Below are positions 1-64,000 of a DNA stretch of 64,000 bases, one piece after another. Numbering within the stretch: position 1 is the stretch's first letter; each line of letters opens with the position of its first letter. This stretch comes from Methylocaldum sp. 14B. GTDB taxonomy: Bacteria; Pseudomonadota; Gammaproteobacteria; Methylococcales; Methylococcaceae. The notes beneath the pieces were generated by a model that saw only the letters and a list, made by a program, of their open reading frames with translations, did no database searches and had not been told where the DNA came from. The translations under genes and the position numbers were made by a program. The stretch lies in the NCBI RefSeq assembly GCF_002005105.1, contig NZ_MSCV01000004.1:124001-188000 (forward strand), written 5' to 3'.

Positions 1-70
1 CCTGAATGCCGGCGCCGCCGGTGGGGTCGTGTCCCGACAAGCACAAGACAACGGGGAGCTGGGGTTTCAT
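1..70 (-). CDS. thiD: Hydroxymethylpyrimidine/phosphomethylpyrimidine kinase, 5' end only
   Basis: Only the first 23 codons lie in the window; the gene runs off the left edge. The minus-strand reading starts at ATG 70-68 and gives a short beta strand followed by LSGHDPTGGAGIQ, the N-terminal substrate-binding motif of ThiD (usually SGSDPSGGAGIQAD). ThiD phosphorylates HMP and HMP-P in thiamine biosynthesis in the cytoplasm. It is divergent from alaC. The family call rests on this one motif, so PdxK/PdxY-type kinases are not fully excluded, but the GGAGIQ context strongly favours ThiD. Confidence 0.75.
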   Translation of the reverse strand, partial: MKPQLPVVLCLSGHDPTGGAGIQ

Positions 71-154
71 GGATGGCGTAAAGTTAGATCGCGATGCAGG
101 CGCAGTTTCCCACGGCTGGCCGCATTCGGCTAGCCTGTCAGGCCCAAAGCGCCG

Positions 155-183
155 TTGACAGTCTAAAAGCGCATCGGTACTTT
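155..183 (+). promoter_or_regulatory. Predicted sigma-70 promoter for alaC
   Basis: A perfect -35 box TTGACA (155-160) is followed by a 17-nt spacer and TACTTT (178-183) as a -10 box. It lies about 65 nt upstream of the alaC start in the thiD/alaC divergent region. Inferred from consensus match only. Confidence 0.45.
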
Positions 184-248
184 AAGTTGTTTGGCCACGC
201 GCCTACGCATTCCGCTTAAAAAAATACCCCCTACGCAAAGAGTCCTGG

Positions 249-1433
249 ATGGAAGAATTTCAACGTATCAAGCGCCTGCCCCCCTACGTTTTCAATATCG
301 TTAACGAACTCAAGGCCAAGGAGCGCGCCCAGGGTGTCGATATCATCGACTTCGGCATGGGTAATCCCGACCGGCCCACGCCACAGCATATCGTCGACAA
401 ACTGGTAGAGGTGGCGCAGAAAGGAACCGCCCACCGGTATTCCGTTTCCAAAGGCATTCCCCGTCTTCGCAAAGCCATCTGCGGATGGTATCGGCGCCGT
501 TTCGGCGTGGATCTCGATCCCGACTCCCAGGCGATCGTCACCATCGGTTCTAAAGAGGGCCTGGCCCATCTGATGTTCGCCACCCTGGGGCCGGGCGATG
601 CAGTGCTGGTGCCGAATCCGGCTTATCCCATCCATCCTTACGGCTGCGTTTTGGCGGGGGCTGATGTGCGCCACGTGCCGCTGGTGCCGGGCGTGGATTT
701 CTTCGATGAATTGGAAAAAGCCATCAAGACCTCGTGGCCCAAGCCCAAGATGCTGATTCTGAACTTCCCCGGCAATCCGACCACCCAATGCGTGGAACTG
801 GAGTTCTTCGAAAAGGTCGTCGAACTGGCTCGGGAATACAAAATCTGGGTCGTGCACGACATCGCCTACGCGGACCTGGTGTTCGACGGATATGCCGCGC
901 CTTCCATCCTGCAGGTGCCCGGAGCCACCGACATCGCCGTCGAGTTCTTCACGCTCTCCAAGAGCTACAACATGCCCGGCTGGCGGGTGGGCTTCATGTG
1001 CGGCAACCGCGAACTGGTCGCGGCTTTGGGGCGCATCAAGTCCTATCTCGACTACGGCACGTTCACGCCGATCCAGGTGGCCGCGATCGCCGCCCTGGAG
1101 GGTCCTCAGGACTGCGTCGCCGAGATCCGGGAAACCTACCGCGTACGCCGCGACGTGTTGTGCGCAGGCCTGGACAACATCGGCTGGACGGTCCAAAAGC
1201 CCAAAGGCACCATGTTCGTTTGGGTGCCCATTCCGGAGCAGTACCGGCATCTGGGTTCCCTCGAGTTCGCCAAGAAACTGCTGCTGGAAGCCCAGGTGGC
1301 GGTGTCTCCCGGCGTCGGTTTCGGCGAGTACGGGGACGATCATGTCCGTTTCAGCCTGATCGAGAACGAACACCGCACCCGCCAGGCGATCCGAGGAATA
1401 CGACATATGATGCGCAAGGATAACTCGGTATAA
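249..1433 (+). CDS. alaC: Alanine/glutamate aminotransferase (AlaC type)
   Basis: A 394-aa fold-type I PLP aminotransferase, usual length for AlaC. Visible motifs are the N-terminal [11 protein letters not shown] substrate motif, NFPGNPTTQ (PLP-contacting Asn), [12 protein letters not shown] (PLP Asp and Tyr) and the lysine motif [14 protein letters not shown], where the Lys forms the Schiff base. The C-terminal RFSLIEN carries the carboxylate-binding Arg. AlaC makes alanine from pyruvate and glutamate in the cytoplasm. It sits 34 nt upstream of hom, an arrangement common in gammaproteobacteria, and is probably cotranscribed with it. The ATG at 249 has only a weak ribosome binding site. Confidence 0.9.
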
Positions 1434-1467
1434 TTTCGGCATTTTTGTTGCTACACAGGAGAGCGTC

Positions 1468-2778
1468 TTGAAACCCGTAAATATCGGTTTGCTCGGTTTG
1501 GGCACGGTCGGGGGCGGCACGGTCAAGGTCCTCAAGCGGAACGCCGGCGAAATTACGCGCCGAGCCGGCCGGGAAATCCACATTAGCGTCGTGGCGGCTC
1601 GAGACCTCAACCGTTCCCGGATTTGCGACACTGCCGGCATCCGATTGACCACGGACCCGTACGAAGTCGTTACCGATCCCGAGGTGGACATCGTCGTGGA
1701 ACTGATCGGCGGTCTCGACCCAGCGAAAGATCTGGTAATGCGGGCGCTGGACGCCGGCAAGCACGTGGTCACCGCCAACAAGATGCTCATCGCCCTCCAC
1801 GGCAACGAGATCTTCGCCAAGGCCAGCGAAAAAGGGCTGATGGTGGCTTTCGAAGCGGCCGTGGCCGGCGGCATTCCCATCATCAAGGCGGTGCGGGAAG
1901 GGCTTTCGGGCAACAAGGTGGAGTGGCTGGCCGGGATCATCAACGGCACCTGCAATTTCATCCTGACCGAGATGCGCGAAAAGGGGCGGGATTTTCAGGA
2001 TGTGCTTAAGGAAGCCCAAGCGCTGGGCTATGCCGAGTCCGATCCGACCTTCGACGTGGAAGGCATCGATGCCGCTCACAAGCTGACGATCCTGGCCTCC
2101 ATCGCCTTCGGCATTCCTCTCCAGTTCGAGAAGGTCTGGACCGAAGGCATCAGCAGCATCACGGCCCTCGATGTGGCCTATGCGGAAGCCTTGGGATATC
2201 GCATCAAACTGCTCGGTATCGCCCGTCGCGCCGAAAAAGGCATCGAGCTGCGGGTGCATCCCACCTTGATTCCCGAGCGGCGCTTGATCGCCAACGTCAA
2301 CGGCGTCATGAACGCCGTTCTGGTCAAGGGTGACGCCGTGGGCCCGACCCTGTTCTACGGCGCGGGCGCCGGGGCCGAGCCCACGGCCTCGTCGGTCGTG
2401 GCGGACATCATCGACGTGGTGCGCACATTGACCTCCGATCCCGAGAACCGGGTGCCGCATCTGGCCTTTCAGCCCGAGGCGATTTCCGACATTCCCATTT
2501 TGCCGATCGAGGATATCGAAACGGCCTACTATCTCCGCCTCAGCGCCGAGGACAAGCCGGGCGTTCTGGCCGACGTGACGCGCATTCTGGCCAATCACAA
2601 TATCAGCATTGAGGCCGTTATCCAGAAGGAACCGCCGGAAGGCGAACGCCATCTGCCCGTCATCATGCTGACGCAGAAAGTCCAGGAGCGGAAGCTGAAC
2701 GACGCCGTCCGGGAGATCGAAGCGCTGTCCGCCATCAGCGGACCGGTGAAGCGGATTCGGTTGGAAACACTGGGGTAA
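1468..2778 (+). CDS. hom: Homoserine dehydrogenase
   Basis: A 436-aa monofunctional homoserine dehydrogenase that reduces aspartate semialdehyde to homoserine at the threonine/methionine branch point. It has an N-terminal Rossmann motif (GLLGLGTVGGGTV), the dimer/catalytic core with NGTCNFILTEM and GYAESDPTFDVEGIDAAHKL, and a C-terminal ACT domain from about residue 350 (SAEDKPGVLADVTRILANHNISIEAVIQ), which normally carries allosteric regulation. There is no aspartokinase fusion. The start is a TTG (1468) preceded by a good AGGAGAG site at 1457-1463; no in-frame ATG fits. thrC follows about 1 kb downstream, separated by three small genes. Confidence 0.95.
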   Translation: MKPVNIGLLGLGTVGGGTVKVLKRNAGEITRRAGREIHISVVAARDLNRSRICDTAGIRLTTDPYEVVTDPEVDIVVELIGGLDPAKDLVMRALDAGKHVVTANKMLIALHGNEIFAKASEKGLMVAFEAAVAGGIPIIKAVREGLSGNKVEWLAGIINGTCNFILTEMREKGRDFQDVLKEAQALGYAESDPTFDVEGIDAAHKLTILASIAFGIPLQFEKVWTEGISSITALDVAYAEALGYRIKLLGIARRAEKGIELRVHPTLIPERRLIANVNGVMNAVLVKGDAVGPTLFYGAGAGAEPTASSVVADIIDVVRTLTSDPENRVPHLAFQPEAISDIPILPIEDIETAYYLRLSAEDKPGVLADVTRILANHNISIEAVIQKEPPEGERHLPVIMLTQKVQERKLNDAVREIEALSAISGPVKRIRLETLG

Positions 2779-2802
2779 CATTCCAATTCGAGGTATTACC
2801 CA

Positions 2803-3117
2803 ATGGCACTCCGATATAAACGCAACCCGACCCAATGGGAAATTCGAGAGGCATATCTCCTCGGACGGAAACACAAGATGTTTGAGATTTTCGAGAAGCC
2901 ACATGAAGGTAATCCATGTCCGCACGATGAAAGAGGATGGGCGTATTTGTACGGGTGGGATGATTATGGGCAGCGTTGGGATGAGCGACGCGGTGGCAAA
3001 CCGCCAGCTAATTTTGATTTAGATGCCGAGAAGCAGCATTTTTACGGGCCACCAAATAACGTTCAGTCATCTTTGACTAAAGAATTGAAGGAACTGTTTC
3101 TTTCCGAAATCTCGTAG
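2803..3117 (+). CDS. Small hypothetical protein with RMF/CrpP-like motif
   Basis: A 104-aa soluble protein with no signal peptide. The ATG at 2803 has a GAGG site 9 nt upstream and begins 24 nt after hom, so it is probably in the hom transcript. The centre reads GRKHKMFEIF, then NPCPHDERGWAYLYGWDDYGQ. A Gly early, an NPCP/NPYP turn and a terminal W-x-x-GW-x-x-G helix is the layout of ribosome-modulation-factor-like (Rmf/CrpP) small proteins. That resemblance is by eye; the flanks are longer than classical RMF (about 55 aa). Codon use is less GC-biased than hom, which fits later arrival together with the adjacent toxin-antitoxin genes. Confidence 0.55.
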   Translation: MALRYKRNPTQWEIREAYLLGRKHKMFEIFEKPHEGNPCPHDERGWAYLYGWDDYGQRWDERRGGKPPANFDLDAEKQHFYGPPNNVQSSLTKELKELFLSEIS

Positions 3118-3273
3118 GAGGGGGTGGTGCAGCATATGTCAGCCTAATTTAGGCGAGGGAAACTGAACATTGCGGAAGATACTCTTGCTCGCCTCAGATC
3201 GACGAACTATGAACTTCGTGATGCTTCTCTATCTATGACAGGCGATATCGCAACGGCGCCAGAGGAAAATGAT

Positions 3274-3492
3274 ATGTCAGCGACAAACGATTTAATCAAG
3301 CAGGCATTGGCTCTGCCCCCCGGCGAACGAATCGAGTTGATCGAACAAGTCTTAAATAGTCTTGACCAGCCGGATGAGGCCATCGATAAATTGTGGGCCG
3401 AAGAGGCAGAAAGGCGTCTGGAAGACTATCGCTCCGGAAAAATGGAATCCGTCTCGATGGAAGATGTGATGGCGAAGTATTCCGTTAAATGA
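3274..3492 (+). CDS. Antitoxin, addiction-module (Unstab_antitox) family
   Basis: A 72-aa acidic protein starting MSATNDLIKQALALPPGERIELI. This N-terminal helix with ALxLPxxERxxLxxxL, followed by a charged C-terminal tail with DKLWAEEAERRLEDY, is the signature of the putative addiction-module component family (TIGR02574/PF09720). ATG 3274 was chosen over the in-frame ATG at 3235 because AGAGGAAA lies directly upstream and the family begins here. It should bind and neutralise the downstream toxin and repress the operon. Its stop overlaps the toxin start as ATGA (3489-3492), giving coupled translation. Confidence 0.85.
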   Translation: MSATNDLIKQALALPPGERIELIEQVLNSLDQPDEAIDKLWAEEAERRLEDYRSGKMESVSMEDVMAKYSVK

Positions 3493-3782
3493 ATGTCCGG
3501 TTTCTCGCTCCGGCACAGAAGGAATTGGACGAAGCCGTGGAATACTATGAATCGCAACTGCCCGGCTTAGGTATTCAGTTTTTGTCGGAAATTCGCGAAG
3601 CCATCGAGAATGTCAAACGGTTTCCTCATGCTTGGCACTGCTTCAGCGAAAACACCCGGCGTTATCGGACGAAGCGTTTTCCCTACGGCATAATTTATCA
3701 GCTCTTGGACCACGAAATCCTGATTGTGGCTATTGCCCACCTGCATCGCGAGCCCGGTTACTGGTGCGATCGAGCAAAATAA
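3489..3782 (+). CDS. RelE/ParE-superfamily toxin
   Basis: A 97-aa basic protein with the RelE/ParE fold pattern: MNVRFLAPAQKELDEAVEYYES at the N terminus, then FLSEIREAIENVKRFPHAW, the strand RRYRTKRFPYGIIYQL and a final LIVAIAHLHREPGYW. The R-x-x-x-x-RFPYGIIY and AH-x-xR-x-P-xYW motifs are typical of ParE-like toxins paired with the TIGR02574 antitoxins. Whether it cleaves mRNA (RelE) or inhibits gyrase (ParE) cannot be told from sequence. It overlaps the antitoxin by 4 nt and ends 34 nt before thrC, so the pair sits inside the threonine biosynthesis cluster. Confidence 0.85.
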   Translation: MNVRFLAPAQKELDEAVEYYESQLPGLGIQFLSEIREAIENVKRFPHAWHCFSENTRRYRTKRFPYGIIYQLLDHEILIVAIAHLHREPGYWCDRAK

Positions 3783-3816
3783 TCAAGTTTTTAAACAAAT
3801 CGCTTAGAGACTCATC

Positions 3817-4908
3817 ATGGCATATTCGACCCGCTATACCGGTCTTATCGAAAAATACCGCGACCGCCTGCCGGTAACCCCGGACACCCGGCCCATCAGC
3901 CTGTGCGAGGGCAACACGCCGCTGATCCAGTTGGTCAACATCCCGACGCTGATCGGCAAGGATGTGGATATTTACGTCAAGTTCGAAGGCTTGAATCCTA
4001 CCGGCTCGTTCAAGGACCGCGGCATGACCATGGCCGTGACCCAGGCCGTGCATGAGGGCAGCCACGCCATCATCTGCGCGTCCACCGGCAACACCTCGGC
4101 AGCGGCCGCCGCCTATGCCGCGCGTGCCGGCATCACCGCTTTCGTGCTGATCCCGGAGGGCAAGATCGCCATGGGCAAGCTGGCCCAAGCCATGATCTAT
4201 GGTGCGAAGATCATCCAGATTAACGGCAATTTCGATGCCGGAATGCAGTTGGTCAAGGAGATCGCGGACCATGCGCCGGTGACCATCGTCAACTCGATCA
4301 ATCCGTACCGTATCGAAGGGCAAAAGACGGCCGCTTTCGAAATCGTCGACGTCCTCGGCCGCGCTCCGGATTATCACTGTCTGCCGGTGGGCAATGCGGG
4401 GAACATTACGGCTTATTGGAAGGGTTACAGCGAATACGCCCTCGGGACCGAAACCCATACGCCGGTCACCGACAAACGGCCAATCATGTGCGGCTATCAG
4501 GCCGCGGGCGCCGCGCCCTTCGTCAGCGGCGAGTTCGTGGACCATCCCGAAACCGTTGCTACCGCCATTCGCATCGGTCATCCGCAGTCGTGGGACGGCG
4601 CCTGGCGAGCGCAGAAGGAATCGGACGGCTGGTTCGCGCCTTTTACCGACGAGGAAATCCTGGCGGCGCAGAGACTTTTGGCGGAAAAGGAAGGCATCTT
4701 CTGCGAACCGGCCTCGGCCACTTCCCTGGCAGGCGCGCTGCACGACATCAAGTCCGGCCGCATTCCCGAGGGCAGCACCATCGTCTGCACCCTCACCGGC
4801 AACGGCCTCAAGGACCCCGACACGGCCATCTCCCAGTGCACGGCCAAGCCGGTGACGGTAGATGCAACTTTGGATTCGGTGAAGCGGGCGATTTTGGAGG
4901 TGATTTAA
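3817..4908 (+). CDS. thrC: Threonine synthase
   Basis: A 363-aa fold-type II PLP enzyme of the short threonine-synthase class; converts O-phosphohomoserine to threonine in the cytoplasm. The PLP lysine lies in [13 protein letters not shown], the Asn/Ser loop in [19 protein letters not shown], and the phosphate-binding loop in [12 protein letters not shown]. The C-terminal [15 protein letters not shown] and [12 protein letters not shown] motifs are also characteristic. It completes the hom-thrC pathway, although the usual tight spacing to hom is interrupted by about 1 kb carrying the RMF-like ORF and the toxin-antitoxin pair. Confidence 0.95.
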
Positions 4909-5019
4909 CGAGTCGATGGTGGCTCCGGTCACCGCTATTCGAATAATGTCGGCCATTATCTTTTCAGGACCGGCGATGTCCGCGGGTTTGCTACGGGAGA
5001 GCGATTGGGGGGATTCGAA

Positions 5020-5748
5020 ATGTTCGAAAAGCTGCGGGCGAAGGGTTTCCAAGTCCTCACGCTGCATCACGCGGAAGCTATTCTGATGCACGATATGGCT
5101 GATGGAGTCACCGAGCTCGAAAAGGTCCTTCTGGACGTTGAAATACCTGTTGTGGAATTGATTCGCGGCGGCGGAGGAGAAGGTGAACTCACTCAGAGGA
5201 TGCGGCGGGCGCTGGCTAACGACTACGGCTGGCGGAAACATAACTTTGAAATCAAAAAGATTGTGGACGGCGAGGAAAAAGAATCGGTTTCCCACGAGAT
5301 TGACCACGTTAAACGTTTCTCAAACGGTACGTTCGCGCTAGAAATCGAATGGAACAACAAGGATCCGTTTTTTGATCGGGACTTGGAAAACTTCAAGCGG
5401 CTACATGCCGATGGCGTTATCTCGGTTGGTGCCATCATTACCCGTGGCTCCACGCTCCAAGAATCCCTCCGAGAGGTCGTCACGGAATTTGCGCGGAAAC
5501 ATGCCATCCAGGGGCTAGCCGAGTTGACGCCGTATTACACACCGACACCGCGCCAGCTTAGAATCATTAACCATATGACAAAGAAGAAAGGTTCGTTTGA
5601 AGAGGGTTGGGCACATGCATTTGTGTCTGATAAGTTCGGAGAAGCAACAACTCATTGGCGCAAGCTGGAGGATCGCGTTCGGCGTGGCGTGGGTAATCCC
5701 TGCCCCTTGTTGCTGATCGGAATTCCGAAAGAAGTTTTGGTGATTTGA
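5020..5748 (+). CDS. BglII-family type II restriction endonuclease
   Basis: A 242-aa protein resembling the BglII/BstYI endonuclease family (PF09195). The core HEIDHVKRFSNGTFALEIEW has a candidate metal-binding set: Asp95, then Glu108-Ile-Glu110, followed by NNKDPFFDRDLENFKRLH, which fits the family layout after the active site. In BglII the corresponding residues are Asp, Glu and Gln, and the Asp-Glu spacing here is longer, so cleavage needs testing. ATG 5020 was chosen because GGGGGA lies 7-8 nt upstream; a TTG at 5005 is in frame but lacks a site. The methyltransferase follows 19 nt downstream, forming a restriction-modification pair. The target is probably a GATC-containing palindrome (inference). 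Confidence 0.7.
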   Translation: MFEKLRAKGFQVLTLHHAEAILMHDMADGVTELEKVLLDVEIPVVELIRGGGGEGELTQRMRRALANDYGWRKHNFEIKKIVDGEEKESVSHEIDHVKRFSNGTFALEIEWNNKDPFFDRDLENFKRLHADGVISVGAIITRGSTLQESLREVVTEFARKHAIQGLAELTPYYTPTPRQLRIINHMTKKKGSFEEGWAHAFVSDKFGEATTHWRKLEDRVRRGVGNPCPLLLIGIPKEVLVI

Positions 5749-5767
5749 ATTAAGATGGGAAACACCT

Positions 5768-6457
5768 ATGGTCGCAAAAATCTATAACATCGCGGAACCG
5801 AATCCATCCGAAGATTTGATGACCAAGATCGGCGGACAATATTCGACCATACTCGCTGATCCGCCTTGGCAGTTTCAAAACCGAACCGGAAAGATGGCGC
5901 CGGAGCATAAACGCTTACTTCGATACCCTACTATGGAGCTTAAGGAAATACTTGAACTTCCTGTTTCGAAGCTGGCCGCCGCAAAATCTCATCTTTATCT
6001 CTGGGTGCCAAACGCATTACTCCAGGAAGGCTTAAGAGTAATGGAGTCTTGGGGCTTTACCTATAAGTCGAACCTGGTGTGGTACAAAATCCGTAAGGAT
6101 GGGGGGCCGGATGGACGTGGCGTCGGCTTTTACTTCCGAAACGTCACGGAATTGGTTTTGTTCGGCGTCCGGGGGAGTATGCGAACGCTGCCGCCGGGGC
6201 GGACGCAAGTCAACTTATTTGCCACGCGAAAACGTGAGCACTCGCGAAAGCCCGACGAAATCTACGATTTGATCGAGTCTTGTTCTCCCGGCCCCTATCT
6301 GGAGCTTTTCGCTCGGTTCCCACGCAGTGGATGGACGCAGTGGGGTAACGAAGACGTCGAGGAGAACTCGTTTTACGGTGTCGCCCGGCGGAAAGGCCAC
6401 GACGACCCTCAACTGCGCCTATTCGAAACTCCCAAGGGTTACGGCAACAGGAATTGA
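5768..6457 (+). CDS. MT-A70 family adenine-N6 DNA methyltransferase
   Basis: A 229-aa MT-A70-type methyltransferase. The catalytic motif IV is DPPW (residues 31-34) in STILADPPWQFQNRTG, followed by the family's RYPTMELKEI motif and LYLWVPNALLQEGLRVMESWGFTYKSNLVWYKI. The last part, PDEIYDLIESCSPGPYLELFARFPRSGWTQWGNE, is the usual SAM-binding end. It methylates adenine N6 in DNA. Placed 19 nt after the BglII-like nuclease, it is most simply the protecting methylase of that system. Known M.BglII is a cytosine-N4 enzyme, so an m6A partner for this nuclease family is a noteworthy pairing. Confidence 0.85.
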   Translation: MVAKIYNIAEPNPSEDLMTKIGGQYSTILADPPWQFQNRTGKMAPEHKRLLRYPTMELKEILELPVSKLAAAKSHLYLWVPNALLQEGLRVMESWGFTYKSNLVWYKIRKDGGPDGRGVGFYFRNVTELVLFGVRGSMRTLPPGRTQVNLFATRKREHSRKPDEIYDLIESCSPGPYLELFARFPRSGWTQWGNEDVEENSFYGVARRKGHDDPQLRLFETPKGYGNRN

Positions 6458-6586
6458 TGGGCTGGAATTCCCGCGATCTGGTCAATTTCAAGAGGCAAAC
6501 AGTAAGTAATTGGAACGTTTTTGAACGAACACTGAGCCTTCCATCGTCGATTATATTCTCCGGCTTCGCCGATCACTCCATTCCCC

Positions 6587-8473
6587 ATGAACGAAATCTA
6601 CGACGCCTCATCCATTGAAGTTCTCTCGGGACTAGACCCGGTGCGCAAGCGGCCGGGCATGTACACCGATACCGCGCGCCCGAATCACCTGGTCCAGGAA
6701 GTGGTCGACAACAGCGTCGACGAAGCCTTGGCGGGTTATGCGAAATCCATCGAAGTGCGGCTGCTGGCTGACGGCGGGGTGGAGGTCCGGGACGACGGCC
6801 GCGGCATGCCGGTGGATATTCACCCGGAACTCGGCGTATCCGGGGTGGAGGTGATCCTGACCAAGCTGCACGCGGGCGGAAAGTTTTCGAACAAGAATTA
6901 CCGCTTCTCCGGGGGACTGCACGGGGTCGGCGTTTCGGTCGTGAATGCATTGTCCGACCGGCTCGAAGTCGAAGTGCGCCGGGGCGGGAAAATCTATGCG
7001 ATGAGTTTCGCCCAAGGTGAAAAAACCTCCGAGCTGCGCGAAATCGGAACTACCGCCAAGCGCGATTCCGGCAGCACGGTCCGGTTCTGGCCCGAAGCCC
7101 GCTATTTCGATACGCCGCGCATCGCCGTTCCGCGCCTGAAAGCCTTGCTTCGCGCCAAGGCGGTGCTGTGTCCGGGGCTCAAAATCACTCTCAAGGACGA
7201 ACAGGCCAACGAAGAGGAAGTATGGCACTACGAGAACGGACTTCCACAGTATCTGCTGGACCGCATCGGATCGAACGAGTGCGTCCCGGAAGAACCCTTC
7301 GTCGGCAATCTCGAAGGCCATCAGGAGGCCGCCGACTGGGCGGTGCTCTGGACGCCCGAGGCAGGCGAACCGGTCACGGAGAGCTACGTTAATCTGGTGC
7401 CGACGCCCCAGGGCGGTACCCACGTCAACGGACTCCGCACCGGACTGACCGAGGCGGTGCGGGAATTCTGCGAATTCCGTAATCTTCTGCCGCGCGGCAT
7501 CAAGATCGCGCCGGAAGACGTCTGGGAGCGCTGCCATTACGTGCTTTCGGTCAAGATGCAGGAGCCTCAGTTTTCCGGCCAGACCAAGGAACGGCTCAGT
7601 TCCCGCGAATGCGCGGCGTTCGTGTCCGGGGTGGTTAAGGATGCGTTCAGCCTGTGGCTCAACCAGCATCCCGCCATCGGCGAGCGCATTGCCGAACTGG
7701 TGATCGAGAGCGCCCAAAAGCGGCTCAAGGCCAGCCGCCAAGTGACCCGCAAGAAAATCACGGCGGGGCCTGCTCTTCCTGGCAAACTCGCCGATTGCAG
7801 TTCCCAGGACATGCAGCTGACCGAGTTGTTCCTGGTGGAGGGCGATTCCGCCGGCGGTTCCGCGAAACAGGCGCGGGACAAGGAATACCAGGCGGTGATG
7901 CCCTTGCGCGGCAAGATTCTCAATACCTGGGAAGTGGATTCCGGCGGCGTGCTCGCGTCTCAGGAGGTGCACGACATCAGCGTGGCGATCGGCGTAGAGC
8001 CGGGTTCCGCCGATCTGAGCGGGCTGCGTTACGGCAAGATCTGCGTGCTGGCGGACGCCGATTCCGACGGCAACCACATCGCAACCTTGCTGTGCGCGCT
8101 GTTCGTCCGTCATTTCCGACCTTTAGTTTCGGCTGGCCACGTCTTCGTCGCCATGCCGCCCTTGTACCGGATCGACGTGGGCAAGAACGTTTATTACGCC
8201 CTGGACGAAGCGGAAAAAAAGGGCGTGCTCGACCGGATCGAGGCGGAAAAGATCAGGGGCAAGATTAACGTCCAGCGCTTCAAAGGCTTGGGCGAGATGA
8301 ATCCGTCGCAGCTCCGCGAAACCACGATGAATCCCGACACCCGGCGGCTGGTTCAGCTGACCCTGGAAGAGCAGCAAGCGACCGACGAGCGCCTGGATAT
8401 GCTCCTGGCCAAGAAGCGCGCCGCCGATCGCAAGGTTTGGCTCGAGGAAAAGGGCAATCTGGCGGAAGTCTGA
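6587..8473 (+). CDS. parE: DNA topoisomerase IV subunit B
   Basis: A 628-aa type IIA topoisomerase ATPase subunit. The GHKL ATPase domain shows VVDNSVDEA, DDGRGMPVDIHPE and GGLHGVGVSVVNALS; the transducer has the QTKERLSSRE switch region; the TOPRIM domain has LVEGDSAGGSAKQARD and ADADSDGNHI. The C terminus RFKGLGEMNPSQLRETTMNPDTR is typical. The length and absence of the roughly 170-aa GyrB insert favour ParE over GyrB. ParE pairs with ParC to decatenate chromosomes; parC is not in this window. It is convergent with the bacterioferritin-like gene. Confidence 0.95.
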   Translation: MNEIYDASSIEVLSGLDPVRKRPGMYTDTARPNHLVQEVVDNSVDEALAGYAKSIEVRLLADGGVEVRDDGRGMPVDIHPELGVSGVEVILTKLHAGGKFSNKNYRFSGGLHGVGVSVVNALSDRLEVEVRRGGKIYAMSFAQGEKTSELREIGTTAKRDSGSTVRFWPEARYFDTPRIAVPRLKALLRAKAVLCPGLKITLKDEQANEEEVWHYENGLPQYLLDRIGSNECVPEEPFVGNLEGHQEAADWAVLWTPEAGEPVTESYVNLVPTPQGGTHVNGLRTGLTEAVREFCEFRNLLPRGIKIAPEDVWERCHYVLSVKMQEPQFSGQTKERLSSRECAAFVSGVVKDAFSLWLNQHPAIGERIAELVIESAQKRLKASRQVTRKKITAGPALPGKLADCSSQDMQLTELFLVEGDSAGGSAKQARDKEYQAVMPLRGKILNTWEVDSGGVLASQEVHDISVAIGVEPGSADLSGLRYGKICVLADADSDGNHIATLLCALFVRHFRPLVSAGHVFVAMPPLYRIDVGKNVYYALDEAEKKGVLDRIEAEKIRGKINVQRFKGLGEMNPSQLRETTMNPDTRRLVQLTLEEQQATDERLDMLLAKKRAADRKVWLEEKGNLAEV

Positions 8474-8539
8474 GCCTATTTTCGAACAGTCAGGGTTTGA
8501 TGATCCGCCGCGCGTTAATTCCTGCCGACACTCATCGGT

Positions 8540-9079
8540 TTACTGTCCGAGCTCCTGTAAGAGGCTGACCAGATCCTCGGCATGTTCCTCTTCTTTGGCC
8601 AGGACGCCTTCCATAAGGTTGCGGGTGGTGGGATCGTTATTCCCGAGATACTCGATGATCTCTCGGTAGCTGTCGATCGCGATACGCTCGGCTATCAGAT
8701 CCTCCTTGATCATATCGATCAGCGACTCGCCCTCCACGTATTCGGAATGGCTTTTCGATTGCAATCCTTCCGGCGCCAAATCGGGCTCTCCACCCAACTG
8801 CACGATGCGTTGGGCAATGCTGTCCGCGTGCATCTGTTCCTCGTTGGCGTGCTCCAGGAACTCTTGGGCGACGCTTTGCGCATTGATGCCGGTCGCCATG
8901 AAATAGTGGCGCTTGTAACGGAGCACGCATACGATTTCCGTGGCCAGTGCTTCGTTGAGCAGTCGGATCACAACCTCTCGGTCGGCCTTGTATCCCGGAG
9001 TCACCGCGCCCTGCTCGATGTGCTGCCTTGCGCGTTCTCTTAACGTTTTGACGTCGGTCAAAAACGGTCGATCTCCCAT
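8540..9079 (-). CDS. Bacterioferritin-like ferritin-domain protein
   Basis: A 179-aa ferritin-like four-helix protein. Iron-ligand motifs typical of the bacterioferritin superfamily are visible: NEALATEIVCVLRYKRHYF (first Glu), EFLEHANEEQMHADSIAQRI (E-x-x-H) and IAERIAIDSYREII then LAKEEEHAEDLVSLL (second E and E-x-x-H). It probably oxidises or stores iron or protects against peroxide. The roughly 20-aa N-terminal extension and absence of an obvious haem Met set it apart from classical Bfr, so it may belong to the Dps-like bacterioferritin group. It is monocistronic and convergent with parE. Confidence 0.8.
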   Translation of the reverse strand: MGDRPFLTDVKTLRERARQHIEQGAVTPGYKADREVVIRLLNEALATEIVCVLRYKRHYFMATGINAQSVAQEFLEHANEEQMHADSIAQRIVQLGGEPDLAPEGLQSKSHSEYVEGESLIDMIKEDLIAERIAIDSYREIIEYLGNNDPTTRNLMEGVLAKEEEHAEDLVSLLQELGQ

Positions 9080-9299
9080 AGCCGAATCTCCTTACTGGTG
9101 ATGGACATCTTGCTGTCGACGCTTGGCAGGTCTTGACCCGCTATTCGTTAAGACAGCTGATCCTGCAAAAAAGTCGAGCCAGTATCGAAGAGATGACGCC
9201 GGAATTGAGGGATCATCCTGCAAAAAGCCGAGAACTTCGGGTAACCGGCGCCAAGCTGCCGAGTCGTTGCCGGTATCCGGCCTTCAAGCCTCCAAGTGC
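9080..9299. other. Intergenic region with a short direct repeat
   Basis: No credible gene. It contains a near-exact direct repeat of about 17 nt (TCCTGCAAAAAAGTCGAG at 9161-9178 and TCCTGCAAAAAGCCGAG at 9216-9232), 55 nt apart. It must hold the promoter of the bacterioferritin-like gene (minus strand). Function of the repeat unknown. Confidence 0.4.
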
Positions 9300-9327
9300 T
9301 TGTACCTAAGTATTTTTTCACTATAAT
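9300..9327 (+). promoter_or_regulatory. Strong predicted sigma-70 promoter upstream of argD
   Basis: TTGTAC (9300-9305), a 16-nt spacer and a perfect TATAAT (9322-9327). Transcription would begin near 9334, only about 11 nt before the terminator-like hairpin and about 53 nt before the argD start. Confidence 0.6.
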
Positions 9328-9344
9328 GTTTCCCTTCTTTTTGG

Positions 9345-9367
9345 GGCAGTCTTGCGACTGCCTTTTT
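9345..9367 (+). terminator. Terminator-like hairpin in the argD leader
   Basis: GGCAGTC (9345-9351), a 4-nt loop and GACTGCC (9356-9362), followed by TTTTT-A-TTTT. This is a textbook rho-independent terminator placed between the argD promoter and its Shine-Dalgarno site, so it may act as an attenuator or end a very short leader RNA. Confidence 0.65.
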
Positions 9368-9386
9368 ATTTTGGGGAAGACGAGTG

Positions 9387-10574
9387 ATGACCAGTCAGGT
9401 AATGCCGACTTATGCCCGGTTGCCGGTAACGTTCGACCGGGGCGAGGGTGCATGGCTTTGGGACACGGAGGGCAAGCGCTATCTGGACGCCATTTCAGGG
9501 GTGGCAGTATGCAGCCTGGGTCATGCCCATCCAGCCGTTTCCCGTGCGATCTGCGAACAGGCGGGCAAATTGCTGCACACTTCGAACATTTACCGCATCG
9601 AGCTGCAAGAAGAGCTCGCCGGCGAACTGTGCCGCCTGAGCGGACTGGATAACGCCTTTTTCTGCAATTCCGGCGCCGAGGCGAACGAGGCGGCCATCAA
9701 GATCGCCCGCCGTTACGGGCATCATCGCGGCATCGATCGGCCCGCCGTGATCGTCATGGAGGGCAGCTTTCACGGCCGCACGCTCGCGACCTTGAGCGCC
9801 ACCGGCAATCCCAAGGTGCAGGAGGGTTTCGAACCCCTGGTCGAAGGCTTCGTGCGAGTGCCGTACGGCAGCGTCGCGGCTGTCGAGGCCGTGGCCAACC
9901 CCAATGTCGTGGCGGTCCTGGTGGAACCGGTGCAGGGCGAGGGCGGCGTACGCGTTCCGGCTGACGATTTCCTGCCCGGCCTTCGCCGCATCTGCGATCA
10001 GCGCGGTTGGCTCTTGATGCTGGACGAGGTCCAGACCGGTATCGGCCGGACCGGCAAATGGTTCGCCTTCCAGCACCACGGCATCATGCCCGATGTCATG
10101 ACCCTGGCCAAAGCCTTGGGCAACGGCGTACCGATCGGTGCCTGCCTCGCCAGAGGAATTGCGGCGGACATGTTGACCGCCGGCAAGCACGCGTCCACCT
10201 TCGGCGGCAATCCCCTGGCATGTAGCGCCGCACTGGCCGTATTGCGGACGATCTCCGAAAACCGCTTGGTGGAGCGTGCGGGAGAACTCGGCGAGCGTTT
10301 GTTGATCGGGATTCGCGACAAGCTGGCCGGCAATCCTCGTGTCGTGGATATCCGCGGGAAAGGGCTGATGATCGGCATCGAGCTCGATACCCCTTGCATC
10401 GATCTGGTCGCTCAGGCGCTGAGCCGCGGGTTTTTGATCAATGTTACGGCGGACCGAACGATACGCTTGTTGCCGCCGTTCGTTTTGAACGACGATGAAG
10501 AGAAGCTGTTAATCGAAGGGATCTCTGCTCTGGTCGCCGACTACACGGCCCATGGGGTCGGAGAACGCGTATGA
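9387..10574 (+). CDS. argD: Acetylornithine aminotransferase
   Basis: A 395-aa class III PLP aminotransferase that makes N-acetylornithine in arginine synthesis and can also act on succinyl-diaminopimelate. Visible motifs: [17 protein letters not shown] (PLP phosphate), [45 protein letters not shown] (PLP Asp) and [14 protein letters not shown] with the Schiff-base Lys. ATG 9387 was chosen over the GTG at 9384 because GGGGAAGA is suitably spaced. Its stop overlaps the argF start (ATGA, 10571-10574), so the two are translationally coupled. The leader carries a promoter plus terminator hairpin. Confidence 0.95.
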
Positions 10575-11470
10575 AACCACGTCATTTGATTACTCTTTTG
10601 GATTTGAGCAGCGAGGAGTTCCGCGCGCTCATCCGACGGGCCATCGAGCTCAAGCACATGAAGAGCCCATACGAGCCGCTGAGAAACAAAGTGCTCGGGA
10701 TGATGTTCGAGAAGTCCTCCACCCGCACCCGATTGTCGTTCGAGGTCGGCATGGTGCAGTTCGGCGGTGCCGCGATCTTTCTGTCGCCGCGGGATACCCA
10801 GTTGGGACGGGGCGAACCCATCGAAGACTCCGCCCGCGTCGTTTCGCGCATGGTCGATGGGGTCATGCTGCGTACCCATGCCCACGAAACGGTGGAAACT
10901 TTCGCGGCCTATTCGCGGGTGCCGGTCATCAACGGTCTCACGGATAGATTCCATCCGTGTCAGCTGCTCGCCGACATGCAGACCTATTTCGAGCACCGCG
11001 GCGACATTGCCGGCAAGACGGTGGCCTGGATCGGCGACGGCAACAATATGTGCCAGACCTATATTCACGCGGCAGGATTGCTCGATTTCAAGCTCCGGAT
11101 TGCTTGCCCCGCAGGTTACGAGCCGGAATCGGCATTGATCGAATGGGCCGGCGATCGCGTGGAACTGCTGAGCGATCCGTCGGACGCAGCGCGCGGAGCG
11201 GATTTGGTGGTGACGGATGTTTGGGCAAGCATGGGGCAGGAATCCGAACAGGCGCAGCGCAGGAATGCCTTCCAAGGCTACCAAGTCGATTCGACTCTGA
11301 TGGAACTGGCGGCTTCGGAGGCGCTATTCATGCATTGTCTCCCGGCCCATCGCGGCGAGGAGGTCAGCGCCGAAGTGCTGGAAGGCCCGCAAAGCGTGGT
11401 CTGGGACGAGGCCGAGAACCGCTTGCATTCGCAAAAGGCGTTGCTGGAATTGCTGCTGGTAAAAAACTGA
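10571..11470 (+). CDS. argF: Ornithine carbamoyltransferase
   Basis: A 299-aa OTCase converting ornithine and carbamoyl phosphate to citrulline. The carbamoyl-phosphate motif is [13 protein letters not shown], followed by [11 protein letters not shown], the domain-linking [25 protein letters not shown] and the ornithine-binding SMG and [11 protein letters not shown] motifs. Length is slightly below the usual 305-310. Its ATG overlaps the argD stop by 4 nt, forming an argD-argF arginine unit. It is convergent with mdh across a short GC-rich gap. Confidence 0.95.
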
Positions 11471-11485
11471 CTTTTTATCCGGGAC

Positions 11486-11510
11486 GCGGCGGCCGACACT
11501 GCGCCGCCGC
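11486..11510. terminator. Possible shared hairpin between argF and mdh
   Basis: GCGGCGGC (11486-11493) and GCCGCCGC (11503-11510) form an 8-bp GC stem between two convergent genes. No clean T-run follows on either strand, so intrinsic termination is uncertain. Confidence 0.3.
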
Positions 11511-11516
11511 CCGCGT

Positions 11517-12497
11517 TCAACGGAGGAGATGCCGCACCGCTTCGCGTTCGGCCAACAGCTCGGCTTCGGTTATCTTGAGTTTCTCCCGGCTGAACTCGCC
11601 GGTTTCCAAATTTTGTACGATCCGGTACTGTGCGTCCCCAATTTCGACCGGGTAGGAAAACATGAGGCCCGGTGCGATACCGTAACTGCCGTCGCTGAGG
11701 ATAGTCATACTGGTCCAGTCCCCAGTCGGCGTGCCGAACAGCCAATTCCGCATATGGTCTAGCGCTGCGTTGGCGGCGGAAGCGGCACTCGATTTTCCGC
11801 GTGTTTGAATCACCACCGCGCCGCGGTTCTGTACGGTCGGAATGAACTCCTTTTCGTACCAATCCCATTCGACCCTGTCGAGCGCCGGCTTTCCCTGAAC
11901 CAGTGCATGATGCAAGTCCGGGTACTGCGTGGTCGAATGATTGCCCCAGATGATCACTTTCCGAATATCGCTCACCGAGCAACCGCAATGCAGGGCTAAC
12001 TGGCTTACCGCCCGATTGTGGTCGAGCCGGGTCATGGCGGAAAAATTTTCCGGCGGAAGATCGGGGGCATTGTGCTGGGTGATCAAGGCATTGGTGTTGG
12101 CGGGATTGCCGACCACCAGCGTTTTGACGCTGCGTTTGGCGGCGGCATTGAGCGCCCGGCCCTGGATGGCGAAGATGTCCGCATTCACCCTCAAGAGATC
12201 CTTGCGCTCCATGCCGGGCCCCCGCGGTTTCGCGCCGATCAAGAAGGCGAGATCGGCATTTTCGAACGCCACATAAGGATCATCGGATACGATCACATCG
12301 TGGAGTAAGGGCGGGGCGCAATCGATGAGTTCCATCCTTACGCCGTCCAATCCGACGATGGCCTCCGGAATCTCGAGCAAATGCAATACGATGGGTTGAT
12401 CGTCGCCCAGCAAGTCCCCTGCAATCAGCCGAAACAGCAATGCATAACTAATTTGCCCCGCCGCTCCCGTAACGGCGATATGCGCAGGCGTTTTCAT
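11517..12497 (-). CDS. mdh: Malate dehydrogenase
   Basis: A 326-aa NAD(P)-dependent malate dehydrogenase of the cytosolic-type class used by many gammaproteobacteria. The Rossmann start is [21 protein letters not shown] ([18 protein letters not shown]). Substrate and cofactor motifs include [17 protein letters not shown] (mobile loop Arg), [27 protein letters not shown] and the catalytic His in [13 protein letters not shown]. Start taken as ATG 12497 at [11 protein letters not shown]; an upstream in-frame ATG (12524) lies before the family's normal N terminus. Monocistronic as far as can be seen. Confidence 0.95.
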
Positions 12498-12777
12498 GTG
12501 AATACCCTTTTTATAGTTGAGCATCGAGCCGCGGCACGAAGGCCGATAAGCATCTCCCTGCTTGAAAACCTCTCAGACATTAGACAGGGATACGGCGCGA
12601 TTCGCCATTCCATTCTATCCATCGGCACTGCTCCGAATACCATTATGAGTCGGCAAACATTTTTCCTATCGTGTGCTGGATTTGTGGACGCGGCTACGGT
12701 CCCTGCAAAGCCGAACGGATTGCTCATCCTAACGGAGGAAAGTACCGCCTGGCGCAAAAGCTCGCGTGACGGAACTT

Positions 12778-12984
12778 TCAGCCGACCGTGAAGCCTTTTT
12801 CGGTGATTGCCTGCTTAACCGAGGCCAGGTCGGTTCTTGTTTCGTCGTAATCGATTTCGACCGTGCTGGCCGTGTGGGAAGCCTTGGCTGATGAAACGCC
12901 GACACAGGATTTAACGGCGTCCTGGACCTGATTTTCGCAGCCGCCGCACTTCATGCCCGTTACCTTCAAGACAATTTTAGCCAT
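12778..12984 (-). CDS. Heavy-metal-associated (HMA) domain protein, copper-chaperone type
   Basis: A 68-aa single ferredoxin-like HMA domain. The metal site is MKCGGCENQV, the M-x-C-x-x-C motif that binds Cu(I) or other soft metals, with the usual KASHTASTVEIDYD strand and final EKGFTVG. It resembles CopZ/MerP-like chaperones without a signal peptide, so it acts in the cytoplasm. No copper ATPase or regulator is adjacent, so its partner is unknown. It is separated from mdh by about 280 nt in which I see no gene. Confidence 0.85.
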   Translation of the reverse strand: MAKIVLKVTGMKCGGCENQVQDAVKSCVGVSSAKASHTASTVEIDYDETRTDLASVKQAITEKGFTVG

Positions 12985-13400
12985 TGGTCATACTCAATCT
13001 GTGAAATCTGTGATTTTCGACACGGACTCGCGGGCCAGCCGCGATTGTGATCTCGCCAGTGCGACATCGTCTGAACTAAAAGCCGGTGGATTGCGCCGAA
13101 GTTCAAACAGGGCAATGCCGCTTCTGAAGCAGGCTTTGAACTTGATGCCATGTCCGGACGCCCAAGAATTATAAGTCTTGGCGTTGGAGCGAACCAGACA
13201 TTCAATACCGGCTCGAACGGCATTTGAAGCAATAGTCCGTTTGACAGCCGATGTCCGATCGCCCGATGATTCGATATCGCTAGACATTATTTATTTGTGA
13301 CTCCGAACAGCCAAAAAATTCCGCGTAGTTTTTAAGGGCCGTTAATAATCGCCGACTTTGTCTCGAACGCCCGTCTGATATCGCAGGACCGGATTACAGC
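12985..13400. other. Intergenic region, possible small ORF only
   Basis: 416 nt between the HMA gene and pncB. A 97-codon minus-strand reading frame (12994-13287) exists but has no Shine-Dalgarno site, no recognisable domain and ordinary composition, so I do not call it a gene. pncB's promoter must lie here. No hairpin or repeat stands out. Confidence 0.4.
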
Positions 13401-14741
13401 ATGAAAACACAACACGCCGCGCTCCTTACCGATCTTTATCAGCTTACCATGCTGCAGGCCTATCATCGGGAGGGCATGTCCGGCACCGCGACCTTCGAAC
13501 TGTTCGTACGGAAGATTCCGCCGAACCGAAATTTTCTGATTGCCGCCGGGCTGGAACAGCTTGTCGAATTCCTGGAAGACTTCGAGTTTTCCGACGAGGA
13601 GTGCGAGTGGCTCGGTACTTTGGATTACTTTACGCCCGAGTTTATCGACCATTTGTCCAAGCTTCGCTTCACCGGGGATGTTTATGCCATCCCGGAAGGA
13701 ACGGTCTTTTTTCAGAACGAGCCGATCGTTCGGGTAACGGCGCCGATTGCCGAGGCCCAGATCATCGAGACCCGTTTGATCAATATCGTTCAGCTCCAGA
13801 CCATGATCGCTTCGAAAGCGGCTAGATCGGCGCTCGCCGCGCCGGGAAAGCTTTTGGTGGATTTCGGACTGCGCCGCGCCCACGGCGCCGAGGCCGGTCT
13901 GATGGCCGCCCGCGCCGCTTATCTGGCCGGTTTCGACGGCACGTCGAATGTTCTGGCCGGAAAATTATTCGACATTCCGGTTTACGGCACCATGGCCCAT
14001 TCCTACATCATGGCGCATGACGACGAGGTCGAAGCATTCGAGCGGTTTGCGGAAAGCTTGCCGGGCAACGTGCTGCTTCTGATCGATACCTACGACACGC
14101 TGGAAGCCGCCCGAAAAGTGGTTGCTTTGGCTCCCAGGCTGGCCGAAAGAAACATCCCCATAAAAGGGGTGCGTTTAGACAGCGGCGATATGGCGGAACT
14201 GGCTAAGGGGGTACGGTCGATTCTGGATGAGGGCGGGCTCACGGAGTGCAGCATTTTCGCCAGCGGCGATCTGGACGAGCACGAACTCCTGAGGATGCTC
14301 GAGGCAGGCGCTCCTATCGATGGATTCGGAGTCGGAACGCGTTTGACGACATCCCAGGATATGCCGTACTTGAACTGCGCTTACAAGTTGCAGGAATATG
14401 CGGGGCGTCCCAGACGCAAGCGATCGAAAGGCAAGGAGAATTGGCCTGGGCGCAAGCAGGTGTACCGCCGTTACGACGATGAAGGCCACATGCTGCACGA
14501 TGTGATGGCCGAGGAAAGCGAGTCTCAGATCGAAGGCGAACCGCTGCTTCGCCAGGTAATGACCAAAGGCAAGCGCGTCGGTGCACAGGAGACGCTCGCT
14601 GTCATGCGGGAGCGGCTACGGGGACAATTGCAGCAATTGCCGCCCGCCCTGAAAGCCATCGAAGAGAGCGCCGTGTACACCGTTCTGATTTCCGGTGGTC
14701 TGCAGCGTTTGGTGGAACGGATGGATAGCGCTGGTCTTTGA
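13401..14741 (+). CDS. pncB: Nicotinate phosphoribosyltransferase
   Basis: A 446-aa NAPRTase that makes nicotinate mononucleotide for NAD salvage. The start MKTQHAALLTDLYQLTMLQAY is diagnostic. Other motifs are RRAHGAEAGLMAARAAYLAGFDGTSNV, the HDDEVEAFERF stretch carrying the loop equivalent to the phosphorylated-His region, LLIDTYDT and the phosphate-binding GVRLDSGDMAEL and IFASGDLDEHEL, with GVGTRL near the PRPP site. Of the two NAPRTase groups it fits the shorter, bacterial type. The AlkB gene begins a few nt downstream, suggesting cotranscription. Confidence 0.93.
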   Translation: MKTQHAALLTDLYQLTMLQAYHREGMSGTATFELFVRKIPPNRNFLIAAGLEQLVEFLEDFEFSDEECEWLGTLDYFTPEFIDHLSKLRFTGDVYAIPEGTVFFQNEPIVRVTAPIAEAQIIETRLINIVQLQTMIASKAARSALAAPGKLLVDFGLRRAHGAEAGLMAARAAYLAGFDGTSNVLAGKLFDIPVYGTMAHSYIMAHDDEVEAFERFAESLPGNVLLLIDTYDTLEAARKVVALAPRLAERNIPIKGVRLDSGDMAELAKGVRSILDEGGLTECSIFASGDLDEHELLRMLEAGAPIDGFGVGTRLTTSQDMPYLNCAYKLQEYAGRPRRKRSKGKENWPGRKQVYRRYDDEGHMLHDVMAEESESQIEGEPLLRQVMTKGKRVGAQETLAVMRERLRGQLQQLPPALKAIEESAVYTVLISGGLQRLVERMDSAGL

Positions 14742-14747
14742 ACGGGG

Positions 14748-15368
14748 TTGTTCGGTTTGCGTCAGCCAGGCTCACCGGCCCAATGGCCCACGGTTAATCT
14801 CGCGCCTCGGGACGGCGAATTGTATTTCGTCGAAGATTTCGTTTCTCGCCCGGAAGCGGATGCGCTTCATATCCTTTTGCGGCGGGATTTGGCTTGGCAG
14901 GAAGAAGACATCACGGTTTTCGGCAGGCGGGTGAGGGTACCGCGGTTGGTGTGCTGGTACGGGGACGCGGGCGCGGCTTACCGCTACTCCGGCGTGAGCC
15001 ATGAACCGCTGCCTTGGAACGAAACCTTGTCGATGCTGAAGGACCGCGTTGAAAGGTTTTGCGGGCGGCGGTTCAACAGCGTGCTCGGCAATCTCTATCG
15101 AGACGGCCGGGACTCGATGGGCTGGCATGCCGACAAGGAGAAAGAGCTCGGATCGAACCCGTTCATCGCCTCTTTGAGTTTTGGCGCCGAACGGCTGTTC
15201 AGGCTTCGCCACAACAAGACCGGAGAAACCTTGGAAATCGTCTTGACCCACGGCAGTCTGCTGCTCATGGGCGGGCGTTTGCAGCATGGGTGGCGGCATT
15301 CCGTGCCGAAAGCGCGGGAGCCTAAGACCGAACGCATTAATTTGACTTTCAGAACCATTTTTTCCTGA
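14748..15368 (+). CDS. AlkB-like 2-oxoglutarate/Fe(II) dioxygenase
   Basis: A protein of about 203-206 aa of the AlkB family, which oxidatively demethylates N1-methyladenine and N3-methylcytosine. The Fe(II) ligands are His and Asp in MGWHADKEKEL and the distal His in HGWRHSVPK; the 2-oxoglutarate-binding Arg pair is in ERINLTFR. PRLVCWYGD and the ASLSFGAERLFRLRH strands match AlkB/ALKBH2-type proteins. No ATG is available: the frame opens with TTG 14748 or, better placed after the GGGG at 14744-14747, TTG 14757. It follows pncB by 6 nt. Confidence 0.88.
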   Translation: MFGLRQPGSPAQWPTVNLAPRDGELYFVEDFVSRPEADALHILLRRDLAWQEEDITVFGRRVRVPRLVCWYGDAGAAYRYSGVSHEPLPWNETLSMLKDRVERFCGRRFNSVLGNLYRDGRDSMGWHADKEKELGSNPFIASLSFGAERLFRLRHNKTGETLEIVLTHGSLLLMGGRLQHGWRHSVPKAREPKTERINLTFRTIFS

Positions 15369-15385
15369 GTTGAGGAGTTCGATCC

Positions 15386-15571
15386 ATGGGCGATGTCGTT
15401 AATTTCCGGCGGCCGAAGGCCTCGGAAAAGCACGCCGGCAAGACATTGTGCCGGAGCGGTTTTCACAAATGGATAGTGGTGCGGGAAAAGCCCTTTGACG
15501 TCAAGCAGGGCAAGCTGATTACCGTTTATCGGTGCGAACGCTGCGGCATCACGAAGAACGAGTCACGCTGA
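15386..15571 (+). CDS. Small conserved hypothetical protein, possible zinc ribbon
   Basis: A 61-aa basic protein starting MGDVVNFRRPKASEK. It has a CRSGFHKW segment and a C-terminal YRCERCGITKN with a C-x2-C pair, so the three Cys and nearby His could bind zinc. The ATG at 15386 has GAGGAG upstream and follows alkB by 17 nt, making an alkB operon member likely. Function unknown; I recall similar proteins only as hypothetical ones. Confidence 0.7.
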   Translation: MGDVVNFRRPKASEKHAGKTLCRSGFHKWIVVREKPFDVKQGKLITVYRCERCGITKNESR

Positions 15572-15621
15572 TCAAGCCAAGTTTAGGGCTACGTCGAGTT
15601 TCTCCGTCGTCTCAAGCCTTA

Positions 15622-16911
15622 TTAGCCGAAATCGATCGGCGAAACCAACAGCTTGTCCACTCGATTCTTGTCCATGTCGACCACTTCGAAACGAAGGTGA
15701 TTCCATTCGAAATGATCGGCCGCGCGCGGAACGTGACCGAGCTGCAGCATGACGAAGCCGCCTATCGTATGGAAATTGCCCGTAGCCTCGTCGGGTAGTT
15801 CCTCCAAGTCGAAGATCTGCTTGAATTTCGCGGTGCTCAGCATTCCGTCCAAAAGCCAGGAACCGTCGTTTCGCTGAATGGCTTCCGGTTCTTCTTCCCC
15901 TTCAGCCATAGGAATGTCGCCCACGATGGCTTCCATCACATCCTTGAGCGTGACCAGTCCGGCGACTTCGCCGTATTCGTCCACGACTAAAGCCATGGGC
16001 GTTTTCGAGCGCTTGAACTCCTCCAACAGTTGCATGGGATTGAGGGATTTCGGCACGTAGCGTGGCGTTTTGATCAGTCGGCCCAGGTCGATGGAATCGC
16101 CGAGGAGGGCTTTGGTCAGCAGATCCTTGGCCTGGACGAATCCTATGACGTTGTCGAGCCCGTCTTTGCAGACGGGGATTCTCGAATAGGGGCTGTCGAT
16201 GATCTTTCGGCGGTTTTCCTCGAATGAATCCTTGATGTCCAGGTAATAGATATCCATCCGAGGCGTCATGATCGCCCCGACGCGAAGCACATCCAGGCGC
16301 AGGACGTTCGAAACCATCTCCTGTTCGGATTTATCGAACACGCCGGCTGCGGTGCCCTGATCGATCATGATCCTGATTTCCTTTTCGGTGATCAGCGGCT
16401 CCTCGGGCTGTCGCGCTCTAAACAGCCGCAGAATGAAGTCGGTCGATAGGCTCAGAATCTTGACCAGAGGATACGCCACCAGCGAAATGAAATTCATCGG
16501 CCGGGCGATAACCATGGCGATTTTCTCCGGCTTTTGCAGCGCTAGCCGCTTCGGAACCAGCTCGCCGATGATCAGAGAAAAGTAAGTAATCCCGATGACC
16601 ACCACGGCCAGCGATAGACCGCGGCTGTAAGGCGCAATTTCCGGAAACTGTTCGAGATATTCGGCTAGTTCGCCGGAAATGGCGGCTTCACCGAAAGCGC
16701 CCATGAGAATCCCGATCAAGGTGATGCCGACCTGAATCGTGGAAAGGAAATGAGAAGGTTCGTTGGCTAACTGGAGGGCGGCTTTAGCGCCGAAATGGCC
16801 TTCTTGGGCGGACTGTTGCAGGCGGATTTTCCGGGCGGAGACTATGGCCATTTCCGACATGGCGAATACGCCATTCAACAGAAAAAGAAAGACCAATATG
16901 AGAATTTCCAT
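15622..16911 (-). CDS. CNNM/CorC-type membrane protein (DUF21-CBS-CorC_HlyC)
   Basis: A 429-aa inner-membrane protein annotated in many genomes as hemolysin family or YtfL/YhdP-like. Order: DUF21 domain with about four membrane segments (residues 1-180, including FLFLLNGVFAMSEMAIVSAR and VGITLIGILMGAFGEAA), a CBS pair (about 200-335, with MTPRMDIYYLDI and RIPVCKDGLDNVIGFVQAKDLL), and a C-terminal FAD-binding-like CorC_HlyC domain (GSWLLDGMLS onward). The family is linked to magnesium/cobalt export. Start set at ATG 16911, which begins the first membrane helix; upstream in-frame codons give no family sequence. Confidence 0.88.
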   Translation of the reverse strand: MEILILVFLFLLNGVFAMSEMAIVSARKIRLQQSAQEGHFGAKAALQLANEPSHFLSTIQVGITLIGILMGAFGEAAISGELAEYLEQFPEIAPYSRGLSLAVVVIGITYFSLIIGELVPKRLALQKPEKIAMVIARPMNFISLVAYPLVKILSLSTDFILRLFRARQPEEPLITEKEIRIMIDQGTAAGVFDKSEQEMVSNVLRLDVLRVGAIMTPRMDIYYLDIKDSFEENRRKIIDSPYSRIPVCKDGLDNVIGFVQAKDLLTKALLGDSIDLGRLIKTPRYVPKSLNPMQLLEEFKRSKTPMALVVDEYGEVAGLVTLKDVMEAIVGDIPMAEGEEEPEAIQRNDGSWLLDGMLSTAKFKQIFDLEELPDEATGNFHTIGGFVMLQLGHVPRAADHFEWNHLRFEVVDMDKNRVDKLLVSPIDFG

Positions 16912-17253
16912 CAAAAGATAGCGGTTGTTTATCCGGTAAGCTAGAGTAGCGAATAAGAAAGGGCGATGCAAAAATGGTGTTTTGAAGCGCCGACAGTTGA
17001 AGAAGGGGAAAAGAAAACCGAAGGAGACATCTTGCGAACCCCACGCCATGTTGCCGATACGGCTTTCTCTTGCAACACTTTGACATGGGTTGTTGTCGAA
17101 TGTTGCACGACCTATGGAAGGCAGCAGCTCGTCGCAAAGCCGTTGAAAAATGTCGTTAACGGTCTTATTTCAGAAACAGGCATGTCCGGCTTTGTTCTCT
17201 CCAGCGTGCCTGATATGTGAATCCAAGTTTGCGTTTATAAAGGAGGAAATGCC
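16912..17253. other. Intergenic region between CNNM protein and hsp20
   Basis: 342 nt holding both divergent promoters. I searched for a sigma-32 consensus before hsp20 and did not find a convincing one. No gene, repeat or strong hairpin seen. Confidence 0.4.
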
Positions 17254-17760
17254 ATGACCGACAAGCAAGAGAGTCAGACCAAAAAGTCCACCGGCAAAGA
17301 AGTGACGCAGCCGCAAGCGGGGCAATTCCTAAGCCCCTTGGACGAGATCGAGCAATGGTTCGACGAGGTGCGGCGCAACTGGATGCAACCGTTCTTTTGG
17401 GGGCGGGGCTGGCCGGAAAGAGAGTCCGTCTTCGGCGGGCGCGTGCCTAGAGTGGATGTGATCGACCGCGAACCGGAGTTGCTGGTCCGTGCGGAGTTGC
17501 CGGGGGTCAGCAAGGAAAACCTCGATGTCTCGCTGCAGGACAATACACTCAGCATTCGAGCCACGACCCGACGCGAGGAAGAGGAGGAAAAAGGCCAGTT
17601 CTACCGGCGCGAGCTGAGTCGGGGCGAATTTCAGCGGACCATCCGCCTGCCTTGCCCGGTGGAAGGGGATAAGGTCAAGGCGAATTTCAAAGATGGCGTG
17701 CTCGAGTTGACCATTCCCAAGGTGGCCACCTCCAAGCGTAAAAGCATTAAAGTCGAATAA
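17254..17760 (+). CDS. Small heat-shock protein, Hsp20/alpha-crystallin family
   Basis: A 168-aa holdase chaperone. The alpha-crystallin domain spans about residues 62-165: VIDREPELLVRAELPGVSKENLDVSLQDNTLSIRATTRRE, then YRRELSRGEFQRTIRLPCPVEGDKVKANFKDGVLELTIPK. The N-terminal arm is polar with a WFDEV..WMQPFFWGRGW segment. The family's C-terminal I-x-I motif is not evident. A strong AAGGAGG site precedes ATG 17254, and a perfect intrinsic terminator follows the stop. Confidence 0.93.
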   Translation: MTDKQESQTKKSTGKEVTQPQAGQFLSPLDEIEQWFDEVRRNWMQPFFWGRGWPERESVFGGRVPRVDVIDREPELLVRAELPGVSKENLDVSLQDNTLSIRATTRREEEEEKGQFYRRELSRGEFQRTIRLPCPVEGDKVKANFKDGVLELTIPKVATSKRKSIKVE

Positions 17761-17768
17761 CCCATGAG

Positions 17769-17800
17769 GGGCCGTGGGACATGCCCCACGGCCTTTTTTA
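17769..17800 (+). terminator. Rho-independent terminator after hsp20
   Basis: A 9-bp perfect stem GGCCGTGGG (17770-17778) and CCCACGGCC (17785-17793) with a 6-nt loop, followed by six T. It begins within 10 nt of the hsp20 stop. Confidence 0.9.
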
Positions 17801-17818
17801 TGGGCTGGACCAGCGCTG

Positions 17819-18484
17819 ATGCGATCACCGTTTTCACCTCTCTACTTTTTGTTCTTTTTGGGCTTGCTGCTGTGGATTATCTTCAGTATCAAGCTGGGGC
17901 TGATTACCCTAACTTTCCAGAAACTCGGTTTGAATCCGGAATCGGCGCTGACGCTGTTGATTACCTCCTTGCTCGGCAGCGCCATCAATCTGCCTTTGTT
18001 TACGCTGCGGGTATCCGCCGCGCCACCGCCGATTGAAAGAATAGGATACGGCTTGCTGCGCCGGCCGCCGGTGCCTTTTACCGGCCGCACTCAAGTCGCG
18101 GTAAACGTGGGCGGCTGTTTGGTGCCGGTGCTGTTCTCGCTGTACCTGGTCAACAGCTACAGTGTTCCGCCTTTGCAAATTATTGCGGCTACGGCTTTTG
18201 TCGCTTCGGTCAGCTACTTCATGAGCCGGCCCATTCCGGGCGTCGGCATCGGCATGCCGGTCTTGGTCGCTCCGCTCGCGGCGGCTCTGGCCGCCATTTT
18301 CCTGGGAGAGGAATATCGGGCTCCTCTCGCCTATATCTCGGGATCGTTGGGGGTCTTGATCGGTGCCGATCTCTTGCGCCTGAAGGATATTCGCCGAATG
18401 GCGGCTCCGATTGCATCCATCGGAGGCGCCGGCACTTTCGACGGCATTTTCATAACCGGCCTGGTGGCAGTGCTCTTGAGCTGA
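17819..18484 (+). CDS. DUF1614 family membrane protein
   Basis: A 221-aa integral membrane protein with about six to seven hydrophobic segments (FLFFLGLLLWIIFSIKLGLI, ALTLLITSLLGSAINLPLF, VAVNVGGCLVPVLFSLYLV, IIAATAFVASVSYF and others). The NVGGCLVP, RPIPGVGIGMPVLVAP and SGSLGVLIGADLL motifs and final GGAGTFDGIFITG match DUF1614 (PF07758). Function unknown. The start is set at ATG 17819 because earlier in-frame codons lie inside the hsp20 terminator. A CarS-like gene follows 55 nt downstream; the two probably form a unit. Confidence 0.8.
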   Translation: MRSPFSPLYFLFFLGLLLWIIFSIKLGLITLTFQKLGLNPESALTLLITSLLGSAINLPLFTLRVSAAPPPIERIGYGLLRRPPVPFTGRTQVAVNVGGCLVPVLFSLYLVNSYSVPPLQIIAATAFVASVSYFMSRPIPGVGIGMPVLVAPLAAALAAIFLGEEYRAPLAYISGSLGVLIGADLLRLKDIRRMAAPIASIGGAGTFDGIFITGLVAVLLS

Positions 18485-18539
18485 AGCGGCGACATTCTCG
18501 AATTGCGGTACCGGTTTTGGGCGGCCGATTACGGTGACA

Positions 18540-19019
18540 ATGCTGACTCTTAAACTTCTATTCCTGCTAATGGCCGCTAACGGCGTTCCCATACTGATCA
18601 ACAAGGGACTGGGCGAGCGTTTGGCATGGCCTATAGACGGCGGCGCGCATTTCGTCGACCGGCGGCCGCTGTTTGGCTCGTCCAAGACCTGGAGAGGGTT
18701 CATTGCTGCGATTCCGGCTACCGGACTGGCCGCCGCGGGGGTAGGATTTCCCTTCGAGCTGGGTCTTTGCATCGGCGCCACGGCGATGCTGGGCGATCTC
18801 TTTTCCAGCTTCATCAAGAGGCGTCTTGGTGTTCCGGCCAGTGGCATGGCATTAGGACTGGATCAAATTCCGGAGTCTTTGTTCCCTTTACTTGCCGTGC
18901 GTGTCGAGCTGGGTTTGGAGCTTATCCATGTGGCCGGTCTCGTCGCCGGCTTTACATTCCTGGAACTCGTGGTCTCGCGTATCCTTTTCCAGCTCCGGAT
19001 ACGCGAGCAGCCCTACTAG
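18540..19019 (+). CDS. CDP-archaeol synthase (CarS)-like membrane protein
   Basis: A 159-aa polytopic protein of the CarS/DUF46 family (PF01864), related to CdsA-type cytidylyltransferases. Visible motifs: NGVPILINK, the WPIDGG and GSSKTWRGFIAA stretch, GDLFSSFIKRRLG with the catalytic-type Asp and Lys, and GLDQIPE, which align with the CDP-binding positions of archaeal CarS. In archaea CarS activates unsaturated archaetidic acid with CTP; in a bacterium the substrate is unknown. ATG 18540 preferred over GTG 18534. It follows the DUF1614 gene, and its stop overlaps the convergent phosphoesterase stop within CTAG. Confidence 0.75.
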   Translation: MLTLKLLFLLMAANGVPILINKGLGERLAWPIDGGAHFVDRRPLFGSSKTWRGFIAAIPATGLAAAGVGFPFELGLCIGATAMLGDLFSSFIKRRLGVPASGMALGLDQIPESLFPLLAVRVELGLELIHVAGLVAGFTFLELVVSRILFQLRIREQPY

Positions 19020-20077
19020 GTCGAGCGCAACTGATGCAGGGTTATCTCGGGCGGGCAGTTCAAACGCACATCCACGATGCTGACACCGCTGCCGGCTGAT
19101 GTGTAACCCTGCAAGGAGTGGTAACGCCATGGTCCGTTGCAGAACGCTCTAGGGGCGTTTGCGTTGAGAATGATGGGAATGCCTCCGGGCAGGCAAATCT
19201 GGCCGCCGTGCGTGTGGCCGCTCAGCATCACGTCGAAATTGGCATAGGCCGCGTGCCGATACATCTCCGGCGAGTGCGAAAGCAGAATGGAAACCGACTC
19301 CTGTGGAATTTGATCGGTGGCTTTCTCGATGTTGTCGGCGCGGTAGTAGTGAGGGTCGTCGATGCCGGCGAGATAGATGGTCGCATCGCCGCGAGTTAGG
19401 GCGATAGACTCGTTCAACAGCATGTGGATTCCCAGGTTTTCCAGCCCAGGCGACATGCGGATGGTGTCATGATTGCCCAGGACGCCGTAGACCGGCCCCT
19501 TCAGAAACGGACGAACCTTTTGCATGGCCGTCAGCGTCGGTTCGTACGGACCATAGGTTTGTGCACGAAAATCGCCGGTCAGAACGCAGATGTCGTAGCC
19601 ATCGACCCGGTTTACGGCGTCGATGAGCGTGTCGGGAATATCCTCCGAGATGTCCAGATGAAGATCGGTAATGTGCAGCAGAGTAAAACCGTCGAACGCC
19701 CGCGGGAGCCGTTCGAGCTTGATCTCGTTATGACGGATTTGGATGGTTCGGGCATTTTCGCGGCCTCGGTTGTGCAGCCACAAGAGTCGCAGGATATGGC
19801 GCATCAAGCCATGAACGGAATACCAATTTTCGATATGGAATAAAGTGCGTCCCTGGCCGAACACGCGAGCCTCGAAATCATGCTCTATGCCCAGTCTTTG
19901 GTTGAGGTGGCAGCGCCCTACCCGCCTTTCCAACCTTCGATAGGTCTCTGAATCGATGGGCGGACAACGGAGGTGGCCGAGGGGAATGGATTCTGACGCG
20001 AGCGCCGCGTCTCCGGCCGCCTTCAGCGGCGGAAAGGGAAAGCGCTGGCCCGGTGGCGTGGGCTGCATTCGCGTCAA
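19016..20077 (-). CDS. Calcineurin-like metallophosphoesterase (YaeI/LpxG type)
   Basis: Up to 353 aa. Metal-binding motifs of the family are complete: HITDLHLD, LTGDFRAQ, GVLGNHD, LLSHSPE and SGHTHGGQICLPG. This subgroup cleaves phosphodiester or pyrophosphate bonds; relatives act in UDP-diacylglucosamine hydrolysis, but the substrate here is not known. There is a 110-aa extension before the catalytic domain that lacks a signal peptide. A TTG start at 20077 overlaps the upstream gene's stop as TTGA, favouring coupled translation; ATG 20068 is an alternative start. Confidence 0.8.
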   Translation of the reverse strand: MTRMQPTPPGQRFPFPPLKAAGDAALASESIPLGHLRCPPIDSETYRRLERRVGRCHLNQRLGIEHDFEARVFGQGRTLFHIENWYSVHGLMRHILRLLWLHNRGRENARTIQIRHNEIKLERLPRAFDGFTLLHITDLHLDISEDIPDTLIDAVNRVDGYDICVLTGDFRAQTYGPYEPTLTAMQKVRPFLKGPVYGVLGNHDTIRMSPGLENLGIHMLLNESIALTRGDATIYLAGIDDPHYYRADNIEKATDQIPQESVSILLSHSPEMYRHAAYANFDVMLSGHTHGGQICLPGGIPIILNANAPRAFCNGPWRYHSLQGYTSAGSGVSIVDVRLNCPPEITLHQLRST

Positions 20078-20382
20078 GGCATCACATGATTCAAAAGCTT
20101 GGCCAGCTTGCCCACCGCATCGTACACGACCGGAACGGCATCGCCTATGCGGGACGGCTCCTTGACGGCTCTTTCGACCCGAGCCGCCGCTTGGTTCATG
20201 GCCTGAACCGCCTGCTGGTAGACCGGTGACGAGCTGCTGATGGTGATATTGACAAGGTCGATTTTCTGCTGAAACAGTTGATCAAGCAGTTCGTCCACCT
20301 GATCGGCTTCGGGCAGCTTTTTTTCGCTCAGGGTTTCCAAGGCGCGAATCGTGCGTTGCAGGTTCTGAATAAGACTTTCCAT
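20074..20382 (-). CDS. Small alpha-helical hypothetical protein
   Basis: A 102-aa protein predicted to be almost wholly helical: MESLIQNLQRTIRALETLSEKK, then DQVDELLDQLFQQKIDLVN and AVQAMNQAAARVERAVKEPSR. The heptad-like spacing suggests a coiled coil. No recognised domain. It is translationally coupled to the phosphoesterase by a 4-nt overlap, so they are likely partners in one transcript. Function unknown. Confidence 0.65.
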   Translation of the reverse strand: MESLIQNLQRTIRALETLSEKKLPEADQVDELLDQLFQQKIDLVNITISSSSPVYQQAVQAMNQAAARVERAVKEPSRIGDAVPVVYDAVGKLAKLLNHVMP

Positions 20383-20535
20383 TTTTTTACACCTTCACGA
20401 GCGATTGTTTACAAACATTGAACGAAATCACACGGAGTTCGTCCAGAGCTTGTTGTATTCATTCTCTTGCCATATTCGTGTTAACTATTTTCGCTTAATC
20501 CGCCTCAATAAAAAAATACGCTAACAGAGCTTTCC

Positions 20536-20892
20536 ATGAACATTGCAGCGATACAACAGGCTCTACGAGAGTTTGCCCGTGACAGAGACTGGGACCAATT
20601 CCACAGTCCGAAAAATCTCGCGATTGCGCTTTCCGTGGAGGCGGCGGAACTGCTGGAGCGTTTTCAATGGCTTAAGGATGATGAATCGCATCGTCTGGCC
20701 GAAAATCCCGAAGATTATCGCGCAGTGCGGGAGGAGATCGCCGACGTTCTGATTTATCTGCTGCGGCTGGCCGACCTCATGAGTATCGATTTGGAGGAGG
20801 CCGTGCAGGAAAAGATGCTGAAGAACGCTGAAAAGTATCCTGTCGAATTGGCCAAGGGAAACGCGGTGAAATACAATCGGCGCGACCAATAA
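20536..20892 (+). CDS. MazG-like nucleotide pyrophosphohydrolase
   Basis: A 118-aa all-alpha NTP pyrophosphatase of the dCTPase/MazG-like superfamily. The metal-binding EEIADVLIYLLRLAD motif (E-x-x-D) and the earlier AIALSVEAAELLERFQWL (E-x-x-E) are clear, as is the N-terminal REFARDRDWDQFHSPKNLAIAL. It should hydrolyse non-canonical or excess nucleoside triphosphates to the monophosphate. Single-domain form. hflD begins 51 nt downstream. Confidence 0.88.
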   Translation: MNIAAIQQALREFARDRDWDQFHSPKNLAIALSVEAAELLERFQWLKDDESHRLAENPEDYRAVREEIADVLIYLLRLADLMSIDLEEAVQEKMLKNAEKYPVELAKGNAVKYNRRDQ

Positions 20893-20943
20893 TCCCTCGC
20901 GGAGAATGGGTCTGTCATTTTTCGCCATTCGTTGCAGTCTGTG

Positions 20944-21573
20944 ATGACAAAAACTTTACGCAATCAAGTGATCGCTTTGGCCGGCCTGTCCCAGGCGGTT
21001 TACCTCGTGCAGCACATCGCCAAGCGGGGAACGGCCGATCGCGAGGACATGGCGGCCAGCATCGGCAGCGTGCTCAAGATCGACTCGGGGGACGTGGTGG
21101 ATGTTTACGGCGGTCTCCACTGCGTTATGACGGGGCTCAGGCAGATCGAAAAACAGTTGGGTGGTCCCGATGTCGTGGATCCGGAGCAGGCGCGCTACGC
21201 TTCGACGCTTATTTTTCTCGAACGCAAGCTGATGAAGCAGCCCCGCATGCTCGAAGCCATTCGTACAGGCATGGAAAAAGCCGCCGCCATTGCCGAAGAG
21301 CGGGGTGTTCTGGACGAGGAGGTGGTCGCAACGCTTGCCGAAACCTATCATCAGACCGTCAGCCAACTGAAGCCGCGGGTGATGGTGGCGGGCGAGCAGA
21401 TGTATCTGTCCGATCCGGAGAATGGCAACAGAATCCGTGCGCTCTTGCTGGCCGGTATCCGCTCGGTGGTGCTGTGGCGAAAGTGCGGCGGCAGCCGATG
21501 GAAACTGCTGTTCCTTCGTCCGAAGCTGCAAAAGGAAGCGCAGCAGTTGCTCGAGTCGCTCAGTCGTACTTGA
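20944..21573 (+). CDS. hflD: HflD homologue (high-frequency lysogenisation protein)
   Basis: A 209-aa helical protein of the HflD/DUF489 family: NQVIALAGLSQAVYLVQHIAKRG, SIGSVLKIDSGDVVDVYGG and the C-terminal NRIRALLLAGIRSVVLWRKCGGSRWKLLFLRPKL are conserved. In E. coli HflD is a peripheral inner-membrane protein that binds lambda CII. ATG 20944 preferred over TTG 20932. In many gammaproteobacteria hflD lies beside mnmA and purB; neither is adjacent here. The gene ends by overlapping phhB tail to tail over 14 nt. Confidence 0.9.
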   Translation: MTKTLRNQVIALAGLSQAVYLVQHIAKRGTADREDMAASIGSVLKIDSGDVVDVYGGLHCVMTGLRQIEKQLGGPDVVDPEQARYASTLIFLERKLMKQPRMLEAIRTGMEKAAAIAEERGVLDEEVVATLAETYHQTVSQLKPRVMVAGEQMYLSDPENGNRIRALLLAGIRSVVLWRKCGGSRWKLLFLRPKLQKEAQQLLESLSRT

Positions 21574-21937
21574 GATACCTGAAGCGCGGATCGTCCGGTG
21601 TGCCTTCCAGGATGCCGCCGGTTTCCGCGCCAGGCTGCCATTGCACGACCTCCTCGATCTTTTTCGCCAGAGCGAAATCCTTGTCCGTTACGCCTTTTGC
21701 CGTGTGAGTCATCAGCTTGACGATGACGAACGCATAAGACACGGTCAGATCGGGATGATGCCAGGCGGCCTCCGCGAGATGTCCGACCGTATTCACCACC
21801 ATCAGGGTGGCTTTCCAGCTGTGGGTTCGGAATTTTCGGCGTATCCAGCCGTTCTCGTAATACCAATACGGAAGCTCCTGCTTCAGGCGCTCTTCGATTT
21901 CTTCCTGGGAATAGGCCTTTTCTTCTTTTTTGGTCAT
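21560..21937 (-). CDS. phhB: Pterin-4a-carbinolamine dehydratase
   Basis: A 125-aa protein of the PCD/DCoH family, which dehydrates 4a-hydroxytetrahydropterin after aromatic hydroxylation. The motif VGHLAEAAWHHPDLTVSYAFVIVKLMTHTAKGVTDKDFALAKKIEE contains the E/A-x-x-x-HHP catalytic His pair and the later T-H-x-x-x-G-V-T-x-x-D-x-x-x-A signature. The N-terminal extension and 10-aa C-terminal tail are longer than in minimal PCDs. No phenylalanine hydroxylase gene is near. It overlaps the hflD 3' end on the other strand. Confidence 0.9.
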   Translation of the reverse strand: MTKKEEKAYSQEEIEERLKQELPYWYYENGWIRRKFRTHSWKATLMVVNTVGHLAEAAWHHPDLTVSYAFVIVKLMTHTAKGVTDKDFALAKKIEEVVQWQPGAETGGILEGTPDDPRFRYLKYD

Positions 21938-22154
21938 GGTGAATACCTCCGGGCACGAGTGCTGACCAGTGACCCAGCTTGTGGTTCCCGAAACCTATTG
22001 TCAAGGCTCATACGGGTTCTGAACAGTAGCATCAGCGCCGTCATCCCCGTTGCATTGACCCGGTCATCGGCGAGATTTAACCTTGGCCTATCGATCTCTC
22101 GGAAACCGCTGGCTTTCTGCTGATCCGGAGCTCCGCGAGGGGAAGGAGAATACG

Positions 22155-23126
22155 ATGGGTACACAAGGTCGAATTTTGGTGACCGGCGCGCTCGGCCAAA
22201 TCGGTTCGGAGCTGATTCCGGCGTTGCGGACCCGATACGGAGACGGCCTCGTGGTGGCGGCCGATATTCGCATGCCCCCCGCCGGCGCGGGCGAAAGCGA
22301 TAGCCTGTTCGAGCATCTCGACTGTACCCAGTTGCGCCAGATTCAGGACGTGGTGCGCCATTACCGGATCGAGACCATTTATCATCTGGCGGCACTTCTT
22401 TCCGCCGTAGCCGAAGATCGGCCTCAGGTGGCCTGGAACGTCAATATGGGCGGTTTGTATCGCATGCTGGAAGTCGCCCGCCAGTACCGATGCGCCGTAT
22501 TCTTTCCGAGTTCGATCGGCGCTTTCGGACCGACCACGCCGCGCGAAGACACGCCTCAAGACACCATCCAGCGTCCGACGACGATCTACGGCATCACCAA
22601 GCTTACCGGCGAATTGCTCTGCGACTACTATTTTCGCCGGTTCGGCGTCGATACCCGAGGCCTGCGCCTGCCGGGGATCATTTCCTATCGGACTCCGCCC
22701 GGCGGCGGAACCACCGATTACGCGGTGGAAATCTTCTACCAAGCGATCCGCTATCGTCATTACACCTGTTTTCTCCGGGCCGACACGCGTCTCGACATGA
22801 TGTACATGCCCGATGCCGTCCGAGCCATGATGACGCTGATGGAAGCCGACGCTGCCGGGCTGAAGCACCGCAATGCATTCAATGTGACCGCCATGAGTTT
22901 TACCCCTGGCGAATTGGCTGCCGAGATTCGGAAACATATTCCGGAATTTGTGATCGACTATGAGGTGGACCCGGTGCGTCAGGCGATTGCCGACTCCTGG
23001 CCCCAATCCCTGGACGACAGCGCGGCACGGACGGAGTGGGGCTGGACGCCACATTACGACATAACGCGTATGACGAACGACATGCTCGAAAAGATTCGCG
23101 CCAAATTGCAGGGTGTATCTGCATAG
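22155..23126 (+). CDS. tdh: SDR-type L-threonine 3-dehydrogenase
   Basis: A 323-aa extended short-chain dehydrogenase. The Rossmann motif is ILVTGALGQIGSELIPAL, followed by YHLAALLSAVAE and the catalytic S...Y-x-x-x-K in FFPSSIGAFG and TIYGITKLTGELL. PRGL-like LRLPGIISYRTPPGGGTTDYAVEIF matches the UDP-galactose-epimerase-like threonine dehydrogenases. It oxidises threonine to 2-amino-3-oxobutyrate. GGAAGGAG precedes ATG 22155. KBL lies 117 nt downstream, so the pair converts threonine to glycine and acetyl-CoA. Confidence 0.85.
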   Translation: MGTQGRILVTGALGQIGSELIPALRTRYGDGLVVAADIRMPPAGAGESDSLFEHLDCTQLRQIQDVVRHYRIETIYHLAALLSAVAEDRPQVAWNVNMGGLYRMLEVARQYRCAVFFPSSIGAFGPTTPREDTPQDTIQRPTTIYGITKLTGELLCDYYFRRFGVDTRGLRLPGIISYRTPPGGGTTDYAVEIFYQAIRYRHYTCFLRADTRLDMMYMPDAVRAMMTLMEADAAGLKHRNAFNVTAMSFTPGELAAEIRKHIPEFVIDYEVDPVRQAIADSWPQSLDDSAARTEWGWTPHYDITRMTNDMLEKIRAKLQGVSA

Positions 23127-23243
23127 GGACGGCAGCGGACTGCCTGAACGGATTGGAAAAGCTCCATGGAGCCCGGCTATCCCGGCTTTGATTCGCGTCC
23201 GATTGCCGTTTCCGGAATCAATTCTTGAGCGACGAGGTGAACT

Positions 23244-24482
23244 ATGGCCATGGACCGAATGGAGGCTTTGTTGAAGCAAGAGCTGGCGCAGCTGGACCGG
23301 TCCGGCGTGCGCAAGAGCCGGGAAACGATCATTACCGGCGTTCTGCCGCCGCGGGACGGGCACGGCATCCGTTATCTGCTGAAAGGAGAGGGAGACCGTC
23401 CGTTTCTCCGCATGAACTCCAACGGCTATCTTGGGCTCGCGCATCACGCGGACGTGATGAGGGCGGAGGAGGAAGGCGTCCGGAATTACGGTGCGGGTCC
23501 CGGAGCCGTGCGCTTCATCAGCGGCACCTACGAGCCGCATGTGCGGCTGGAACAGCGTCTGGCCGAGTTCCACGGCCGCCAGGCGGCAATGCTGTTCAGC
23601 TCGGCTTACGCGGCGGTGATGGGCGTTTTGCCGAGTCTGATCAGCCCCGAAACCGCGGTCATCAGCGACGAGTTGAACCACAACTGCATCATCAATGCGA
23701 TCCGCCTGGCCCGGCCGAAGGAGAAGTTCGTTTACGAGCATTTGAACCTCGATCAGGCCGAGACGTTTTTACGGCAGGCGGCCGAGTCGTGCCGGCGGGG
23801 AATCATCGTGACCGACGGCATCTTCAGCATGCGGGGCGATCATGCTCCACTAAGGGAACTGATGGCGCTGGCCGAGACCTATGATGAAAAATTTGCCGAA
23901 GGGGTGTTCGTCGTAGTCGACGACTCCCATGGCGTCGGCGCTTTCGGGCAAACCGGCCGAGGCACCGAGGAGTATGCGGAGTGCGGGCCGGCGGATATTT
24001 TGATCGGTACCTTGGGAAAGGCTTTCGGCGTCAACGGGGGGTATGTCGTCGGCAGTTCGCTGCTGGTCGATTTTTTGCGCGAAAAAGCTCCGCTCTACAT
24101 CTATTCGAACCCGATCACGCCGGGCGAAGCGGCCGCCGGCGCGAGAGCCGTGGAAATCGTGAGCGGTTCCGAGGGGCAGCAGCGGCTCGCGCGGCTGCGA
24201 GACTTGACGGCCAAGTTCCGGCAAGGTCAAACGGATTCGGGATTCGAGACGCTTCCCGGCGCGCATCCGGTCGTCCCTTTGATGCTCAGGGATACCGAAA
24301 GGACCCGAAGCATGGTCCTTCATCTGCGCGAGCGGGGCATTCTGGCGACCGGGATCGTTTATCCGGTAGTGCCCCGCGGCGACGAAGAAATCCGGTTTCA
24401 GGTTTCCGCGGATCATACCGAAGCGGACCTAGACGAGGTCTTGACGGCGCTGCGCGAGTTCAGGCGAACGAACGCCTCGTAA
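23244..24482 (+). CDS. kbl: Glycine C-acetyltransferase (2-amino-3-ketobutyrate CoA ligase) family
   Basis: A 412-aa alpha-oxoamine synthase. Motifs: NSNGYLGLAHH, GAGPGAVRFISGTYEPHVRLEQRLA, the PLP-stacking SDELNHNCIINAIRLAR, FVVVDDSHGVGAFG and GTLGKAFGVNGGYVVG with the PLP Lys, then the C-terminal IVYPVVPRGDEEIRFQVSADHTEADLD. KBL cleaves aminoketobutyrate with CoA to give glycine and acetyl-CoA. The family also includes BioF, HemA and serine palmitoyltransferase; the neighbouring tdh decides for KBL. Confidence 0.87.
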   Translation: MAMDRMEALLKQELAQLDRSGVRKSRETIITGVLPPRDGHGIRYLLKGEGDRPFLRMNSNGYLGLAHHADVMRAEEEGVRNYGAGPGAVRFISGTYEPHVRLEQRLAEFHGRQAAMLFSSAYAAVMGVLPSLISPETAVISDELNHNCIINAIRLARPKEKFVYEHLNLDQAETFLRQAAESCRRGIIVTDGIFSMRGDHAPLRELMALAETYDEKFAEGVFVVVDDSHGVGAFGQTGRGTEEYAECGPADILIGTLGKAFGVNGGYVVGSSLLVDFLREKAPLYIYSNPITPGEAAAGARAVEIVSGSEGQQRLARLRDLTAKFRQGQTDSGFETLPGAHPVVPLMLRDTERTRSMVLHLRERGILATGIVYPVVPRGDEEIRFQVSADHTEADLDEVLTALREFRRTNAS

Positions 24483-24817
24483 TCGAACACCGGTTCCCGT
24501 GGCAAATCGGCCGGCAACCGTTTTCGAGCGCACGAGTCTTATGAATAAGCTTTCGCGTGAATATGCGGCGGGGCGCAAGTCGACAGGGCGACTTCGGGTT
24601 GTATATCATGTGCCCGGAGCGGCACGGAAATAAGGGGCTGAGCGCATATTCGGCCCCATCGACCCAAGCCTTACAGGGTCACAACACAACAACCAATGGA
24701 CCGAACCACCAAGCAGAAGCCGGAAATTTGGACGAGCCGGACAGCATGCGCTGGACCAGGGCTTCGGTGGAGACTTTTTGGACTACTTACAGACTTGACA
24801 CTTAATGGGAAAGACCT
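24483..24817. other. Intergenic region upstream of hpf
   Basis: 335 nt. It holds one 8-bp hairpin (GGGGCTGA 24634-24641, TCGGCCCC 24650-24657, one G-T pair) without a T-run. An open frame over 24557-24805 has low-complexity polar composition and no ribosome binding site, so it is not called. The hpf promoter presumably lies in the 3' part. Confidence 0.4.
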
Positions 24818-25180
24818 ATGCAAGTACCACTAGAGATTACGTTTCGAGGCATTCCTCATTCCGACGCCGTTGAAACCCGCATTCGGGAGAAAGCCGCAAA
24901 ACTGGAGCAATTCTGTGATCACATCATCAGCTGTAGAGTCGCCGTCGAGGCGGAGCATCATCATCAGCACCAGGGTAATCTCTATAAAGTCAGAATCGAT
25001 TTGAGCGTTCCTCAGAAGCAGATCGTGGTCAGCCGCGACCATCACGACAAGCAGGCACATGAGGATGTGTACGTCGCGTTACGCGACGCGTTCGATGCCG
25101 CAAAGCGTCAGCTCGAGGAGCACGTCCGCATGCAGCGTGGCGAAATCAAGAACCATAAAATTTCGTCCACCGCCCTCTAA
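24818..25180 (+). CDS. hpf: Ribosome hibernation-promoting factor / YfiA-type protein
   Basis: A 120-aa protein with the HPF/RaiA beta-alpha-beta-beta-beta-alpha fold: MQVPLEITFRGIPHSDAVETRIREKAAKLEQF, then RVAVEAEHHHQHQGNLYKVRIDLSVP and HEDVYVALRDAFDAAKRQLEEHVR. It should bind the 30S decoding region in stationary phase. It is the short form with a roughly 20-aa tail and lacks the long-HPF dimerisation domain. It is not in the usual rpoN-ptsN cluster here. Confidence 0.88.
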   Translation: MQVPLEITFRGIPHSDAVETRIREKAAKLEQFCDHIISCRVAVEAEHHHQHQGNLYKVRIDLSVPQKQIVVSRDHHDKQAHEDVYVALRDAFDAAKRQLEEHVRMQRGEIKNHKISSTAL

Positions 25181-25201
25181 TCGTTTAACCACACGACGGT
25201 C

Positions 25202-25238
25202 CGGGGCGTAACGAGATTTAATTGCTTCTTACGCCCCG
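25202..25238. other. 10-bp inverted repeat between hpf and nrdJ
   Basis: CGGGGCGTAA (25202-25211) and TTACGCCCCG (25229-25238) are perfect inverted repeats with a 17-nt loop, placed between the convergent hpf and nrdJ genes. No T-run on either side; it may be a bidirectional transcription end or an RNA-stabilising hairpin. Confidence 0.5.
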
Positions 25239-25336
25239 CCGGTGTCCCGGTTCCCGCCAAAACCCTTTTCTCAGTTCCGCGCCTGTTTTATATCCGAGTG
25301 TCGTGACAGAGCGACATGTGCCGGCGGCGTCACGGG

Positions 25337-27157
25337 CTAATCGTTCTGTTCGCAGCAGATAGCGGAATCCGTCATGGGCTCCGTCGGGCTGATTACGACT
25401 CCGGTAATGGGATTGGGCCGATAAGTGGTACAACCCTTTAGTCCCATGTCGTAGGCCTGGCGGTACAGTGACTCCATATCGGAGAAAGGAAAGTTCTCGG
25501 GCAGGTAGACCGTTTTCGAAATGGCGTTGTCCACCGAACGTTGGATTGCGACCTGCATACGTAAATGTGCGAGCGGCGACAATTCGAAGGTGGTGACAAA
25601 AGCCGGCGGCAGCGTGTGCTTCGAACATTCGAGCTTCCACAACCGGACCGCATAGTTTTCGATGTCGTAGTTCTGAAGACCTTCGGGAGTTAGGACGCGT
25701 CGTTGATAGCGCTCGGCAAATGCCGGTTCGAGCCCGTTGGACACGTTGTTCGCGAGCAGACTAATGGAGCCGGTGGGCGCGACCGCCAGCAGATGGCTGT
25801 TCCGAATGCCGTGTCCGGAAATGCCTTTTCTGATGGTGCGCGGCAAGGCCCGAACAAATGGACTCTGTAGGTATTTGTCGCGATCCAAACAGGGGAAAGA
25901 ACCCTTTTCGCTCGCCAGTTCGATCGACGTCCGATATGCCGCGAGACACACGGTTCGCATGATTTTGTCGGCAAGCTGACACGCCTGTTCGTCGTCGTAG
26001 CGCACACCCAACATTATCAGGGCGTCCGCCAGCCCGGTAATTCCCAGACCGATACGCCGTTTATCGAGCGCTTCATTCCGCTGTTGCGGCAAGGGAAACC
26101 GGCTGACATTGATGACGTTGTCCAGCATGCGCACAGCCACGGCGGTAATCCGTTCGATGCCCGCGAAATCCAGAGCGGCGTGATCCTCGAACGGCCGCGA
26201 TACGAAGCGGGTGAGATTGATGGAGCCCAAATCACAAGCGCCGTAAGGGGGCAAGGGGATTTCGCCGCAAGGATTGGTGGCCGATATGTGTTCGCAATAC
26301 CAAAGATTGTTTTCCCGATTGATGCGGTCGATGAACAGAACGCCCGGTTCGGCATGTTCATAGGTGGACCGCATGATGGCATTCCACAGGTCGCGGGCTC
26401 TGATCACTCGAACGATACGGCAGGGAACAGGGGTGTCGGTATGGGACCAGCGTCTCAGAACGATCTGTCCTGTACCGGCAGGGGTTCCCTCGGGATTGAC
26501 GGGAAATACCAGCGGCCAATCCCGATCATGCTTCAGCGCGTCCATGAAATCATCCGTGATCAGTACGGAAAGATTGAAGTTCCGTAGCTCGCCGAGGGTT
26601 CGTTTGGCACCGACAAAGGTTTCGATGTCCGGATGATCGCAGCGCAATGTACCCATCATGGCACCACGTCGGGCACCGGTCGAAAGAATCGTGGCGCACA
26701 TGCTGTCCCAAATGCGCATAAAAGATACCGGGCCGGAGGCGACGCCACCGCATCGGTGGGCGGGGATGCCGGACGGGCGCAGGGTGGAAAAGTCGTAACC
26801 GATGCCGCCTCCTTGCTGCATGGTGAGCGCCGCTTCCTTGAGCGCCGAGAAGATGCCTTCCATGGAATCTTCAATAGTGCCCATTACGAAACAGTTGAAC
26901 AGCGTGACATCGTGTCGGCTGCCGGCTCCGGCCAGAATTCGCCCGCCCGGCAAGAACCGGAAGTCTTCCAAGGCTTCAAAAAAAACGCGTTCCCAATGGG
27001 CGGAATTTTCGGGCTCCGCGCTGGCCAGGGCTCGCGCTACACGCCGCCAGGTATCCCTTACGCCAAAGTCGCGGCTCGCTTCGTCCGTGAGACGGTATTT
27101 CCAATTCCAGACCTCCCGTGACACGGGGTTTTCGAATACATCGGCGCGGTCCTGCAT
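25337..27157 (-). CDS. nrdJ: Adenosylcobalamin-dependent (class II) ribonucleotide reductase
   Basis: A 606-aa B12-dependent RNR that makes deoxyribonucleotides without oxygen need. Motifs: FLPGGRILAGAG, LFNCFVM (first active-site Cys), QQGGGIGYDFSTLRP, the radical loop EISATNPCGEIPLPPYGACDLGSINL-type segment (here HISATNPCGEIPLPPYG) and APTGSISLLANNVSNGLEP. The C-terminal YDMGLKGCTTYRPN is typical, with a short tail ending in a CC pair that may serve as the redox shuttle. ATG 27157 has GGAG upstream. Its RDD neighbour lies 109 nt upstream on the same strand. Confidence 0.93.
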   Translation of the reverse strand: MQDRADVFENPVSREVWNWKYRLTDEASRDFGVRDTWRRVARALASAEPENSAHWERVFFEALEDFRFLPGGRILAGAGSRHDVTLFNCFVMGTIEDSMEGIFSALKEAALTMQQGGGIGYDFSTLRPSGIPAHRCGGVASGPVSFMRIWDSMCATILSTGARRGAMMGTLRCDHPDIETFVGAKRTLGELRNFNLSVLITDDFMDALKHDRDWPLVFPVNPEGTPAGTGQIVLRRWSHTDTPVPCRIVRVIRARDLWNAIMRSTYEHAEPGVLFIDRINRENNLWYCEHISATNPCGEIPLPPYGACDLGSINLTRFVSRPFEDHAALDFAGIERITAVAVRMLDNVINVSRFPLPQQRNEALDKRRIGLGITGLADALIMLGVRYDDEQACQLADKIMRTVCLAAYRTSIELASEKGSFPCLDRDKYLQSPFVRALPRTIRKGISGHGIRNSHLLAVAPTGSISLLANNVSNGLEPAFAERYQRRVLTPEGLQNYDIENYAVRLWKLECSKHTLPPAFVTTFELSPLAHLRMQVAIQRSVDNAISKTVYLPENFPFSDMESLYRQAYDMGLKGCTTYRPNPITGVVISPTEPMTDSAICCEQND

Positions 27158-27266
27158 GAGACATCTCCGCTGCGTTTTGCGAGATCGTTGTGCCGGGATG
27201 AGCGGCGGGGGCAAGCTGGATGCCCGATTTCGCCGCGACATCCGACATTGTTCTTGCCTTAGACGC

Positions 27267-27716
27267 TTAATTCATCCCTGTTTTCTCTGAAGGCTCTAAA
27301 TCTTGCCAAACGATTTTGCTCCGGGACGCGAGATCGTGCCAGCTACGGCCTTGCGAATCGAACAAAACCCAGAGATAGCCGAGGCCTAGGCAGCCGAAGG
27401 ATATCAAGCCGCAGAAGAAGCGAATCGAAGCCTGGCCCCAGGAGATGGAAGTGTCGGCTGTCGTGCACAGGCGAATTTTCCAGGAACGCATTCCGAGAGT
27501 TTGTCCGCCATGGGTCCAGAACCACCCGACAAACGCGAAGCTGACCGTCAATAGATATGCGCTATACAGCCCGTGGTTCGGTTGAAAGGCTTCTCCGTGA
27601 TGAAGCGGCAGCAGGAGGACCGTTGCGGCGAAGAGTACCGCAACCAGCACGACCATGTCGTAAACGAGCGCCGCCAGGCGGCGCAGCAAGCCGGGTGAGT
27701 TGTGCTTCGGAGTCAC
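27267..27716 (-). CDS. RDD family membrane protein
   Basis: A 149-aa inner-membrane protein with the RDD signature: PGLLRRLAALVYDMVVLVAVLFAATVLLLP (R and D residues in the first helix), a second helix near YLLTVSFAFVGWFWTHGGQTLGMRSWKIRLC, and a third in FFCGLISFGCLGLGYLWVLFDSQGRSWHDLASRSKIV. Function of the family is unclear, with proposed roles in transport or ion exchange. It lies upstream of nrdJ on the same strand. Confidence 0.85.
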   Translation of the reverse strand: MTPKHNSPGLLRRLAALVYDMVVLVAVLFAATVLLLPLHHGEAFQPNHGLYSAYLLTVSFAFVGWFWTHGGQTLGMRSWKIRLCTTADTSISWGQASIRFFCGLISFGCLGLGYLWVLFDSQGRSWHDLASRSKIVWQDLEPSEKTGMN

Positions 27717-27948
27717 AAAGGCGACTCAATCGGAGTCTTCGACGCGCGTCCCCGCCTTATGCGGAGTTCGTCGCAGCGGATGAAACATCAACTGCGGCGC
27801 TCGAAACATTTGGCTTGTGCATGGTTTTTGCATTAATCATTAACGAGCGGTTTTTCCGGAAGTTGGTACTAAATCACATTATCTCGCGCCGTCCGCATGT
27901 AAGCTGAACGTCGAACAGTTTCGACCGGCGAGATAGCAGGATGACCGT

Positions 27949-28182
27949 TCAGTGAACGCTTGGTTTATCGTCGTTACTCAACGACAAGAGTCTCTGGGTT
28001 TCGTTAGCCGCCGATTTGGCGCCAAAGAACATCGAGAGGTAGACCAGTAGCGCGACTAGCAGCATGGACAGGGTGATCGGTGGGCGTACCAGGGGCAAGA
28101 ACAGCAGAACCAAAAAGTTCGCGATGAGAGCGCTGGTATGAATCGGGCAAGCAAGGAATACGTCGAGTCTGGGTTTAAACAT
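27949..28182 (-). CDS. Small two-helix membrane protein
   Basis: A 77-aa protein with two predicted membrane helices (TSALIANFLVLLFLPLV and ITLSMLLVALLVYLSMFFGA) and a polar C-terminal tail. ATG 28182 is preceded by a strong GAGGAG site, which supports a real gene. No recognised domain. It is divergent from the GGDEF gene. Confidence 0.6.
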   Translation of the reverse strand: MFKPRLDVFLACPIHTSALIANFLVLLFLPLVRPPITLSMLLVALLVYLSMFFGAKSAANETQRLLSLSNDDKPSVH

Positions 28183-28327
28183 GTATCTCCTCTTCCAAAA
28201 TCTTTTGCAATCATGGATTCGTAGAGATGCAGAATCGTACATCCCCTTCGAGCTGGATCGCCATTCCGGTGGCAATCCGGGAATCCTTGAAGTCGGGCAG
28301 CCGGCAGCGAATAGTAGCATAAAGGCT

Positions 28328-29923
28328 ATGCAGGCCGCGGCGTTGTTGCAAAAGGGGATAATCGAACTGATCGTCAAGCGGTTTTCCTTCTACGCCTTGT
28401 TGACGATATGCTGGATATTGATCGCCGCTGCGGGATTGGCGTTCGCCGTTTTTCTCGACATTCAGCGGGAAACCCAGCGGTTTTCCGAGACGTCCGCCCT
28501 GATTCAAACGCAATTGGTTTCGCAGACGCGTCGCTATGTTGATGCGACACATGGACTGGCGGCATTCCTCAAGACCGAGGAGCCCATAAATCAGGAGAAG
28601 ATCACTACCTACGCGCGCCTGATCTCGGACCAGGATGCCGGCATCTACTTCATGGGCACCGTTCCGAAGTTCGACAAGGAGACTTTGGAAGAATTCGTTG
28701 CCTTAAGGCTTCATGAGGGTGTCGCTTCTTCGGTACATCTTTTTTCCGATCGTAGGAATCGCCTGATTCGAGTCGCGGCTGTGGGCAAACCGTTCTTGTA
28801 TGCTCCGAATTCCATTGCGCCGGACGCCGATGAGACGCGACCCTTGTCGGAGACCGATGTCGATTTGGTATCGGTACTCGGAAACGCCTTTCAGCGCGCT
28901 CTGAGGTCCGGAGAAATTGCCGCCAGTCGCTCGTTCCTGCTCAATAACGGCGATTGGGGTTATGCGCTCGTGGAGCCGGTAAGTTTAACAGGCGGCGTAA
29001 GTTTCGCCGTAGTGATATGCAGGGTGAAGGCTCTTTTCCATCTCCCTTCCGATTCCGTTGCGTTGGCGCTCACCCTGTTCGAGTCGGTGCACGCTGGAGC
29101 AAATCCGGGTGACAAGTTGATTCATAAGCAGGCTTCGCCGGCAACGCCCCTCGAATCCAGCTTGTTTCCCAAGCTGCTTTTTCGCAGCTCTTTCGGAGAG
29201 CCGGAGAAACACTTATCTCTCGAAATCGAACAACAATTGGGGTGGGCGAATCTTGATTGGAACCGGCTGAACCTGATTTTTGTGGGATCCTTGGCATGTC
29301 TCCTCATGTTTTTCAGTGTTGCCAGAATCTATGACCGCTATGAAAAACGTAAACTCGAGGAGGGCAACAGGCTATTTTTGTTGGCCAATTTCGATCCGTT
29401 GACCGGACTGCCCAATCGTCAGTTATTCATGGATCGGTTGGATCAATCGCTGGCCGAAGCTCACCGGTCGAGGCGGAAGGTGGCCGTGCTTTACCTCGAT
29501 TTGGACGGATTTAAACAGGTCAACGACTATTACGGGCATCAGACCGGGGACAAGGTCTTGCAACGCGCCGCCCGCATTTTTCAGCATTCCGTTCGGGAAA
29601 CGGATACCGTAGGCCGATTGGGAGGAGACGAATTCGTAGTGCTTCTGCAGAATATCGGAGACCGTTCCGGTGCGGAATCCGTGGCCAGGAAAATCAAGAA
29701 AGCGTTTTTCCAACCGTCCGTGGACGTCAATGGAACCAATAAGTTGATGCCGGTCTTAGGCGCTAGCGTGGGCATCGCCGTCTATCCTGAAGACGGCTCG
29801 ACCACCGCCGAATTGCTGAGGGCAGCCGATCAAGCCATGTATCGGGACAAGGCCGTCGGCAAGAGCCAACAGAGTCCCACCCTTGTACTCAAATCTCTGG
29901 ATTGTCATCCGGCGTCGTGGTGA
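28328..29923 (+). CDS. Membrane-bound diguanylate cyclase (periplasmic sensor plus GGDEF)
   Basis: A protein of about 531 aa. Two membrane helices (about residues 20-42 and 315-335) enclose a 270-aa periplasmic sensor region resembling CHASE domains (RRYVDATHGLAAFLKTEEPI..., later NGDWGYALVEPVSL). The GGDEF domain follows: FDPLTGLPNRQLFMDRL, then the intact active site GGDEF (432-436) with an I-site R-x-x-D (423-426) five residues before it, so it should make c-di-GMP under product inhibition. No EAL domain. ATG 28328 is preferred, but an upstream in-frame ATG (28181) would extend it into the divergent gene's start. Confidence 0.85.
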   Translation: MQAAALLQKGIIELIVKRFSFYALLTICWILIAAAGLAFAVFLDIQRETQRFSETSALIQTQLVSQTRRYVDATHGLAAFLKTEEPINQEKITTYARLISDQDAGIYFMGTVPKFDKETLEEFVALRLHEGVASSVHLFSDRRNRLIRVAAVGKPFLYAPNSIAPDADETRPLSETDVDLVSVLGNAFQRALRSGEIAASRSFLLNNGDWGYALVEPVSLTGGVSFAVVICRVKALFHLPSDSVALALTLFESVHAGANPGDKLIHKQASPATPLESSLFPKLLFRSSFGEPEKHLSLEIEQQLGWANLDWNRLNLIFVGSLACLLMFFSVARIYDRYEKRKLEEGNRLFLLANFDPLTGLPNRQLFMDRLDQSLAEAHRSRRKVAVLYLDLDGFKQVNDYYGHQTGDKVLQRAARIFQHSVRETDTVGRLGGDEFVVLLQNIGDRSGAESVARKIKKAFFQPSVDVNGTNKLMPVLGASVGIAVYPEDGSTTAELLRAADQAMYRDKAVGKSQQSPTLVLKSLDCHPASW

Positions 29924-30193
29924 CGATCACTGCTTTTCCAACGCATCCCGTCACAAGTACTTCCGGAGCGGCGTCAGAACGAAAGACTGATCGCCGCGTC
30001 CCCGGCGCGGCGCATTGAGCTCGTTTGCGTCCGGCTCCGGCGTTTTTTGGGGTCCATTCAGCTATCGCGATTTATACCGGCGACTTCGTTTCAGAACCGC
30101 GCAGGGACAAGCGGGTCCTAATCATTAGGAGCGGAAATCCTCCGATTACTGCTTTAAAGCATTGAATATTCATTGTGGATACGGAGGTCTGTC
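29924..30193. other. Intergenic region with a short palindrome
   Basis: 270 nt. It contains CCTAAT-c-ATTAGG (30117-30129), a perfect 6-bp inverted repeat about 65 nt upstream of the EF-hand gene, which could be an operator. Nothing else stands out. Confidence 0.35.
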
Positions 30194-30592
30194 ATGAAAA
30201 CATCAATCATCATCACCGTGCTCGCATTGCTGGGTTCATCCTGGGCAGCGGCTGAGCAACAGCGAGTTCCGGGAACTCCCAACCCGGATGAAGCGACTGA
30301 AAGATCCCTGGACATTACCAACCAGCCGGCCGAGCCGCCGGCCCAGCGCCCGTCCGGCCAGCAGATCGAAAAGGACATACCGGCGACCAAGCATCAGGTC
30401 GAGGTCGAACGGGAAATCAAGAGCGAGCGTTTCAAAAAGCTGGACGAGAACCGCGACGGCCTGATTTCCGAAAGCGAAGGTCGCTCCGACAGCAAGTTAA
30501 TGGAACGTTGGCGCGAAATGGACAGGAATCAGGATGGCCAATTGGATCCGGATGAGTTTTCGAAGTTCGAGCAGAACGAACCAGCCGAATAG
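30194..30592 (+). CDS. Exported EF-hand calcium-binding protein
   Basis: A 132-aa protein with a signal peptide (MKTSIIITVLALLGSSWAAA, cleavage near residue 20), then a Pro-rich linker and two EF-hand loops: DENRDGLISESE (84-95) and DRNQDGQLDPDE (110-121). Both keep Asp at positions 1 and 5, Gly at 6 and Glu at 12, so both should bind calcium in the periplasm. ACGGAGG is well placed before ATG 30194. Confidence 0.85.
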   Translation: MKTSIIITVLALLGSSWAAAEQQRVPGTPNPDEATERSLDITNQPAEPPAQRPSGQQIEKDIPATKHQVEVEREIKSERFKKLDENRDGLISESEGRSDSKLMERWREMDRNQDGQLDPDEFSKFEQNEPAE

Positions 30593-30779
30593 CCGGCTGC
30601 GTAAATGCGGACTGGCGCATTGTCATTTCCACCTCGAAGACGCTATTGCCGATTCCTTCGGGGGCGCCGCAACTATCCCTGCCGCTTTCAACGGCTCACG
30701 GCCGCTCAGAAGGTGATCTTTCCTCGGGTCGCATCGGGTGTCGCTTTCGGCGGCACCCTCATTTCAAGCGGAGCATTGG

Positions 30780-31421
30780 CTATCCCGTCTTGCCAAGCAT
30801 GGTCTTACGGAGATAGGCGAACGGTTTTGCCGATTGCGTGAATGACCGAAGCGGCCGGGCCATTGCGGTAAAGCCGAGCGTCTTCAAGATTTCATGCGGG
30901 TCGCCTTGTGGAGTTTGAAGCAAGGCTTGATCGAGTCCGTGTATCGCTAAATAGCATGGATCGTCCGGGACGGACCCCAGGCTTAGCGGATTCAAGGTTC
31001 GTAGGGCAGGGCCGACCTTGGTCGGTACGCAACCGACAGCAAAACTGTTACGAGGTTCCGATTCAACCAGATCGCGGCTGCCGAGGGCATGATAGTCACC
31101 GCGGCCCATCAGCGGTTGACCGGGATATTCGGCATTTGAACAGCAAGACCAGCCGTCCTCCACCGTAAGAATGCAGAAGACCATAATGATCGGCTTTTCA
31201 CATTCCGAAACGGCCTTTATCACCGGCTCCCCCTGTTCGAATGTCCTTTGTCTGACGATGCAGCGGTCGGTTTCCGTGAAGGAAAAATGCGAGTCAACGT
31301 CAAAGGATGTCGGATACTTTGCACCGAACGAGATGCTCGACGGAACGGCCGGCTTAGCGGCGACGACGCCCGACAAAATCGAAACCGCTGCGGCGGCAGC
31401 GGCAATGCTGAGGGTTTTCAT
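30780..31421 (-). CDS. Hypothetical exported protein
   Basis: A 213-aa protein with a clear signal peptide (MKTLSIAAAAAAVSILSGVVAAKP). The mature part has several Cys residues (DRCIVR, SECEKP, VFCIL, WSCCSN, VGCVP, DPCYLA) that may form disulphides. No domain recognised. It is monocistronic and convergent with the EF-hand region. Confidence 0.6.
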   Translation of the reverse strand: MKTLSIAAAAAAVSILSGVVAAKPAVPSSISFGAKYPTSFDVDSHFSFTETDRCIVRQRTFEQGEPVIKAVSECEKPIIMVFCILTVEDGWSCCSNAEYPGQPLMGRGDYHALGSRDLVESEPRNSFAVGCVPTKVGPALRTLNPLSLGSVPDDPCYLAIHGLDQALLQTPQGDPHEILKTLGFTAMARPLRSFTQSAKPFAYLRKTMLGKTG

Positions 31422-31713
31422 AGGGTTCTTCCTTGAGATGGTTTCCGTCGCTCGTGTCTCGTTCGGAGTCCCGATCAGCTACCAAATTGTGCGTACAAGA
31501 AGATACCCGCATCAATTCGCGGCATAACATAAGTATGCTTCCATAGGTGTACAAACCTATACCGTCGGCTCGACTTACTCGACACCATTAAGTACCAATA
31601 CGGTAGCGGGAACTGAATAAGCGGCGACTTTCTCGAAGGGGTTAGGTCGCCTGATGTGCCTTGCTGATACGGTTCCAGGCGGAAATTTCCCTCATGCTAA
31701 GGAGGCTGCCGAC
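31422..31713. other. Intergenic region before DksA-like gene
   Basis: 292 nt containing promoters for two divergent genes. No gene or notable repeat seen. Confidence 0.4.
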
Positions 31714-31986
31714 ATGGACTATATCGATATTGCTCAGATCGTTGAAGAATGTACGCGAGCCGAAGCGTTGCAACGCCTGAAGGCGTCATTGGCCGAGAAC
31801 GAACAACAAATTACCGACCCCGAACGGGGGCTGGTGGTTTGTCTCGATTGCGAGGCTCCTATTCCTTTGGAGCGCCTTGCGGCCAATCCCCGCGCGGTAC
31901 GCTGCATCGATTGCCAACTGGAGTACGACCGCGAGCAGCAGAACGAGGCTCGGTTATATCCGAATTTCGATGACCGGGATAAGTGA
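31714..31986 (+). CDS. TraR/DksA-type zinc-finger protein
   Basis: A 90-aa protein with a short N-terminal helix pair and a C4 zinc finger: CLDCEAPIPLERLAANPRAVRCIDCQ, i.e. C-x2-C-x17-C-x2-C as in the DksA/TraR family. It lacks the long coiled coil of full DksA and resembles short phage or plasmid TraR-like regulators that enter the RNA polymerase secondary channel. AAGGAGG before ATG 31714 decides the start. It is followed by the histidine-kinase gene on the same strand. Confidence 0.85.
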   Translation: MDYIDIAQIVEECTRAEALQRLKASLAENEQQITDPERGLVVCLDCEAPIPLERLAANPRAVRCIDCQLEYDREQQNEARLYPNFDDRDK

Positions 31987-32222
31987 GGTCTCGCACTTTG
32001 GTCCAGCATCTGTTCGGCGTAATTGCCCGCCGCTTTTGCGAAAACCGGTACGAGACCTGATCGAGTCTACCGTTTGCTCGCGATACGGTTGGTTTCGCCG
32101 ATTTATTCGTGCTGCTCTGCAAGGCTCTCGCGCATCCAGAGCAGCAATGTAATTTGCCGGGTCGCTTGGTATCCACGCGATACGGCAAAGATGTTTTCAA
32201 GGACCAAAATGGACCGAGTGTT

Positions 32223-33059
32223 ATGTTGCCATCCGATTGTAGCGTCCAGCTCATGGACATTGACGATTCGATATCCGCCGAAGACGCCATTTCGGTTCAG
32301 TCGCGAAAAGACGAATTTCTCGCGATGCTGGCTCATGAATTGCGCAATCCGTTGGCATCCATCCGTAACGCGGTCGAAGTGTTGCGCCGCTTGGACTTGC
32401 AAGAGCCAAGGGCGGAGTGGGCACGGGAGGTGGTGGACCGCCAGGCGGCTCAGTTGTCCCGAATGATCGACGACTTGCTCGACGTATCCAGGATTACCCG
32501 AGGGACGATTACGCTTCGCCCGGCCCCGCTCAATCTCGCTGCGATAATCGTTCGGGCCATCGAAGTCAATTTGCCGCTGATCAAGGCCCGTCGGCTCAAG
32601 CTCATCGTCGAATCGGGGCCGCTCGATCTCGATCTGGACGGTGATGAGGTGCGCCTTACCCAAGCCTTGGCCAATATTCTCAACAATGCCGCAAAATACA
32701 GTAACGAGGAGGGGCGGATTTGGCTCTCGGTGGAGATCGAATCGGGCCAAGCGGCCGTGCACGTCAAGGACGAGGGAATCGGCATACCTCCCGAGCTTTT
32801 GTCCCACATTTTCGATCTGTTTACTCAAGGGCCGAGGACATTGGACCGCACGCAAGGCGGCCTGGGGATAGGGCTTTCCGTGGTGCGACGCTTGATCGAA
32901 ATGCATGGCGGGAAAGTGGAGGTTTCCAGCGAGGGCGAAGGACGCGGCACCGAGTTCGTCGTGTGGCTGCCGCTCCGAGGCGAACAAGGCCTTATTTCCG
33001 GTCGCGATCCTCACGATTCTCCGGCGACCTGGTCCCGGCTAAACTTTTTGGCAACGTAG
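32223..33059 (+). CDS. Soluble sensor histidine kinase
   Basis: A protein of about 278 aa without membrane helices. HisKA has the phospho-acceptor His38 in [25 protein letters not shown]; HATPase_c shows [18 protein letters not shown] (N box), [11 protein letters not shown] (G1), [30 protein letters not shown] (F and G2) and a final [10 protein letters not shown]. No PAS or receiver domain and no neighbouring response regulator, so it is an orphan. It resembles kinase cores of hybrid or phytochrome-like kinases, so loss of an N-terminal module is possible. Start uncertain; in-frame ATG 32109 would add 38 aa. Confidence 0.82.
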
Positions 33060-33099
33060 TGATCAACCGCCTGAGGCTATGGTTGCTTTCCTAAGCTCA

Positions 33100-33123
33100 A
33101 GCCGGACGTTGTCCGGCTTTTTT
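33100..33123 (+). terminator. Rho-independent terminator after the orphan histidine kinase
   Basis: AGCCGGAC (33100-33107), a 3-nt loop and GTCCGGCT (33111-33118), then a T-run through 33123. Confidence 0.9.
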
Positions 33124-33192
33124 CGTCGTTCGATCGCGGGTTAAAGCCCGCTCCCACTCATAATTCCATTCGGCATTCGAGTGAACACTCAT

Positions 33193-33340
33193 CGTAGGGT
33201 GGGTTAGCCCTTCGACAGGCTCAGGACGGGCCCCTCGGCTCCGCTCGGGACAGGCCCTTCGACAAGCTCAGGACAGGCTCCGCGTAACCCATCGATTCAA
33301 GGTCGCTCGATGGGTTTCGCTTCGCTCTACCCATCCTACA
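33193..33340. repeat. Composite intergenic repeat of REP type
   Basis: About 150 nt. Inside are two near-identical 24-mers: CCCTTCGACAGGCTCAGGAC.. (33208-33231) and CCCTTCGACAAGCTCAGGAC.. (33255-33278), a motif dispersed in many proteobacterial genomes. The ends are inverted: GTAGGGTGGGTTA at the left and TACCCATCCTAC at the right, with GAGCGAAGCGAAACCCATCGA-like sequence on the complementary strand. It lies between a terminator and norR and encodes nothing. Confidence 0.7.
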
Positions 33341-33431
33341 AGAATGAATTCCTCGGAAAGCGATTTGGAATAAGGCGCCTGCAATCAATCCATACGCGCC
33401 AACGGAAACGGCTGTAAGAAATGCCGCGGCG

Positions 33432-35003
33432 TCAAGCCATGCGGCTGATCGGCTTTAGTCCGAGGCGCCTGGCAAGGCGATGCAGATTGCCCCGGTCCAG
33501 TCCCAGGCGGCGAGCCGTTTCCGACCAATTGAAACGACATTCGTCCAGCGTCTTGAGGATCAACTGTCGCTGAAAATCGTCCACCGCGCGTGCAAGCGAT
33601 ATCGGGTTCGTTCCGAACGCCAAGCCGGTCTTGGCATCCACGCTCCAGTGGATTTCAGAGCCGATGTCCAAATCTTCGGGTTGCAAGGTCAATGAACGCC
33701 CGCGGTCCGCCGAGGCGCGCAGAGCGGCGCGGAGAACGACGTGCTCGAGTTCCCGTACGTTGCCGGGCCATGAATAGGCCCTCAGGGCTTCGATGGTCGC
33801 GGGCGCCAGGTTGGCACGGTCCAGACCAAGGCGCGTCCGCGCCTGATCCAGGAAATATCCGGCCAGCGGCGCAATATCCGTGAGCCGTTCCCGCAGCGGC
33901 GGTACGTTCAAAGGGTACACGCTGAGCCGATGATAGAGGTCGGCTCGGAACCGCCCCGCCTTCACCTCTTCGTCGAGCTGACGATTGGTTGCGGCGATGA
34001 TGCGGACGTCGGCCCGGTGGCTCTTGTCCGAGCCGAGCCGCTGGATCTCGCCGAATTGCAGGGCACGCAGCAGCTTCGCTTGGATAGCCAGGGGCAGTTC
34101 GCCGACTTCGTCCAGAAACAAAGTGCCTCCCTCCGCCAACTCGAATTTGCCGGCCCGATCGGTGTGGGCGCCGGTGAACGCGCCGCGGACATGTCCGAAC
34201 AGTTCGCTTTCGGCCAAGGACTCCGGCAGCGCGGCACAGTTCACGTACACCAGGGGTTGGTCGGCCCGCAGCGATTGCGCGTGTATGACGCGAGCGACCA
34301 CCTCCTTGCCGACCCCCGTTTCTCCCATCACCAGGACCGTCAGATCGGATCGGGCAACGATACCGATGTTGCGCCTCAGTTCCTGCAGCGCGGGGCTGTC
34401 GCCGAGTATCTGCCCGCGGCGCTGTAGGGCCTCGTTGACCAGTTCGCTGGTCACCAGTTCGCGGTGTCTAGCCAATCTTTCGAGCGCACTGATAAAGGAT
34501 TCGTGACGCAGCGCCACCGTCGCGATGGCGGCAAAGGTCTGGAATATGTGGTCGTCTATGCCGTCGAATACGCCGGGTTTTAACGCATCCGCCGAGAGCA
34601 CTCCGAGCAGGGTGTTCTCGTTATAAAGGCTACAGCCGATACAGGAATGGACGGGCAATCGGCCTCCGGCATCATTCAGCAATAGCGAATCGTAAGGATC
34701 GGGCCTAGGGTCGTCGGCCTCGAATCGGATCGGTGTTCTCGAACCGAGGATCGCCGCCAGCCGGGGATGTTGCTCCGGGGCGAATTGGCGTCCCATGACC
34801 TCGGGCGAAAGGCCCCGCGTCGCCACGGGCACGAGTACCCCGTCTTGGAAGCGCAACAGGGCGCAAGCGTGATTTCCCGTGACTTTGGCGAAAATTTCGA
34901 GAAATCCCTCGAGGCGCTCTTTCATCGAAAGATTCGCCGTCAGGCTCAAGACCGCTTCGCGAATCGCGCTCTCGGTCGTTCTTATCTTCGAGCGTTCGTT
35001 CAT
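33432..35003 (-). CDS. norR: NorR-type nitric-oxide-responsive sigma-54 activator
   Basis: A 523-aa activator with a GAF sensor (about 20-180), a AAA+ domain (about 195-425: GETGVGKE Walker A, GAFTGA loop, GGTLFLDEVGELPL Walker B) and a Fis-type HTH (NWSETARRLGLDRGNLHRLARRLGL). In the GAF domain the residues that bind the non-haem iron in E. coli NorR are kept: Arg81, Asp102 and Asp105 in PDPYD, Cys121 in VHSCIG and Asp139. It should therefore sense NO. No norVW or hmp lies nearby; the divergent lipoprotein/efflux genes are the likely target (see sites at 35063 and 35333). Confidence 0.88.
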   Translation of the reverse strand: MNERSKIRTTESAIREAVLSLTANLSMKERLEGFLEIFAKVTGNHACALLRFQDGVLVPVATRGLSPEVMGRQFAPEQHPRLAAILGSRTPIRFEADDPRPDPYDSLLLNDAGGRLPVHSCIGCSLYNENTLLGVLSADALKPGVFDGIDDHIFQTFAAIATVALRHESFISALERLARHRELVTSELVNEALQRRGQILGDSPALQELRRNIGIVARSDLTVLVMGETGVGKEVVARVIHAQSLRADQPLVYVNCAALPESLAESELFGHVRGAFTGAHTDRAGKFELAEGGTLFLDEVGELPLAIQAKLLRALQFGEIQRLGSDKSHRADVRIIAATNRQLDEEVKAGRFRADLYHRLSVYPLNVPPLRERLTDIAPLAGYFLDQARTRLGLDRANLAPATIEALRAYSWPGNVRELEHVVLRAALRASADRGRSLTLQPEDLDIGSEIHWSVDAKTGLAFGTNPISLARAVDDFQRQLILKTLDECRFNWSETARRLGLDRGNLHRLARRLGLKPISRMA

Positions 35004-35062
35004 ATTTCAAAGGTTCGTAGTCGAACATTCCCATAGAGGCGTAGTCGAATTAACCACAGTGC

Positions 35063-35073
35063 TGTCATAGTGA
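35063..35073. promoter_or_regulatory. Predicted NorR binding site 1
   Basis: GTCATAGTGAC fits the GT-N7-AC core reported for NorR and lies within a perfect 7-bp inverted repeat GCTGTCA-tag-TGACAGC (35061-35077). It is 60 nt upstream of norR. Confidence 0.5.
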
Positions 35074-35120
35074 CAGCAATGAGTTCTTGTGGCAATTGGC
35101 GCGTTATTTCCGAATGCACG

Positions 35121-35269
35121 GTTATTAACCCTGCCTCTAAATTAGGCCGGGTTAATCCGGGGCAGGGATGCCCAGGCGCGGCGACAAGCCGCGTAAGCCC
35201 AGGCCGGGCGTGTGCCGGGCCTGGGCGGCGGCCCGAAATACCAGAAGGGTATTTACGGGCCTGATTAAT
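35121..35269. repeat. 149-nt five-hairpin element, copy A
   Basis: Five consecutive stem-loops. H1 pairs ATTAACCC (35124-35131) with GGGTTAAT (35149-35156). H2 pairs CCGGGGC (35157) with GCCCAGG (one mismatch). H3 is CGCGGC-gacaa-GCCGCG (35177-35193). H4 pairs GCCCAGG (35197) with CCTGGGC (35220). H5 pairs GGCCCG (35230) with CGGGCC (35256) around AAATACC/GGTATTT. It ends TTAAT, complementary to ATTAA at the start. Copy B at 43041-43189 differs by six substitutions and two single-base indels. No protein is encoded. Confidence 0.85.
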
Positions 35270-35332
35270 GGATTCGAAGCTTTGTTGGAGGGTTGAAGGT
35301 CAGGCCGGGTTGTTGTTTGTTGTCGAGTCGAT

Positions 35333-35343
35333 GTCATTATGAC
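35333..35343. promoter_or_regulatory. Predicted NorR binding site 2
   Basis: GTCATTATGAC matches GT-N7-AC and is a 5-bp palindrome. It shares TGTCAT-N2-TGAC with site 1 and lies 54 nt upstream of the sigma-54 promoter. Confidence 0.5.
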
Positions 35344-35396
35344 GACATTGGCCGGTGTTTCTTTGAAATGTTTTTTGAATTCAATCACCTGCGTTG

Positions 35397-35411
35397 TGGC
35401 ATTAGGGTTGC
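35397..35411 (+). promoter_or_regulatory. Predicted sigma-54 promoter
   Basis: TGGCATTAGGGTTGC matches the -24/-12 consensus TGGCACR-N4-TTGC with the GG and GC elements at exact spacing; only the C and R after TGGCA differ. It would drive the lipoprotein gene at 35542 and possibly the efflux genes. Confidence 0.6.
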
Positions 35412-35541
35412 TAAGGATGGGGCACGGGTGCCCGGCGCATCGGACATGTCTACGTCGGAAAGCGACGAATAGCTTGTTCGAAGCGATGTCCGGGTTCTTT
35501 ATCTCGCACTGGATTCCATGGGACTGGGGTACCTCCCAAAT

Positions 35542-36435
35542 ATGAAACGTTATAGCTTGTTGCTGTTTTTGCTGGTTGCACTGAACGCTTGTCTCGCTCC
35601 TCCGATCAAGCCGCCTGCCGACCGGTCGGGCAGCTTGCAGTCGATCCTCGTGATTCCGGTGGAACCGCCGCCCCTCGAAGTGATGCCGGACCTCATCGAA
35701 TCCCGGCTGCCCATTTATCGGCAAAACGATACCGTTCCTTACGATCTGTTTCTGGAAAGGAAGATTTACCGGAATCCCGGCGGAGTACTGATCGCCGGAC
35801 TGGTAAGCCACAATGATATCGTGCCGGAACCGTCTCTCCCGCGAATCGCGTCCGTGGCAGACAATCCTGAGCTGGCTCCGGTCGCCTCGCTGGCGGAGAA
35901 CTGGGCCCCCACGCTGGTGTTGGCGCGGGAAGCGGCCGAGATGTTGACCGCCGGGGGATTCAAAGCCGTTTCCGCCGAGCAGTACTACCCGTTGCCGATC
36001 GCCCCCGGCAACCGCACCGCAAATCTCGCCTACTGGCATAACGCCATCCGGCAGTGGTACAACGGCGACACCTCGTCCGTCGATTATCGGTCCCACGCCA
36101 AAGAGCGGGTGGATGCCGTGCTGGAGGTGGGAATCGGGACCTACAGGATTTTCGAGTCGCAGACGCCCTTGCAGGTGCTGGTCAAGCTGATTGACCCCGC
36201 CACCGGGCAAGTCATCGGAAGAGCCGATGCCGATGCGTATCCGGTGGCCGGAGCGGCACCCAATCTTCTCGACCACGAAGCGGAAAAGTTCAAGCAGCTC
36301 GTGACCGATGTCGGCGCGAAGCTCGTTCGCCGCGGCTTGGCCGACTTGGGGCTGCCGGCGCCGCGGCAAGCCCGGTCCGATCAGCAGAGCATCGAAGCCG
36401 CTTCGGCGGCTATGGCGAGCAGCCGCTCCGAATGA
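35542..36435 (+). CDS. Hypothetical outer-membrane-type lipoprotein
   Basis: A 297-aa protein with a lipoprotein signal (MKRYSLLLFLLVALNAC, lipobox LNAC, Cys17). The residue after Cys is Leu, not Asp, so it is probably sorted to the outer membrane. The mature part has ILVIPVEPPPLEV, TLVLAREAAEMLTAGGFKAV and VLEVGIGTYRIFESQTPLQVLVKLIDPATGQVIGRADADAY, a pattern seen in periplasmic LPS- or complex-assembly lipoproteins, but I cannot assign a family. First gene after the NorR/sigma-54 region; MFS gene follows. Confidence 0.75.
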   Translation: MKRYSLLLFLLVALNACLAPPIKPPADRSGSLQSILVIPVEPPPLEVMPDLIESRLPIYRQNDTVPYDLFLERKIYRNPGGVLIAGLVSHNDIVPEPSLPRIASVADNPELAPVASLAENWAPTLVLAREAAEMLTAGGFKAVSAEQYYPLPIAPGNRTANLAYWHNAIRQWYNGDTSSVDYRSHAKERVDAVLEVGIGTYRIFESQTPLQVLVKLIDPATGQVIGRADADAYPVAGAAPNLLDHEAEKFKQLVTDVGAKLVRRGLADLGLPAPRQARSDQQSIEAASAAMASSRSE

Positions 36436-36539
36436 CAAGGGCGGCTGCGCTTCATGCTCATCGCCTGCCCTCTGGAAAAGGCGGCGCCGGCGGATGGCCG
36501 CTGCGCCGCCCGGCTGACTGCGGTCAAGGCGTCGATTAG

Positions 36540-38135
36540 GTGACCGTTTTCTTCCCCAGACGCCTTCGCGGCTGGCGCTTCACTCTGTTCAACATCGCGC
36601 TCGGCTTGGGGCACATGGTCGTGCTTTTCAACGCCGGCTCTTATATCGCGCTGATGCCGCATGTCGCGGGCGACCTGGGAGGAGTATCGCCGAGCCTCGG
36701 CACCTGGGCCCAGACCGATTTCATGATCGCCCTGGCCTTGGCGTTTCCCATCGCCCGCTGGCTGTCCGGGCGTTTCGGCGATTACCGCTTGTTCGCTACG
36801 GCCTTTGTGATCTATGCAGCGGCCTCTTATTTCTGCGCCATCAGCGAAACTTTGCGGCTGTTCCTGCCGGCGCGCATCGTTCTCGGCTTTGCCGGCGGCG
36901 TTACGCTGCCAATCGGACAAGCCCTGTTGCTGAAAGAGTATCCCGCTCGGCTCAAATCGGTGGGGCTTGGGATATGGGGGTTGTTCACCCTGATGCCGTT
37001 TACGATCGGATTTCCCATCGGCGGCTGGCTGGCCGACGAAATCGGGTGGCGTTATCTGTTTTATCTCAACATCCCCGTCGCCCTGGCCATTGCCGGCGTA
37101 ACCGGTTCATTACTTTATGGGCGGGGATTCCAGCGGCGCTACACCCGTTTCGATTTCGCCGGCTTTATCCTGTTGGCTCTGATCTTCGGCGGCGTGCAAA
37201 CCATTCTGAATATGGGCAACGATTTCGACTGGTTCGATTCGCCCTTTCTGCGCGGCGTACTGATCGCCGTTGTCGTAGCGCTGCCTTGTTTCGTCATCTG
37301 GGAACTGGGAGAGCGGCACCCTGCGATGGACATCCGGCTGTTTACCCATCGCAACTTCACGATTGGCATCATTTGCCTTGTCCTAGGTTTCTTGGCGATC
37401 CAGGGACTGCTGTCGCTGTTCATCGTCCAGCTCCAATTGCTGCTGGGATACTCGTCATTTCTTGCCGGCCTCTTGTTCCTGGTGATGATCTTTTTGGCGG
37501 CGCCGGCGATCGCCGTCATGCACGAGCTTATCAAGGGCGTCGATGCGCGGGTGTTCGCCTGCCTCAACCTGCTGGGCTTGGCGTTCACCCTGTCCTGGAT
37601 CGGGCTCTTCGACGATCCGGGATCGTTCGATCAGATCGTTTGGCCCATGCTGCTCCTCGGCTTTTTTCTGGGTTCGTTCTTCACGCCGCTGACCGCCATC
37701 GCCCTTCACGGGCTGACGCCGAGCCAAATGATGCGCGCCGCGGAAGAGGCAGCAGCGCTGAGAATCGCCGCGGGTGCGCTCGGCATTACCTTGCAGGGCG
37801 TCATGCTGTTTCGGCGCAGCCCCTTTCATCAGCTTCATCTGGCCGATCAATTCGGGGGGCGCCGGTTTCCGTCGCTGGACTTGCTGCCGCGGCTCTCGTC
37901 GCGTCTGGAGACTGCCGGCCTCGATCCCGGCATCGTACAGGGCAAGCTTCTGGCCCTCATCAGACAGCAGGCCGCCATTCTGGCGGTCAACGATGCCTTC
38001 TTGATGGCGGGATATCTCTTTCTCGGGCTGGCCGGGCTGGTGTGGCTGGCCCATCCCACTCACAGGCCGCTGCGTCCGAGTCCGGCGGAGGACCTGAGGG
38101 AAACCAAGGCCGAGGAACTGATGGAGCAACCATGA
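36540..38135 (+). CDS. MFS drug transporter of the DHA2/EmrB family
   Basis: A 531-aa, 14-helix major-facilitator protein. Helix 1-4 region: HMVVLFNAGSYIALMPHVAGDLG, GTWAQTDFMIALALAFPIARWLSGRFGDYRLF (motif A) and LGFAGGVTLPIGQALLLKEYP (motif C-like region). The FPIGGWLADEIGWRYLFYLNIP stretch is typical of EmrB/DHA2 exporters. It uses proton motive force to expel toxic compounds. GTG start at 36540. Its stop overlaps the outer-membrane factor start (ATGA, 38132-38135), so the two are coupled. Confidence 0.88.
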   Translation: MTVFFPRRLRGWRFTLFNIALGLGHMVVLFNAGSYIALMPHVAGDLGGVSPSLGTWAQTDFMIALALAFPIARWLSGRFGDYRLFATAFVIYAAASYFCAISETLRLFLPARIVLGFAGGVTLPIGQALLLKEYPARLKSVGLGIWGLFTLMPFTIGFPIGGWLADEIGWRYLFYLNIPVALAIAGVTGSLLYGRGFQRRYTRFDFAGFILLALIFGGVQTILNMGNDFDWFDSPFLRGVLIAVVVALPCFVIWELGERHPAMDIRLFTHRNFTIGIICLVLGFLAIQGLLSLFIVQLQLLLGYSSFLAGLLFLVMIFLAAPAIAVMHELIKGVDARVFACLNLLGLAFTLSWIGLFDDPGSFDQIVWPMLLLGFFLGSFFTPLTAIALHGLTPSQMMRAAEEAAALRIAAGALGITLQGVMLFRRSPFHQLHLADQFGGRRFPSLDLLPRLSSRLETAGLDPGIVQGKLLALIRQQAAILAVNDAFLMAGYLFLGLAGLVWLAHPTHRPLRPSPAEDLRETKAEELMEQP

Positions 38136-39631
38136 ATCGCCGATCTGCCTATCGTCGCCTGATTGCTGGTCTTAGCGTCCTGTTTCTGATCGCAGGCTGC
38201 GCCTGGATTCCGTCCGGCGGGCAGCGTGCCGAATTTGCCGACGCCCCGGGCATTACCCAGAAACTGTCCGAAGCCCGCGACGGTGAGCTTCTGGGGGTAC
38301 GGAATTCGTGGCCACAGGAGAGCTGGTGGCGGCAGTTCGGCAGCTCCGAGCTGAACCACCTGATGGACATGGCGCTCAAGGATAACCCAGGTCTCAAGGT
38401 GGCTGCCGCCCGGCTGCGCGAGGCGGAAGGCTTTGCCCGCGTGGAGGGGGCGAGACTGCTGCCGTTCCTGGATGCGGAGGCGGAGGTCGCAACGGCGCGG
38501 TTTTCCGAGTACAGCTTCAATGTCGCCCTTAGGGGAGCGCATACCGTCTCGGCGTTGATCAATCCCTTGAGCCTCCGCTACGAATTCGATTTCTGGGGAA
38601 AAAATCGGGCGGCATTGGAGGCGGCTCTGGGCGAAGCGGCAGCCGAAGACGCGGAACAGGCCGAAGTCAGGCTGCAATTGACCGCCGCGATAGCGAGGTG
38701 TTACTTCCGAGGGGTCGCGCTGCGGCAGCAGCTCGATCTCGCTGATGACATGGTGGAATTGCGGCGTAATTTGCTCCAACTGGCCGAAACGCGTTACGAG
38801 CTGGGGCTGGACTCCGCGGATCCGGTCAAACAGGCCGAATCCGAGCTGGAAGCGACCGGCAAGCGCCGAGCCATTACCCGCGACTACCTGGACTTGCAGC
38901 GGAACTTGCTTGCCCGCTTGATCGGCCGCGGTCCTGATGCGACACAGCACCTGTTTAATCGCAGCGTGACGCTGCCCGAAAAAATTCCGCTGCCCACAAA
39001 GCTTCCGCTGGAACTGCTCGCCCACCGTCCGGACCTCGCTGCCGCACTGCACCGGGCCGAGGCGGCGGCGCAACGGATCAAGGTAGCCAGAGCCAGTTTT
39101 TACCCGACGGTCGATTTGACCGCGTTCGTCGGCTTGAACGCCCTTCGCATGACCAAGGGTGCGAGCTCCCTCGCCAATATCCTTTTTTCGGGTAACAGCT
39201 TCGCCTATGGCGTCGCGCCTGGCCTCAGGCTCCCCATCTTCGAAGGCGGGCGGCTGCGCGGCCAGCTGTCGGTGCAAAGGGCGGAATACGACGAAGCCGT
39301 GGAGCTCTACAACAAGACCCTGCTGCAAGCGGTGCAGGAAGTCGCCGACAGTCTCAGCAGTTGGCGCGACACCCGGGCCATCGTCGAAGCGCACAACCGC
39401 CTGCTGGCTTCGCAGCGGGAAGCCCTCGATCTGGCTCAAGAGCGGCTTCGCAGCGGCCTGGACGATCGCCGGACGATGCTGGCGCGCCGGCATTCCGTTC
39501 TGGATCAGGAATTCACTCTCAAGACCCTGGAAACCGATCAGCTCGTTGCCATGACCGATCTTATCGAGGCATTGGGCGGCGGATACGCCAACGGTCTCGA
39601 CGACACCCGCCTCCGACCGATTTCAGATTGA
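38132..39631 (+). CDS. Outer-membrane efflux lipoprotein (NodT/OprM-like)
   Basis: A 499-aa TolC-like outer-membrane factor with a lipoprotein signal (RLIAGLSVLFLIAGC, Cys about 24). Two OEP repeats are seen: WWRQFGSSELNHLMDMALKDNPGLKVAAARLREAEGF and, in the second half, LLAHRPDLAAALHRAEAAAQRIKVARASFYPTVDLTAFVG, followed by QEVADSLSSWRD and LDLAQERLRSGLDDR. Its ATG overlaps the MFS gene stop by 4 nt. With the MFS and HlyD genes it forms an EmrAB-TolC-like tripartite pump. Confidence 0.9.
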   Translation: MNRRSAYRRLIAGLSVLFLIAGCAWIPSGGQRAEFADAPGITQKLSEARDGELLGVRNSWPQESWWRQFGSSELNHLMDMALKDNPGLKVAAARLREAEGFARVEGARLLPFLDAEAEVATARFSEYSFNVALRGAHTVSALINPLSLRYEFDFWGKNRAALEAALGEAAAEDAEQAEVRLQLTAAIARCYFRGVALRQQLDLADDMVELRRNLLQLAETRYELGLDSADPVKQAESELEATGKRRAITRDYLDLQRNLLARLIGRGPDATQHLFNRSVTLPEKIPLPTKLPLELLAHRPDLAAALHRAEAAAQRIKVARASFYPTVDLTAFVGLNALRMTKGASSLANILFSGNSFAYGVAPGLRLPIFEGGRLRGQLSVQRAEYDEAVELYNKTLLQAVQEVADSLSSWRDTRAIVEAHNRLLASQREALDLAQERLRSGLDDRRTMLARRHSVLDQEFTLKTLETDQLVAMTDLIEALGGGYANGLDDTRLRPISD

Positions 39632-39739
39632 GAGGGCTCCTGCCGAAACATGGACCAAGCCTAGGCGCTATTCTGTCGAGCCCAAAGACAGTCTCTTCCA
39701 CTCGATTCAAAATAATTCCAAAAACTCGAACAGGCATCT

Positions 39740-40972
39740 ATGAAGATTCATCCGAAGGCGATCCGCGCGCGGCGCAACCGTCGTCTTTTGCTGGTGGCGC
39801 TGGCCGTGCTCGCGTGCGCTCTGGCCGCGGCCATCTACTGGTGGGTGCATGGCCGTTTCCGGGTCGAGACCGACAATGCCTTCGTCGCCGGCAATCTGAT
39901 TCCGGTCGAAGCGGATGCGACCGGCATCGTCACCCAGGTCCTGGCCGAGGAAACCCAGTTCGTGAACAAGGGCGACCTGCTGGTCCGGCTCGACGAACAC
40001 CGCGCCCATGCCGCCCTGGGACAAAGCGAGGGTGACCTGGGGCGGACCGTGCGCGGGATCGGCGCGCTGTTCGCGACGCGCCAGCAACTCTGCCAGAAAC
40101 TGGACGCGCGCTCGGCCCAGCTCGCACGGGTGCGCCACGACGTCATTCGCTTCCGTCAGGCGTTTCCCAGCGGTTCGGTTTCGGAGCAAGTCCTGCAAAA
40201 CGCCGAGGATCAGATGACGGCCCTCGAAGCGGAACTGCGGGAGGTCGGCGCGGAACTCCAGTCCATCGAGGCGCGGGTCGGGGGAACCAGTCGCACCGAA
40301 CACCCCGAAGTGGAGGCCGCCAAGCACCGCTTCGTCAACGCTTACCTCGATTTCGTCCGACAGCGCATCCGGGCGCCCGTTTCGGGTTATGTGGCGAAAC
40401 GCAAAGCTCAGGTCGGGGATCGGGTCCATCCCGGAGATCCGCTGCTCATGGTGGTGCCGCTGGACCATCTCTGGGTGGAGGCGAACCTCCGGGAGACCGA
40501 GCTGCGCAAAGTGCGGCCCGGCCAGTCGGCCGAGGTGATCGTCGATCTGTACGGACGGCGCCGTGTCTATCACGGCACGGTCGAAGGCCTGGTGCCCGGC
40601 ACCGGCAGCGTGTTCGCCCTGTTGCCGCCGGACAATGCGACCGGCAATTTCATCCACATCGTCCAGCGGGTGCCGGTGCGCATCGCCCTGCGCAAGGACG
40701 AGATCCTGAAACGGCCCATCCGCCCCGGATTGTCCACGGTGACGTCCATCCACATCGATGAACCCGGCCGGCCGCTGGACACCTCGCTAGCGGAAGTTAC
40801 CGCTCCGGCGTATGAAACCGATATTTTCAGAGACGAGCTTGCCTCCGCGGAACTCAGGGCGCAGGAAATCATCACGGCCAACGTGGTGCCGCAAGACGAT
40901 TCCTTGGAGTCTTCCTGCAGCCGGTCCGGCGCACCGCTTCATGCCACGCAAACCCCGCCTCGGCGGAGATAA
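39740..40972 (+). CDS. HlyD/EmrA-family membrane fusion protein
   Basis: A 410-aa periplasmic adaptor with one N-terminal membrane helix (RRLLLVALAVLACALAAAIYWWV). The biotinyl-lipoyl halves flank a long coiled coil: RVETDNAFVAGNLIPVEADATGIVTQVL...VNKGDLLVRLD and later RIRAPVSGYVAKRKAQVGDRVHPGDPLLMVVPLDHLWVEANLRETEL, the EmrA signature. The C-terminal tail (last about 60 aa) is unusual: Arg/Pro-rich and without family features. It follows the OMF by 108 nt and completes the pump. Confidence 0.9.
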   Translation: MKIHPKAIRARRNRRLLLVALAVLACALAAAIYWWVHGRFRVETDNAFVAGNLIPVEADATGIVTQVLAEETQFVNKGDLLVRLDEHRAHAALGQSEGDLGRTVRGIGALFATRQQLCQKLDARSAQLARVRHDVIRFRQAFPSGSVSEQVLQNAEDQMTALEAELREVGAELQSIEARVGGTSRTEHPEVEAAKHRFVNAYLDFVRQRIRAPVSGYVAKRKAQVGDRVHPGDPLLMVVPLDHLWVEANLRETELRKVRPGQSAEVIVDLYGRRRVYHGTVEGLVPGTGSVFALLPPDNATGNFIHIVQRVPVRIALRKDEILKRPIRPGLSTVTSIHIDEPGRPLDTSLAEVTAPAYETDIFRDELASAELRAQEIITANVVPQDDSLESSCSRSGAPLHATQTPPRRR

Positions 40973-40977
40973 TCCTA

Positions 40978-41103
40978 GAAACGGCAGTTGACCGCTTGGA
41001 TGGAGTAGAAACGCCTCATGGATTCTGACCGTCGTCCCTCCTACCGATTTCACCGCTTGGGTGAAGCCGCTACGTGCACTCGAGCACGCCCAACTGCCGT
41101 TTC
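40978..41103. repeat. MITE-like element with 13-bp inverted ends
   Basis: GAAACGGCAGTTG (40978-40990) and CAACTGCCGTTTC (41091-41103) are perfect 13-bp inverted repeats enclosing 100 nt. Inside, ACCGCTTGG recurs (40991 and near 41052). It encodes nothing and lies between the pump operon and a truncated beta-helix gene. ACGCCCAACTGCCG from its right end also occurs near 49524. Confidence 0.55.
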
Positions 41104-41144
41104 CAGGATAATCGGAGCGGTAACTCATGGTGTTCCAGGCCGTT

Positions 41145-41840
41145 TCAACGGTGCCGCTCACCGAGGGTGGCGCGAAGGCGGGTGGGGTCAATGCCGCCGC
41201 CATGGCCCTTGATGCCCCGGCCGCCATCGTCGGCGATCGGGCTGTTCGCGATCTGCATCGATGCAAAACGCGCCGAAATGCCGTCTCCGCGATTACCGAA
41301 AACGCGAGTATTCGTGAGAACCAGCATTGGCGGACACTCCAAGCCCGTGGTATCGCTTATCGGAGAAATTCCGGTTTTGCCCTGTTGAAGCGTTACGTTG
41401 TACAGCATGACGCTGGGCGGTACCGAATAAAAGCCATCGCCGCATGCCACACGGAGCGATAGCAGATCGAAGACGGGCGTATTCGGGGCGTCCGAGAGTG
41501 TAATCGAATGGCCGTTGCCGTCTATCGTTATGCGCGTTTGAACACAGGGATCCGGGTAGTAACGGCAGTCGCTCGCCACCACGGGCAATGCTTCCGTCAG
41601 GACGACGTCGCCGGTGAGTTCGATGGTGTCGTCTTCGGAGCCCGCGGGACAGCCGCCGGTCCGGGTATTGAATATCGCCGCCGTAATGGCATCGGCCAGA
41701 GTGCAAGCCGTGCTTTTATCGCCGCTTCCGCCTACGGTAAAAACCGTCGCCTCGGCAGATTCGGCCGCCAAGGCGGAAGCTAGCGGCAGTAAGACCCGTA
41801 GATATTGGCAAAGCGTTGAGCTGAAGATGAAAGCTGGCAT
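41145..41840 (-). CDS. Exported right-handed beta-helix protein, probably 3'-truncated
   Basis: A 231-aa protein with a signal-like N terminus (MPAFIFSSTLCQYLRVLLPLASALAAESAEA). It continues CTLADAITAAIFNTRTGGCPAGSEDDTIELTGDVVLTEALPVV, the N-terminal motif of CSLREA/choice-of-anchor parallel beta-helix proteins, then ITIDGNGHSITLSD and a few helix turns. Such proteins usually run past 350-400 aa; this one stops at 41145 next to a MITE-like element, so the C-terminal part is probably lost. ATG 41840 has AAGGAGG upstream. Confidence 0.65.
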   Translation of the reverse strand: MPAFIFSSTLCQYLRVLLPLASALAAESAEATVFTVGGSGDKSTACTLADAITAAIFNTRTGGCPAGSEDDTIELTGDVVLTEALPVVASDCRYYPDPCVQTRITIDGNGHSITLSDAPNTPVFDLLSLRVACGDGFYSVPPSVMLYNVTLQQGKTGISPISDTTGLECPPMLVLTNTRVFGNRGDGISARFASMQIANSPIADDGGRGIKGHGGGIDPTRLRATLGERHR

Positions 41841-42099
41841 GCCCTTTCCTCCTTGTTCGACATGAGTCGTGCACAATCCCGAGATCATCGGTAACTGCGG
41901 AAGTCTGCATTCGGCCTCTGATGCCTTCAATGTCATTTAACAATGTAGAAGGCGGCGGAATCGGCTCGCTCGGCCCGACTTGATCCCGAATATTGCCGCG
42001 CGGGACGGAGCTTTTGCGGGATCGAGAGACATGGAGTCCGCCAACGGAAGCATCGTCGTGAGCCGAAAAACGCTCATGCCCGTTAGGGCGGCTCGCCGG

Positions 42100-42531
42100 T
42101 CAGGCGTTCGGATAATGTTTTACGAAGTGTTTCGACCGGTTTTCGTACCCGTTCGCCATGTAGAAGCGGTGGGCGTCTGTGCGCAGGTCGCTGCTGGTCA
42201 ACTCGACCCGGGTGCATCCCCGCCCGATGAAGAAGTCGTCCGCTGCGCGCAGCAATTCGGCGCCTATGCCTCGTCGTCGCATGCTTTGGTCGACCACGAG
42301 AGCGGAAATGCGTCCCCATTTTTCGATTTCGTGGAGCGGACTAACGACGTGCAGAACGATCGTTCCGACCACCTCCGCGCCGATTTCGCCCACCAGCGCC
42401 AGATCAGAATCCGATCCGTCATAGGCGAGGAGTCTCGCCCGAAGTTCGCCGACGTCGATAACGTAGCCCAGTTGCCGGAAAAGGCGGATCAGCCGTTCAC
42501 AATCCGAGGATGCCGCGGGGCGCACCTTCAT
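42100..42531 (-). CDS. GNAT family N-acetyltransferase
   Basis: A 143-aa acetyltransferase. The acetyl-CoA P-loop is VVDQSMRRRGIGAELLRAADDFF (Q/R-x-x-G-x-G/A), preceded by the WGRISALVV strand and followed by VELTSSDLRTDAHRFYMANGYENRSKHFVK. Substrate unknown. GGGAGG sits 7 nt before ATG 42531. It follows the GFA gene on the same strand by 59 nt. Confidence 0.88.
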   Translation of the reverse strand: MKVRPAASSDCERLIRLFRQLGYVIDVGELRARLLAYDGSDSDLALVGEIGAEVVGTIVLHVVSPLHEIEKWGRISALVVDQSMRRRGIGAELLRAADDFFIGRGCTRVELTSSDLRTDAHRFYMANGYENRSKHFVKHYPNA

Positions 42532-42590
42532 GAGCAGCCTCCCAGAGGAGAATCGGCTCCGGCTTCGTTCGGCATTACCGGCGCGGACGA

Positions 42591-42974
42591 TCAAGCTTCC
42601 CGGCTGAGATGCGCCAGCGCGTGCGCATGGGATTCCCAGTTTTGGCCGTCGAAGGGCTCGATGACCAGTTCCTTGGGCTTCGGACTCAGGCAGCGGACGT
42701 TCACGTCGTAGCCGTCCGGGTTCGATCTAGGGATATAGAAGGGCTTTATGCCGCAGGTCTTGCAGAACAGGTGCTTGGCGACGCCAGTGTTGAAGGTGTA
42801 GACAACGAGGTTCTCCTCACCCTTTATCAGCCTGAATTGCGATTTGGGGACGATGAGGTGCAGGAAGCCGGACTTGGAGCAAATCGAGCAATTGCAGTCC
42901 TGGCAGACAACGCGCTCGGGGGCCTCGACCTCGAATTGGACCGCTTCGCAATGGCAACTACCGCGGTAGAGCAT
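42591..42974 (-). CDS. GFA (glutathione-dependent formaldehyde-activating-like) family protein
   Basis: A 127-aa Mss4-like fold protein. Zinc ligands: GSCHCEAVQFEVEAP, then CQDCNCSICSKSGFLH and a C-terminal HLFCKTCGIKPFYIPRSNPDG, matching the GFA/CENP-V pattern with Cys pairs at each site. True activity in formaldehyde-glutathione conjugation is not established for most members. Start at ATG 42974, where the family begins. Adjacent to the repeat copy B. A second GFA protein occurs at 57112. Confidence 0.85.
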   Translation of the reverse strand: MLYRGSCHCEAVQFEVEAPERVVCQDCNCSICSKSGFLHLIVPKSQFRLIKGEENLVVYTFNTGVAKHLFCKTCGIKPFYIPRSNPDGYDVNVRCLSPKPKELVIEPFDGQNWESHAHALAHLSREA

Positions 42975-43040
42975 GGTTTCCGTCTCATGAAAAAGAATGC
43001 CGATATTGCGGACCGTCATGACCGACTGTAAGCGGCATGT

Positions 43041-43189
43041 GTTATTAACCCAGCCTATAAATATAGGCCGGGTTAATCCGGGGCAGGGATGCCCCGGCGC
43101 GGCGACAAGCCGCGTGAGCCCAGGCCGGGCGTGTACCGGCCTGGGCGGCGGCCCGAAATACCAGGAGGGTATTTACGGGCCTGATTAAT
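43041..43189. repeat. 149-nt five-hairpin element, copy B
   Basis: Same element and orientation as copy A. Several stems are better paired: H1 has an inner GCCTATAaaTATAGGC palindrome; H2 is CCGGGGC-agggat-GCCCCGG, seven perfect pairs; H4 is an 11-bp perfect stem GCCCAGGCCGG/CCGGCCTGGGC with a 7-nt loop; H3 and H5 are unchanged in pairing. It lies between the GFA start and the sigma-factor stop, in the 353-nt gap 42975-43327, which otherwise holds nothing recognisable. Confidence 0.85.
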
Positions 43190-43327
43190 AACGATCCGGA
43201 GGAACATGATAATGCTCGGGGCGATTGAAGCCTAGCGAGGCTATCGAGGACGCGAATGATGGCACGGCCAGGGGCTCTTTCCGATTCCTACGCAACTCGC
43301 GATGTTCTTCCATAAGTACCGGCCGTT

Positions 43328-44671
43328 TCAATCCAAAAGCTCGTTCAGCCGCCGTTCGAGAAACCGCCGCTCCGGTTCCTGCCGTGTCAGGCTAAGCGCC
43401 CGCTCGTAAGCGGCGCGGGCTTCCGCCGTTCGTTCCAGCCGGCGGCACAGGTCGGCGCGAGCCGCATGCGCCAGGTGGTAGTCCTCTAAATCGCCTCGGG
43501 CGAGAATGCCGTCCACGAGCGTGAGGCCTGCCTCGGGCCCGTCGTACATCGCCACCGCCACGGCGCGGTTCAGTTCCACCACCGGCGACGGCTCGATTCG
43601 CAACAGCACGTTATATAGCCCGACGATCTGCGCCCAGTCGGTCTCGCCGGCGCTCGGCGCTTCGGCATGCACGGCCGCGATCGCCGCCTGCAGCGTGTAC
43701 GGGCCGAACCGTCGCGACGACAGCGCCCGTTCCACCAGCGCCAGCCCTTGCGCAATCTGGTCCCGGTTCCAAAGCGCGCGGTCCTGCTCGTCCAGCAGTA
43801 TCAGTTCGCCGCCGGGCGAGGTGCGCGCGGCACGGCGCGATTCGTGCAGCAGCATCAGCGCCAGGAGCCCCTGCGCTTCGGGTTCGGGCAGCAGTTCGAT
43901 CAGCAACCGCCCGAGACGGATCGCTTCCTCCGAGAGATCGTGTCTTGTCAGCGAGCCGCCCAGCGAGGCGGAGTAGCCCTCGTTGAACACCAGATAAACA
44001 ACACGCAGCACGGCGTCCAAGCGCTCCGGCAGATCTTCGCGTGTCGGCACCTGATAGGGAATGCGGGCGTCGCGGATTTTCGCCTTGGCGCGCACGATAC
44101 GTTGAGCCAGTGTGGACGGGGCGGTGAGGAAAGCGCGAGCAATTTCTTCGGTGGTGAGGCCGCACACCTCGCGCAGCGTGAGCGCGACCTGCGCGTCCGG
44201 CGACAAGGCAGGATGGCAGCAGGTGAAAATCAGCCGCAGCCGGTCGTCTTCGACGCTCTCGTCGTCCCATGCCGCCGGATCGCCGAGCCCGTCCGCTACC
44301 CGTTCGGCGAGCGCCATCAGCGATGCCCCGCCGTTCCCGATATCCGCGGGGTCCCGTCCCTCCGAATCATCGGTGCCGAGCCGTTCGGCGGCATCCGGCG
44401 GCAAGTCGACGAACCGTGCACGCCGGCGCAGGTTGTCGATGGCCTTGAAGCGGCCGGTGGATACCAGCCAAGCCCGCGGATTGGCTGGCATGCCTTCCTG
44501 CGGCCATTGCTCCAGCGCCGCCCGAAAGGCATCGTGCAGCGCTTCTTCGGCGAGATCGAAGTCGCCGAGCAAACGCACCAGGGTAGCGAACACGCGGCGC
44601 GAATCGGAACGGTAGATGGCGTCTACCGTCACGCGCACCCGTTCAGCAGCGTTCTCGTTTGACGACGACAT
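43328..44671 (-). CDS. ECF sigma factor, ECF42 group (SigJ-like with C-terminal extension)
   Basis: A 447-aa extracytoplasmic-function sigma factor. Sigma-2: SRRVFATLVRLLGDFDLAEEALHDAFRAALEQWPQEGMPANPRAWLVSTGRFKAIDNLRRRARF (DFDLAEEALHDAF is diagnostic). Sigma-4: LPLIFTCCHPALSPDAQVALTLREVCGLTTEEIARAFL. A roughly 200-aa C-terminal extension with TPR-like helices (AHAARADLCRRLERTAEARAAYERAL) defines ECF42, a group typically encoded beside YciI/DGPF genes, as here. No anti-sigma gene is present, consistent with the group. It ends a run of minus-strand genes and is 8 nt after the VOC gene. Confidence 0.88.
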   Translation of the reverse strand: MSSSNENAAERVRVTVDAIYRSDSRRVFATLVRLLGDFDLAEEALHDAFRAALEQWPQEGMPANPRAWLVSTGRFKAIDNLRRRARFVDLPPDAAERLGTDDSEGRDPADIGNGGASLMALAERVADGLGDPAAWDDESVEDDRLRLIFTCCHPALSPDAQVALTLREVCGLTTEEIARAFLTAPSTLAQRIVRAKAKIRDARIPYQVPTREDLPERLDAVLRVVYLVFNEGYSASLGGSLTRHDLSEEAIRLGRLLIELLPEPEAQGLLALMLLHESRRAARTSPGGELILLDEQDRALWNRDQIAQGLALVERALSSRRFGPYTLQAAIAAVHAEAPSAGETDWAQIVGLYNVLLRIEPSPVVELNRAVAVAMYDGPEAGLTLVDGILARGDLEDYHLAHAARADLCRRLERTAEARAAYERALSLTRQEPERRFLERRLNELLD

Positions 44672-44679
44672 CTGTCGCT

Positions 44680-45150
44680 CTAGGCGTCGCTTTGCTTGAA
44701 CATTGCCTCGGCACGCCTATTGATTTCCTCTGGGGTAAGCTCTTCCTTGCGGGTCGCGAGAAACCAGACGTGCCCGAAAGGATCTTCCAGCGTGCCGGTG
44801 CGGTCGCCGTAAAATTGGTCTTGCACCGGCCTGACGGCTTTCGCTCCGGCGTCGACGGCGCGGGCGAACAGAGTATCCACGTCTTCCACGTACACATGAA
44901 GACCGACCGACGAGCCGCCCAGCGCTTGCGGGCTGCGTAACGGACTCGCTTCGCACGAATCGGCCAGCATGACGGTCGAGTCGCCGATTCTGATCTCGGC
45001 GTGTCCGATTTCGCCGCCGGGCGCCACCAGACGAAAAAGCTCCACAGCGCCGAATGCCCGTTTGTAAAATTCGATGGCCTCGGCCGCACCCTTGATGCCC
45101 AGGTACGGTGTCACGCTGTGGTATCCGTCGGGGATCGCTTTAACCGTCAT
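44680..45150 (-). CDS. VOC/PhnB-like glyoxalase-fold protein
   Basis: A 156-aa VOC-superfamily protein: DGYHSVTPYLGIKGAAEAIEFYKRAFGAVELFRL, GEIGHAEIRIGDSTVMLADS, VGLHVYVEDVDTLFARAVDAGAKAVRPVQDQFYGDRTGTLEDPFGHVWFLATRKEEL. The metal-ligand pattern (H in HAEI, E in TLEDPFGH) is similar to PhnB/bleomycin-resistance-like proteins. Function unknown; often co-regulated with ECF41/42 sigma factors. ATG 45150 follows AAGGAG closely. It lies immediately upstream of the sigma gene. Confidence 0.87.
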   Translation of the reverse strand: MTVKAIPDGYHSVTPYLGIKGAAEAIEFYKRAFGAVELFRLVAPGGEIGHAEIRIGDSTVMLADSCEASPLRSPQALGGSSVGLHVYVEDVDTLFARAVDAGAKAVRPVQDQFYGDRTGTLEDPFGHVWFLATRKEELTPEEINRRAEAMFKQSDA

Positions 45151-45297
45151 CTCCTTGCTCCTTCCAAGTAAAAGATCACTCACGACATGGGCGACCCAGC
45201 GCTCCGTGCGAACCGCTGGCATCGGTTTCCAAGCGCCTGTTATATCGCTTGATGGATATCTCGCGCCTAGAAAGTGGCGAGCCGACGCCGGGCGAAC

Positions 45298-45933
45298 TCA
45301 ATCCGCCGGCGCCGTCTCAGGCTTGGGACGCGTAACGGCAGCCGTTTCCGTCAAGGTGAGCGTATGTTGTCGTACGTCGGCGGGCCACTTCGCGACAGCC
45401 TGATGTAATCGGTCTTGATCGCCGGCAAACAAGGCCCGTATGGCTTCTTCGAAGCCGGGCTCGTTTCCGGCCATCGCATTCATGAATCGATACGCGGCTT
45501 CTCGCGCCTGACGGACTTGATCGTCCTGTCTGTTCGCGCGCATGGCCTGTTCGACGAGCTTTCGCAACGCCACGGAGGCGCCTCCGGGCTGGGAGGTCAG
45601 CCACTCCCAATGCCTGGGCAGCAAGGTGACTTCGCGGGCCGTGACACCGAGCTTCGGTCGTCCGGCGGTTCGCGGTGCGCTCGCCGAGGTGTCCGCGACC
45701 GGCTCGGTCTGGTTGCCCTGCGCGTGCGACAGCCGATCGAGAACCGCGGACACGGAGCCGCGGAGGTCCAGCTCTACGGGCGCGCTGGTGACGGCGTCGA
45801 AGATCAAGACGATGTCTTGGCTATCCGTATCGACGAAAGACTTCACCTTCGCGGCCACGTCACGGGGCGGACCCAGCGCGATGCGTTTGGCTCCTGCAAA
45901 CGCGATCCATGTCGGTTGTGGATTAGTGTTCAT
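45298..45933 (-). CDS. DUF2239 family protein
   Basis: A 211-aa soluble protein. Its N terminus TWIAFAGAKRIALGPPRDVAAKVK and the later GRPKLGVTAREVTLLPRHWEWLTSQPGGASVALRKLVEQA match DUF2239. The latter resembles a ribbon-helix/HTH segment, and the C terminus YRFMNAMAGNEPGFEEAIRALFAGD is helical. Function unknown. GAGG lies before ATG 45933. It is preceded by a recognisable promoter with tandem TTTTACCCG repeats. Confidence 0.82.
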   Translation of the reverse strand: MNTNPQPTWIAFAGAKRIALGPPRDVAAKVKSFVDTDSQDIVLIFDAVTSAPVELDLRGSVSAVLDRLSHAQGNQTEPVADTSASAPRTAGRPKLGVTAREVTLLPRHWEWLTSQPGGASVALRKLVEQAMRANRQDDQVRQAREAAYRFMNAMAGNEPGFEEAIRALFAGDQDRLHQAVAKWPADVRQHTLTLTETAAVTRPKPETAPAD

Positions 45934-45960
45934 AAGGCGACCTCGTTTGAAAATAACGAA

Positions 45961-46008
45961 GTCAATTTTATCCGGGTAAAAACTAATGTCAATATTACAC
46001 GGGTAAAA
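45961..46008 (-). promoter_or_regulatory. Promoter with 21-bp direct repeats upstream of the DUF2239 gene
   Basis: Two direct repeats, GTCAAT..TAT.CGGGTAAAA type (45961-45981 and 45988-46008), read on the minus strand as TTTTACCCG-N6-ATTGAC. They overlap a minus-strand promoter with TTGACA (45987-45992), a 16-nt spacer and TAAAAT (45965-45970), so a regulator bound there would block it. Confidence 0.6.
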
Positions 46009-46086
46009 GTCGTGCTTACGGGTGTTCGCCTTGGACCGCCCGACAATCCAAGCTCGGTTGCCGGTCTGGTACAGGGGCGGCTTTGT

Positions 46087-46380
46087 TCACGACGCGTGAT
46101 CTTCGCAAGTCGTCCATCGTTCCCGGGGGCGGGCGAGGAGCGGGGTGAACTGGCGGATCATCTCGGAGTCCTTGTATTTTTCCCGGACGGCGTCCGCATC
46201 CGCCCGATTTCGCCAGTTGGCGAGAGCGATGATATGTCCCGGATCATCCTGATCGATGAAAATCTGATGCGAGATGTAACCGTCGAAGCTTCGCATGTCC
46301 GACCACACTTGGCGCGTCAGCCGGAGCCCTTCTCGTTCCGTACCGGGTTTCAGCCAAGTATCCCAAATGACCGTGATCAT
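46087..46380 (-). CDS. Antibiotic-biosynthesis-monooxygenase-fold protein
   Basis: A 97-aa dimeric alpha/beta-barrel type protein: MITVIWDTWLKPGTEREGLRLTRQVWSDMRSFDGYISHQIFIDQDDPGHIIALANWRNRADADAVREKYKDSEMIRQFTPLLAR. The pattern matches the ABM/DUF1330 family of small haem- or quinone-handling or signal proteins. Function unknown. ATG 46380 chosen at the family start. It is part of the minus-strand stress cluster. Confidence 0.75.
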   Translation of the reverse strand: MITVIWDTWLKPGTEREGLRLTRQVWSDMRSFDGYISHQIFIDQDDPGHIIALANWRNRADADAVREKYKDSEMIRQFTPLLARPRERWTTCEDHAS

Positions 46381-46467
46381 CCTCTGATGTTGTCTATACA
46401 ACGAAACTCGCACACCGCGCATCGACGTTAGGGGCGTGGTACCGGCGCCGAACTTGGCGGGAGTCCG

Positions 46468-46869
46468 TCACGCCGTACCGTCTCCTGTGGTCAGCCCGAC
46501 AAAGCCAAGCGCGCTCAGCGTCTTGGAATCCTCCGCGATGGGCCGTATCTCGACGCATCCGATCTTGGCCGCGGGAATCCTCGAGGCGACCTCGATCGCC
46601 TCATCAATATCCTTGGCTTCGATGACGTAGTAACCGCCGAGCTGCTCCTTGGTTTCCGCGTAGGGTCCATCGGTCGCCGAGACTTTGCCGTTCCGCACCC
46701 GGATCGTGGTCGCGGCAGCGGGCGGAAGCAGCCGATTGCACCCGACGAAGTGGCCGCTTTTCCGGATACCGTCGGTAAACTCGCGGTACTCTTCCAGGTG
46801 CTTCTCCGCATCGGCTTCGGGCATTTGCTCCATCACCGTTTCGGCACAAATCAAACACAGGTACTTCAT
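46468..46869 (-). CDS. YciI/DGPF family protein (paralogue 1)
   Basis: A 133-aa YciI-like protein with a MMKYLCLICAE strand and KVSATDGPYAETKEQLGGYYVIEAKDIDEAIEVASRIPAAKIGCVEIRPI. The DGP(F/Y)AETKEQ motif is the signature of the ECF42-linked subgroup. Enzyme activity is unknown; YciI-fold proteins bind small molecules and may be dehydratase- or isomerase-like. One of four copies between here and 51680. Confidence 0.9.
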   Translation of the reverse strand: MKYLCLICAETVMEQMPEADAEKHLEEYREFTDGIRKSGHFVGCNRLLPPAAATTIRVRNGKVSATDGPYAETKEQLGGYYVIEAKDIDEAIEVASRIPAAKIGCVEIRPIAEDSKTLSALGFVGLTTGDGTA

Positions 46870-46939
46870 CACGTTTTCCTATTCAAGACTTACTCCGCCG
46901 CGTCGACGAGCCGACCGGGACGGCGGCTCTGCGCAACAT

Positions 46940-47467
46940 TTACTTTTCCGCGATGGCTTTCAAGCTGGCGAGGCCGGCCTCGAAGTCCTTGCCGATCATC
47001 TTGTCCATGCTGATGAAGAGTCCTATGAGTTTTGAAATGTAAGGGCTGGGGCCTTGCATGGACCAGGTGGTCCGGGTGACGTCGCCCTGCGGTTCTAGCG
47101 TGAACTCGACGATGTTGTGGGCTTCGAAAGGCTTGATGAAGTCGAGTTTCATGGTGATCTTGGAGGGGGGAAACGACTCCGTGATCTCGAGGCGTCCCTG
47201 GCCGATATCCGTGTTGCCGTCCCATTCGTACGCCGCGCCCTTGCCGTCGGCCGCGCCGGTATAAGTCCGTTTCATCGCCGGGTCCTTTTTTTCGAACGGC
47301 GACCACTCGTTCATCTTGCGCAAGTTATTAATAAGCATGAAGATTTTTTCCGGCGGCGCGTTGATGCTGGTCGAGCGCTGGACGCGGAAAGTGTTGGGTC
47401 TGGTCGCGGCATAGATGAGGACCGCGGCGATCAGAAGGGTAGCTACGACGGCAATGTTCTTGAACAT
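46940..47467 (-). CDS. Membrane-anchored SRPBCC-family protein
   Basis: A 175-aa protein with an N-terminal membrane anchor (FKNIAVVATLLIAAVLIYAA) followed by a START/Bet v1-like lipid-cavity domain: FRVQRSTSINAPPEKIFMLINNLRKMNEWSPFEK and EWDGNTDIGQGRLEITESFPPSKITMKLDFIKPFEAHNIVEFTLEP. The ligand is unknown. Anchored SRPBCC proteins of this type are common in ECF41/42 gene neighbourhoods. It lies between two YciI paralogues. Confidence 0.85.
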   Translation of the reverse strand: MFKNIAVVATLLIAAVLIYAATRPNTFRVQRSTSINAPPEKIFMLINNLRKMNEWSPFEKKDPAMKRTYTGAADGKGAAYEWDGNTDIGQGRLEITESFPPSKITMKLDFIKPFEAHNIVEFTLEPQGDVTRTTWSMQGPSPYISKLIGLFISMDKMIGKDFEAGLASLKAIAEK

Positions 47468-47535
47468 AGATTTTTCCAGTGCGGTGTCGGACGCAAGAAG
47501 GGACTGTCAGGGACCCGGCGGGAGACGATACGCGG

Positions 47536-47952
47536 CTAGTTCTCCGTACCGATCCCGAGTTTGCGACAGCGTTCGATCGCCTCACCCGGTTCGAAGTCGT
47601 CCAGCTCGAACAACTGGCGGACCTCAATCTCGCCTTCCCTGCCGTCACCGGCTGGATTAGGGAAGCGCTTGGTCCATTCAAACGCCTCTTCCTTGGATTT
47701 CACCCGGATAATGGTGTAGCCGGCGATCAACTCCTTGGTTTCGGCAAAGGGTCCGTCCACCACCGAACGCTTCTCGCCGGAGTACTCGATGCGCCAACCC
47801 TTCGCGCTCGGCTGGAGCCCGGAGCCATCGATCAGTGTGCCGGCTTTTGCCAGTTCCTCGTGGTATGCCGCCATCTCGGCAATGAGGTCCTCGGTCGGCA
47901 TGACGCCCGCCTCGGAGTCTTTGGTGGCTTTGACGATGATCATGAATCGCAT
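47536..47952 (-). CDS. YciI/DGPF family protein (paralogue 2)
   Basis: A 138-aa protein: MRFMIIVKATKDSEAGVMPTEDLIAEMAAYHEELAKAGTLIDG, then KRSVVDGPFAETKELIAGYTIIRVKSKEEAFEWTKRFPNPAGDGREGEIEVRQLFELDDF. It is the longer-tailed DGPF subtype and clearly diverged from the other three copies. A strong 16-bp hairpin (47981-48027) precedes it. Confidence 0.9.
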   Translation of the reverse strand: MRFMIIVKATKDSEAGVMPTEDLIAEMAAYHEELAKAGTLIDGSGLQPSAKGWRIEYSGEKRSVVDGPFAETKELIAGYTIIRVKSKEEAFEWTKRFPNPAGDGREGEIEVRQLFELDDFEPGEAIERCRKLGIGTEN

Positions 47953-47980
47953 GGGCGTTTGTCCTGTTCAGTTTCGATTA

Positions 47981-48027
47981 AGGAGCTCGGCTTCCGGACG
48001 GCCTGGACCGGCGGAAGCCGAGCTCCT
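47981..48027 (-). other. 16-bp inverted repeat between VOC and YciI genes
   Basis: AGGAGCTCGGCTTCCG (47981-47996) and CGGAAGCCGAGCTCCT (48012-48027), a perfect 16-bp stem with a 15-nt loop. It begins 10 nt after the VOC stop on the transcribed strand and ends 28 nt before the YciI start. There is no T-run, so it may attenuate, stabilise or be a processing site within a polycistronic message. Confidence 0.7.
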
Positions 48028-48036
48028 GGGTTGGCT

Positions 48037-48453
48037 CTATTCCGCACTCTCTACGATGATCATCCACGCCACGCCGAAGCGGTCGATGACCATGCCGAAG
48101 CACGGCGAAAAGAAGGTTTTGCCCAACGGCATCTGCACCTGTCCGCCTTCGGCCAGCGCGGCGAACAGGCGATCGGCCTCCGCTTCGTTCGGCGCCGAGA
48201 GCGATAGCGAAATGCCCTGGAAGTTCGGCTGCCCCTGGCAGAAACCGTCGGAAGCATGCACCGTACTCTCGCCGATACGGAAGCTCGAATGCATGACTTT
48301 TTCCTCGGCTCCGGGCGGGAGCGGGCACTGATGGGGCTCAGGGCTTTCCTTGAAACGCATCAGCATCATTACTTCGGCGCCGAGCGCGCGGCGGTAGAAA
48401 TCGAGCGCCTCCTCGCAGCGGCCTTCGAAGAACAAATAGGGTTGGATATGCAT
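48037..48453 (-). CDS. VOC/PhnB-like protein (paralogue)
   Basis: A 138-aa VOC protein: MHIQPYLFFEGRCEEALDFYRRALGAEVMMLMRFKESPEP, EEKVMHSSFRIGESTVHASDGFCQGQPNFQGISLSL, DRLFAALAEGGQVQMPLGKTFFSPCFGMVIDRFGVAWMIIVE. It matches the PhnB/YjdN type, a frequent ECF42 companion. AAGGAG sits 6 nt before ATG 48453. Confidence 0.88.
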   Translation of the reverse strand: MHIQPYLFFEGRCEEALDFYRRALGAEVMMLMRFKESPEPHQCPLPPGAEEKVMHSSFRIGESTVHASDGFCQGQPNFQGISLSLSAPNEAEADRLFAALAEGGQVQMPLGKTFFSPCFGMVIDRFGVAWMIIVESAE

Positions 48454-48488
48454 GGTATCTCCTTTTCTCGGTTGAGGTATTAAGACGC

Positions 48489-48947
48489 CTACGGGGTCAG
48501 CTTCGCCAGTTGTGCCTGAAGGCGGTCGAAATTCTGTTCGTTCGCTTCGACGCACACCGCCCGGACCTTGTCGCATTCCGCGGCGCTTTCGAAGAGCATC
48601 CGCCATTCGAGCCGGGTTCCTCCGGCCTCCTCCGTGAAGGTGACCGTCATCTGAAATCGCGGACCTGACACATGCTGGAACACAATGCGCTCGGGCTCGA
48701 CGACCTCGAGAAAGACGCTCTCGTTCGGATAATCGACCCCGTCGGGACCGTGCATGACAAAACGCCAGACGCCGCCCGGCCGCAGGTCGAATTCGTGAAA
48801 AGTGTTGGTAAAACCCTTCGGCCCCCACCACGCGGCCAATTGGGCGGGATCGCGCCACGCCTTCAACAAGCGCTCGCGCGGTACATCGAACACTCGCGAG
48901 CTGACAATTTCACGGTCGGCAGCGCTTGTCGGGGTGGAATCGGTCAT
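48489..48947 (-). CDS. AHSA1/SRPBCC (activator-of-Hsp90-like) domain protein
   Basis: A 152-aa START-fold protein: REIVSSRVFDVPRERLLKAWRDPAQLAAWWGPKGFTNTFHEFDLRPGGVWRFVMHGPDGVDYPNESVFLEVVEPERIVFQHVSGPRFQMTVTFTEEAGGTRLEWRMLF. The WWGPKGFTN and DLRPGG motifs are characteristic of bacterial AHSA1 proteins. Ligand unknown. ATG 48947 set at MTDSTP. Confidence 0.88.
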   Translation of the reverse strand: MTDSTPTSAADREIVSSRVFDVPRERLLKAWRDPAQLAAWWGPKGFTNTFHEFDLRPGGVWRFVMHGPDGVDYPNESVFLEVVEPERIVFQHVSGPRFQMTVTFTEEAGGTRLEWRMLFESAAECDKVRAVCVEANEQNFDRLQAQLAKLTP

Positions 48948-49032
48948 ATGGATTTTTTCTCCTCTTATCGATTGATGAAAAAAACAGTCGTCATCCAAGA
49001 TCGAACGGGGCGGCTGTCGTCATGGGATCGGG

Positions 49033-49479
49033 CTAAAGGTCGAGCGTGAATACGGCTTTGCCGGTAGGCGGATCGAAGGGGAGGGAGCAATGCTCGTGCA
49101 CGATCCGCCAGCTGCCCTTTTTCCGCTCATAGCCGGCCGTGAGCCGCATCCAGGTTTGCATTGCCGGATGGTCCGTTTCTTCCCCGGTGAAGCGGAACAG
49201 CCAGTGGGCGAGCGCCAGGTCTCCGCTTACGAAGATGTCGAGGTCCCGCGTTTCCATGGCGAAAGAGTCCGGGAAGCACGGCAAGCACTCTTCCCAAATA
49301 CGGCGGTAGTCCTCTGCGCCTTTGGTTTGGAACGGCGGTTTGCAATCGTAGAAAACGACATCAGGCGCGTAGCGGGACATGATTCGGCCCACGTCCTTGG
49401 CGCAGACGGCATCCATCTGATCGGCGATGAGTTGTCTAATCTGGGCTTCGTCGTAGGCTTGGATGGTTTCGGTTGCCAT
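49033..49479 (-). CDS. SnoaL-like/NTF2-fold protein (paralogue 1)
   Basis: A 148-aa NTF2-fold protein: DEAQIRQLIADQMDAVCAKDVGRIMSRYAPDVVFYDCKPPFQTKGAEDYRRIWEECLPCFPDSFAMETRDLDIFVSGDLALAHWLFRFTGEETDHPAMQTWMRLTAGYERKKGSWRIVHEHCSLPFD. Similar proteins (SgcJ/EcaC, YybH) have roles as isomerases or small ligand binders. A close paralogue lies at 49679. Confidence 0.88.
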   Translation of the reverse strand: MATETIQAYDEAQIRQLIADQMDAVCAKDVGRIMSRYAPDVVFYDCKPPFQTKGAEDYRRIWEECLPCFPDSFAMETRDLDIFVSGDLALAHWLFRFTGEETDHPAMQTWMRLTAGYERKKGSWRIVHEHCSLPFDPPTGKAVFTLDL

Positions 49480-49537
49480 GGTGGTGGATCCTTATCGGTT
49501 GGTTTTCGGCGAACAGATGGAAAACGCCCAACTGCCG

Positions 49538-49671
49538 CTAGGTGGTCGAATGAAGAACCTCGAAATCGACATCACCGAAGTCCTCTCCCTCGGCATGCCA
49601 GTCCAGCACCCGTTAGGCCCGGCCATGGAGCGGTCCAGGGACGTTACCGTCGACCGGAGCAGTTTTCTCAT
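49538..49671 (-). pseudogene. Degraded N-terminal remnant of a dihydrofolate-reductase-like (RibD-C) gene
   Basis: On the minus strand ATG 49671 reads MRKLLRSTVTSLDRSMAGPNG, then only a one-base frameshift gives VLDWHAEGEDFGDVDFEVLHST before a stop. The pattern MRK-L-x-S-x-x-SLD-x-x-MAGPNG-x-LDWH is the start of DHFR-family proteins of this type. The G-run at the shift (GGG) suggests a lost base. Only about 45 codons remain. By eye only. Confidence 0.45.
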
Positions 49672-49678
49672 GGCTGTG

Positions 49679-50113
49679 TTACGGCGTGAGGTCGAGCAAG
49701 GCGCGGCCGCTCTCGATATCGAAGGGCGCCGAAAAATGCTCGTGCACGATCTTCCATTGTCCGTTCAGCCTGCGGTAGCAGGCGGTCATGCGCATCCATC
49801 CGGCTTTTTCCTCGCCGTTGTCTCCGGCTCCCCCGCACCGGATGAGGGCGTGGCAGAAGGCCGCGTCATCGCCTGCCGAGATTTCCGGGTCGTGAATCTC
49901 GAAAACCATCGGGCCGGGACACAGGGCAAGGCAGGCTTCCCAGTGCTTTCGGTACGCGTCCACGCCCCTGAATTGCAATTGCGATACGGCATCGAATGCG
50001 AGGATGTCCGGGGCGTAGTGGGAAACGATTGCGTCCATGTTTCCGTCCAGCACGGCTTTCAGCCAGCTGTTCACCAGGTTTCGGATCTCGGTTTCGGTCG
50101 TTTCAGTTTTCAT
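49679..50113 (-). CDS. SnoaL-like/NTF2-fold protein (paralogue 2)
   Basis: A 144-aa protein with IRNLVNSWLKAVLDGNMDAIVSHYAPDILAFDAVSQLQFRGVDAYRKHWEACLALCPGPMVFEIHDPEIS and GWMRMTACYRRLNGQWKIVHEHFSAPFD. The ending VHEHFSAPFDIESGRALLDL closely parallels that of the first copy at 49033, indicating tandem duplication. The remnant at 49538 now separates them. ATG 50113 chosen at the family start. Confidence 0.88.
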   Translation of the reverse strand: MKTETTETEIRNLVNSWLKAVLDGNMDAIVSHYAPDILAFDAVSQLQFRGVDAYRKHWEACLALCPGPMVFEIHDPEISAGDDAAFCHALIRCGGAGDNGEEKAGWMRMTACYRRLNGQWKIVHEHFSAPFDIESGRALLDLTP

Positions 50114-50181
50114 GGCTTTTCTCCCGTAGATGGATGGGTTGAGTCGGGCTTCACCGAAGTGGGGGGTACATGAGCTCCCTT

Positions 50182-50862
50182 TCACCCAGCGTATTTGTCA
50201 TGGTGGCGCCACCATCCATACGGTGGAGTTTGCGGCCATCCGTCCGGAGAGTCTTCCCAATCCTCCTGCCGGCCGAAGGGTGTCAAGTCGAGGTAGCTCC
50301 AATGACTGCCGAGGTACTCGGCGCCACGTCCGGCCGTGAAGTAGGTTTGAAAGATGTTTCCTCCCTCGCGGAGGAAGACGCTCACGCCGAACGTTTCGCC
50401 CTGCTCGGTGGTGACGCCGAAGTCCCGGTTGAAGTCGCTTCCGAAAGAGGAATACCAGGGCACGTCCCAGCCCATGCGTTTCCTGAACGGCTCGATCTTG
50501 GCCAGCGGCGCGCGGGAGACGAGGACCCTCGAGGTGTCGCGGGCGTGAAGATGGGCGGGGTGGCCCATGCTGTCGACCACCCATGAACAGCCGACGCAAC
50601 CCTCGTCCCGATTTGGGTCGAACATGAAATGGTAGACGATGAGCTGGCGGCGGCCCTCGAACAAATCGGGCAGATTCAACTGGCCGTCCGGACCTTCGAA
50701 GACATAAGCCTTGTCGATCTTCACCATCGGCAGCCGGCGGCGTTCGGCATTCAGCGCGTCACGCGCCCGGGTGAGTTCTTTTTCCTTGATGAGCAGTTCC
50801 TCGCGTGCGGCGAGCCACTCGGCCTTGGATACGATTTTCGGTAGATAAATAGGGTGATTCAT
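50182..50862 (-). CDS. DUF899 family (thioredoxin-like) protein
   Basis: A 226-aa protein of the DUF899 group: LPKIVSKAEWLAAREELLIKEKELTRARDALNAERRRLPMVKIDKAYVFEGPDGQLNLPDLFEGRRQLIVYHFMFDPNRDEGCVGCSWVVDSMGHPAHLHARDTSRVLVSRAPL, ending DLTPFGRQEDWEDSPDGWPQ. The DEGCVGCS site is the thioredoxin-like C-x2-C. Activity unknown; a redox role is likely. Part of the YciI block. Confidence 0.92.
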   Translation of the reverse strand: MNHPIYLPKIVSKAEWLAAREELLIKEKELTRARDALNAERRRLPMVKIDKAYVFEGPDGQLNLPDLFEGRRQLIVYHFMFDPNRDEGCVGCSWVVDSMGHPAHLHARDTSRVLVSRAPLAKIEPFRKRMGWDVPWYSSFGSDFNRDFGVTTEQGETFGVSVFLREGGNIFQTYFTAGRGAEYLGSHWSYLDLTPFGRQEDWEDSPDGWPQTPPYGWWRHHDKYAG

Positions 50863-50906
50863 GGTGACCTCTCTCTGCGATCGCATGGTATTCGCGTCGG
50901 GCAGCG

Positions 50907-51287
50907 TCACGGGGCTCCGCCGTAGCGGCTTTCCACGTTCAGCACTGGCTCGATGGGGCGGACCTCGATGCTGCCAAGGCGCGCCGACGGCCACCTCGAT
51001 GCGATCCGGACCGCCTCGTTCAGATCGGCGGCTTCGATCAGAAAGAAACCGCCCAGTTGCTCCTTGGTTTCGGCGAAAGGACCGTCCGTCACCGATAGTC
51101 CGCCGCTCCGAACCCGTACCGTCGCGGCGGTTCGAACGCTCTTGAGGGCGTGAGTGACGATCAGGTGGCCGCTTTCGCGAAGCTCCTCGACATAGGCGAG
51201 CGTCTCGCGCCGCAGGGCATCCCACTCGCTTGCGGACAAAGCGTTAAGTTTTTCTTCCGCTTCGTACGCCAGACACAGATATTTCAT
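50907..51287 (-). CDS. YciI/DGPF family protein (paralogue 3)
   Basis: A 126-aa protein: MKYLCLAYEAEEKLNALSASEWDALRRETLAYVEELRESGHLIVTHALKSVRTAATVRVRSGGLSVTDGPFAETKEQLGGFFLIEAADLNEAVRIASRWPSARLGSIEVRPIEPV. The motif VTDGPFAETKEQL is complete. It is the near twin of the next copy (51336), again a tandem duplication. Confidence 0.93.
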   Translation of the reverse strand: MKYLCLAYEAEEKLNALSASEWDALRRETLAYVEELRESGHLIVTHALKSVRTAATVRVRSGGLSVTDGPFAETKEQLGGFFLIEAADLNEAVRIASRWPSARLGSIEVRPIEPVLNVESRYGGAP

Positions 51288-51335
51288 GGCTTTCTCTTTT
51301 GTTGAATGTCACGGGCGGGATGGACCGTATTCGTC

Positions 51336-51680
51336 CTACGGCTTCAACTCCCGGATCGGACGCACCTCGATGCTGCCCACGCGCGCCGGCGGGATCTTCG
51401 CGGCGATCTGGATAGCCTCGTTGAGATCCCGTGCGTCGATCAGGTAGAACCCGGCCAGTTGTTCTTTCGTTTCGGCAAATGGGCCATCGGTGACCGACAC
51501 CTTGCCGCCGCGGACCCGTACGGTCGTGGCGGTCTGAACCGATTCCAGGGGTTCTCCGCCAAGCAGATGCCCGCTCTCGCGGAGCGAATTGGCGTAGGCC
51601 AGGCATTCGGCATCTTTCGGACTTTCGGGGAGGCTGTGCAGCTTTTCTTCCTCGCTGTAAACCAGGCACAGGTATTTCAT
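51336..51680 (-). CDS. YciI/DGPF family protein (paralogue 4)
   Basis: A 114-aa protein: MKYLCLVYSEEEKLHSLPESPKDAECLAYANSLRESGHLLGGEPLESVQTATTVRVRGGKVSVTDGPFAETKEQLAGFYLIDARDLNEAIQIAAKIPPARVGSIEVRPIREL. The start at ATG 51680 matches its twin; an in-frame ATG 12 nt upstream is also possible. It is the first gene after the ECF-type promoter at 51724-51750. Confidence 0.93.
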   Translation of the reverse strand: MKYLCLVYSEEEKLHSLPESPKDAECLAYANSLRESGHLLGGEPLESVQTATTVRVRGGKVSVTDGPFAETKEQLAGFYLIDARDLNEAIQIAAKIPPARVGSIEVRPIRELKP

Positions 51681-51723
51681 GGCTTCCTCCATATCGTGAT
51701 GAAAAGGCTGTAGGCGCTGGATA

Positions 51724-51750
51724 GTCGTTTGGGGAGGCGCCGATTCGACA
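51724..51750 (-). promoter_or_regulatory. Predicted ECF42-dependent promoter
   Basis: On the minus strand TGTCGA (51750-51745), a 17-nt spacer, then CGAC (51727-51724). TGTCGA-N17-CGA(C) is the form described for ECF42 targets. It is about 45 nt upstream of the first YciI gene of the block. I found no other copy before the neighbouring minus-strand genes, so the block below it may be one long transcript. Confidence 0.55.
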
Positions 51751-51961
51751 CTTGATCGTGAAATCGGGAAAAATTTTTCCGGCGCTTTCCGAAAACGCAG
51801 AGAAGCGACCGTGGCTTCAGCGCAGAGCGCTGCGATGCCGCCGGACCGCCCTATATCAAACGTACGAGTAAGCCGAGTACAGATACTCGCTTCGTGAGGT
51901 CAAGGTTGGGCATGAGCGAGCGTGTGCCCGCTGAATCCTTTCGTCGGCTTTCGCGGATGGG

Positions 51962-52525
51962 TCACTTGCACGCTTTTGTTTTTCCGCCATATGCAACCGA
52001 ATAAGGCTCGTCGAAGCATGTGATCAAGCGATCGACGACGTCGAGGTTCGGTACGGCATCTTGAAGTCTTGGCCCTTTGGCGATCTCTTCCCGGAGTTCG
52101 GCCAGTTTCTCGCGGTCCCGCTCCAGAAAGGCGATTGTCGCCCGGACATAAGCGTTCCACCGGATCGGTGACTCGGCCGGTTCATTTTCGTACAAAGCGG
52201 CCCTAAAGCGGGCGAGCGCCTCGTCTTTCTCTTCGGCCGCTGCATAGAGCTGACCCGCATGGAACCGCAGGTTCACGCGCTGCCACTCCTCAAGGACCTT
52301 GGCTTCTTTTTCGTACCGGTCGATCAGCTTGGCGGCTTCCAGATACTTTCCCTGATCGGCGATTTTGCGCCAGCCGCTGCCAGGGCGCTGGTCGAAGGTC
52401 TCATAACTGAGCTCCGGTTCCTTGGGGCTCTCATTTTTCTCCTGAGCAGGGGCAGCGGAAGAAAAAAGAACGGTGGCAGCCGACAGAAGCATCAAGCCAC
52501 GCCTCTGCAACGAAAGCCGAATCAT
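51962..52525 (-). CDS. Hypothetical exported protein with TPR-like helices
   Basis: A 187-aa protein with a signal peptide (MIRLSLQRRGLMLLSAATVLFSSAAPAQ). The mature region has paired helices (WRKIADQGKYLEAAKLIDRYEKEAKVLEEWQRVNLRFHAGQLYAAAEEKDEALARFRAAL, WNAYVRATIAFLERDREKLAELREEIAKG) typical of tetratricopeptide-type repeats. Periplasmic. Function unknown. It lies 36 nt upstream of the GST gene on the same strand. Confidence 0.7.
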   Translation of the reverse strand: MIRLSLQRRGLMLLSAATVLFSSAAPAQEKNESPKEPELSYETFDQRPGSGWRKIADQGKYLEAAKLIDRYEKEAKVLEEWQRVNLRFHAGQLYAAAEEKDEALARFRAALYENEPAESPIRWNAYVRATIAFLERDREKLAELREEIAKGPRLQDAVPNLDVVDRLITCFDEPYSVAYGGKTKACK

Positions 52526-52561
52526 TTATGGATCCCTTTGATACAAAAGCGAAAAGAGGCC

Positions 52562-53194
52562 CTAACCCTGAGCCGCGGCGAGCTCGGCATCCTTGGCTCT
52601 GGCTCGCGCCACCGCTGGGCGGGTATTGATGCGGTCGATGTAGGTCTTGATCGTCGGCGATTCCGGCACGAGCTTGAACGCTGTACTCCAGGCGAAGGCG
52701 ATGCCCCAAAGCACATCCGCGGCGGTGAACCTCTCGCCCAGAATGTAAGGCCCCTTTGCGAGCTGATCGGTCAGCGTTTTTAACATAGTGTCGTAATCGC
52801 CGTACGGGGAGGTCGACCGCGGAGCGGCCTCACGCTCCAAGTCTTTGTCCACCATGGCCGGTTCGAAACAGGAACCGTAGAACACCAGCCAGCGTAGATA
52901 AGGTCCTCGCAGGGGATCGCCGACGGCGGGCGCGAGTCCCGCCTCCGGATAGAGGTCGGCGAGATAGATGAAGATTGCCCCCTGCTCGGTGACCAGGGCA
53001 TCGCCATGCAGCAGGGCGGGTACCTTGCCCATGGGATTGATGGCGAGATAGTCGGGCTTGCGCTGCTCGCCCGTTTTCAGGTTAAACACGTGCAGCCGGT
53101 AATCGGCGCCGAGTTCCTCGAGCAGGGTTAGGGTGCCGAGAGAACGGGTATTGGGGGCATGAAACAGGGTGACTTGGCGGTTGCCATCCATCAT
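52562..53194 (-). CDS. Glutathione S-transferase family protein
   Basis: A 210-aa GST: thioredoxin-like N domain TLFHAPNTRSLGTLTLLEELGADYRLHVFNLKTGEQRKPDYLAINPMGKVPALLHGDALVTEQGAIFIYLADLYP (the PMGKVPAL and EQGAI motifs position glutathione), then a helical C domain with LGERFTAADVLWGIAFAW. It likely detoxifies electrophiles. ATG 53194 is the start. It is 14 nt after the Ogt-AlkA gene in the same direction. Confidence 0.9.
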   Translation of the reverse strand: MMDGNRQVTLFHAPNTRSLGTLTLLEELGADYRLHVFNLKTGEQRKPDYLAINPMGKVPALLHGDALVTEQGAIFIYLADLYPEAGLAPAVGDPLRGPYLRWLVFYGSCFEPAMVDKDLEREAAPRSTSPYGDYDTMLKTLTDQLAKGPYILGERFTAADVLWGIAFAWSTAFKLVPESPTIKTYIDRINTRPAVARARAKDAELAAAQG

Positions 53195-53208
53195 AGGTTT
53201 ACTCTCGT

Positions 53209-54387
53209 TCAAAAGACTTCGGCATTGACGACATTCCAGAGGTAAAGCGAGGCCACCGTGCGATAGGGCCGCCAGCGCTCCCCCAGAGAAATGAGCTGGC
53301 TGGGGGAGGGGACTTCCGGCATCCCGTAGACTCTCGCGATACCTTTTCGGAGCGCGTAGTCGTCGACCGGAAAGACGTCCGTCCGGCCAAGATTGAAGAT
53401 GAGCAGCATCTCCACCGTCCACCGCCCCACGCCTCGAATCGAGATCAGCCGTTGCACGATCTCGTCGTCGTGCAGCGCAACGATGGCCCTTGCCGTCGGT
53501 ACGGTACCGTCCAGAGTCTTGGCCGCCAGATCCTTCAGCGCGGCGGTTTTCGCTTTCGACAGGCCCGCCTCCCGCAAAGCCTCGTCGGGGGTGTTCAGGA
53601 GTTCGCCGGGTTCCGGAATCGTCGTCCCCGGATAAAGTCCCTTCACCCGGTTCAGGATGGTGGCTGCCGCCTTGGGCGTCAGTTGTTGGTAAACGATCGC
53701 GCTTAGCAGCGCCGCATAGGGAGAGTGTTCGGCATTCGGCTTGAATGCGATGGGCCGGGACAAGCAATCGACCAGGCGGGGATCGAGGGCTTTAAGGCGC
53801 GCCGCCGCACGCCGGAGATCTTGTGCCGACTTGAGTGTCGGCGGCAGAGCCCAAGCGACTCCTTCGGCGGCCAGCATCCGGGATTTGGTCGCCAGTCCGC
53901 CCGGCGCCGAAAATCCGCCGGGCTTGCCGCCGGCCGCCAGTACCCGGTGGCAGGGGATGATCAGGGGGATCGGGTTTTTCCCCAGAGCCTGGCCGACGGC
54001 CCTCGCCGCACCGGGGCGCGCCAGGGCTTCCGCGATCTCGCCGTATGTCATGGTTCGCCCGGCCGGAATGGCACGAGCGGCTTCATACACTTCCCGTGCA
54101 AAGGGTCCCACGCCGTCGAGGTCGACATCGATGTCCCGAAAATCCTCGGCCTCTCCTTCGAAGTGCCTGCGAATTCGCTCGATAATGGCCGCGATCGCGG
54201 GCGGCGGAGCGCTAGCCGGGCGCGCGCCGGATTCCCGTGCGAGCCTCGCTTCCGTCGCTTGCGCCGTGTGGTCGGGAAGCTGAAACGAAGTCACTGCCGG
54301 CGGGGCGCCTTTGGTCCAGCCGTTGCGCCAGGCGATTCCGCAAGGACCGAGCGGGGTGTCGAAGATGCAGTAGTCGGACGGCTTCAT
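53209..54387 (-). CDS. Ogt-AlkA fusion: methylguanine-DNA methyltransferase plus 3-methyladenine glycosylase
   Basis: A 392-aa two-domain DNA-repair protein. Domain 1 (about 1-180) is an O6-alkylguanine-DNA alkyltransferase: GRTMTYGEIAEALARPGAARAVGQALGKNPIPLIIPCHRVL with acceptor Cys147 in PCHRV. Domain 2 (about 190-392) is an AlkA/HhH-GPD glycosylase: SPYAALLSAIVYQQLTPKAAATILNR, ISIRGVGRWTVEMLLIFNLGRTDVFPVDDYALRKG with the helix-hairpin-helix at 318-326 and candidate catalytic Asp343. Both active sites look intact. It would repair O6-alkylguanine and N3-alkyladenine from one chain. ATG 54387 has GGAGGA upstream. Confidence 0.9.
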   Translation of the reverse strand: MKPSDYCIFDTPLGPCGIAWRNGWTKGAPPAVTSFQLPDHTAQATEARLARESGARPASAPPPAIAAIIERIRRHFEGEAEDFRDIDVDLDGVGPFAREVYEAARAIPAGRTMTYGEIAEALARPGAARAVGQALGKNPIPLIIPCHRVLAAGGKPGGFSAPGGLATKSRMLAAEGVAWALPPTLKSAQDLRRAAARLKALDPRLVDCLSRPIAFKPNAEHSPYAALLSAIVYQQLTPKAAATILNRVKGLYPGTTIPEPGELLNTPDEALREAGLSKAKTAALKDLAAKTLDGTVPTARAIVALHDDEIVQRLISIRGVGRWTVEMLLIFNLGRTDVFPVDDYALRKGIARVYGMPEVPSPSQLISLGERWRPYRTVASLYLWNVVNAEVF

Positions 54388-54430
54388 GGGGATTGGTCCT
54401 CCGGATCGATGCGGACGGTTCATATCACCA

Positions 54431-54766
54431 TCACGGATTTTTTGGGGGCAGGCTGGTAACGAATTCGATAGCCAAGTCGACATAATGCTGAAGTTGACGA
54501 TCTTCCGCCAGCCCTTCGTCGGAGATCATGGCCCAGCCTTTCATGGGCTTTCCGGTGATATCCATCGGTTTGACATGGGTTTCCTCGAAAAGCCGGCGGG
54601 CCGTATGTTCGCCCACCCGGACGATCAGCCATGATCGATAAATGCCGACACACATGTTGCCGTGCAGCAGCCAGCCGATGCCGCCGAACATGTTCTTGGC
54701 CTCGAAGCCGGCACGCTCGGCGAGCATTTCCTCCAAGCGCTGCGACAAGCCCGGATCGCAAGCCAT
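54431..54766 (-). CDS. TfoX/Sxy N-terminal domain protein
   Basis: A 111-aa TfoX-N type protein: SQRLEEMLAERAGFEAKNMFGGIGWLLHGNMCVGIYRSWLIVRVGEHTARRLFEETHVKPMDITGKPMKGWAMI. The KxMFGGIGxxxxGxM motif is typical. The domain occurs alone in many bacteria; only full TfoX is a competence regulator. ATG 54766 chosen because GGAGGA sits 7-8 nt upstream; another in-frame ATG at 54781 is possible. Confidence 0.87.
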   Translation of the reverse strand: MACDPGLSQRLEEMLAERAGFEAKNMFGGIGWLLHGNMCVGIYRSWLIVRVGEHTARRLFEETHVKPMDITGKPMKGWAMISDEGLAEDRQLQHYVDLAIEFVTSLPPKNP

Positions 54767-54796
54767 GATCAGTTCCTCCAAAAGTCCGGTTCAGCA

Positions 54797-55252
54797 TTAT
54801 CGGACGGTACCGGCGGCTCGCACCGGAGCTTGGGATCGACCGGCATGTTTGAAGTCGCTGCCGTATATCCAGCCGATAGCTGCCCCCGCGGCGGCGAATT
54901 GGATCAGGTGAAAGGTGCTCTGAACCGTCAGCCAGAGTTCGATGGAAGAGACCTGAATTTTCGCCGCGTTCGCCAAGGTCGACACGCTGAACAGGAACAA
55001 GCCCATGAGGCCGCCGAAAGCCAGCCCTGAGCGAATCGGCGTCTTTTCGCAGCCGAAGTACGGGTACAGCAGGGCGATGATCGCGCCCTGGACGAACATC
55101 GAAAGTAGACCGAGGGGGATGATCGGTTCGGCACGGTTGTATATGCCCAACTCGTGGTACACATCCTTGAACAGAATGAAGTGCCAGGGGGCGCCGATGG
55201 CGAACGAGAGGGCGACATAAGCCAGCACGGCCAACAGAAACTTTTTCGTCAT
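54797..55252 (-). CDS. Four-helix membrane protein of unknown function
   Basis: A 151-aa membrane protein: FLLAVLAYVALSFAIGAPWHFILF, IPLGLLSMFVQGAIIALLYPYF, SGLAFGGLMGLFLFSVSTLANAA and LIQFAAAGAAIGWIYG are predicted helices. I do not recognise the family. A strong GGAGGA site precedes ATG 55252. It is divergent from the HxlR regulator across 97 nt that contain two matching palindromes, so regulation by HxlR is likely. Confidence 0.7.
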   Translation of the reverse strand: MTKKFLLAVLAYVALSFAIGAPWHFILFKDVYHELGIYNRAEPIIPLGLLSMFVQGAIIALLYPYFGCEKTPIRSGLAFGGLMGLFLFSVSTLANAAKIQVSSIELWLTVQSTFHLIQFAAAGAAIGWIYGSDFKHAGRSQAPVRAAGTVR

Positions 55253-55276
55253 GGAATTCCTCCAAAGCTTAAAATA

Positions 55277-55329
55277 CTTGTTTATCAAAAGCATTTTAGA
55301 AACTACTGCAAACGCTTGCGTAACGCAAG
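55277..55329. promoter_or_regulatory. Candidate HxlR operators (two sites)
   Basis: CTTGTTTATCAAAAG (55277-55291) and CTTGCGTAACGCAAG (55315-55329). The second is the core of a perfect 10-bp inverted repeat, AACGCTTGCG/CGCAAGCGTT around TAA (55311-55333). A third match, CTTGCATAATACAAG, occurs at 55848-55862 before the MAPEG gene. Confidence 0.6.
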
Positions 55330-55349
55330 CGTTGTTCTGGAGATTTGTC

Positions 55350-55787
55350 TTGCCCAAACTGTTATGCCATAGCGACAGCTCGCCCTGTCCGCTGGCCCAT
55401 GCCCTGGACCTTATCGGTGATCGATGGACGCTCTTGATCGTCCGCGACCTGATGTTCCGCAACCTGCACGAATACAAAGATCTCCTCAATTCCTTCGAAG
55501 GAATTTCCACCAATATCCTGGCCGACCGGCTTCGCCGCCTGGTTCAGGCCGGCCTGGTCAAATCCGTCGCGCACCCGGAAAGCAAGACCCGCAAGCTGTA
55601 CTACCTGACGCCATCCGGCAAGTCGCTGATCCATGTCATGATCGAAATCGTCAAATGGTCCGATGAGCATGTGGGCACTGCCAAGATTCCGCCCGACGTC
55701 GCCGGTCAGTTGGAGGGGAACCGCGACGAATTTGTCAGGAAAGTTCTGGAGAAGCTGGAACGCTGGGAAGCCGAGCACTTGGCCTGA
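55350..55787 (+). CDS. HxlR family winged-helix regulator
   Basis: A 145-aa HxlR-type regulator: CPLAHALDLIGDRWTLLIVRDLMFRNLHEYKDLLNSFEGISTNILADRLRRLVQAGLVKSVAHPESKTRKLYYLTPSGKSLIHVMIEI. The C-x-x-x-x-LD-x-IG-x-RWT-LLIVRDL motif is diagnostic; Cys near the N terminus is the redox or electrophile sensor in relatives. No in-frame ATG fits: TTG 55350 with GGAG 7 nt upstream is the best start. It is divergent from the membrane protein and followed by the MAPEG gene. Confidence 0.85.
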   Translation: MPKLLCHSDSSPCPLAHALDLIGDRWTLLIVRDLMFRNLHEYKDLLNSFEGISTNILADRLRRLVQAGLVKSVAHPESKTRKLYYLTPSGKSLIHVMIEIVKWSDEHVGTAKIPPDVAGQLEGNRDEFVRKVLEKLERWEAEHLA

Positions 55788-55847
55788 ACCGTCTCCCGAG
55801 CCAAGCCGGCACTTGGCAAAGGCAATGCCATGTGCGAAAGTACAGCG

Positions 55848-55862
55848 CTTGCATAATACAAG
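55848..55862. promoter_or_regulatory. Candidate HxlR operator before the MAPEG gene
   Basis: CTTGCATAATACAAG has CTTG-N7-CAAG symmetry like the core at 55315 and lies 78 nt upstream of the MAPEG start. Confidence 0.5.
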
Positions 55863-55939
55863 TATTTAAGCTTGGGGCGCCTCGAAGCGTGCAGCGATGC
55901 GCCCCGAAACTATCCCGACCCGCAGCAAGGAGAGACACT

Positions 55940-56533
55940 ATGACCAGCCCTTCCAAACGGCACGGACACCTTCAGACTGATTGGACAGTTGAGAAAATCC
56001 CCACGGATACACTGGTTAGAACATACATTATGGTCGGCATTATCGTCGCACTATTCGTTGCGATGCTGGTGGCGGCTATTCGGATGACGCCCGCTACTGC
56101 GGATGTCCACCTGAATCCCGGCATGTTGATTAAGCCAGTTGTTGCGCTTGCCGGCCTTACAGCCATGGTGACGGTACTGATGGTCGTATACAGAAACCTT
56201 GCATTCATCCGTGGCACGGCATCGGAGCGTTACTTCCGGACTTATGCGTCGACTGCGCCAGTGCCCGCCGAATGGATTGAACGTCCTGCCAGAGCGTATA
56301 TGAACCTCCTGGAACTCCCCGTCCTTTTCTATGTTGTCTGTTTGTTCATGTTGACGACCGGCAAGTTCGACAATGTGCAGGTTGCTTTGGCCTGGATTTT
56401 CGTGGCAACGCGCTATGCCCATGCGGTTATCCATATCGGCTTTAATTACGTGCCGGTCCGGTTTGCCGCATTTTTTGCCGGGTTCATCACGCTTACGGTC
56501 ATCTGGACTCGATTTGCGGCACAGAGCATATGA
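55940..56533 (+). CDS. MAPEG-family membrane protein
   Basis: A 197-aa membrane protein of the MAPEG (eicosanoid and glutathione metabolism) superfamily: four helices (VRTYIMVGIIVALFVAMLVAAI, KPVVALAGLTAMVTVLMVVYRN, NLLELPVLFYVVCLFMLTTG, RFAAFFAGFITLTVIWTRF), with the signature ERPARAYMNLLELPVLFYV and ARYAHAVIHIGFNYVPVRF. The unusually long (about 30-aa) N-terminal extension is polar. AAGGAGAG sits before ATG 55940. Likely under HxlR control. Confidence 0.88.
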   Translation: MTSPSKRHGHLQTDWTVEKIPTDTLVRTYIMVGIIVALFVAMLVAAIRMTPATADVHLNPGMLIKPVVALAGLTAMVTVLMVVYRNLAFIRGTASERYFRTYASTAPVPAEWIERPARAYMNLLELPVLFYVVCLFMLTTGKFDNVQVALAWIFVATRYAHAVIHIGFNYVPVRFAAFFAGFITLTVIWTRFAAQSI

Positions 56534-56634
56534 ACCAACTGGGCACGATGTAGAAATACGCGCCGAACCGGAGTGAGCGCCGCCACAAGGACAAGGCCGC
56601 TCTTTTACGTTCATGTTTTCCGAGCCACGCCGGG

Positions 56635-57048
56635 TTAAGCATCATCGGTCTTCTCGGACGCCGCGACGGCCAGCAGGTTGGCGTCGCGAAAAACCCTCCA
56701 AGCCCCATCAGCTCCCTTGCGGAGAATGGTTAGCGTGTCGCCGGTCCGCTGTACCGGAACCCCCCCGTTTCGGGGCGTCACGGTAACCGATAGGCAGCTC
56801 CAGCAATAAGCCCAATTTTCCGAGATCTCGATCTCCCGAATCTCGCCCTCGACATGCAGGCGGTGGGTTTGCAGCACGTTGCGAAAGCCTTGTTCGAATG
56901 CCTGCCGGCCGCACATCGGAGCTTGCCCTGCGACCAGGAAAACGACGTCTTCCGACATGAGGGGCAGAATCTCGGACACCTGGCCGGATGCGGTAGCGCG
57001 ATGCCAGGTCGTTATCAGTTCGCGTATGGATTGCTCGTCGCGTGTCAT
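56635..57048 (-). CDS. SnoaL-like/NTF2-fold protein (paralogue 3)
   Basis: A 137-aa protein: EQSIRELITTWHRATASGQVSEILPLMSEDVVFLVAGQAPMCGRQAFEQGFRNVL and EIEISENWAYCWSCLSVTVTPRNGGVPVQRTGDTLTILRKGADGAWRVFRDANLL. It matches the SgcJ/EcaC-like NTF2 group and is more distant from the two tandem copies. Function unknown. Confidence 0.85.
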   Translation of the reverse strand: MTRDEQSIRELITTWHRATASGQVSEILPLMSEDVVFLVAGQAPMCGRQAFEQGFRNVLQTHRLHVEGEIREIEISENWAYCWSCLSVTVTPRNGGVPVQRTGDTLTILRKGADGAWRVFRDANLLAVAASEKTDDA

Positions 57049-57111
57049 GAATGGTTCCTTGCTTTAAAAGCGGTCTGCCTGATCGCTGTCGCTCCTCGCC
57101 GGACGACACGG

Positions 57112-57459
57112 TCAGAGGCTGCGCCCGTCGAAGTGCTTGGTCGAAACTCGTGACCAATCGATGCCTTCGAGACAGCGGGCATTGATGGCCGCCATGGCGC
57201 GGCCCGAGGGGTCGGTGCCTTCGCCAAAGGTATGAATTCCGCAGCGGGCGCAGAATCGGTGTTTGATCCGGCCGGTATGGAACGTGTACGTGGAGAGATT
57301 TTGTTCCGGTGTCAACAGGCGAAGTTGCTGCCGCGGCACGAACCAGAGCAGCGAGCCGCGTTTGCTGCAGATGGAACAATTGCACTCGATGACGTGTTCG
57401 ATATCGCCTTCGACCTCGAAACCGATTTGCCCACAGTGGCAGCTACCTTGGTAGACCAT
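57112..57459 (-). CDS. GFA-family protein (second copy)
   Basis: A 115-aa Mss4-like protein: VYQGSCHCGQIGFEVEGDIEHVIECNCSICSKRGSLLWFVPRQQLRLLTPEQNLSTYTFHTGRIKHRFCARCGIHTFGEGTDPSGRAMAAINARCLEG. Zinc Cys sites in SCHCG, CNCSIC and FCARCGI are intact. Only moderately similar to the copy at 42591. It begins 4 nt downstream of the VOC gene end (same strand). Confidence 0.9.
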   Translation of the reverse strand: MVYQGSCHCGQIGFEVEGDIEHVIECNCSICSKRGSLLWFVPRQQLRLLTPEQNLSTYTFHTGRIKHRFCARCGIHTFGEGTDPSGRAMAAINARCLEGIDWSRVSTKHFDGRSL

Positions 57460-57463
57460 CGTT

Positions 57464-57901
57464 TCATTCCTTCTTGAAAGCCAGCGCCCGCCGGGCGATC
57501 TCGGATGGCTCGACATCCTCCACATGGGTCGCTATCAGCCAGTGGTTGCCGGCCGGGTCTTGGACGCCTGCCATACGGTCGCCCCAGAACTGATCGCCCG
57601 GTGCCATGAACGACGTCGCACCGGCATCCAGTGCCGCGCGATAGGTCGCATCCGTGTCGGGTACATAGAGATGAAGCAGTGCCGGTATACAAGGACGTCG
57701 TTCCATCGCCTCGCCCATCATCACGATCGAATCTCCGATTTTGACCTCGGCATGCATGACGCGCCCCTCGGCGTCATGAATTCTGATGCACTCGATGGCT
57801 CCGAATGCGGTCTTGAGGAATTCGATCAGCCGGGGGACGCCTTCCACGACTACAAAAGGCGTCACGGTATGAAAGCCGTCGGGAATCGGTTTAACGGTCA
57901 T
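57464..57901 (-). CDS. VOC/PhnB-like protein (third copy)
   Basis: A 145-aa VOC protein: MTVKPIPDGFHTVTPFVVVEGVPRLIEFLKTAFGAIECIRIHDAEGRVMHAEVKIGDSIVMMGEA, then HLYVPDTDATYRAALDAGATSFMAPGDQFWGDRMAGVQDPAGNHWLIATHVEDV. Closest in this window to the copy at 44680 (identical MTVK-x-IPDG opening). It heads the GFA-SnoaL block. Confidence 0.9.
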   Translation of the reverse strand: MTVKPIPDGFHTVTPFVVVEGVPRLIEFLKTAFGAIECIRIHDAEGRVMHAEVKIGDSIVMMGEAMERRPCIPALLHLYVPDTDATYRAALDAGATSFMAPGDQFWGDRMAGVQDPAGNHWLIATHVEDVEPSEIARRALAFKKE

Positions 57902-58004
57902 CTCTATCTCCTTCGCGAAATGGGTTCAGATTGTCCAAAATGGTTCTTTTTCAGTGCGTGCGTGATGTTTGCCGGTCCCCTCCCTCTTTCCAAATGCGCG
58001 GAGG

Positions 58005-58418
58005 CTAATCGTCGAGCCCCGTACCATCAGTGTCATCGACAACCCGGCCAGCCACCCCGCTGCTGCTCACGGCGACATGGATGTTCTCGGGCAGACGTAT
58101 GGACGTTCCGACTCCGGATATCTGGATGGATTGCACGGTCGCACCGGATAAAACGGTAATCCTGTGATTGACTCCGCTAACCCACAATGTCCTGATGGCG
58201 CTCCCGGAAGGCACCCGAACGGTATTGCCGTCTCCCGAGACGTAGAGGTCGAACAGGCTTGGATGTGAGGCCGATATGTCTTGTCTTGCTCCGGACACCT
58301 TGACTGTCGCAATGTCGCCGTTTCCTGCCGTGCCGACCAAGGATTTGTCGGCGCAAGCGGACGCGATAGCCGCAAGCGCAGCCGTGACAACGAACCTTGC
58401 AAGACGATGCAACCTCAT
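58005..58418 (-). CDS. DUF3060-type lipoprotein
   Basis: A 137-aa protein with a lipoprotein signal (FVVTAALAAIASAC, Cys22) and a beta-rich DUF3060-like repeat: ATVKVSGARQDISASHPSLFDLYVSGDGNTVRVPSGSAIRTLWVSGVNHRITVLSGATVQSIQISGVGTSIRLPENI. The SGxxxxI turns recur about every 20 residues. Function unknown. It follows the ICMT-like gene by 15 nt, so the two probably form an operon facing away from the two-component system. Confidence 0.8.
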   Translation of the reverse strand: MRLHRLARFVVTAALAAIASACADKSLVGTAGNGDIATVKVSGARQDISASHPSLFDLYVSGDGNTVRVPSGSAIRTLWVSGVNHRITVLSGATVQSIQISGVGTSIRLPENIHVAVSSSGVAGRVVDDTDGTGLDD

Positions 58419-58433
58419 AACGAATCTCCGTGA

Positions 58434-59561
58434 TTAAAACAAAGGGGTCGGAATATCGCCCCACACGACGTGGGCAGGGGGCGTTTCGATGGCGGTAACC
58501 TTGCCGGCGGCGATGTCGACTTCGACCAACAGCAACGGATCGACACCATAGGCCGATCGAACGATGTCCGTCCCGGCCGCGCGCTTCTCATGGATGCGCG
58601 CTTGGCTGAACAGGATCTTGTAGTAACGTCTGTCGAAGTTCGCCGGCGTGTGGTGGCCTCCTCGCCCCGGCTCGAGGTCGATCGGCAAGTCGGCCAGGTG
58701 CCAATCCCGAGGTACCACATGGACCACCAGCGGATCCGCGCCAAAGCGCGCCAGCAGCTGCGGAACCTCTGAGTTCTTGAGTGCGGTACGATAGGCCGCG
58801 AGCAGTTCCTCCTCGCTGAGCGGAGCAGGCGACAACACGGCGGCGCGGTTTGGGTAAACCGCCGTGATTTCCGATAGCGTATATTCCCGCAAACCGAATC
58901 CGATGAGCAAGGCAGCGATGATGCTCGCGACGGCGCCCAATGCACCGAGTCCGATCCGGGGATGTCCGCCGCGATCCGCGGAATGCGGAATGAAAGGCAG
59001 AATCGGCGGGGTGCGGGCTTGGTAATCCCGGTAGGCTTGGCCGAACTCCGCTTCGCAGCGCCGCTCTTCCAGGGCGGCGAGATAGCGATACATGAACAGC
59101 ATCGCCACGTATGCGATCAAGACGAGAAAGCGCGGCCACATCAGCAGGGTGCCCAGTCCAAGCAGCGCCAGCGCGGTATATTGCGGGTGACGGCTGAAGG
59201 CATACAGGCCCGTCGTGACCAGTCCTTTTTGGCGGAACTTGTTCCAATAGAGCTGGCCCGCCGAGGCCAGGAACCATGCCGCTCCGATCACTGCGAAGAC
59301 CCCGCCGATCCAGGGCAGCGCGTTGAGAACCGGACTCCGGGTCGTCGAAATATGGGGCAGAAAGAACTGGGTCAGCCAGGCCGTGGCTTCCCAACGGTTG
59401 AGAACATTCAAGGCCGGCCCGTACAAGGAGTAAAAATAGAGGGCGGCCGGACTGATCATGAACAGGATTTCGAAACCGATGACCAGGTAAACGATCCATG
59501 CGGTCGGCTTCAGCAGCCGTTTTGGGGTAGTGGAATTCTCGGGTCGAGACGGGGCGTTCAT
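58434..59561 (-). CDS. Isoprenylcysteine-methyltransferase-like membrane protein with C-terminal extension
   Basis: A 375-aa membrane protein with three or four N-terminal helices followed by the PEMT/ICMT-type motif GLVTTGLYAFSRHPQYTALALLGLGTLLMWPRFL and YRYLAALEERRCEAEFGQAYRDYQARTPPILPFIP (RHP...E-E). A soluble C-terminal region of about 150 aa (EEELLAAYRTALKNSEVPQLLARFGADPLVVHVVPRDWHL...) is not part of the family and is unassigned. Likely methylates a lipid or small thiol. ATG 59561 has GGAGAGG upstream. Confidence 0.8.
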   Translation of the reverse strand: MNAPSRPENSTTPKRLLKPTAWIVYLVIGFEILFMISPAALYFYSLYGPALNVLNRWEATAWLTQFFLPHISTTRSPVLNALPWIGGVFAVIGAAWFLASAGQLYWNKFRQKGLVTTGLYAFSRHPQYTALALLGLGTLLMWPRFLVLIAYVAMLFMYRYLAALEERRCEAEFGQAYRDYQARTPPILPFIPHSADRGGHPRIGLGALGAVASIIAALLIGFGLREYTLSEITAVYPNRAAVLSPAPLSEEELLAAYRTALKNSEVPQLLARFGADPLVVHVVPRDWHLADLPIDLEPGRGGHHTPANFDRRYYKILFSQARIHEKRAAGTDIVRSAYGVDPLLLVEVDIAAGKVTAIETPPAHVVWGDIPTPLF

Positions 59562-59710
59562 TGCTTGGGACCTCTCCATTCGGGTTGGATAACACGATAA
59601 TCCCGATCGGTTACGGAACGGTTTCGCCGAGTGGCAGATTTGTAACGGCCGATTTCATTTGCGCCATCTGTTACCGAAAGTTACAAAGTTTTTCTGGAAT
59701 GTTGTGAAGG

Positions 59711-60448
59711 ATGTCTGACAATCCGCCCATGTCGAAGTCTCCGCGTATTCTGATCGTAGACGACGACCGCGAACTCCGCCAATTGTTGTCCGGGTTTCTC
59801 GCACGGCATGGTTATCGAGTGGATGCGGCGGCGGATGGACACGCCATGGCGAGAGCCATGGATGTCGCGCGCTTCGATCTGGTGGTGCTGGATTTGATGT
59901 TGCCGGGCGACGACGGCCTCGCGCTCTGCCGCCGGCTGCGGGCGACGTCGAATCTGCCGGTGATCATGCTCACCGCGCTCGCCGAGGAGACCGACCGCAT
60001 CGTCGGGCTGGAAATGGGCGCCGACGACTACGTGGTGAAGCCGTTCAGCCCGCGCGAACTCCTGGCCCGCATCAAGGCGGTGCTGCGGCGTACCGGTGGA
60101 GCGCCGAGCCATGCGTCCGACGGAGCCAAGACATTGGTCTTCGACGGCTGGCGGCTCGACCTCGCCAAGCGGGAACTGCATTCACCGGAGGGCGTGCTGA
60201 TGCCGCTGACGAGCGGCGAGTTCGATCTCTTGGCGGCCTTCGCGGAACATCCGCAACGCGTCTTGAGCCGCGACCAGTTGCTGGACTTGACCAAAGGACG
60301 CATTGCCGGCCCGTACGACCGCAGCATCGACGTACAGCTGAGCCGGCTGCGCCGCAAGATCGAGGCCGATCCCAACGACCCGACGCTGATCAAGACCGTG
60401 CGCGGCGGCGGTTATTTGTTCGTGCCCCGTGTCCTTCGCGAGAAGTGA
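59711..60448 (+). CDS. OmpR-family response regulator
   Basis: A 245-aa regulator: receiver domain PRILIVDDDRELRQLLSGFLARHG with phospho-acceptor Asp61 in VVLDLMLPGDDGL and the conserved Lys in VVKPFSPRELLARI; winged-helix output SGEFDLLAAFAEHPQRVLSRDQLL and RSIDVQLSRLRRKIEADPNDPTLIKTVRGGGYLF. It lies 6 nt upstream of its kinase. The start at 59711 follows GAAGG; ATG 59729 is also possible. Confidence 0.93.
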   Translation: MSDNPPMSKSPRILIVDDDRELRQLLSGFLARHGYRVDAAADGHAMARAMDVARFDLVVLDLMLPGDDGLALCRRLRATSNLPVIMLTALAEETDRIVGLEMGADDYVVKPFSPRELLARIKAVLRRTGGAPSHASDGAKTLVFDGWRLDLAKRELHSPEGVLMPLTSGEFDLLAAFAEHPQRVLSRDQLLDLTKGRIAGPYDRSIDVQLSRLRRKIEADPNDPTLIKTVRGGGYLFVPRVLREK

Positions 60449-60454
60449 GACCCA

Positions 60455-61819
60455 ATGAGACTCTGGCCCGACAGCATCGCCGGCAGGATCGTTGGGCTGC
60501 TCGTCGCTGGGCTTGCTCTCACCATGTTGGCAAGCCTGTCGATCTTCATGCTGGATCTGTTCCACGGCAAGGGATGGGACGAGACTTTCCGAAACCTGCA
60601 CCGTACCGCCGTCGTCGCCTCGGTGCTGAATCGGGTGTCCCCCGATTCCCGGCTGGCCTTGATTCCCGCCTTGAGCGAACCGGGCCTGTCGGTTGCCTGG
60701 CGGCCCGGAGAAACGCCGCCCGCCATGGCTCAAGACGCGATGACCCACCATCTGGCGCGCGATGTCCGCGTTCTTTCGGAGTCTTACGGGCTAGAGCGGG
60801 TCGAGGCCGGGTATCCGGCCGGCGCGCAGCGGCCGGCATTGGACTGGATGATGCCGGCACCGGGCCCTCTGCACGTTTGGGTGGCGCTGTCGGATGGCAC
60901 CTGGGTGCAGTTCTCGATGGCAACCGAGCGTGTCGGCGCGCTTTCGACCTTGCGGCTGGTGCTGGCAATCGGCGTGTCATTATTCGGCATCATGGCGTTG
61001 GGGCTATGGGCCGCGCGCAAGGTGACCGCTCCACTGGCCCGGTTCGCCCTTGCCGCGCAACGGCTCGGCGCCAATGTGGATGTCCCGCCCATGAGCGAGA
61101 CCGGCCCCAGCGAAATCCGCCAGGCCGCGGCGGCTTTCAACGACATGCAAAACCGCATCCGCCGCCTGATCGAAGACCGTACTTTAATGCTGGGCGCCAT
61201 TTCCCACGATGTGAGAACCGCACTGACCCGGCTGAGATTCCGCACGGAATTGATAGTAGACCCCGCTCAACGCCGGAAAGCGGCCGCCGACCTGGACGAG
61301 ATGGAATCGATGCTGACAGCGAGCTTGTCCTTCGCCCGCGACGATTCGGCGGCGGAACCTCCGACCGTTCTCGATCTGTCGGTACTGCTGCAAAGCCTAT
61401 GCGACGATTTCGCCGACGCCGGAAAGCCTGTTTCCTGCGAAGGCCCCTTGCATCTGAAATATTCGGGCCGCCCGGTGTCGCTGCGCCGCGCCTTCGCCAA
61501 CCTCATCGACAATGCCCTGACCTACGGGCGAGCAGCGGACGTGGTGCTGATCGATAGCGGCGACTGCATCGAGATCACCATCGGCGACCGCGGACCCGGA
61601 ATTCCCGACGCGATGAGGGATCGGGTTTTCGTCCCGTTCTTCCGCCTGGAAGCCTCGCGCAGCCGCAAAACCGGCGGCACCGGGCTGGGGCTCACCATCG
61701 CCCGCATGGTCGTGCGCCGCCACGGCGGCGAAATTGCCCTGGCCGACCGACCGGGCGGCGGCTTGCTGGTGAAGGTGACTTTGCCCAAGGTGTCGTCCCC
61801 GGTTTTTGCCGGCCTCTGA
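60455..61819 (+). CDS. Membrane histidine kinase, partner of the OmpR regulator
   Basis: A 454-aa kinase: helix 1 (IVGLLVAGLALTMLASLSIFML), a roughly 125-aa periplasmic loop, helix 2 (VLAIGVSLFGIMALGLWAA), HAMP (APLARFALAAQRLG), HisKA with His251 in AISHDVRTALTRLRFR, and HATPase_c (IDNALTYGRAADVVL, GDRGPGIPDAMRDRVFVPFFR, RKTGGTGLGLTIARMVVRRHGG). Similar to EnvZ-type kinases. The pair is divergent from the ICMT-like and DUF3060 genes. Confidence 0.93.
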   Translation: MRLWPDSIAGRIVGLLVAGLALTMLASLSIFMLDLFHGKGWDETFRNLHRTAVVASVLNRVSPDSRLALIPALSEPGLSVAWRPGETPPAMAQDAMTHHLARDVRVLSESYGLERVEAGYPAGAQRPALDWMMPAPGPLHVWVALSDGTWVQFSMATERVGALSTLRLVLAIGVSLFGIMALGLWAARKVTAPLARFALAAQRLGANVDVPPMSETGPSEIRQAAAAFNDMQNRIRRLIEDRTLMLGAISHDVRTALTRLRFRTELIVDPAQRRKAAADLDEMESMLTASLSFARDDSAAEPPTVLDLSVLLQSLCDDFADAGKPVSCEGPLHLKYSGRPVSLRRAFANLIDNALTYGRAADVVLIDSGDCIEITIGDRGPGIPDAMRDRVFVPFFRLEASRSRKTGGTGLGLTIARMVVRRHGGEIALADRPGGGLLVKVTLPKVSSPVFAGL

Positions 61820-61843
61820 CTGACATCGGCGATTACAGATGTT

Positions 61844-62197
61844 GTAGGTCGGCAACCCTTTGCCGACGAAGACGCTCGGCCGGGACGTGGCGTCGGGAAG
61901 GGATTCCCGACCTACAGGGTGCTACGGTCGTAGGTCGGCAATCCTTTGCCGACAAACCCGTTGGCCCGACGGAAGCGTCGGGAAGGGTCGCGACTAAAGC
62001 GACCGTTTGCGATTGGAAGGGGGACTTTGGTGCTCCCAAAGTTCCCGTTTGCGATTGGAAGGGGCGTCCTGGCGCTCCAATCGCAAACGGTCTGGCCGGG
62101 AGCGCCGGCCAGACCCTTCCCAGGACGGCCGTTTGCGATTGGAAGGGATTCCCGACCTACTAAAACCGATAAAGTAGGTCGGCAACCCTTTGCCGAC
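61844..62197. repeat. Mosaic of nested palindromic repeats (REP type)
   Basis: Three copies of GTAGGTCGGCAA.CCTTTGCCGAC (61844-61867, 61930-61953, 62174-62197; one variable base). The sequence GGGAAGGGATTCCCGACCTAC follows at 61895-61915 and near 62142. The 16-mer GTTTGCGATTGGAAGG occurs at 62005, 62047 and 62131 and inverted at 62076-62088. No gene or leader is present; spacing is irregular. It fills most of the gap 61820-62212. Confidence 0.85.
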
Positions 62198-62212
62198 AAC
62201 GATGTCTACAAA

Positions 62213-62749
62213 TCAGCCTGCCCGGGAATCAGCGAATAGACCGCGGCGGGGCCGTCCGTGCAGCATCAATCGGTTGCGCGCGATGCATTCGAACGTCGCG
62301 CCGCTCTTTTCGGCGCCCCGCCGGTTCGGATAATTGCCTTCGATGGCCACGATCTCGAGGCGTGTCAGCCGGATTTCGGAAAACCCAAACCCCGCGATGA
62401 GACGAACCGCCCGCGTGGCGATGCCTTGCCCCTGCCGGGATTGCCTGATCGAATAGCCGATGTTGCCGAAGCCGTGCTCCCGGTTGATCTGATTGATCGC
62501 GATACCGCCGTAGAATTCCCCGTCTTCCGTGGAGAAGACGCCCAAATCATAGGCGGAACCGGAACGTATATTTCCCGCGCACTCGCCGAACCACGACCGC
62601 GCCGCATCGAGGTCGAACCCCTGGTGGCACCGGGGCATCCACCGGCCCACGGAATGCACGGATTCGTGCGCCGCATCGACGAAAGCTGGACCGTCGTCTT
62701 CCCGGAACGGACGGATGCAAAGGCCTGAGCCGAGCAACGGCGGCGTCAT
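62213..62749 (-). CDS. GNAT acetyltransferase, RimJ/RimL-like
   Basis: A 178-aa GNAT protein: LCIRPFREDDGPAFVDAAHESVHSVGRWMPRCHQGFDLDAARSWF, then GNIGYSIRQSRQGQGIATRAVRLIAGFGFSEIRLTRLEIVAIEGNYPNRRGAEKSGATFECIARN. The Q-x-x-G-I-A acetyl-CoA loop and N-x-x-R-x-x-AEK-x-G-A-x-F end are characteristic of ribosomal-protein-type N-acetyltransferases. Substrate unknown. Confidence 0.88.
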   Translation of the reverse strand: MTPPLLGSGLCIRPFREDDGPAFVDAAHESVHSVGRWMPRCHQGFDLDAARSWFGECAGNIRSGSAYDLGVFSTEDGEFYGGIAINQINREHGFGNIGYSIRQSRQGQGIATRAVRLIAGFGFSEIRLTRLEIVAIEGNYPNRRGAEKSGATFECIARNRLMLHGRPRRGLFADSRAG

Positions 62750-63129
62750 GTCGCTTCTTCTTTGAACTATTAATCCGCGGGTTGAAATGACAGCGGCCCA
62801 TAAAAGCTATCACTGCCCGGCGCTTTCGCAAACAAAGGGATATCCGGAAATCCCATGACACGGGATGGGCCGAGGCTCGAAGCCCAAAGCTCGACCGAGC
62901 GCACTCGATTGGCAACGCCTCCACCGTGTAAGGCACATCCGGCCCTCTCGTCGACGTAGTCGCCGGTGCGATTTATCTCGGTTTTGGGGCGCCTTTCAAA
63001 AAGTTTCTTGTGTCAATTCAGATGCATGGCTAGCATTTTTTCCATTTATGCACCCCCGGAGCGTAAAGTTTTGCGACATTTCGGGGTGCCTATTTCTAGT
63101 CAGCCGCAATCAACACCAGGAGACTCGCC
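62750..63129. other. Intergenic region
   Basis: 380 nt between two divergent genes. I see no gene, repeat or strong hairpin; it must hold both promoters. Confidence 0.4.
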
Positions 63130-63537
63130 ATGAAAATTACCGTCGAAACCACCGTCGCCGTGCCCATCGAAGAAGTCTGGCGTGCCTATACGACACCCGA
63201 GGAGATCAAGCAGTGGAATACCGCGTCCGATGACTGGCACACAACCGCTGCCACAGTGGATTTGCGCGTGGGCGGCGCCTTCTCGTCGTGGATGGAGGCA
63301 AAGGACGGCAGCAAGGGATTTGATTTTGCCGGAATTTATACAAATGTCGTGAAACACAAGCTGATCGAGTACTCGTTCGGTGATCGCGCGGCGCAGGTCG
63401 AGTTCGCCGATGGCCCGAAAGGCGTTAAAGTACGCGTAACGTTCGATAGTGAGTCCACTCATCCCGTCGAACAACAGCGCGACGGGTGGCAGGCCATTCT
63501 GAACAGCTTCGCTCGCCACGTCGAGGCACGCCGGTAA
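63130..63537 (+). CDS. SRPBCC/AHSA1-like protein
   Basis: A 135-aa START-fold protein: MKITVETTVAVPIEEVWRAYTTPEEIKQWNTASDDWHTTAATVDLRVGGAFSSWMEAKDGSKGFDFAGIYTNVVKHKLIEYSFGDRAAQVEF, ending DGWQAILNSFARHVE. Typical of small AHSA1-like polyketide-cyclase/dehydrase-fold proteins. AGGAG sits before ATG 63130. Ligand unknown. Confidence 0.9.
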   Translation: MKITVETTVAVPIEEVWRAYTTPEEIKQWNTASDDWHTTAATVDLRVGGAFSSWMEAKDGSKGFDFAGIYTNVVKHKLIEYSFGDRAAQVEFADGPKGVKVRVTFDSESTHPVEQQRDGWQAILNSFARHVEARR

Positions 63538-63679
63538 CTTCTCGCGGCGCCAATCGCCGCCGACAACCCGTTCGACACCGACTCGCAAAACGGGCCGCCT
63601 CCCGCCCTTTTTGCTCGCGGGGCAACGCGAGCGTTAACCTCCCGATCCATCCAAGAAGTGGACCTTGCACTCAAAAAAC

Positions 63680-64000
63680 ATGGCCAGAAAGAACGCCCAA
63701 ATACCCAAACAGGAAGAACCCATCGAAAAGCAGCTCTGGAAAGCGGCGGACAAGCTGCGCAAGAACATCGACGCGGCGGAGTACAAGCACATCGTGCTGG
63801 GGCTGATCTTCCTCAAGTACATCTCCGACGCCTTCGACGAACTGTACGAAAAACTCAAGGCAGGCGAGGGCGAGTACGCCGGGGCCGACCCGGAGGACAA
63901 GGACGAATACAAGGCGGAGAATGTTTTCTTCGTGCCGGAGACCGCGCGCTGGTCGTATCTGCTCACCAAGGCCAAGCAGCCGGACATCGGCAAGACGGTG
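63680..64000 (+). CDS. hsdM: Type I restriction-modification methyltransferase subunit, 5' end
   Basis: The first 107 codons only; the gene runs off the window. It reads [63 protein letters not shown], the N-terminal HsdM helical domain ([32 protein letters not shown] is diagnostic). HsdM methylates adenine as part of the M2S complex; hsdS and hsdR probably follow beyond the edge. Confidence 0.9.

Follow-up and report, generated by a model that had tools for sequence, protein, structure and literature searches.

Work on CarS has treated it as an enzyme of archaea, and PMC9385802 describes it as keeping, together with CdsA, archaeal and bacterial lipids apart; the archaeal protein used for comparison here is ApCarS (PDB 5GUF). 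LpxG, the UDP-diacylglucosamine pyrophosphatase of Chlamydia, associates with the membrane and, as an Mn2+ enzyme, cleaves a UDP-lipid at its pyrophosphate (PMC4807358). For gene layout, the nearest described arrangement is the convergent excludon, with overlapping 3' transcripts and no terminator between the genes (PMC7154746, in its Figure 3 legend). A literature search of partial coverage found no report of a convergent pair of a CarS-like gene and a phosphoesterase gene, and nothing on DUF1614, on CDP-archaeol synthase with metallophosphoesterase, or on LpxG with YaeI. Such a pair lies in the window analysed here (64,000 nucleotides of the Methylocaldum sp. 14B contig NZ_MSCV01000004.1, positions 124,001 to 188,000; assembly size 5.6 Mb). 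The pair, a CarS-like gene meeting tail to tail the gene of a calcineurin-like metallophosphoesterase (MPE), is a reproducible module. The analysis documents its homologies, the predicted fold and conserved core, the joint presence of the two genes, their convergent overlap, and their occurrence on plasmids and in varied surroundings.

The CarS-like protein and its distribution

The CarS-like gene (18540 to 19019, + strand) encodes a homologue of CTP:lipid-phosphate cytidylyltransferases with 159 residues from ATG 18540, GTG 18534 being an alternative start, and its frame carries the GDLFSSFIKRRLG and LDQIPE motifs that the initial annotation had reported. Its score against the PF01864 profile is above the Pfam gathering score (49.2 bits, cut-off 22, E 8e-13), and its score against the CdsA family PF01148 is just under the cut-off (23.1 and 24 bits), so that its sequence places it with CarS rather than among CdsA isozymes, as had been proposed. 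Chance is excluded at such scores for this predicted family assignment and for the PF07758 match of the neighbouring DUF1614 protein. The NCBIfam equivalog for archaeal CDP-archaeol synthase (NF003114) is not reached (68.4 bits, cut-off 148). In a PDB sequence search the sole match at E up to 1 was 5guf, CDP-archaeol synthase (E 1.6e-6), and an AlphaFold2 model built from 25 aligned proteins (pLDDT 91.7) matches the whole fold of 5GUF with Z 17.2 and an rmsd of 1.8 Å across 142 of its 159 residues; the second-ranked chain reaches Z 4.1.

Although the NGxP, P[VI]D, GxxKT, GDxxSSFxKRR and LDQ core of archaeal CarS is recognisable in the bacterial protein, identity in structural alignments is just 27–31%. 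Twenty-eight columns are invariant among 25 aligned CarS-like proteins, including N14, D33, T50, G85-D86, K93-R94-R95 and D108. Where 5GUF reads LDQLDF, the bacterial proteins read LDx[ILV]PE: this motif occurs in 103 of the 104 in which a pattern found the GD...KR core, out of 106 distinct proteins, and the two missed by the pattern are one with LDQIPE by eye (L228) and one that is frameshifted (L230). The predicted catalytic frame is retained, with a specific substitution (Pro-Glu) at a usually acidic place that binds metal in CdsA; with Pro-Glu following LDQ instead of the acidic residue, the customary reaction might be changed or even lost.

CdsA shares the CTP-transferase superfamily with the CarS-like protein, and the GD..KR and LDR/LDQ region is recognisable in both; the 159 residues of the latter contrast, however, with 329 and 360 in the host CdsA frames (LDRIDS, LDRLDS). 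As the host genome has these two CdsA genes (L057 and L058, 235.7 and 186.5 bits, one with LDRLDS and the other with LDRIDS), a second CTP:lipid route would be an extra. The bacterial gene further differs from archaeal CarS in having an MPE partner and a host without GGGP synthase over the cut-off. With two CdsA genes and no such synthase, it is explained neither by missing housekeeping CDP-diacylglycerol synthesis nor by an archaeal ether lipid, and the label 'CDP-archaeol synthase' on the records of the Bosea and Methylobacterium plasmid genes described below is probably misleading.

The CarS-like proteins form a patchy bacterial family. Named genomes yielded at least 454 confirmed relatives among 590 candidates; the best 80 of these at least 454, kept for gene calling (79 with a CarS call), come from Alpha-, Beta- and Gammaproteobacteria, three Nitrospirales, one Terriglobia and one Verrucomicrobiota record. 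When 397 genomes were sampled evenly across the phylum, CarS was near full length in 10, one of them with an in-frame stop (G162), and G194 had a further, frameshifted partial copy; 157 genomes matched in all, and 146 of these had short matches (mostly at positions 43–104 among those listed) that were taken as CdsA. Among 61 relatives, 36 carry CarS, counting one copy in two pieces (G029) and leaving a G014 fragment uncounted, and PF01864 alone gave 35 of 61, including a match in G055 judged to be a CdsA cross-match. In the CarS tree most deep branches are poorly supported; the Terriglobia protein groups with a Hyphomicrobiales one (support 99/80), which is compatible with inter-phylum transfer. 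The gene also lies on three plasmids: in Bosea, with MPE at a 7-nt overlap and beside GroEL; in Methylobacterium nodulans, with MPE 12 nt past CarS; and in Variovorax, where the CarS region is unannotated in the record.

Several minor observations belong with this distribution. Fragments of CarS and MPE lie side by side in one contig (G014:C200), and other broken copies are the frameshifted CarS of G194:C1, the CarS with an in-frame stop of G162:C1 and the MPE with in-frame stops of G293:C1. A record titled Methyloversatilis universalis (L099, DYIL01000023.1) holds a CarS 84% identical to that of the window, and its title looks wrong. The PHROG family phrog_32313 (function not assigned) resembles the CarS-like protein at 52.1 bits, and tblastn of that protein against 50,697 phage records gave nothing at E 1e-3. 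A defence or phage origin was considered and rejected, CarS, MPE and DUF1614 having no PADLOC match. Likewise rejected was a link to hopanoids: squalene-hopene cyclase is present in 49 of the 397 phylum genomes but in only four of the 10 with near-full-length CarS (G000, G012, G162, G171), and so is not required.

The convergent phosphoesterase

MPE is encoded on the opposite strand (19016 to 20077, −) and matches PF00149 above the Pfam gathering score (40.1 bits, cut-off 21.5). Its start codon is uncertain, the conserved region beginning near residue 43. Against the profile of its own family (A2), which was built with MPE included, it scores 572.7 bits, and D138, H140, D169, H203, D204, H288 and H290, invariant among 26 aligned members, correspond to the metal motifs of calcineurin-like enzymes as given in PMC4807358. 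The best named models for MPE are YaeI and LpxG, both far under their cut-offs. The YaeI phosphodiesterase (PRK11340, NF008460), the top named model at 78.9 bits against a cut-off of 188, matches only from residue 125 of 353, whereas MPE has an additional conserved N-terminal region. LpxG (NF033458; 55.3 bits, cut-off 350) shares the calcineurin-like metal motifs; its N-terminal transmembrane helix, however, has no counterpart in MPE by hydropathy (no 19-residue segment above 1.6, maximum 1.0), and the host of MPE already has LpxH (293.3 bits, cut-off 190.35), which is why MPE was rejected as the host's lipid A hydrolase and is not needed for lipid A. PDB sequence searches returned nothing for MPE and nothing for DUF1614. 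The structural neighbours of MPE are generic phosphoesterases, for example Mre11 and GpdQ, and also purple acid phosphatases; that LpxH and LpxG are not among the best 50 structural matches listed proves nothing.

Both stop codons of the pair lie inside one CTAG palindrome (19016 to 19019), giving a 4-nt tail-to-tail overlap. We compared 106 distinct CarS loci (130 given, less 11 without CarS and 13 duplicates), a sample weighted to the query's order and its nearest relatives, and found MPE convergent with and at most 600 nt from CarS in 81. The two genes overlap in 35 loci, by 7 nt in 22 and by 4 nt in 10, and are 0–50 nt apart in another 38; all 82 adjacent 3' MPE frames are convergent and none is codirectional. 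Among the 25 loci without a near MPE, four reach a contig end within 640 nt and one (L129) has MPE 2.7 kb away. None of three Nitrospirales loci has MPE beside CarS (L113, whose contig ends 392 nt past CarS, L115 and L132). Across the 79 named loci with gene calls (from the best 80 of at least 454 relatives), a metallophosphoesterase lies within five genes of CarS in 60, and every other recurring family in at most eight.

No conserved third gene emerged: archease, RtcB, HSP20, DUF1614, HflD, a MazG-like protein, pterin dehydratase and a 102-aa protein are seen repeatedly in the order, each in no more than eight of those 79 loci. Outside the pair the flanks vary (GuaA with IMP dehydrogenase, CheR, cytochrome b561, NUDIX, Usp, NAD synthetase and others), and of 20 flanking proteins scanned from 13 loci, 17 had Pfam matches to assorted families. 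Archease and RtcB (RNA ligase) genes are divergent neighbours of CarS, adjoining it or lying near, in several lineages of the order (L059, L061, L063, L064, L065, L078, L087 and L097). The 102-aa protein, of no clear family, is encoded upstream of MPE on the same strand (window 20074–20382) and 15 loci of the neighbourhood set retain it.

A generic scan listed no terminator-like site between CarS and MPE, and the same scan missed a clear hairpin elsewhere in the window (17770–17799); a promoter scan of 17000–20600 found no promoter-like site. With convergent genes and no listed terminator between them, the arrangement may resemble a convergent excludon, to judge by the geometry of the open reading frames.

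Co-occurrence, counted with a dedicated MPE profile, follows the same lines. In the phylum sample MPE is present in nine of the 10 genomes with near-full-length CarS and in two of the 387 others; the tenth is G162, whose CarS has the in-frame stop, and counting G194 the figure is nine of 11. The threshold of at least 430 bits admitted 11 genomes and left out G293 (331 bits, two in-frame stops), G132, G117 and G097 (290, 250 and 216 bits). Among the 61 relatives, MPE accompanies CarS in 31 of 36 genomes and is found in one of the 25 without it; these 32 had E <1e-130, with G014 (two fragments), G008 and G049 (110–126 bits) left out. The five relatives with CarS and no MPE are G029, G032, G035, G037 and G049 (completeness 78, 70, 83, 87 and 99%, respectively), and MPE occurs without CarS in G023, G234 and G295. 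CarS sequences missed by gene clustering in G040 and G057 were placed by separate searches. The genomes are related rather than independent, and Fisher values are therefore not relied on. Distance matrices for CarS and MPE, computed for 78 of the 81 pairs (three short ones left out), correlate at r 0.73 (rank correlation 0.54), the best of 1000 permutations reaching 0.12; such correlated distances would also arise from co-transfer alone, with no shared function.

Proposed function and competing readings

Our preferred reading, which we hold tentatively, is that the CarS-like protein is a CDP-lipid synthase coupled with a phosphoesterase whose role is to take off either the CMP of that lipid or a phosphate of its product. 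Judging from its fold and residues, the CarS-like protein would have an intramembrane site of the CarS type for CTP and Mg2+ and would move CMP to a bacterial lipid phosphate, producing a CDP-lipid. MPE, a putative two-metal phosphoesterase with no transmembrane helix, would probably attach to the membrane by its conserved N-terminal region, and its target would be either the phosphoanhydride of the CDP-lipid or a phosphate carried by the product made directly from it, by analogy with the cleavage of a UDP-lipid by LpxG; because MPE is far under the LpxG and YaeI cut-offs and its structural neighbours are generic, the CDP-lipid substrate is a guess. Together the two enzymes would be a self-contained module of membrane-lipid metabolism in bacteria, passed on horizontally, that sets the level of a side CDP-lipid pool apart from housekeeping CdsA. 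In their overlapping convergent layout strong expression of one gene would lower that of the other, although overlap at the level of open reading frames says nothing about expression. A widespread bacterial branch of CarS that usually comes with a second enzyme, in a host with two CdsA genes, suggests that a second route of CTP:lipid activation may exist in many Gram-negative bacteria; since that second enzyme is a hydrolase and each gene can be deleted by itself, the lipid can be sought directly.

A sequential pathway is the alternative that survives best, and we regard it as possible if somewhat doubtful: CarS would make the CDP-lipid, a housekeeping CDP-alcohol transferase would add a phosphorylated head group, and MPE would remove the phosphate in the manner of a PGP phosphatase, yielding a special phospholipid. 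The co-occurrence of CarS and MPE fits this scheme equally, and purple acid phosphatases and the glycerophosphodiesterase GpdQ are among the structural neighbours of MPE. The usual layout for a linear pathway, however, is codirectional genes, and none of the 82 adjacent MPE frames runs in the same direction as CarS; nor was a CDP-alcohol transferase among the 20 neighbouring proteins scanned.

Within the preferred reading of a coupled synthase and hydrolase, a more specific version is unlikely: a portable make-and-break switch, in which the LDx[ILV]PE CarS would make a non-housekeeping CDP-lipid, MPE would destroy it and the tail-to-tail layout would render their expression mutually exclusive. 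If the switch were true, the CDP-lipid would be a regulated pool or signal in bacteria.

It is distinctly unlikely that CarS is a stress or backup CdsA that turns phosphatidic acid into CDP-diacylglycerol, with MPE unrelated to it. The near-threshold PF01148 score favours such an activity, as does the presence of stress-type genes at certain loci (HSP20 in the window, GroEL beside the Bosea plasmid copy, Usp at L145), but the host already has two CdsA genes, and an unrelated MPE would not be expected to accompany CarS where the two are unlinked. Both are present and unlinked in four genomes, on different contigs in G006, G030 and G116 and far apart on one contig in G015.

The same four genomes speak against mere hitchhiking, an improbable reading in which an overlapping convergent pair moves as one piece of DNA, with no common function, because separation would damage both stops. 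The 4- or 7-nt overlaps seen at 32 of the 106 loci, the varied flanks and the plasmids are what it would lead one to expect; the 38 loci with a gap of 0–50 nt rather than an overlap are not.

DUF1614 and the remaining readings

Upstream of CarS and codirectional with it, at a gap of 55 nt, lies the gene of DUF1614, a lineage-specific neighbour and a membrane protein of 221 aa by its hydropathy segments (17819 to 18484, + strand; PF07758 183.5 bits, cut-off 23.9, above the Pfam gathering score). It is preceded by a gene for an HSP20 small heat-shock protein (17254 to 17760, + strand; PF00011 79.8 bits), a recurrent neighbour of DUF1614 in the order, and between the two is a terminator-like hairpin with T6 (17770 to 17799, + strand; RNA fold of 17760–17806 at −31.5 kcal/mol, z −5.1). 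ATG 17819 is likely the true start of DUF1614, as a longer frame from 17774 would begin inside this hairpin.

The initial annotation had put CarS and DUF1614 together as a possible membrane-lipid module. DUF1614 does stand beside CarS in the window; the conserved partner is instead the next gene, the convergent MPE, which ends at the last bases of the interval (17819–19019) then singled out. The proposed co-occurrence of PF01864 and PF07758 holds within the order, where CarS is present in 24 of 26 genomes with DUF1614 (and DUF1614 in 24 of 36 with CarS, among 61 genomes), but it does not extend further: DUF1614 is within five genes of CarS in seven of the 79 named loci from the best 80 of at least 454 relatives (six with methanotroph titles and one Methyloversatilis), as compared with 60 for MPE, and it is found in four of the 10 phylum genomes with near-full-length CarS, or two of eight once two of the window's family are set aside, being adjacent solely in the window's own genome among the 397 sampled. 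DUF1614 thus does not define the system. MPE itself is present in 25 of the 26 DUF1614 genomes of the order.

These counts make it quite improbable that CarS and DUF1614 act jointly on a membrane lipid, whatever the 24 of 26 within the order and the local proximity suggest. The two genes are adjacent in the window's genus (four genomes), G006 and G030, and two or three genes apart, with archease and RtcB between, in G007 and six genomes of family f5; elsewhere in the order they are apart. One further called gene stands between DUF1614 and CarS in G007 and G051. DUF1614 may be a helper in methanotrophs.

The family PF01864 is that of archaeal CDP-archaeol synthase, but it is scarcely credible that this bacterium makes ether lipids of the archaeal type, given the unreached NF003114 equivalog, LDx[ILV]PE in place of LDQLDF, and a host that has two CdsA genes and LpxH and in which GGGP synthase (PF01884, the sole ether-lipid enzyme checked) appears only as fragments of 21.8 and 21.1 bits against a cut-off of 23.9.

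Two observations concern DUF1614 itself. Exactly two acidic residues are invariant in 15 aligned proteins, D184 (in GAD) and D208 (in GGAGTFDGIF); intramembrane proteases have paired aspartates, which this pair faintly recalls, at a short spacing and as a lead only. HSP20 lies directly upstream of DUF1614 in 11 of 29 DUF1614 loci, and in none of the seven outside the order, and the HSP20-DUF1614 order recurs even where CarS is elsewhere (L067–L070, L079, L080, L084, L086, L088 and L091).
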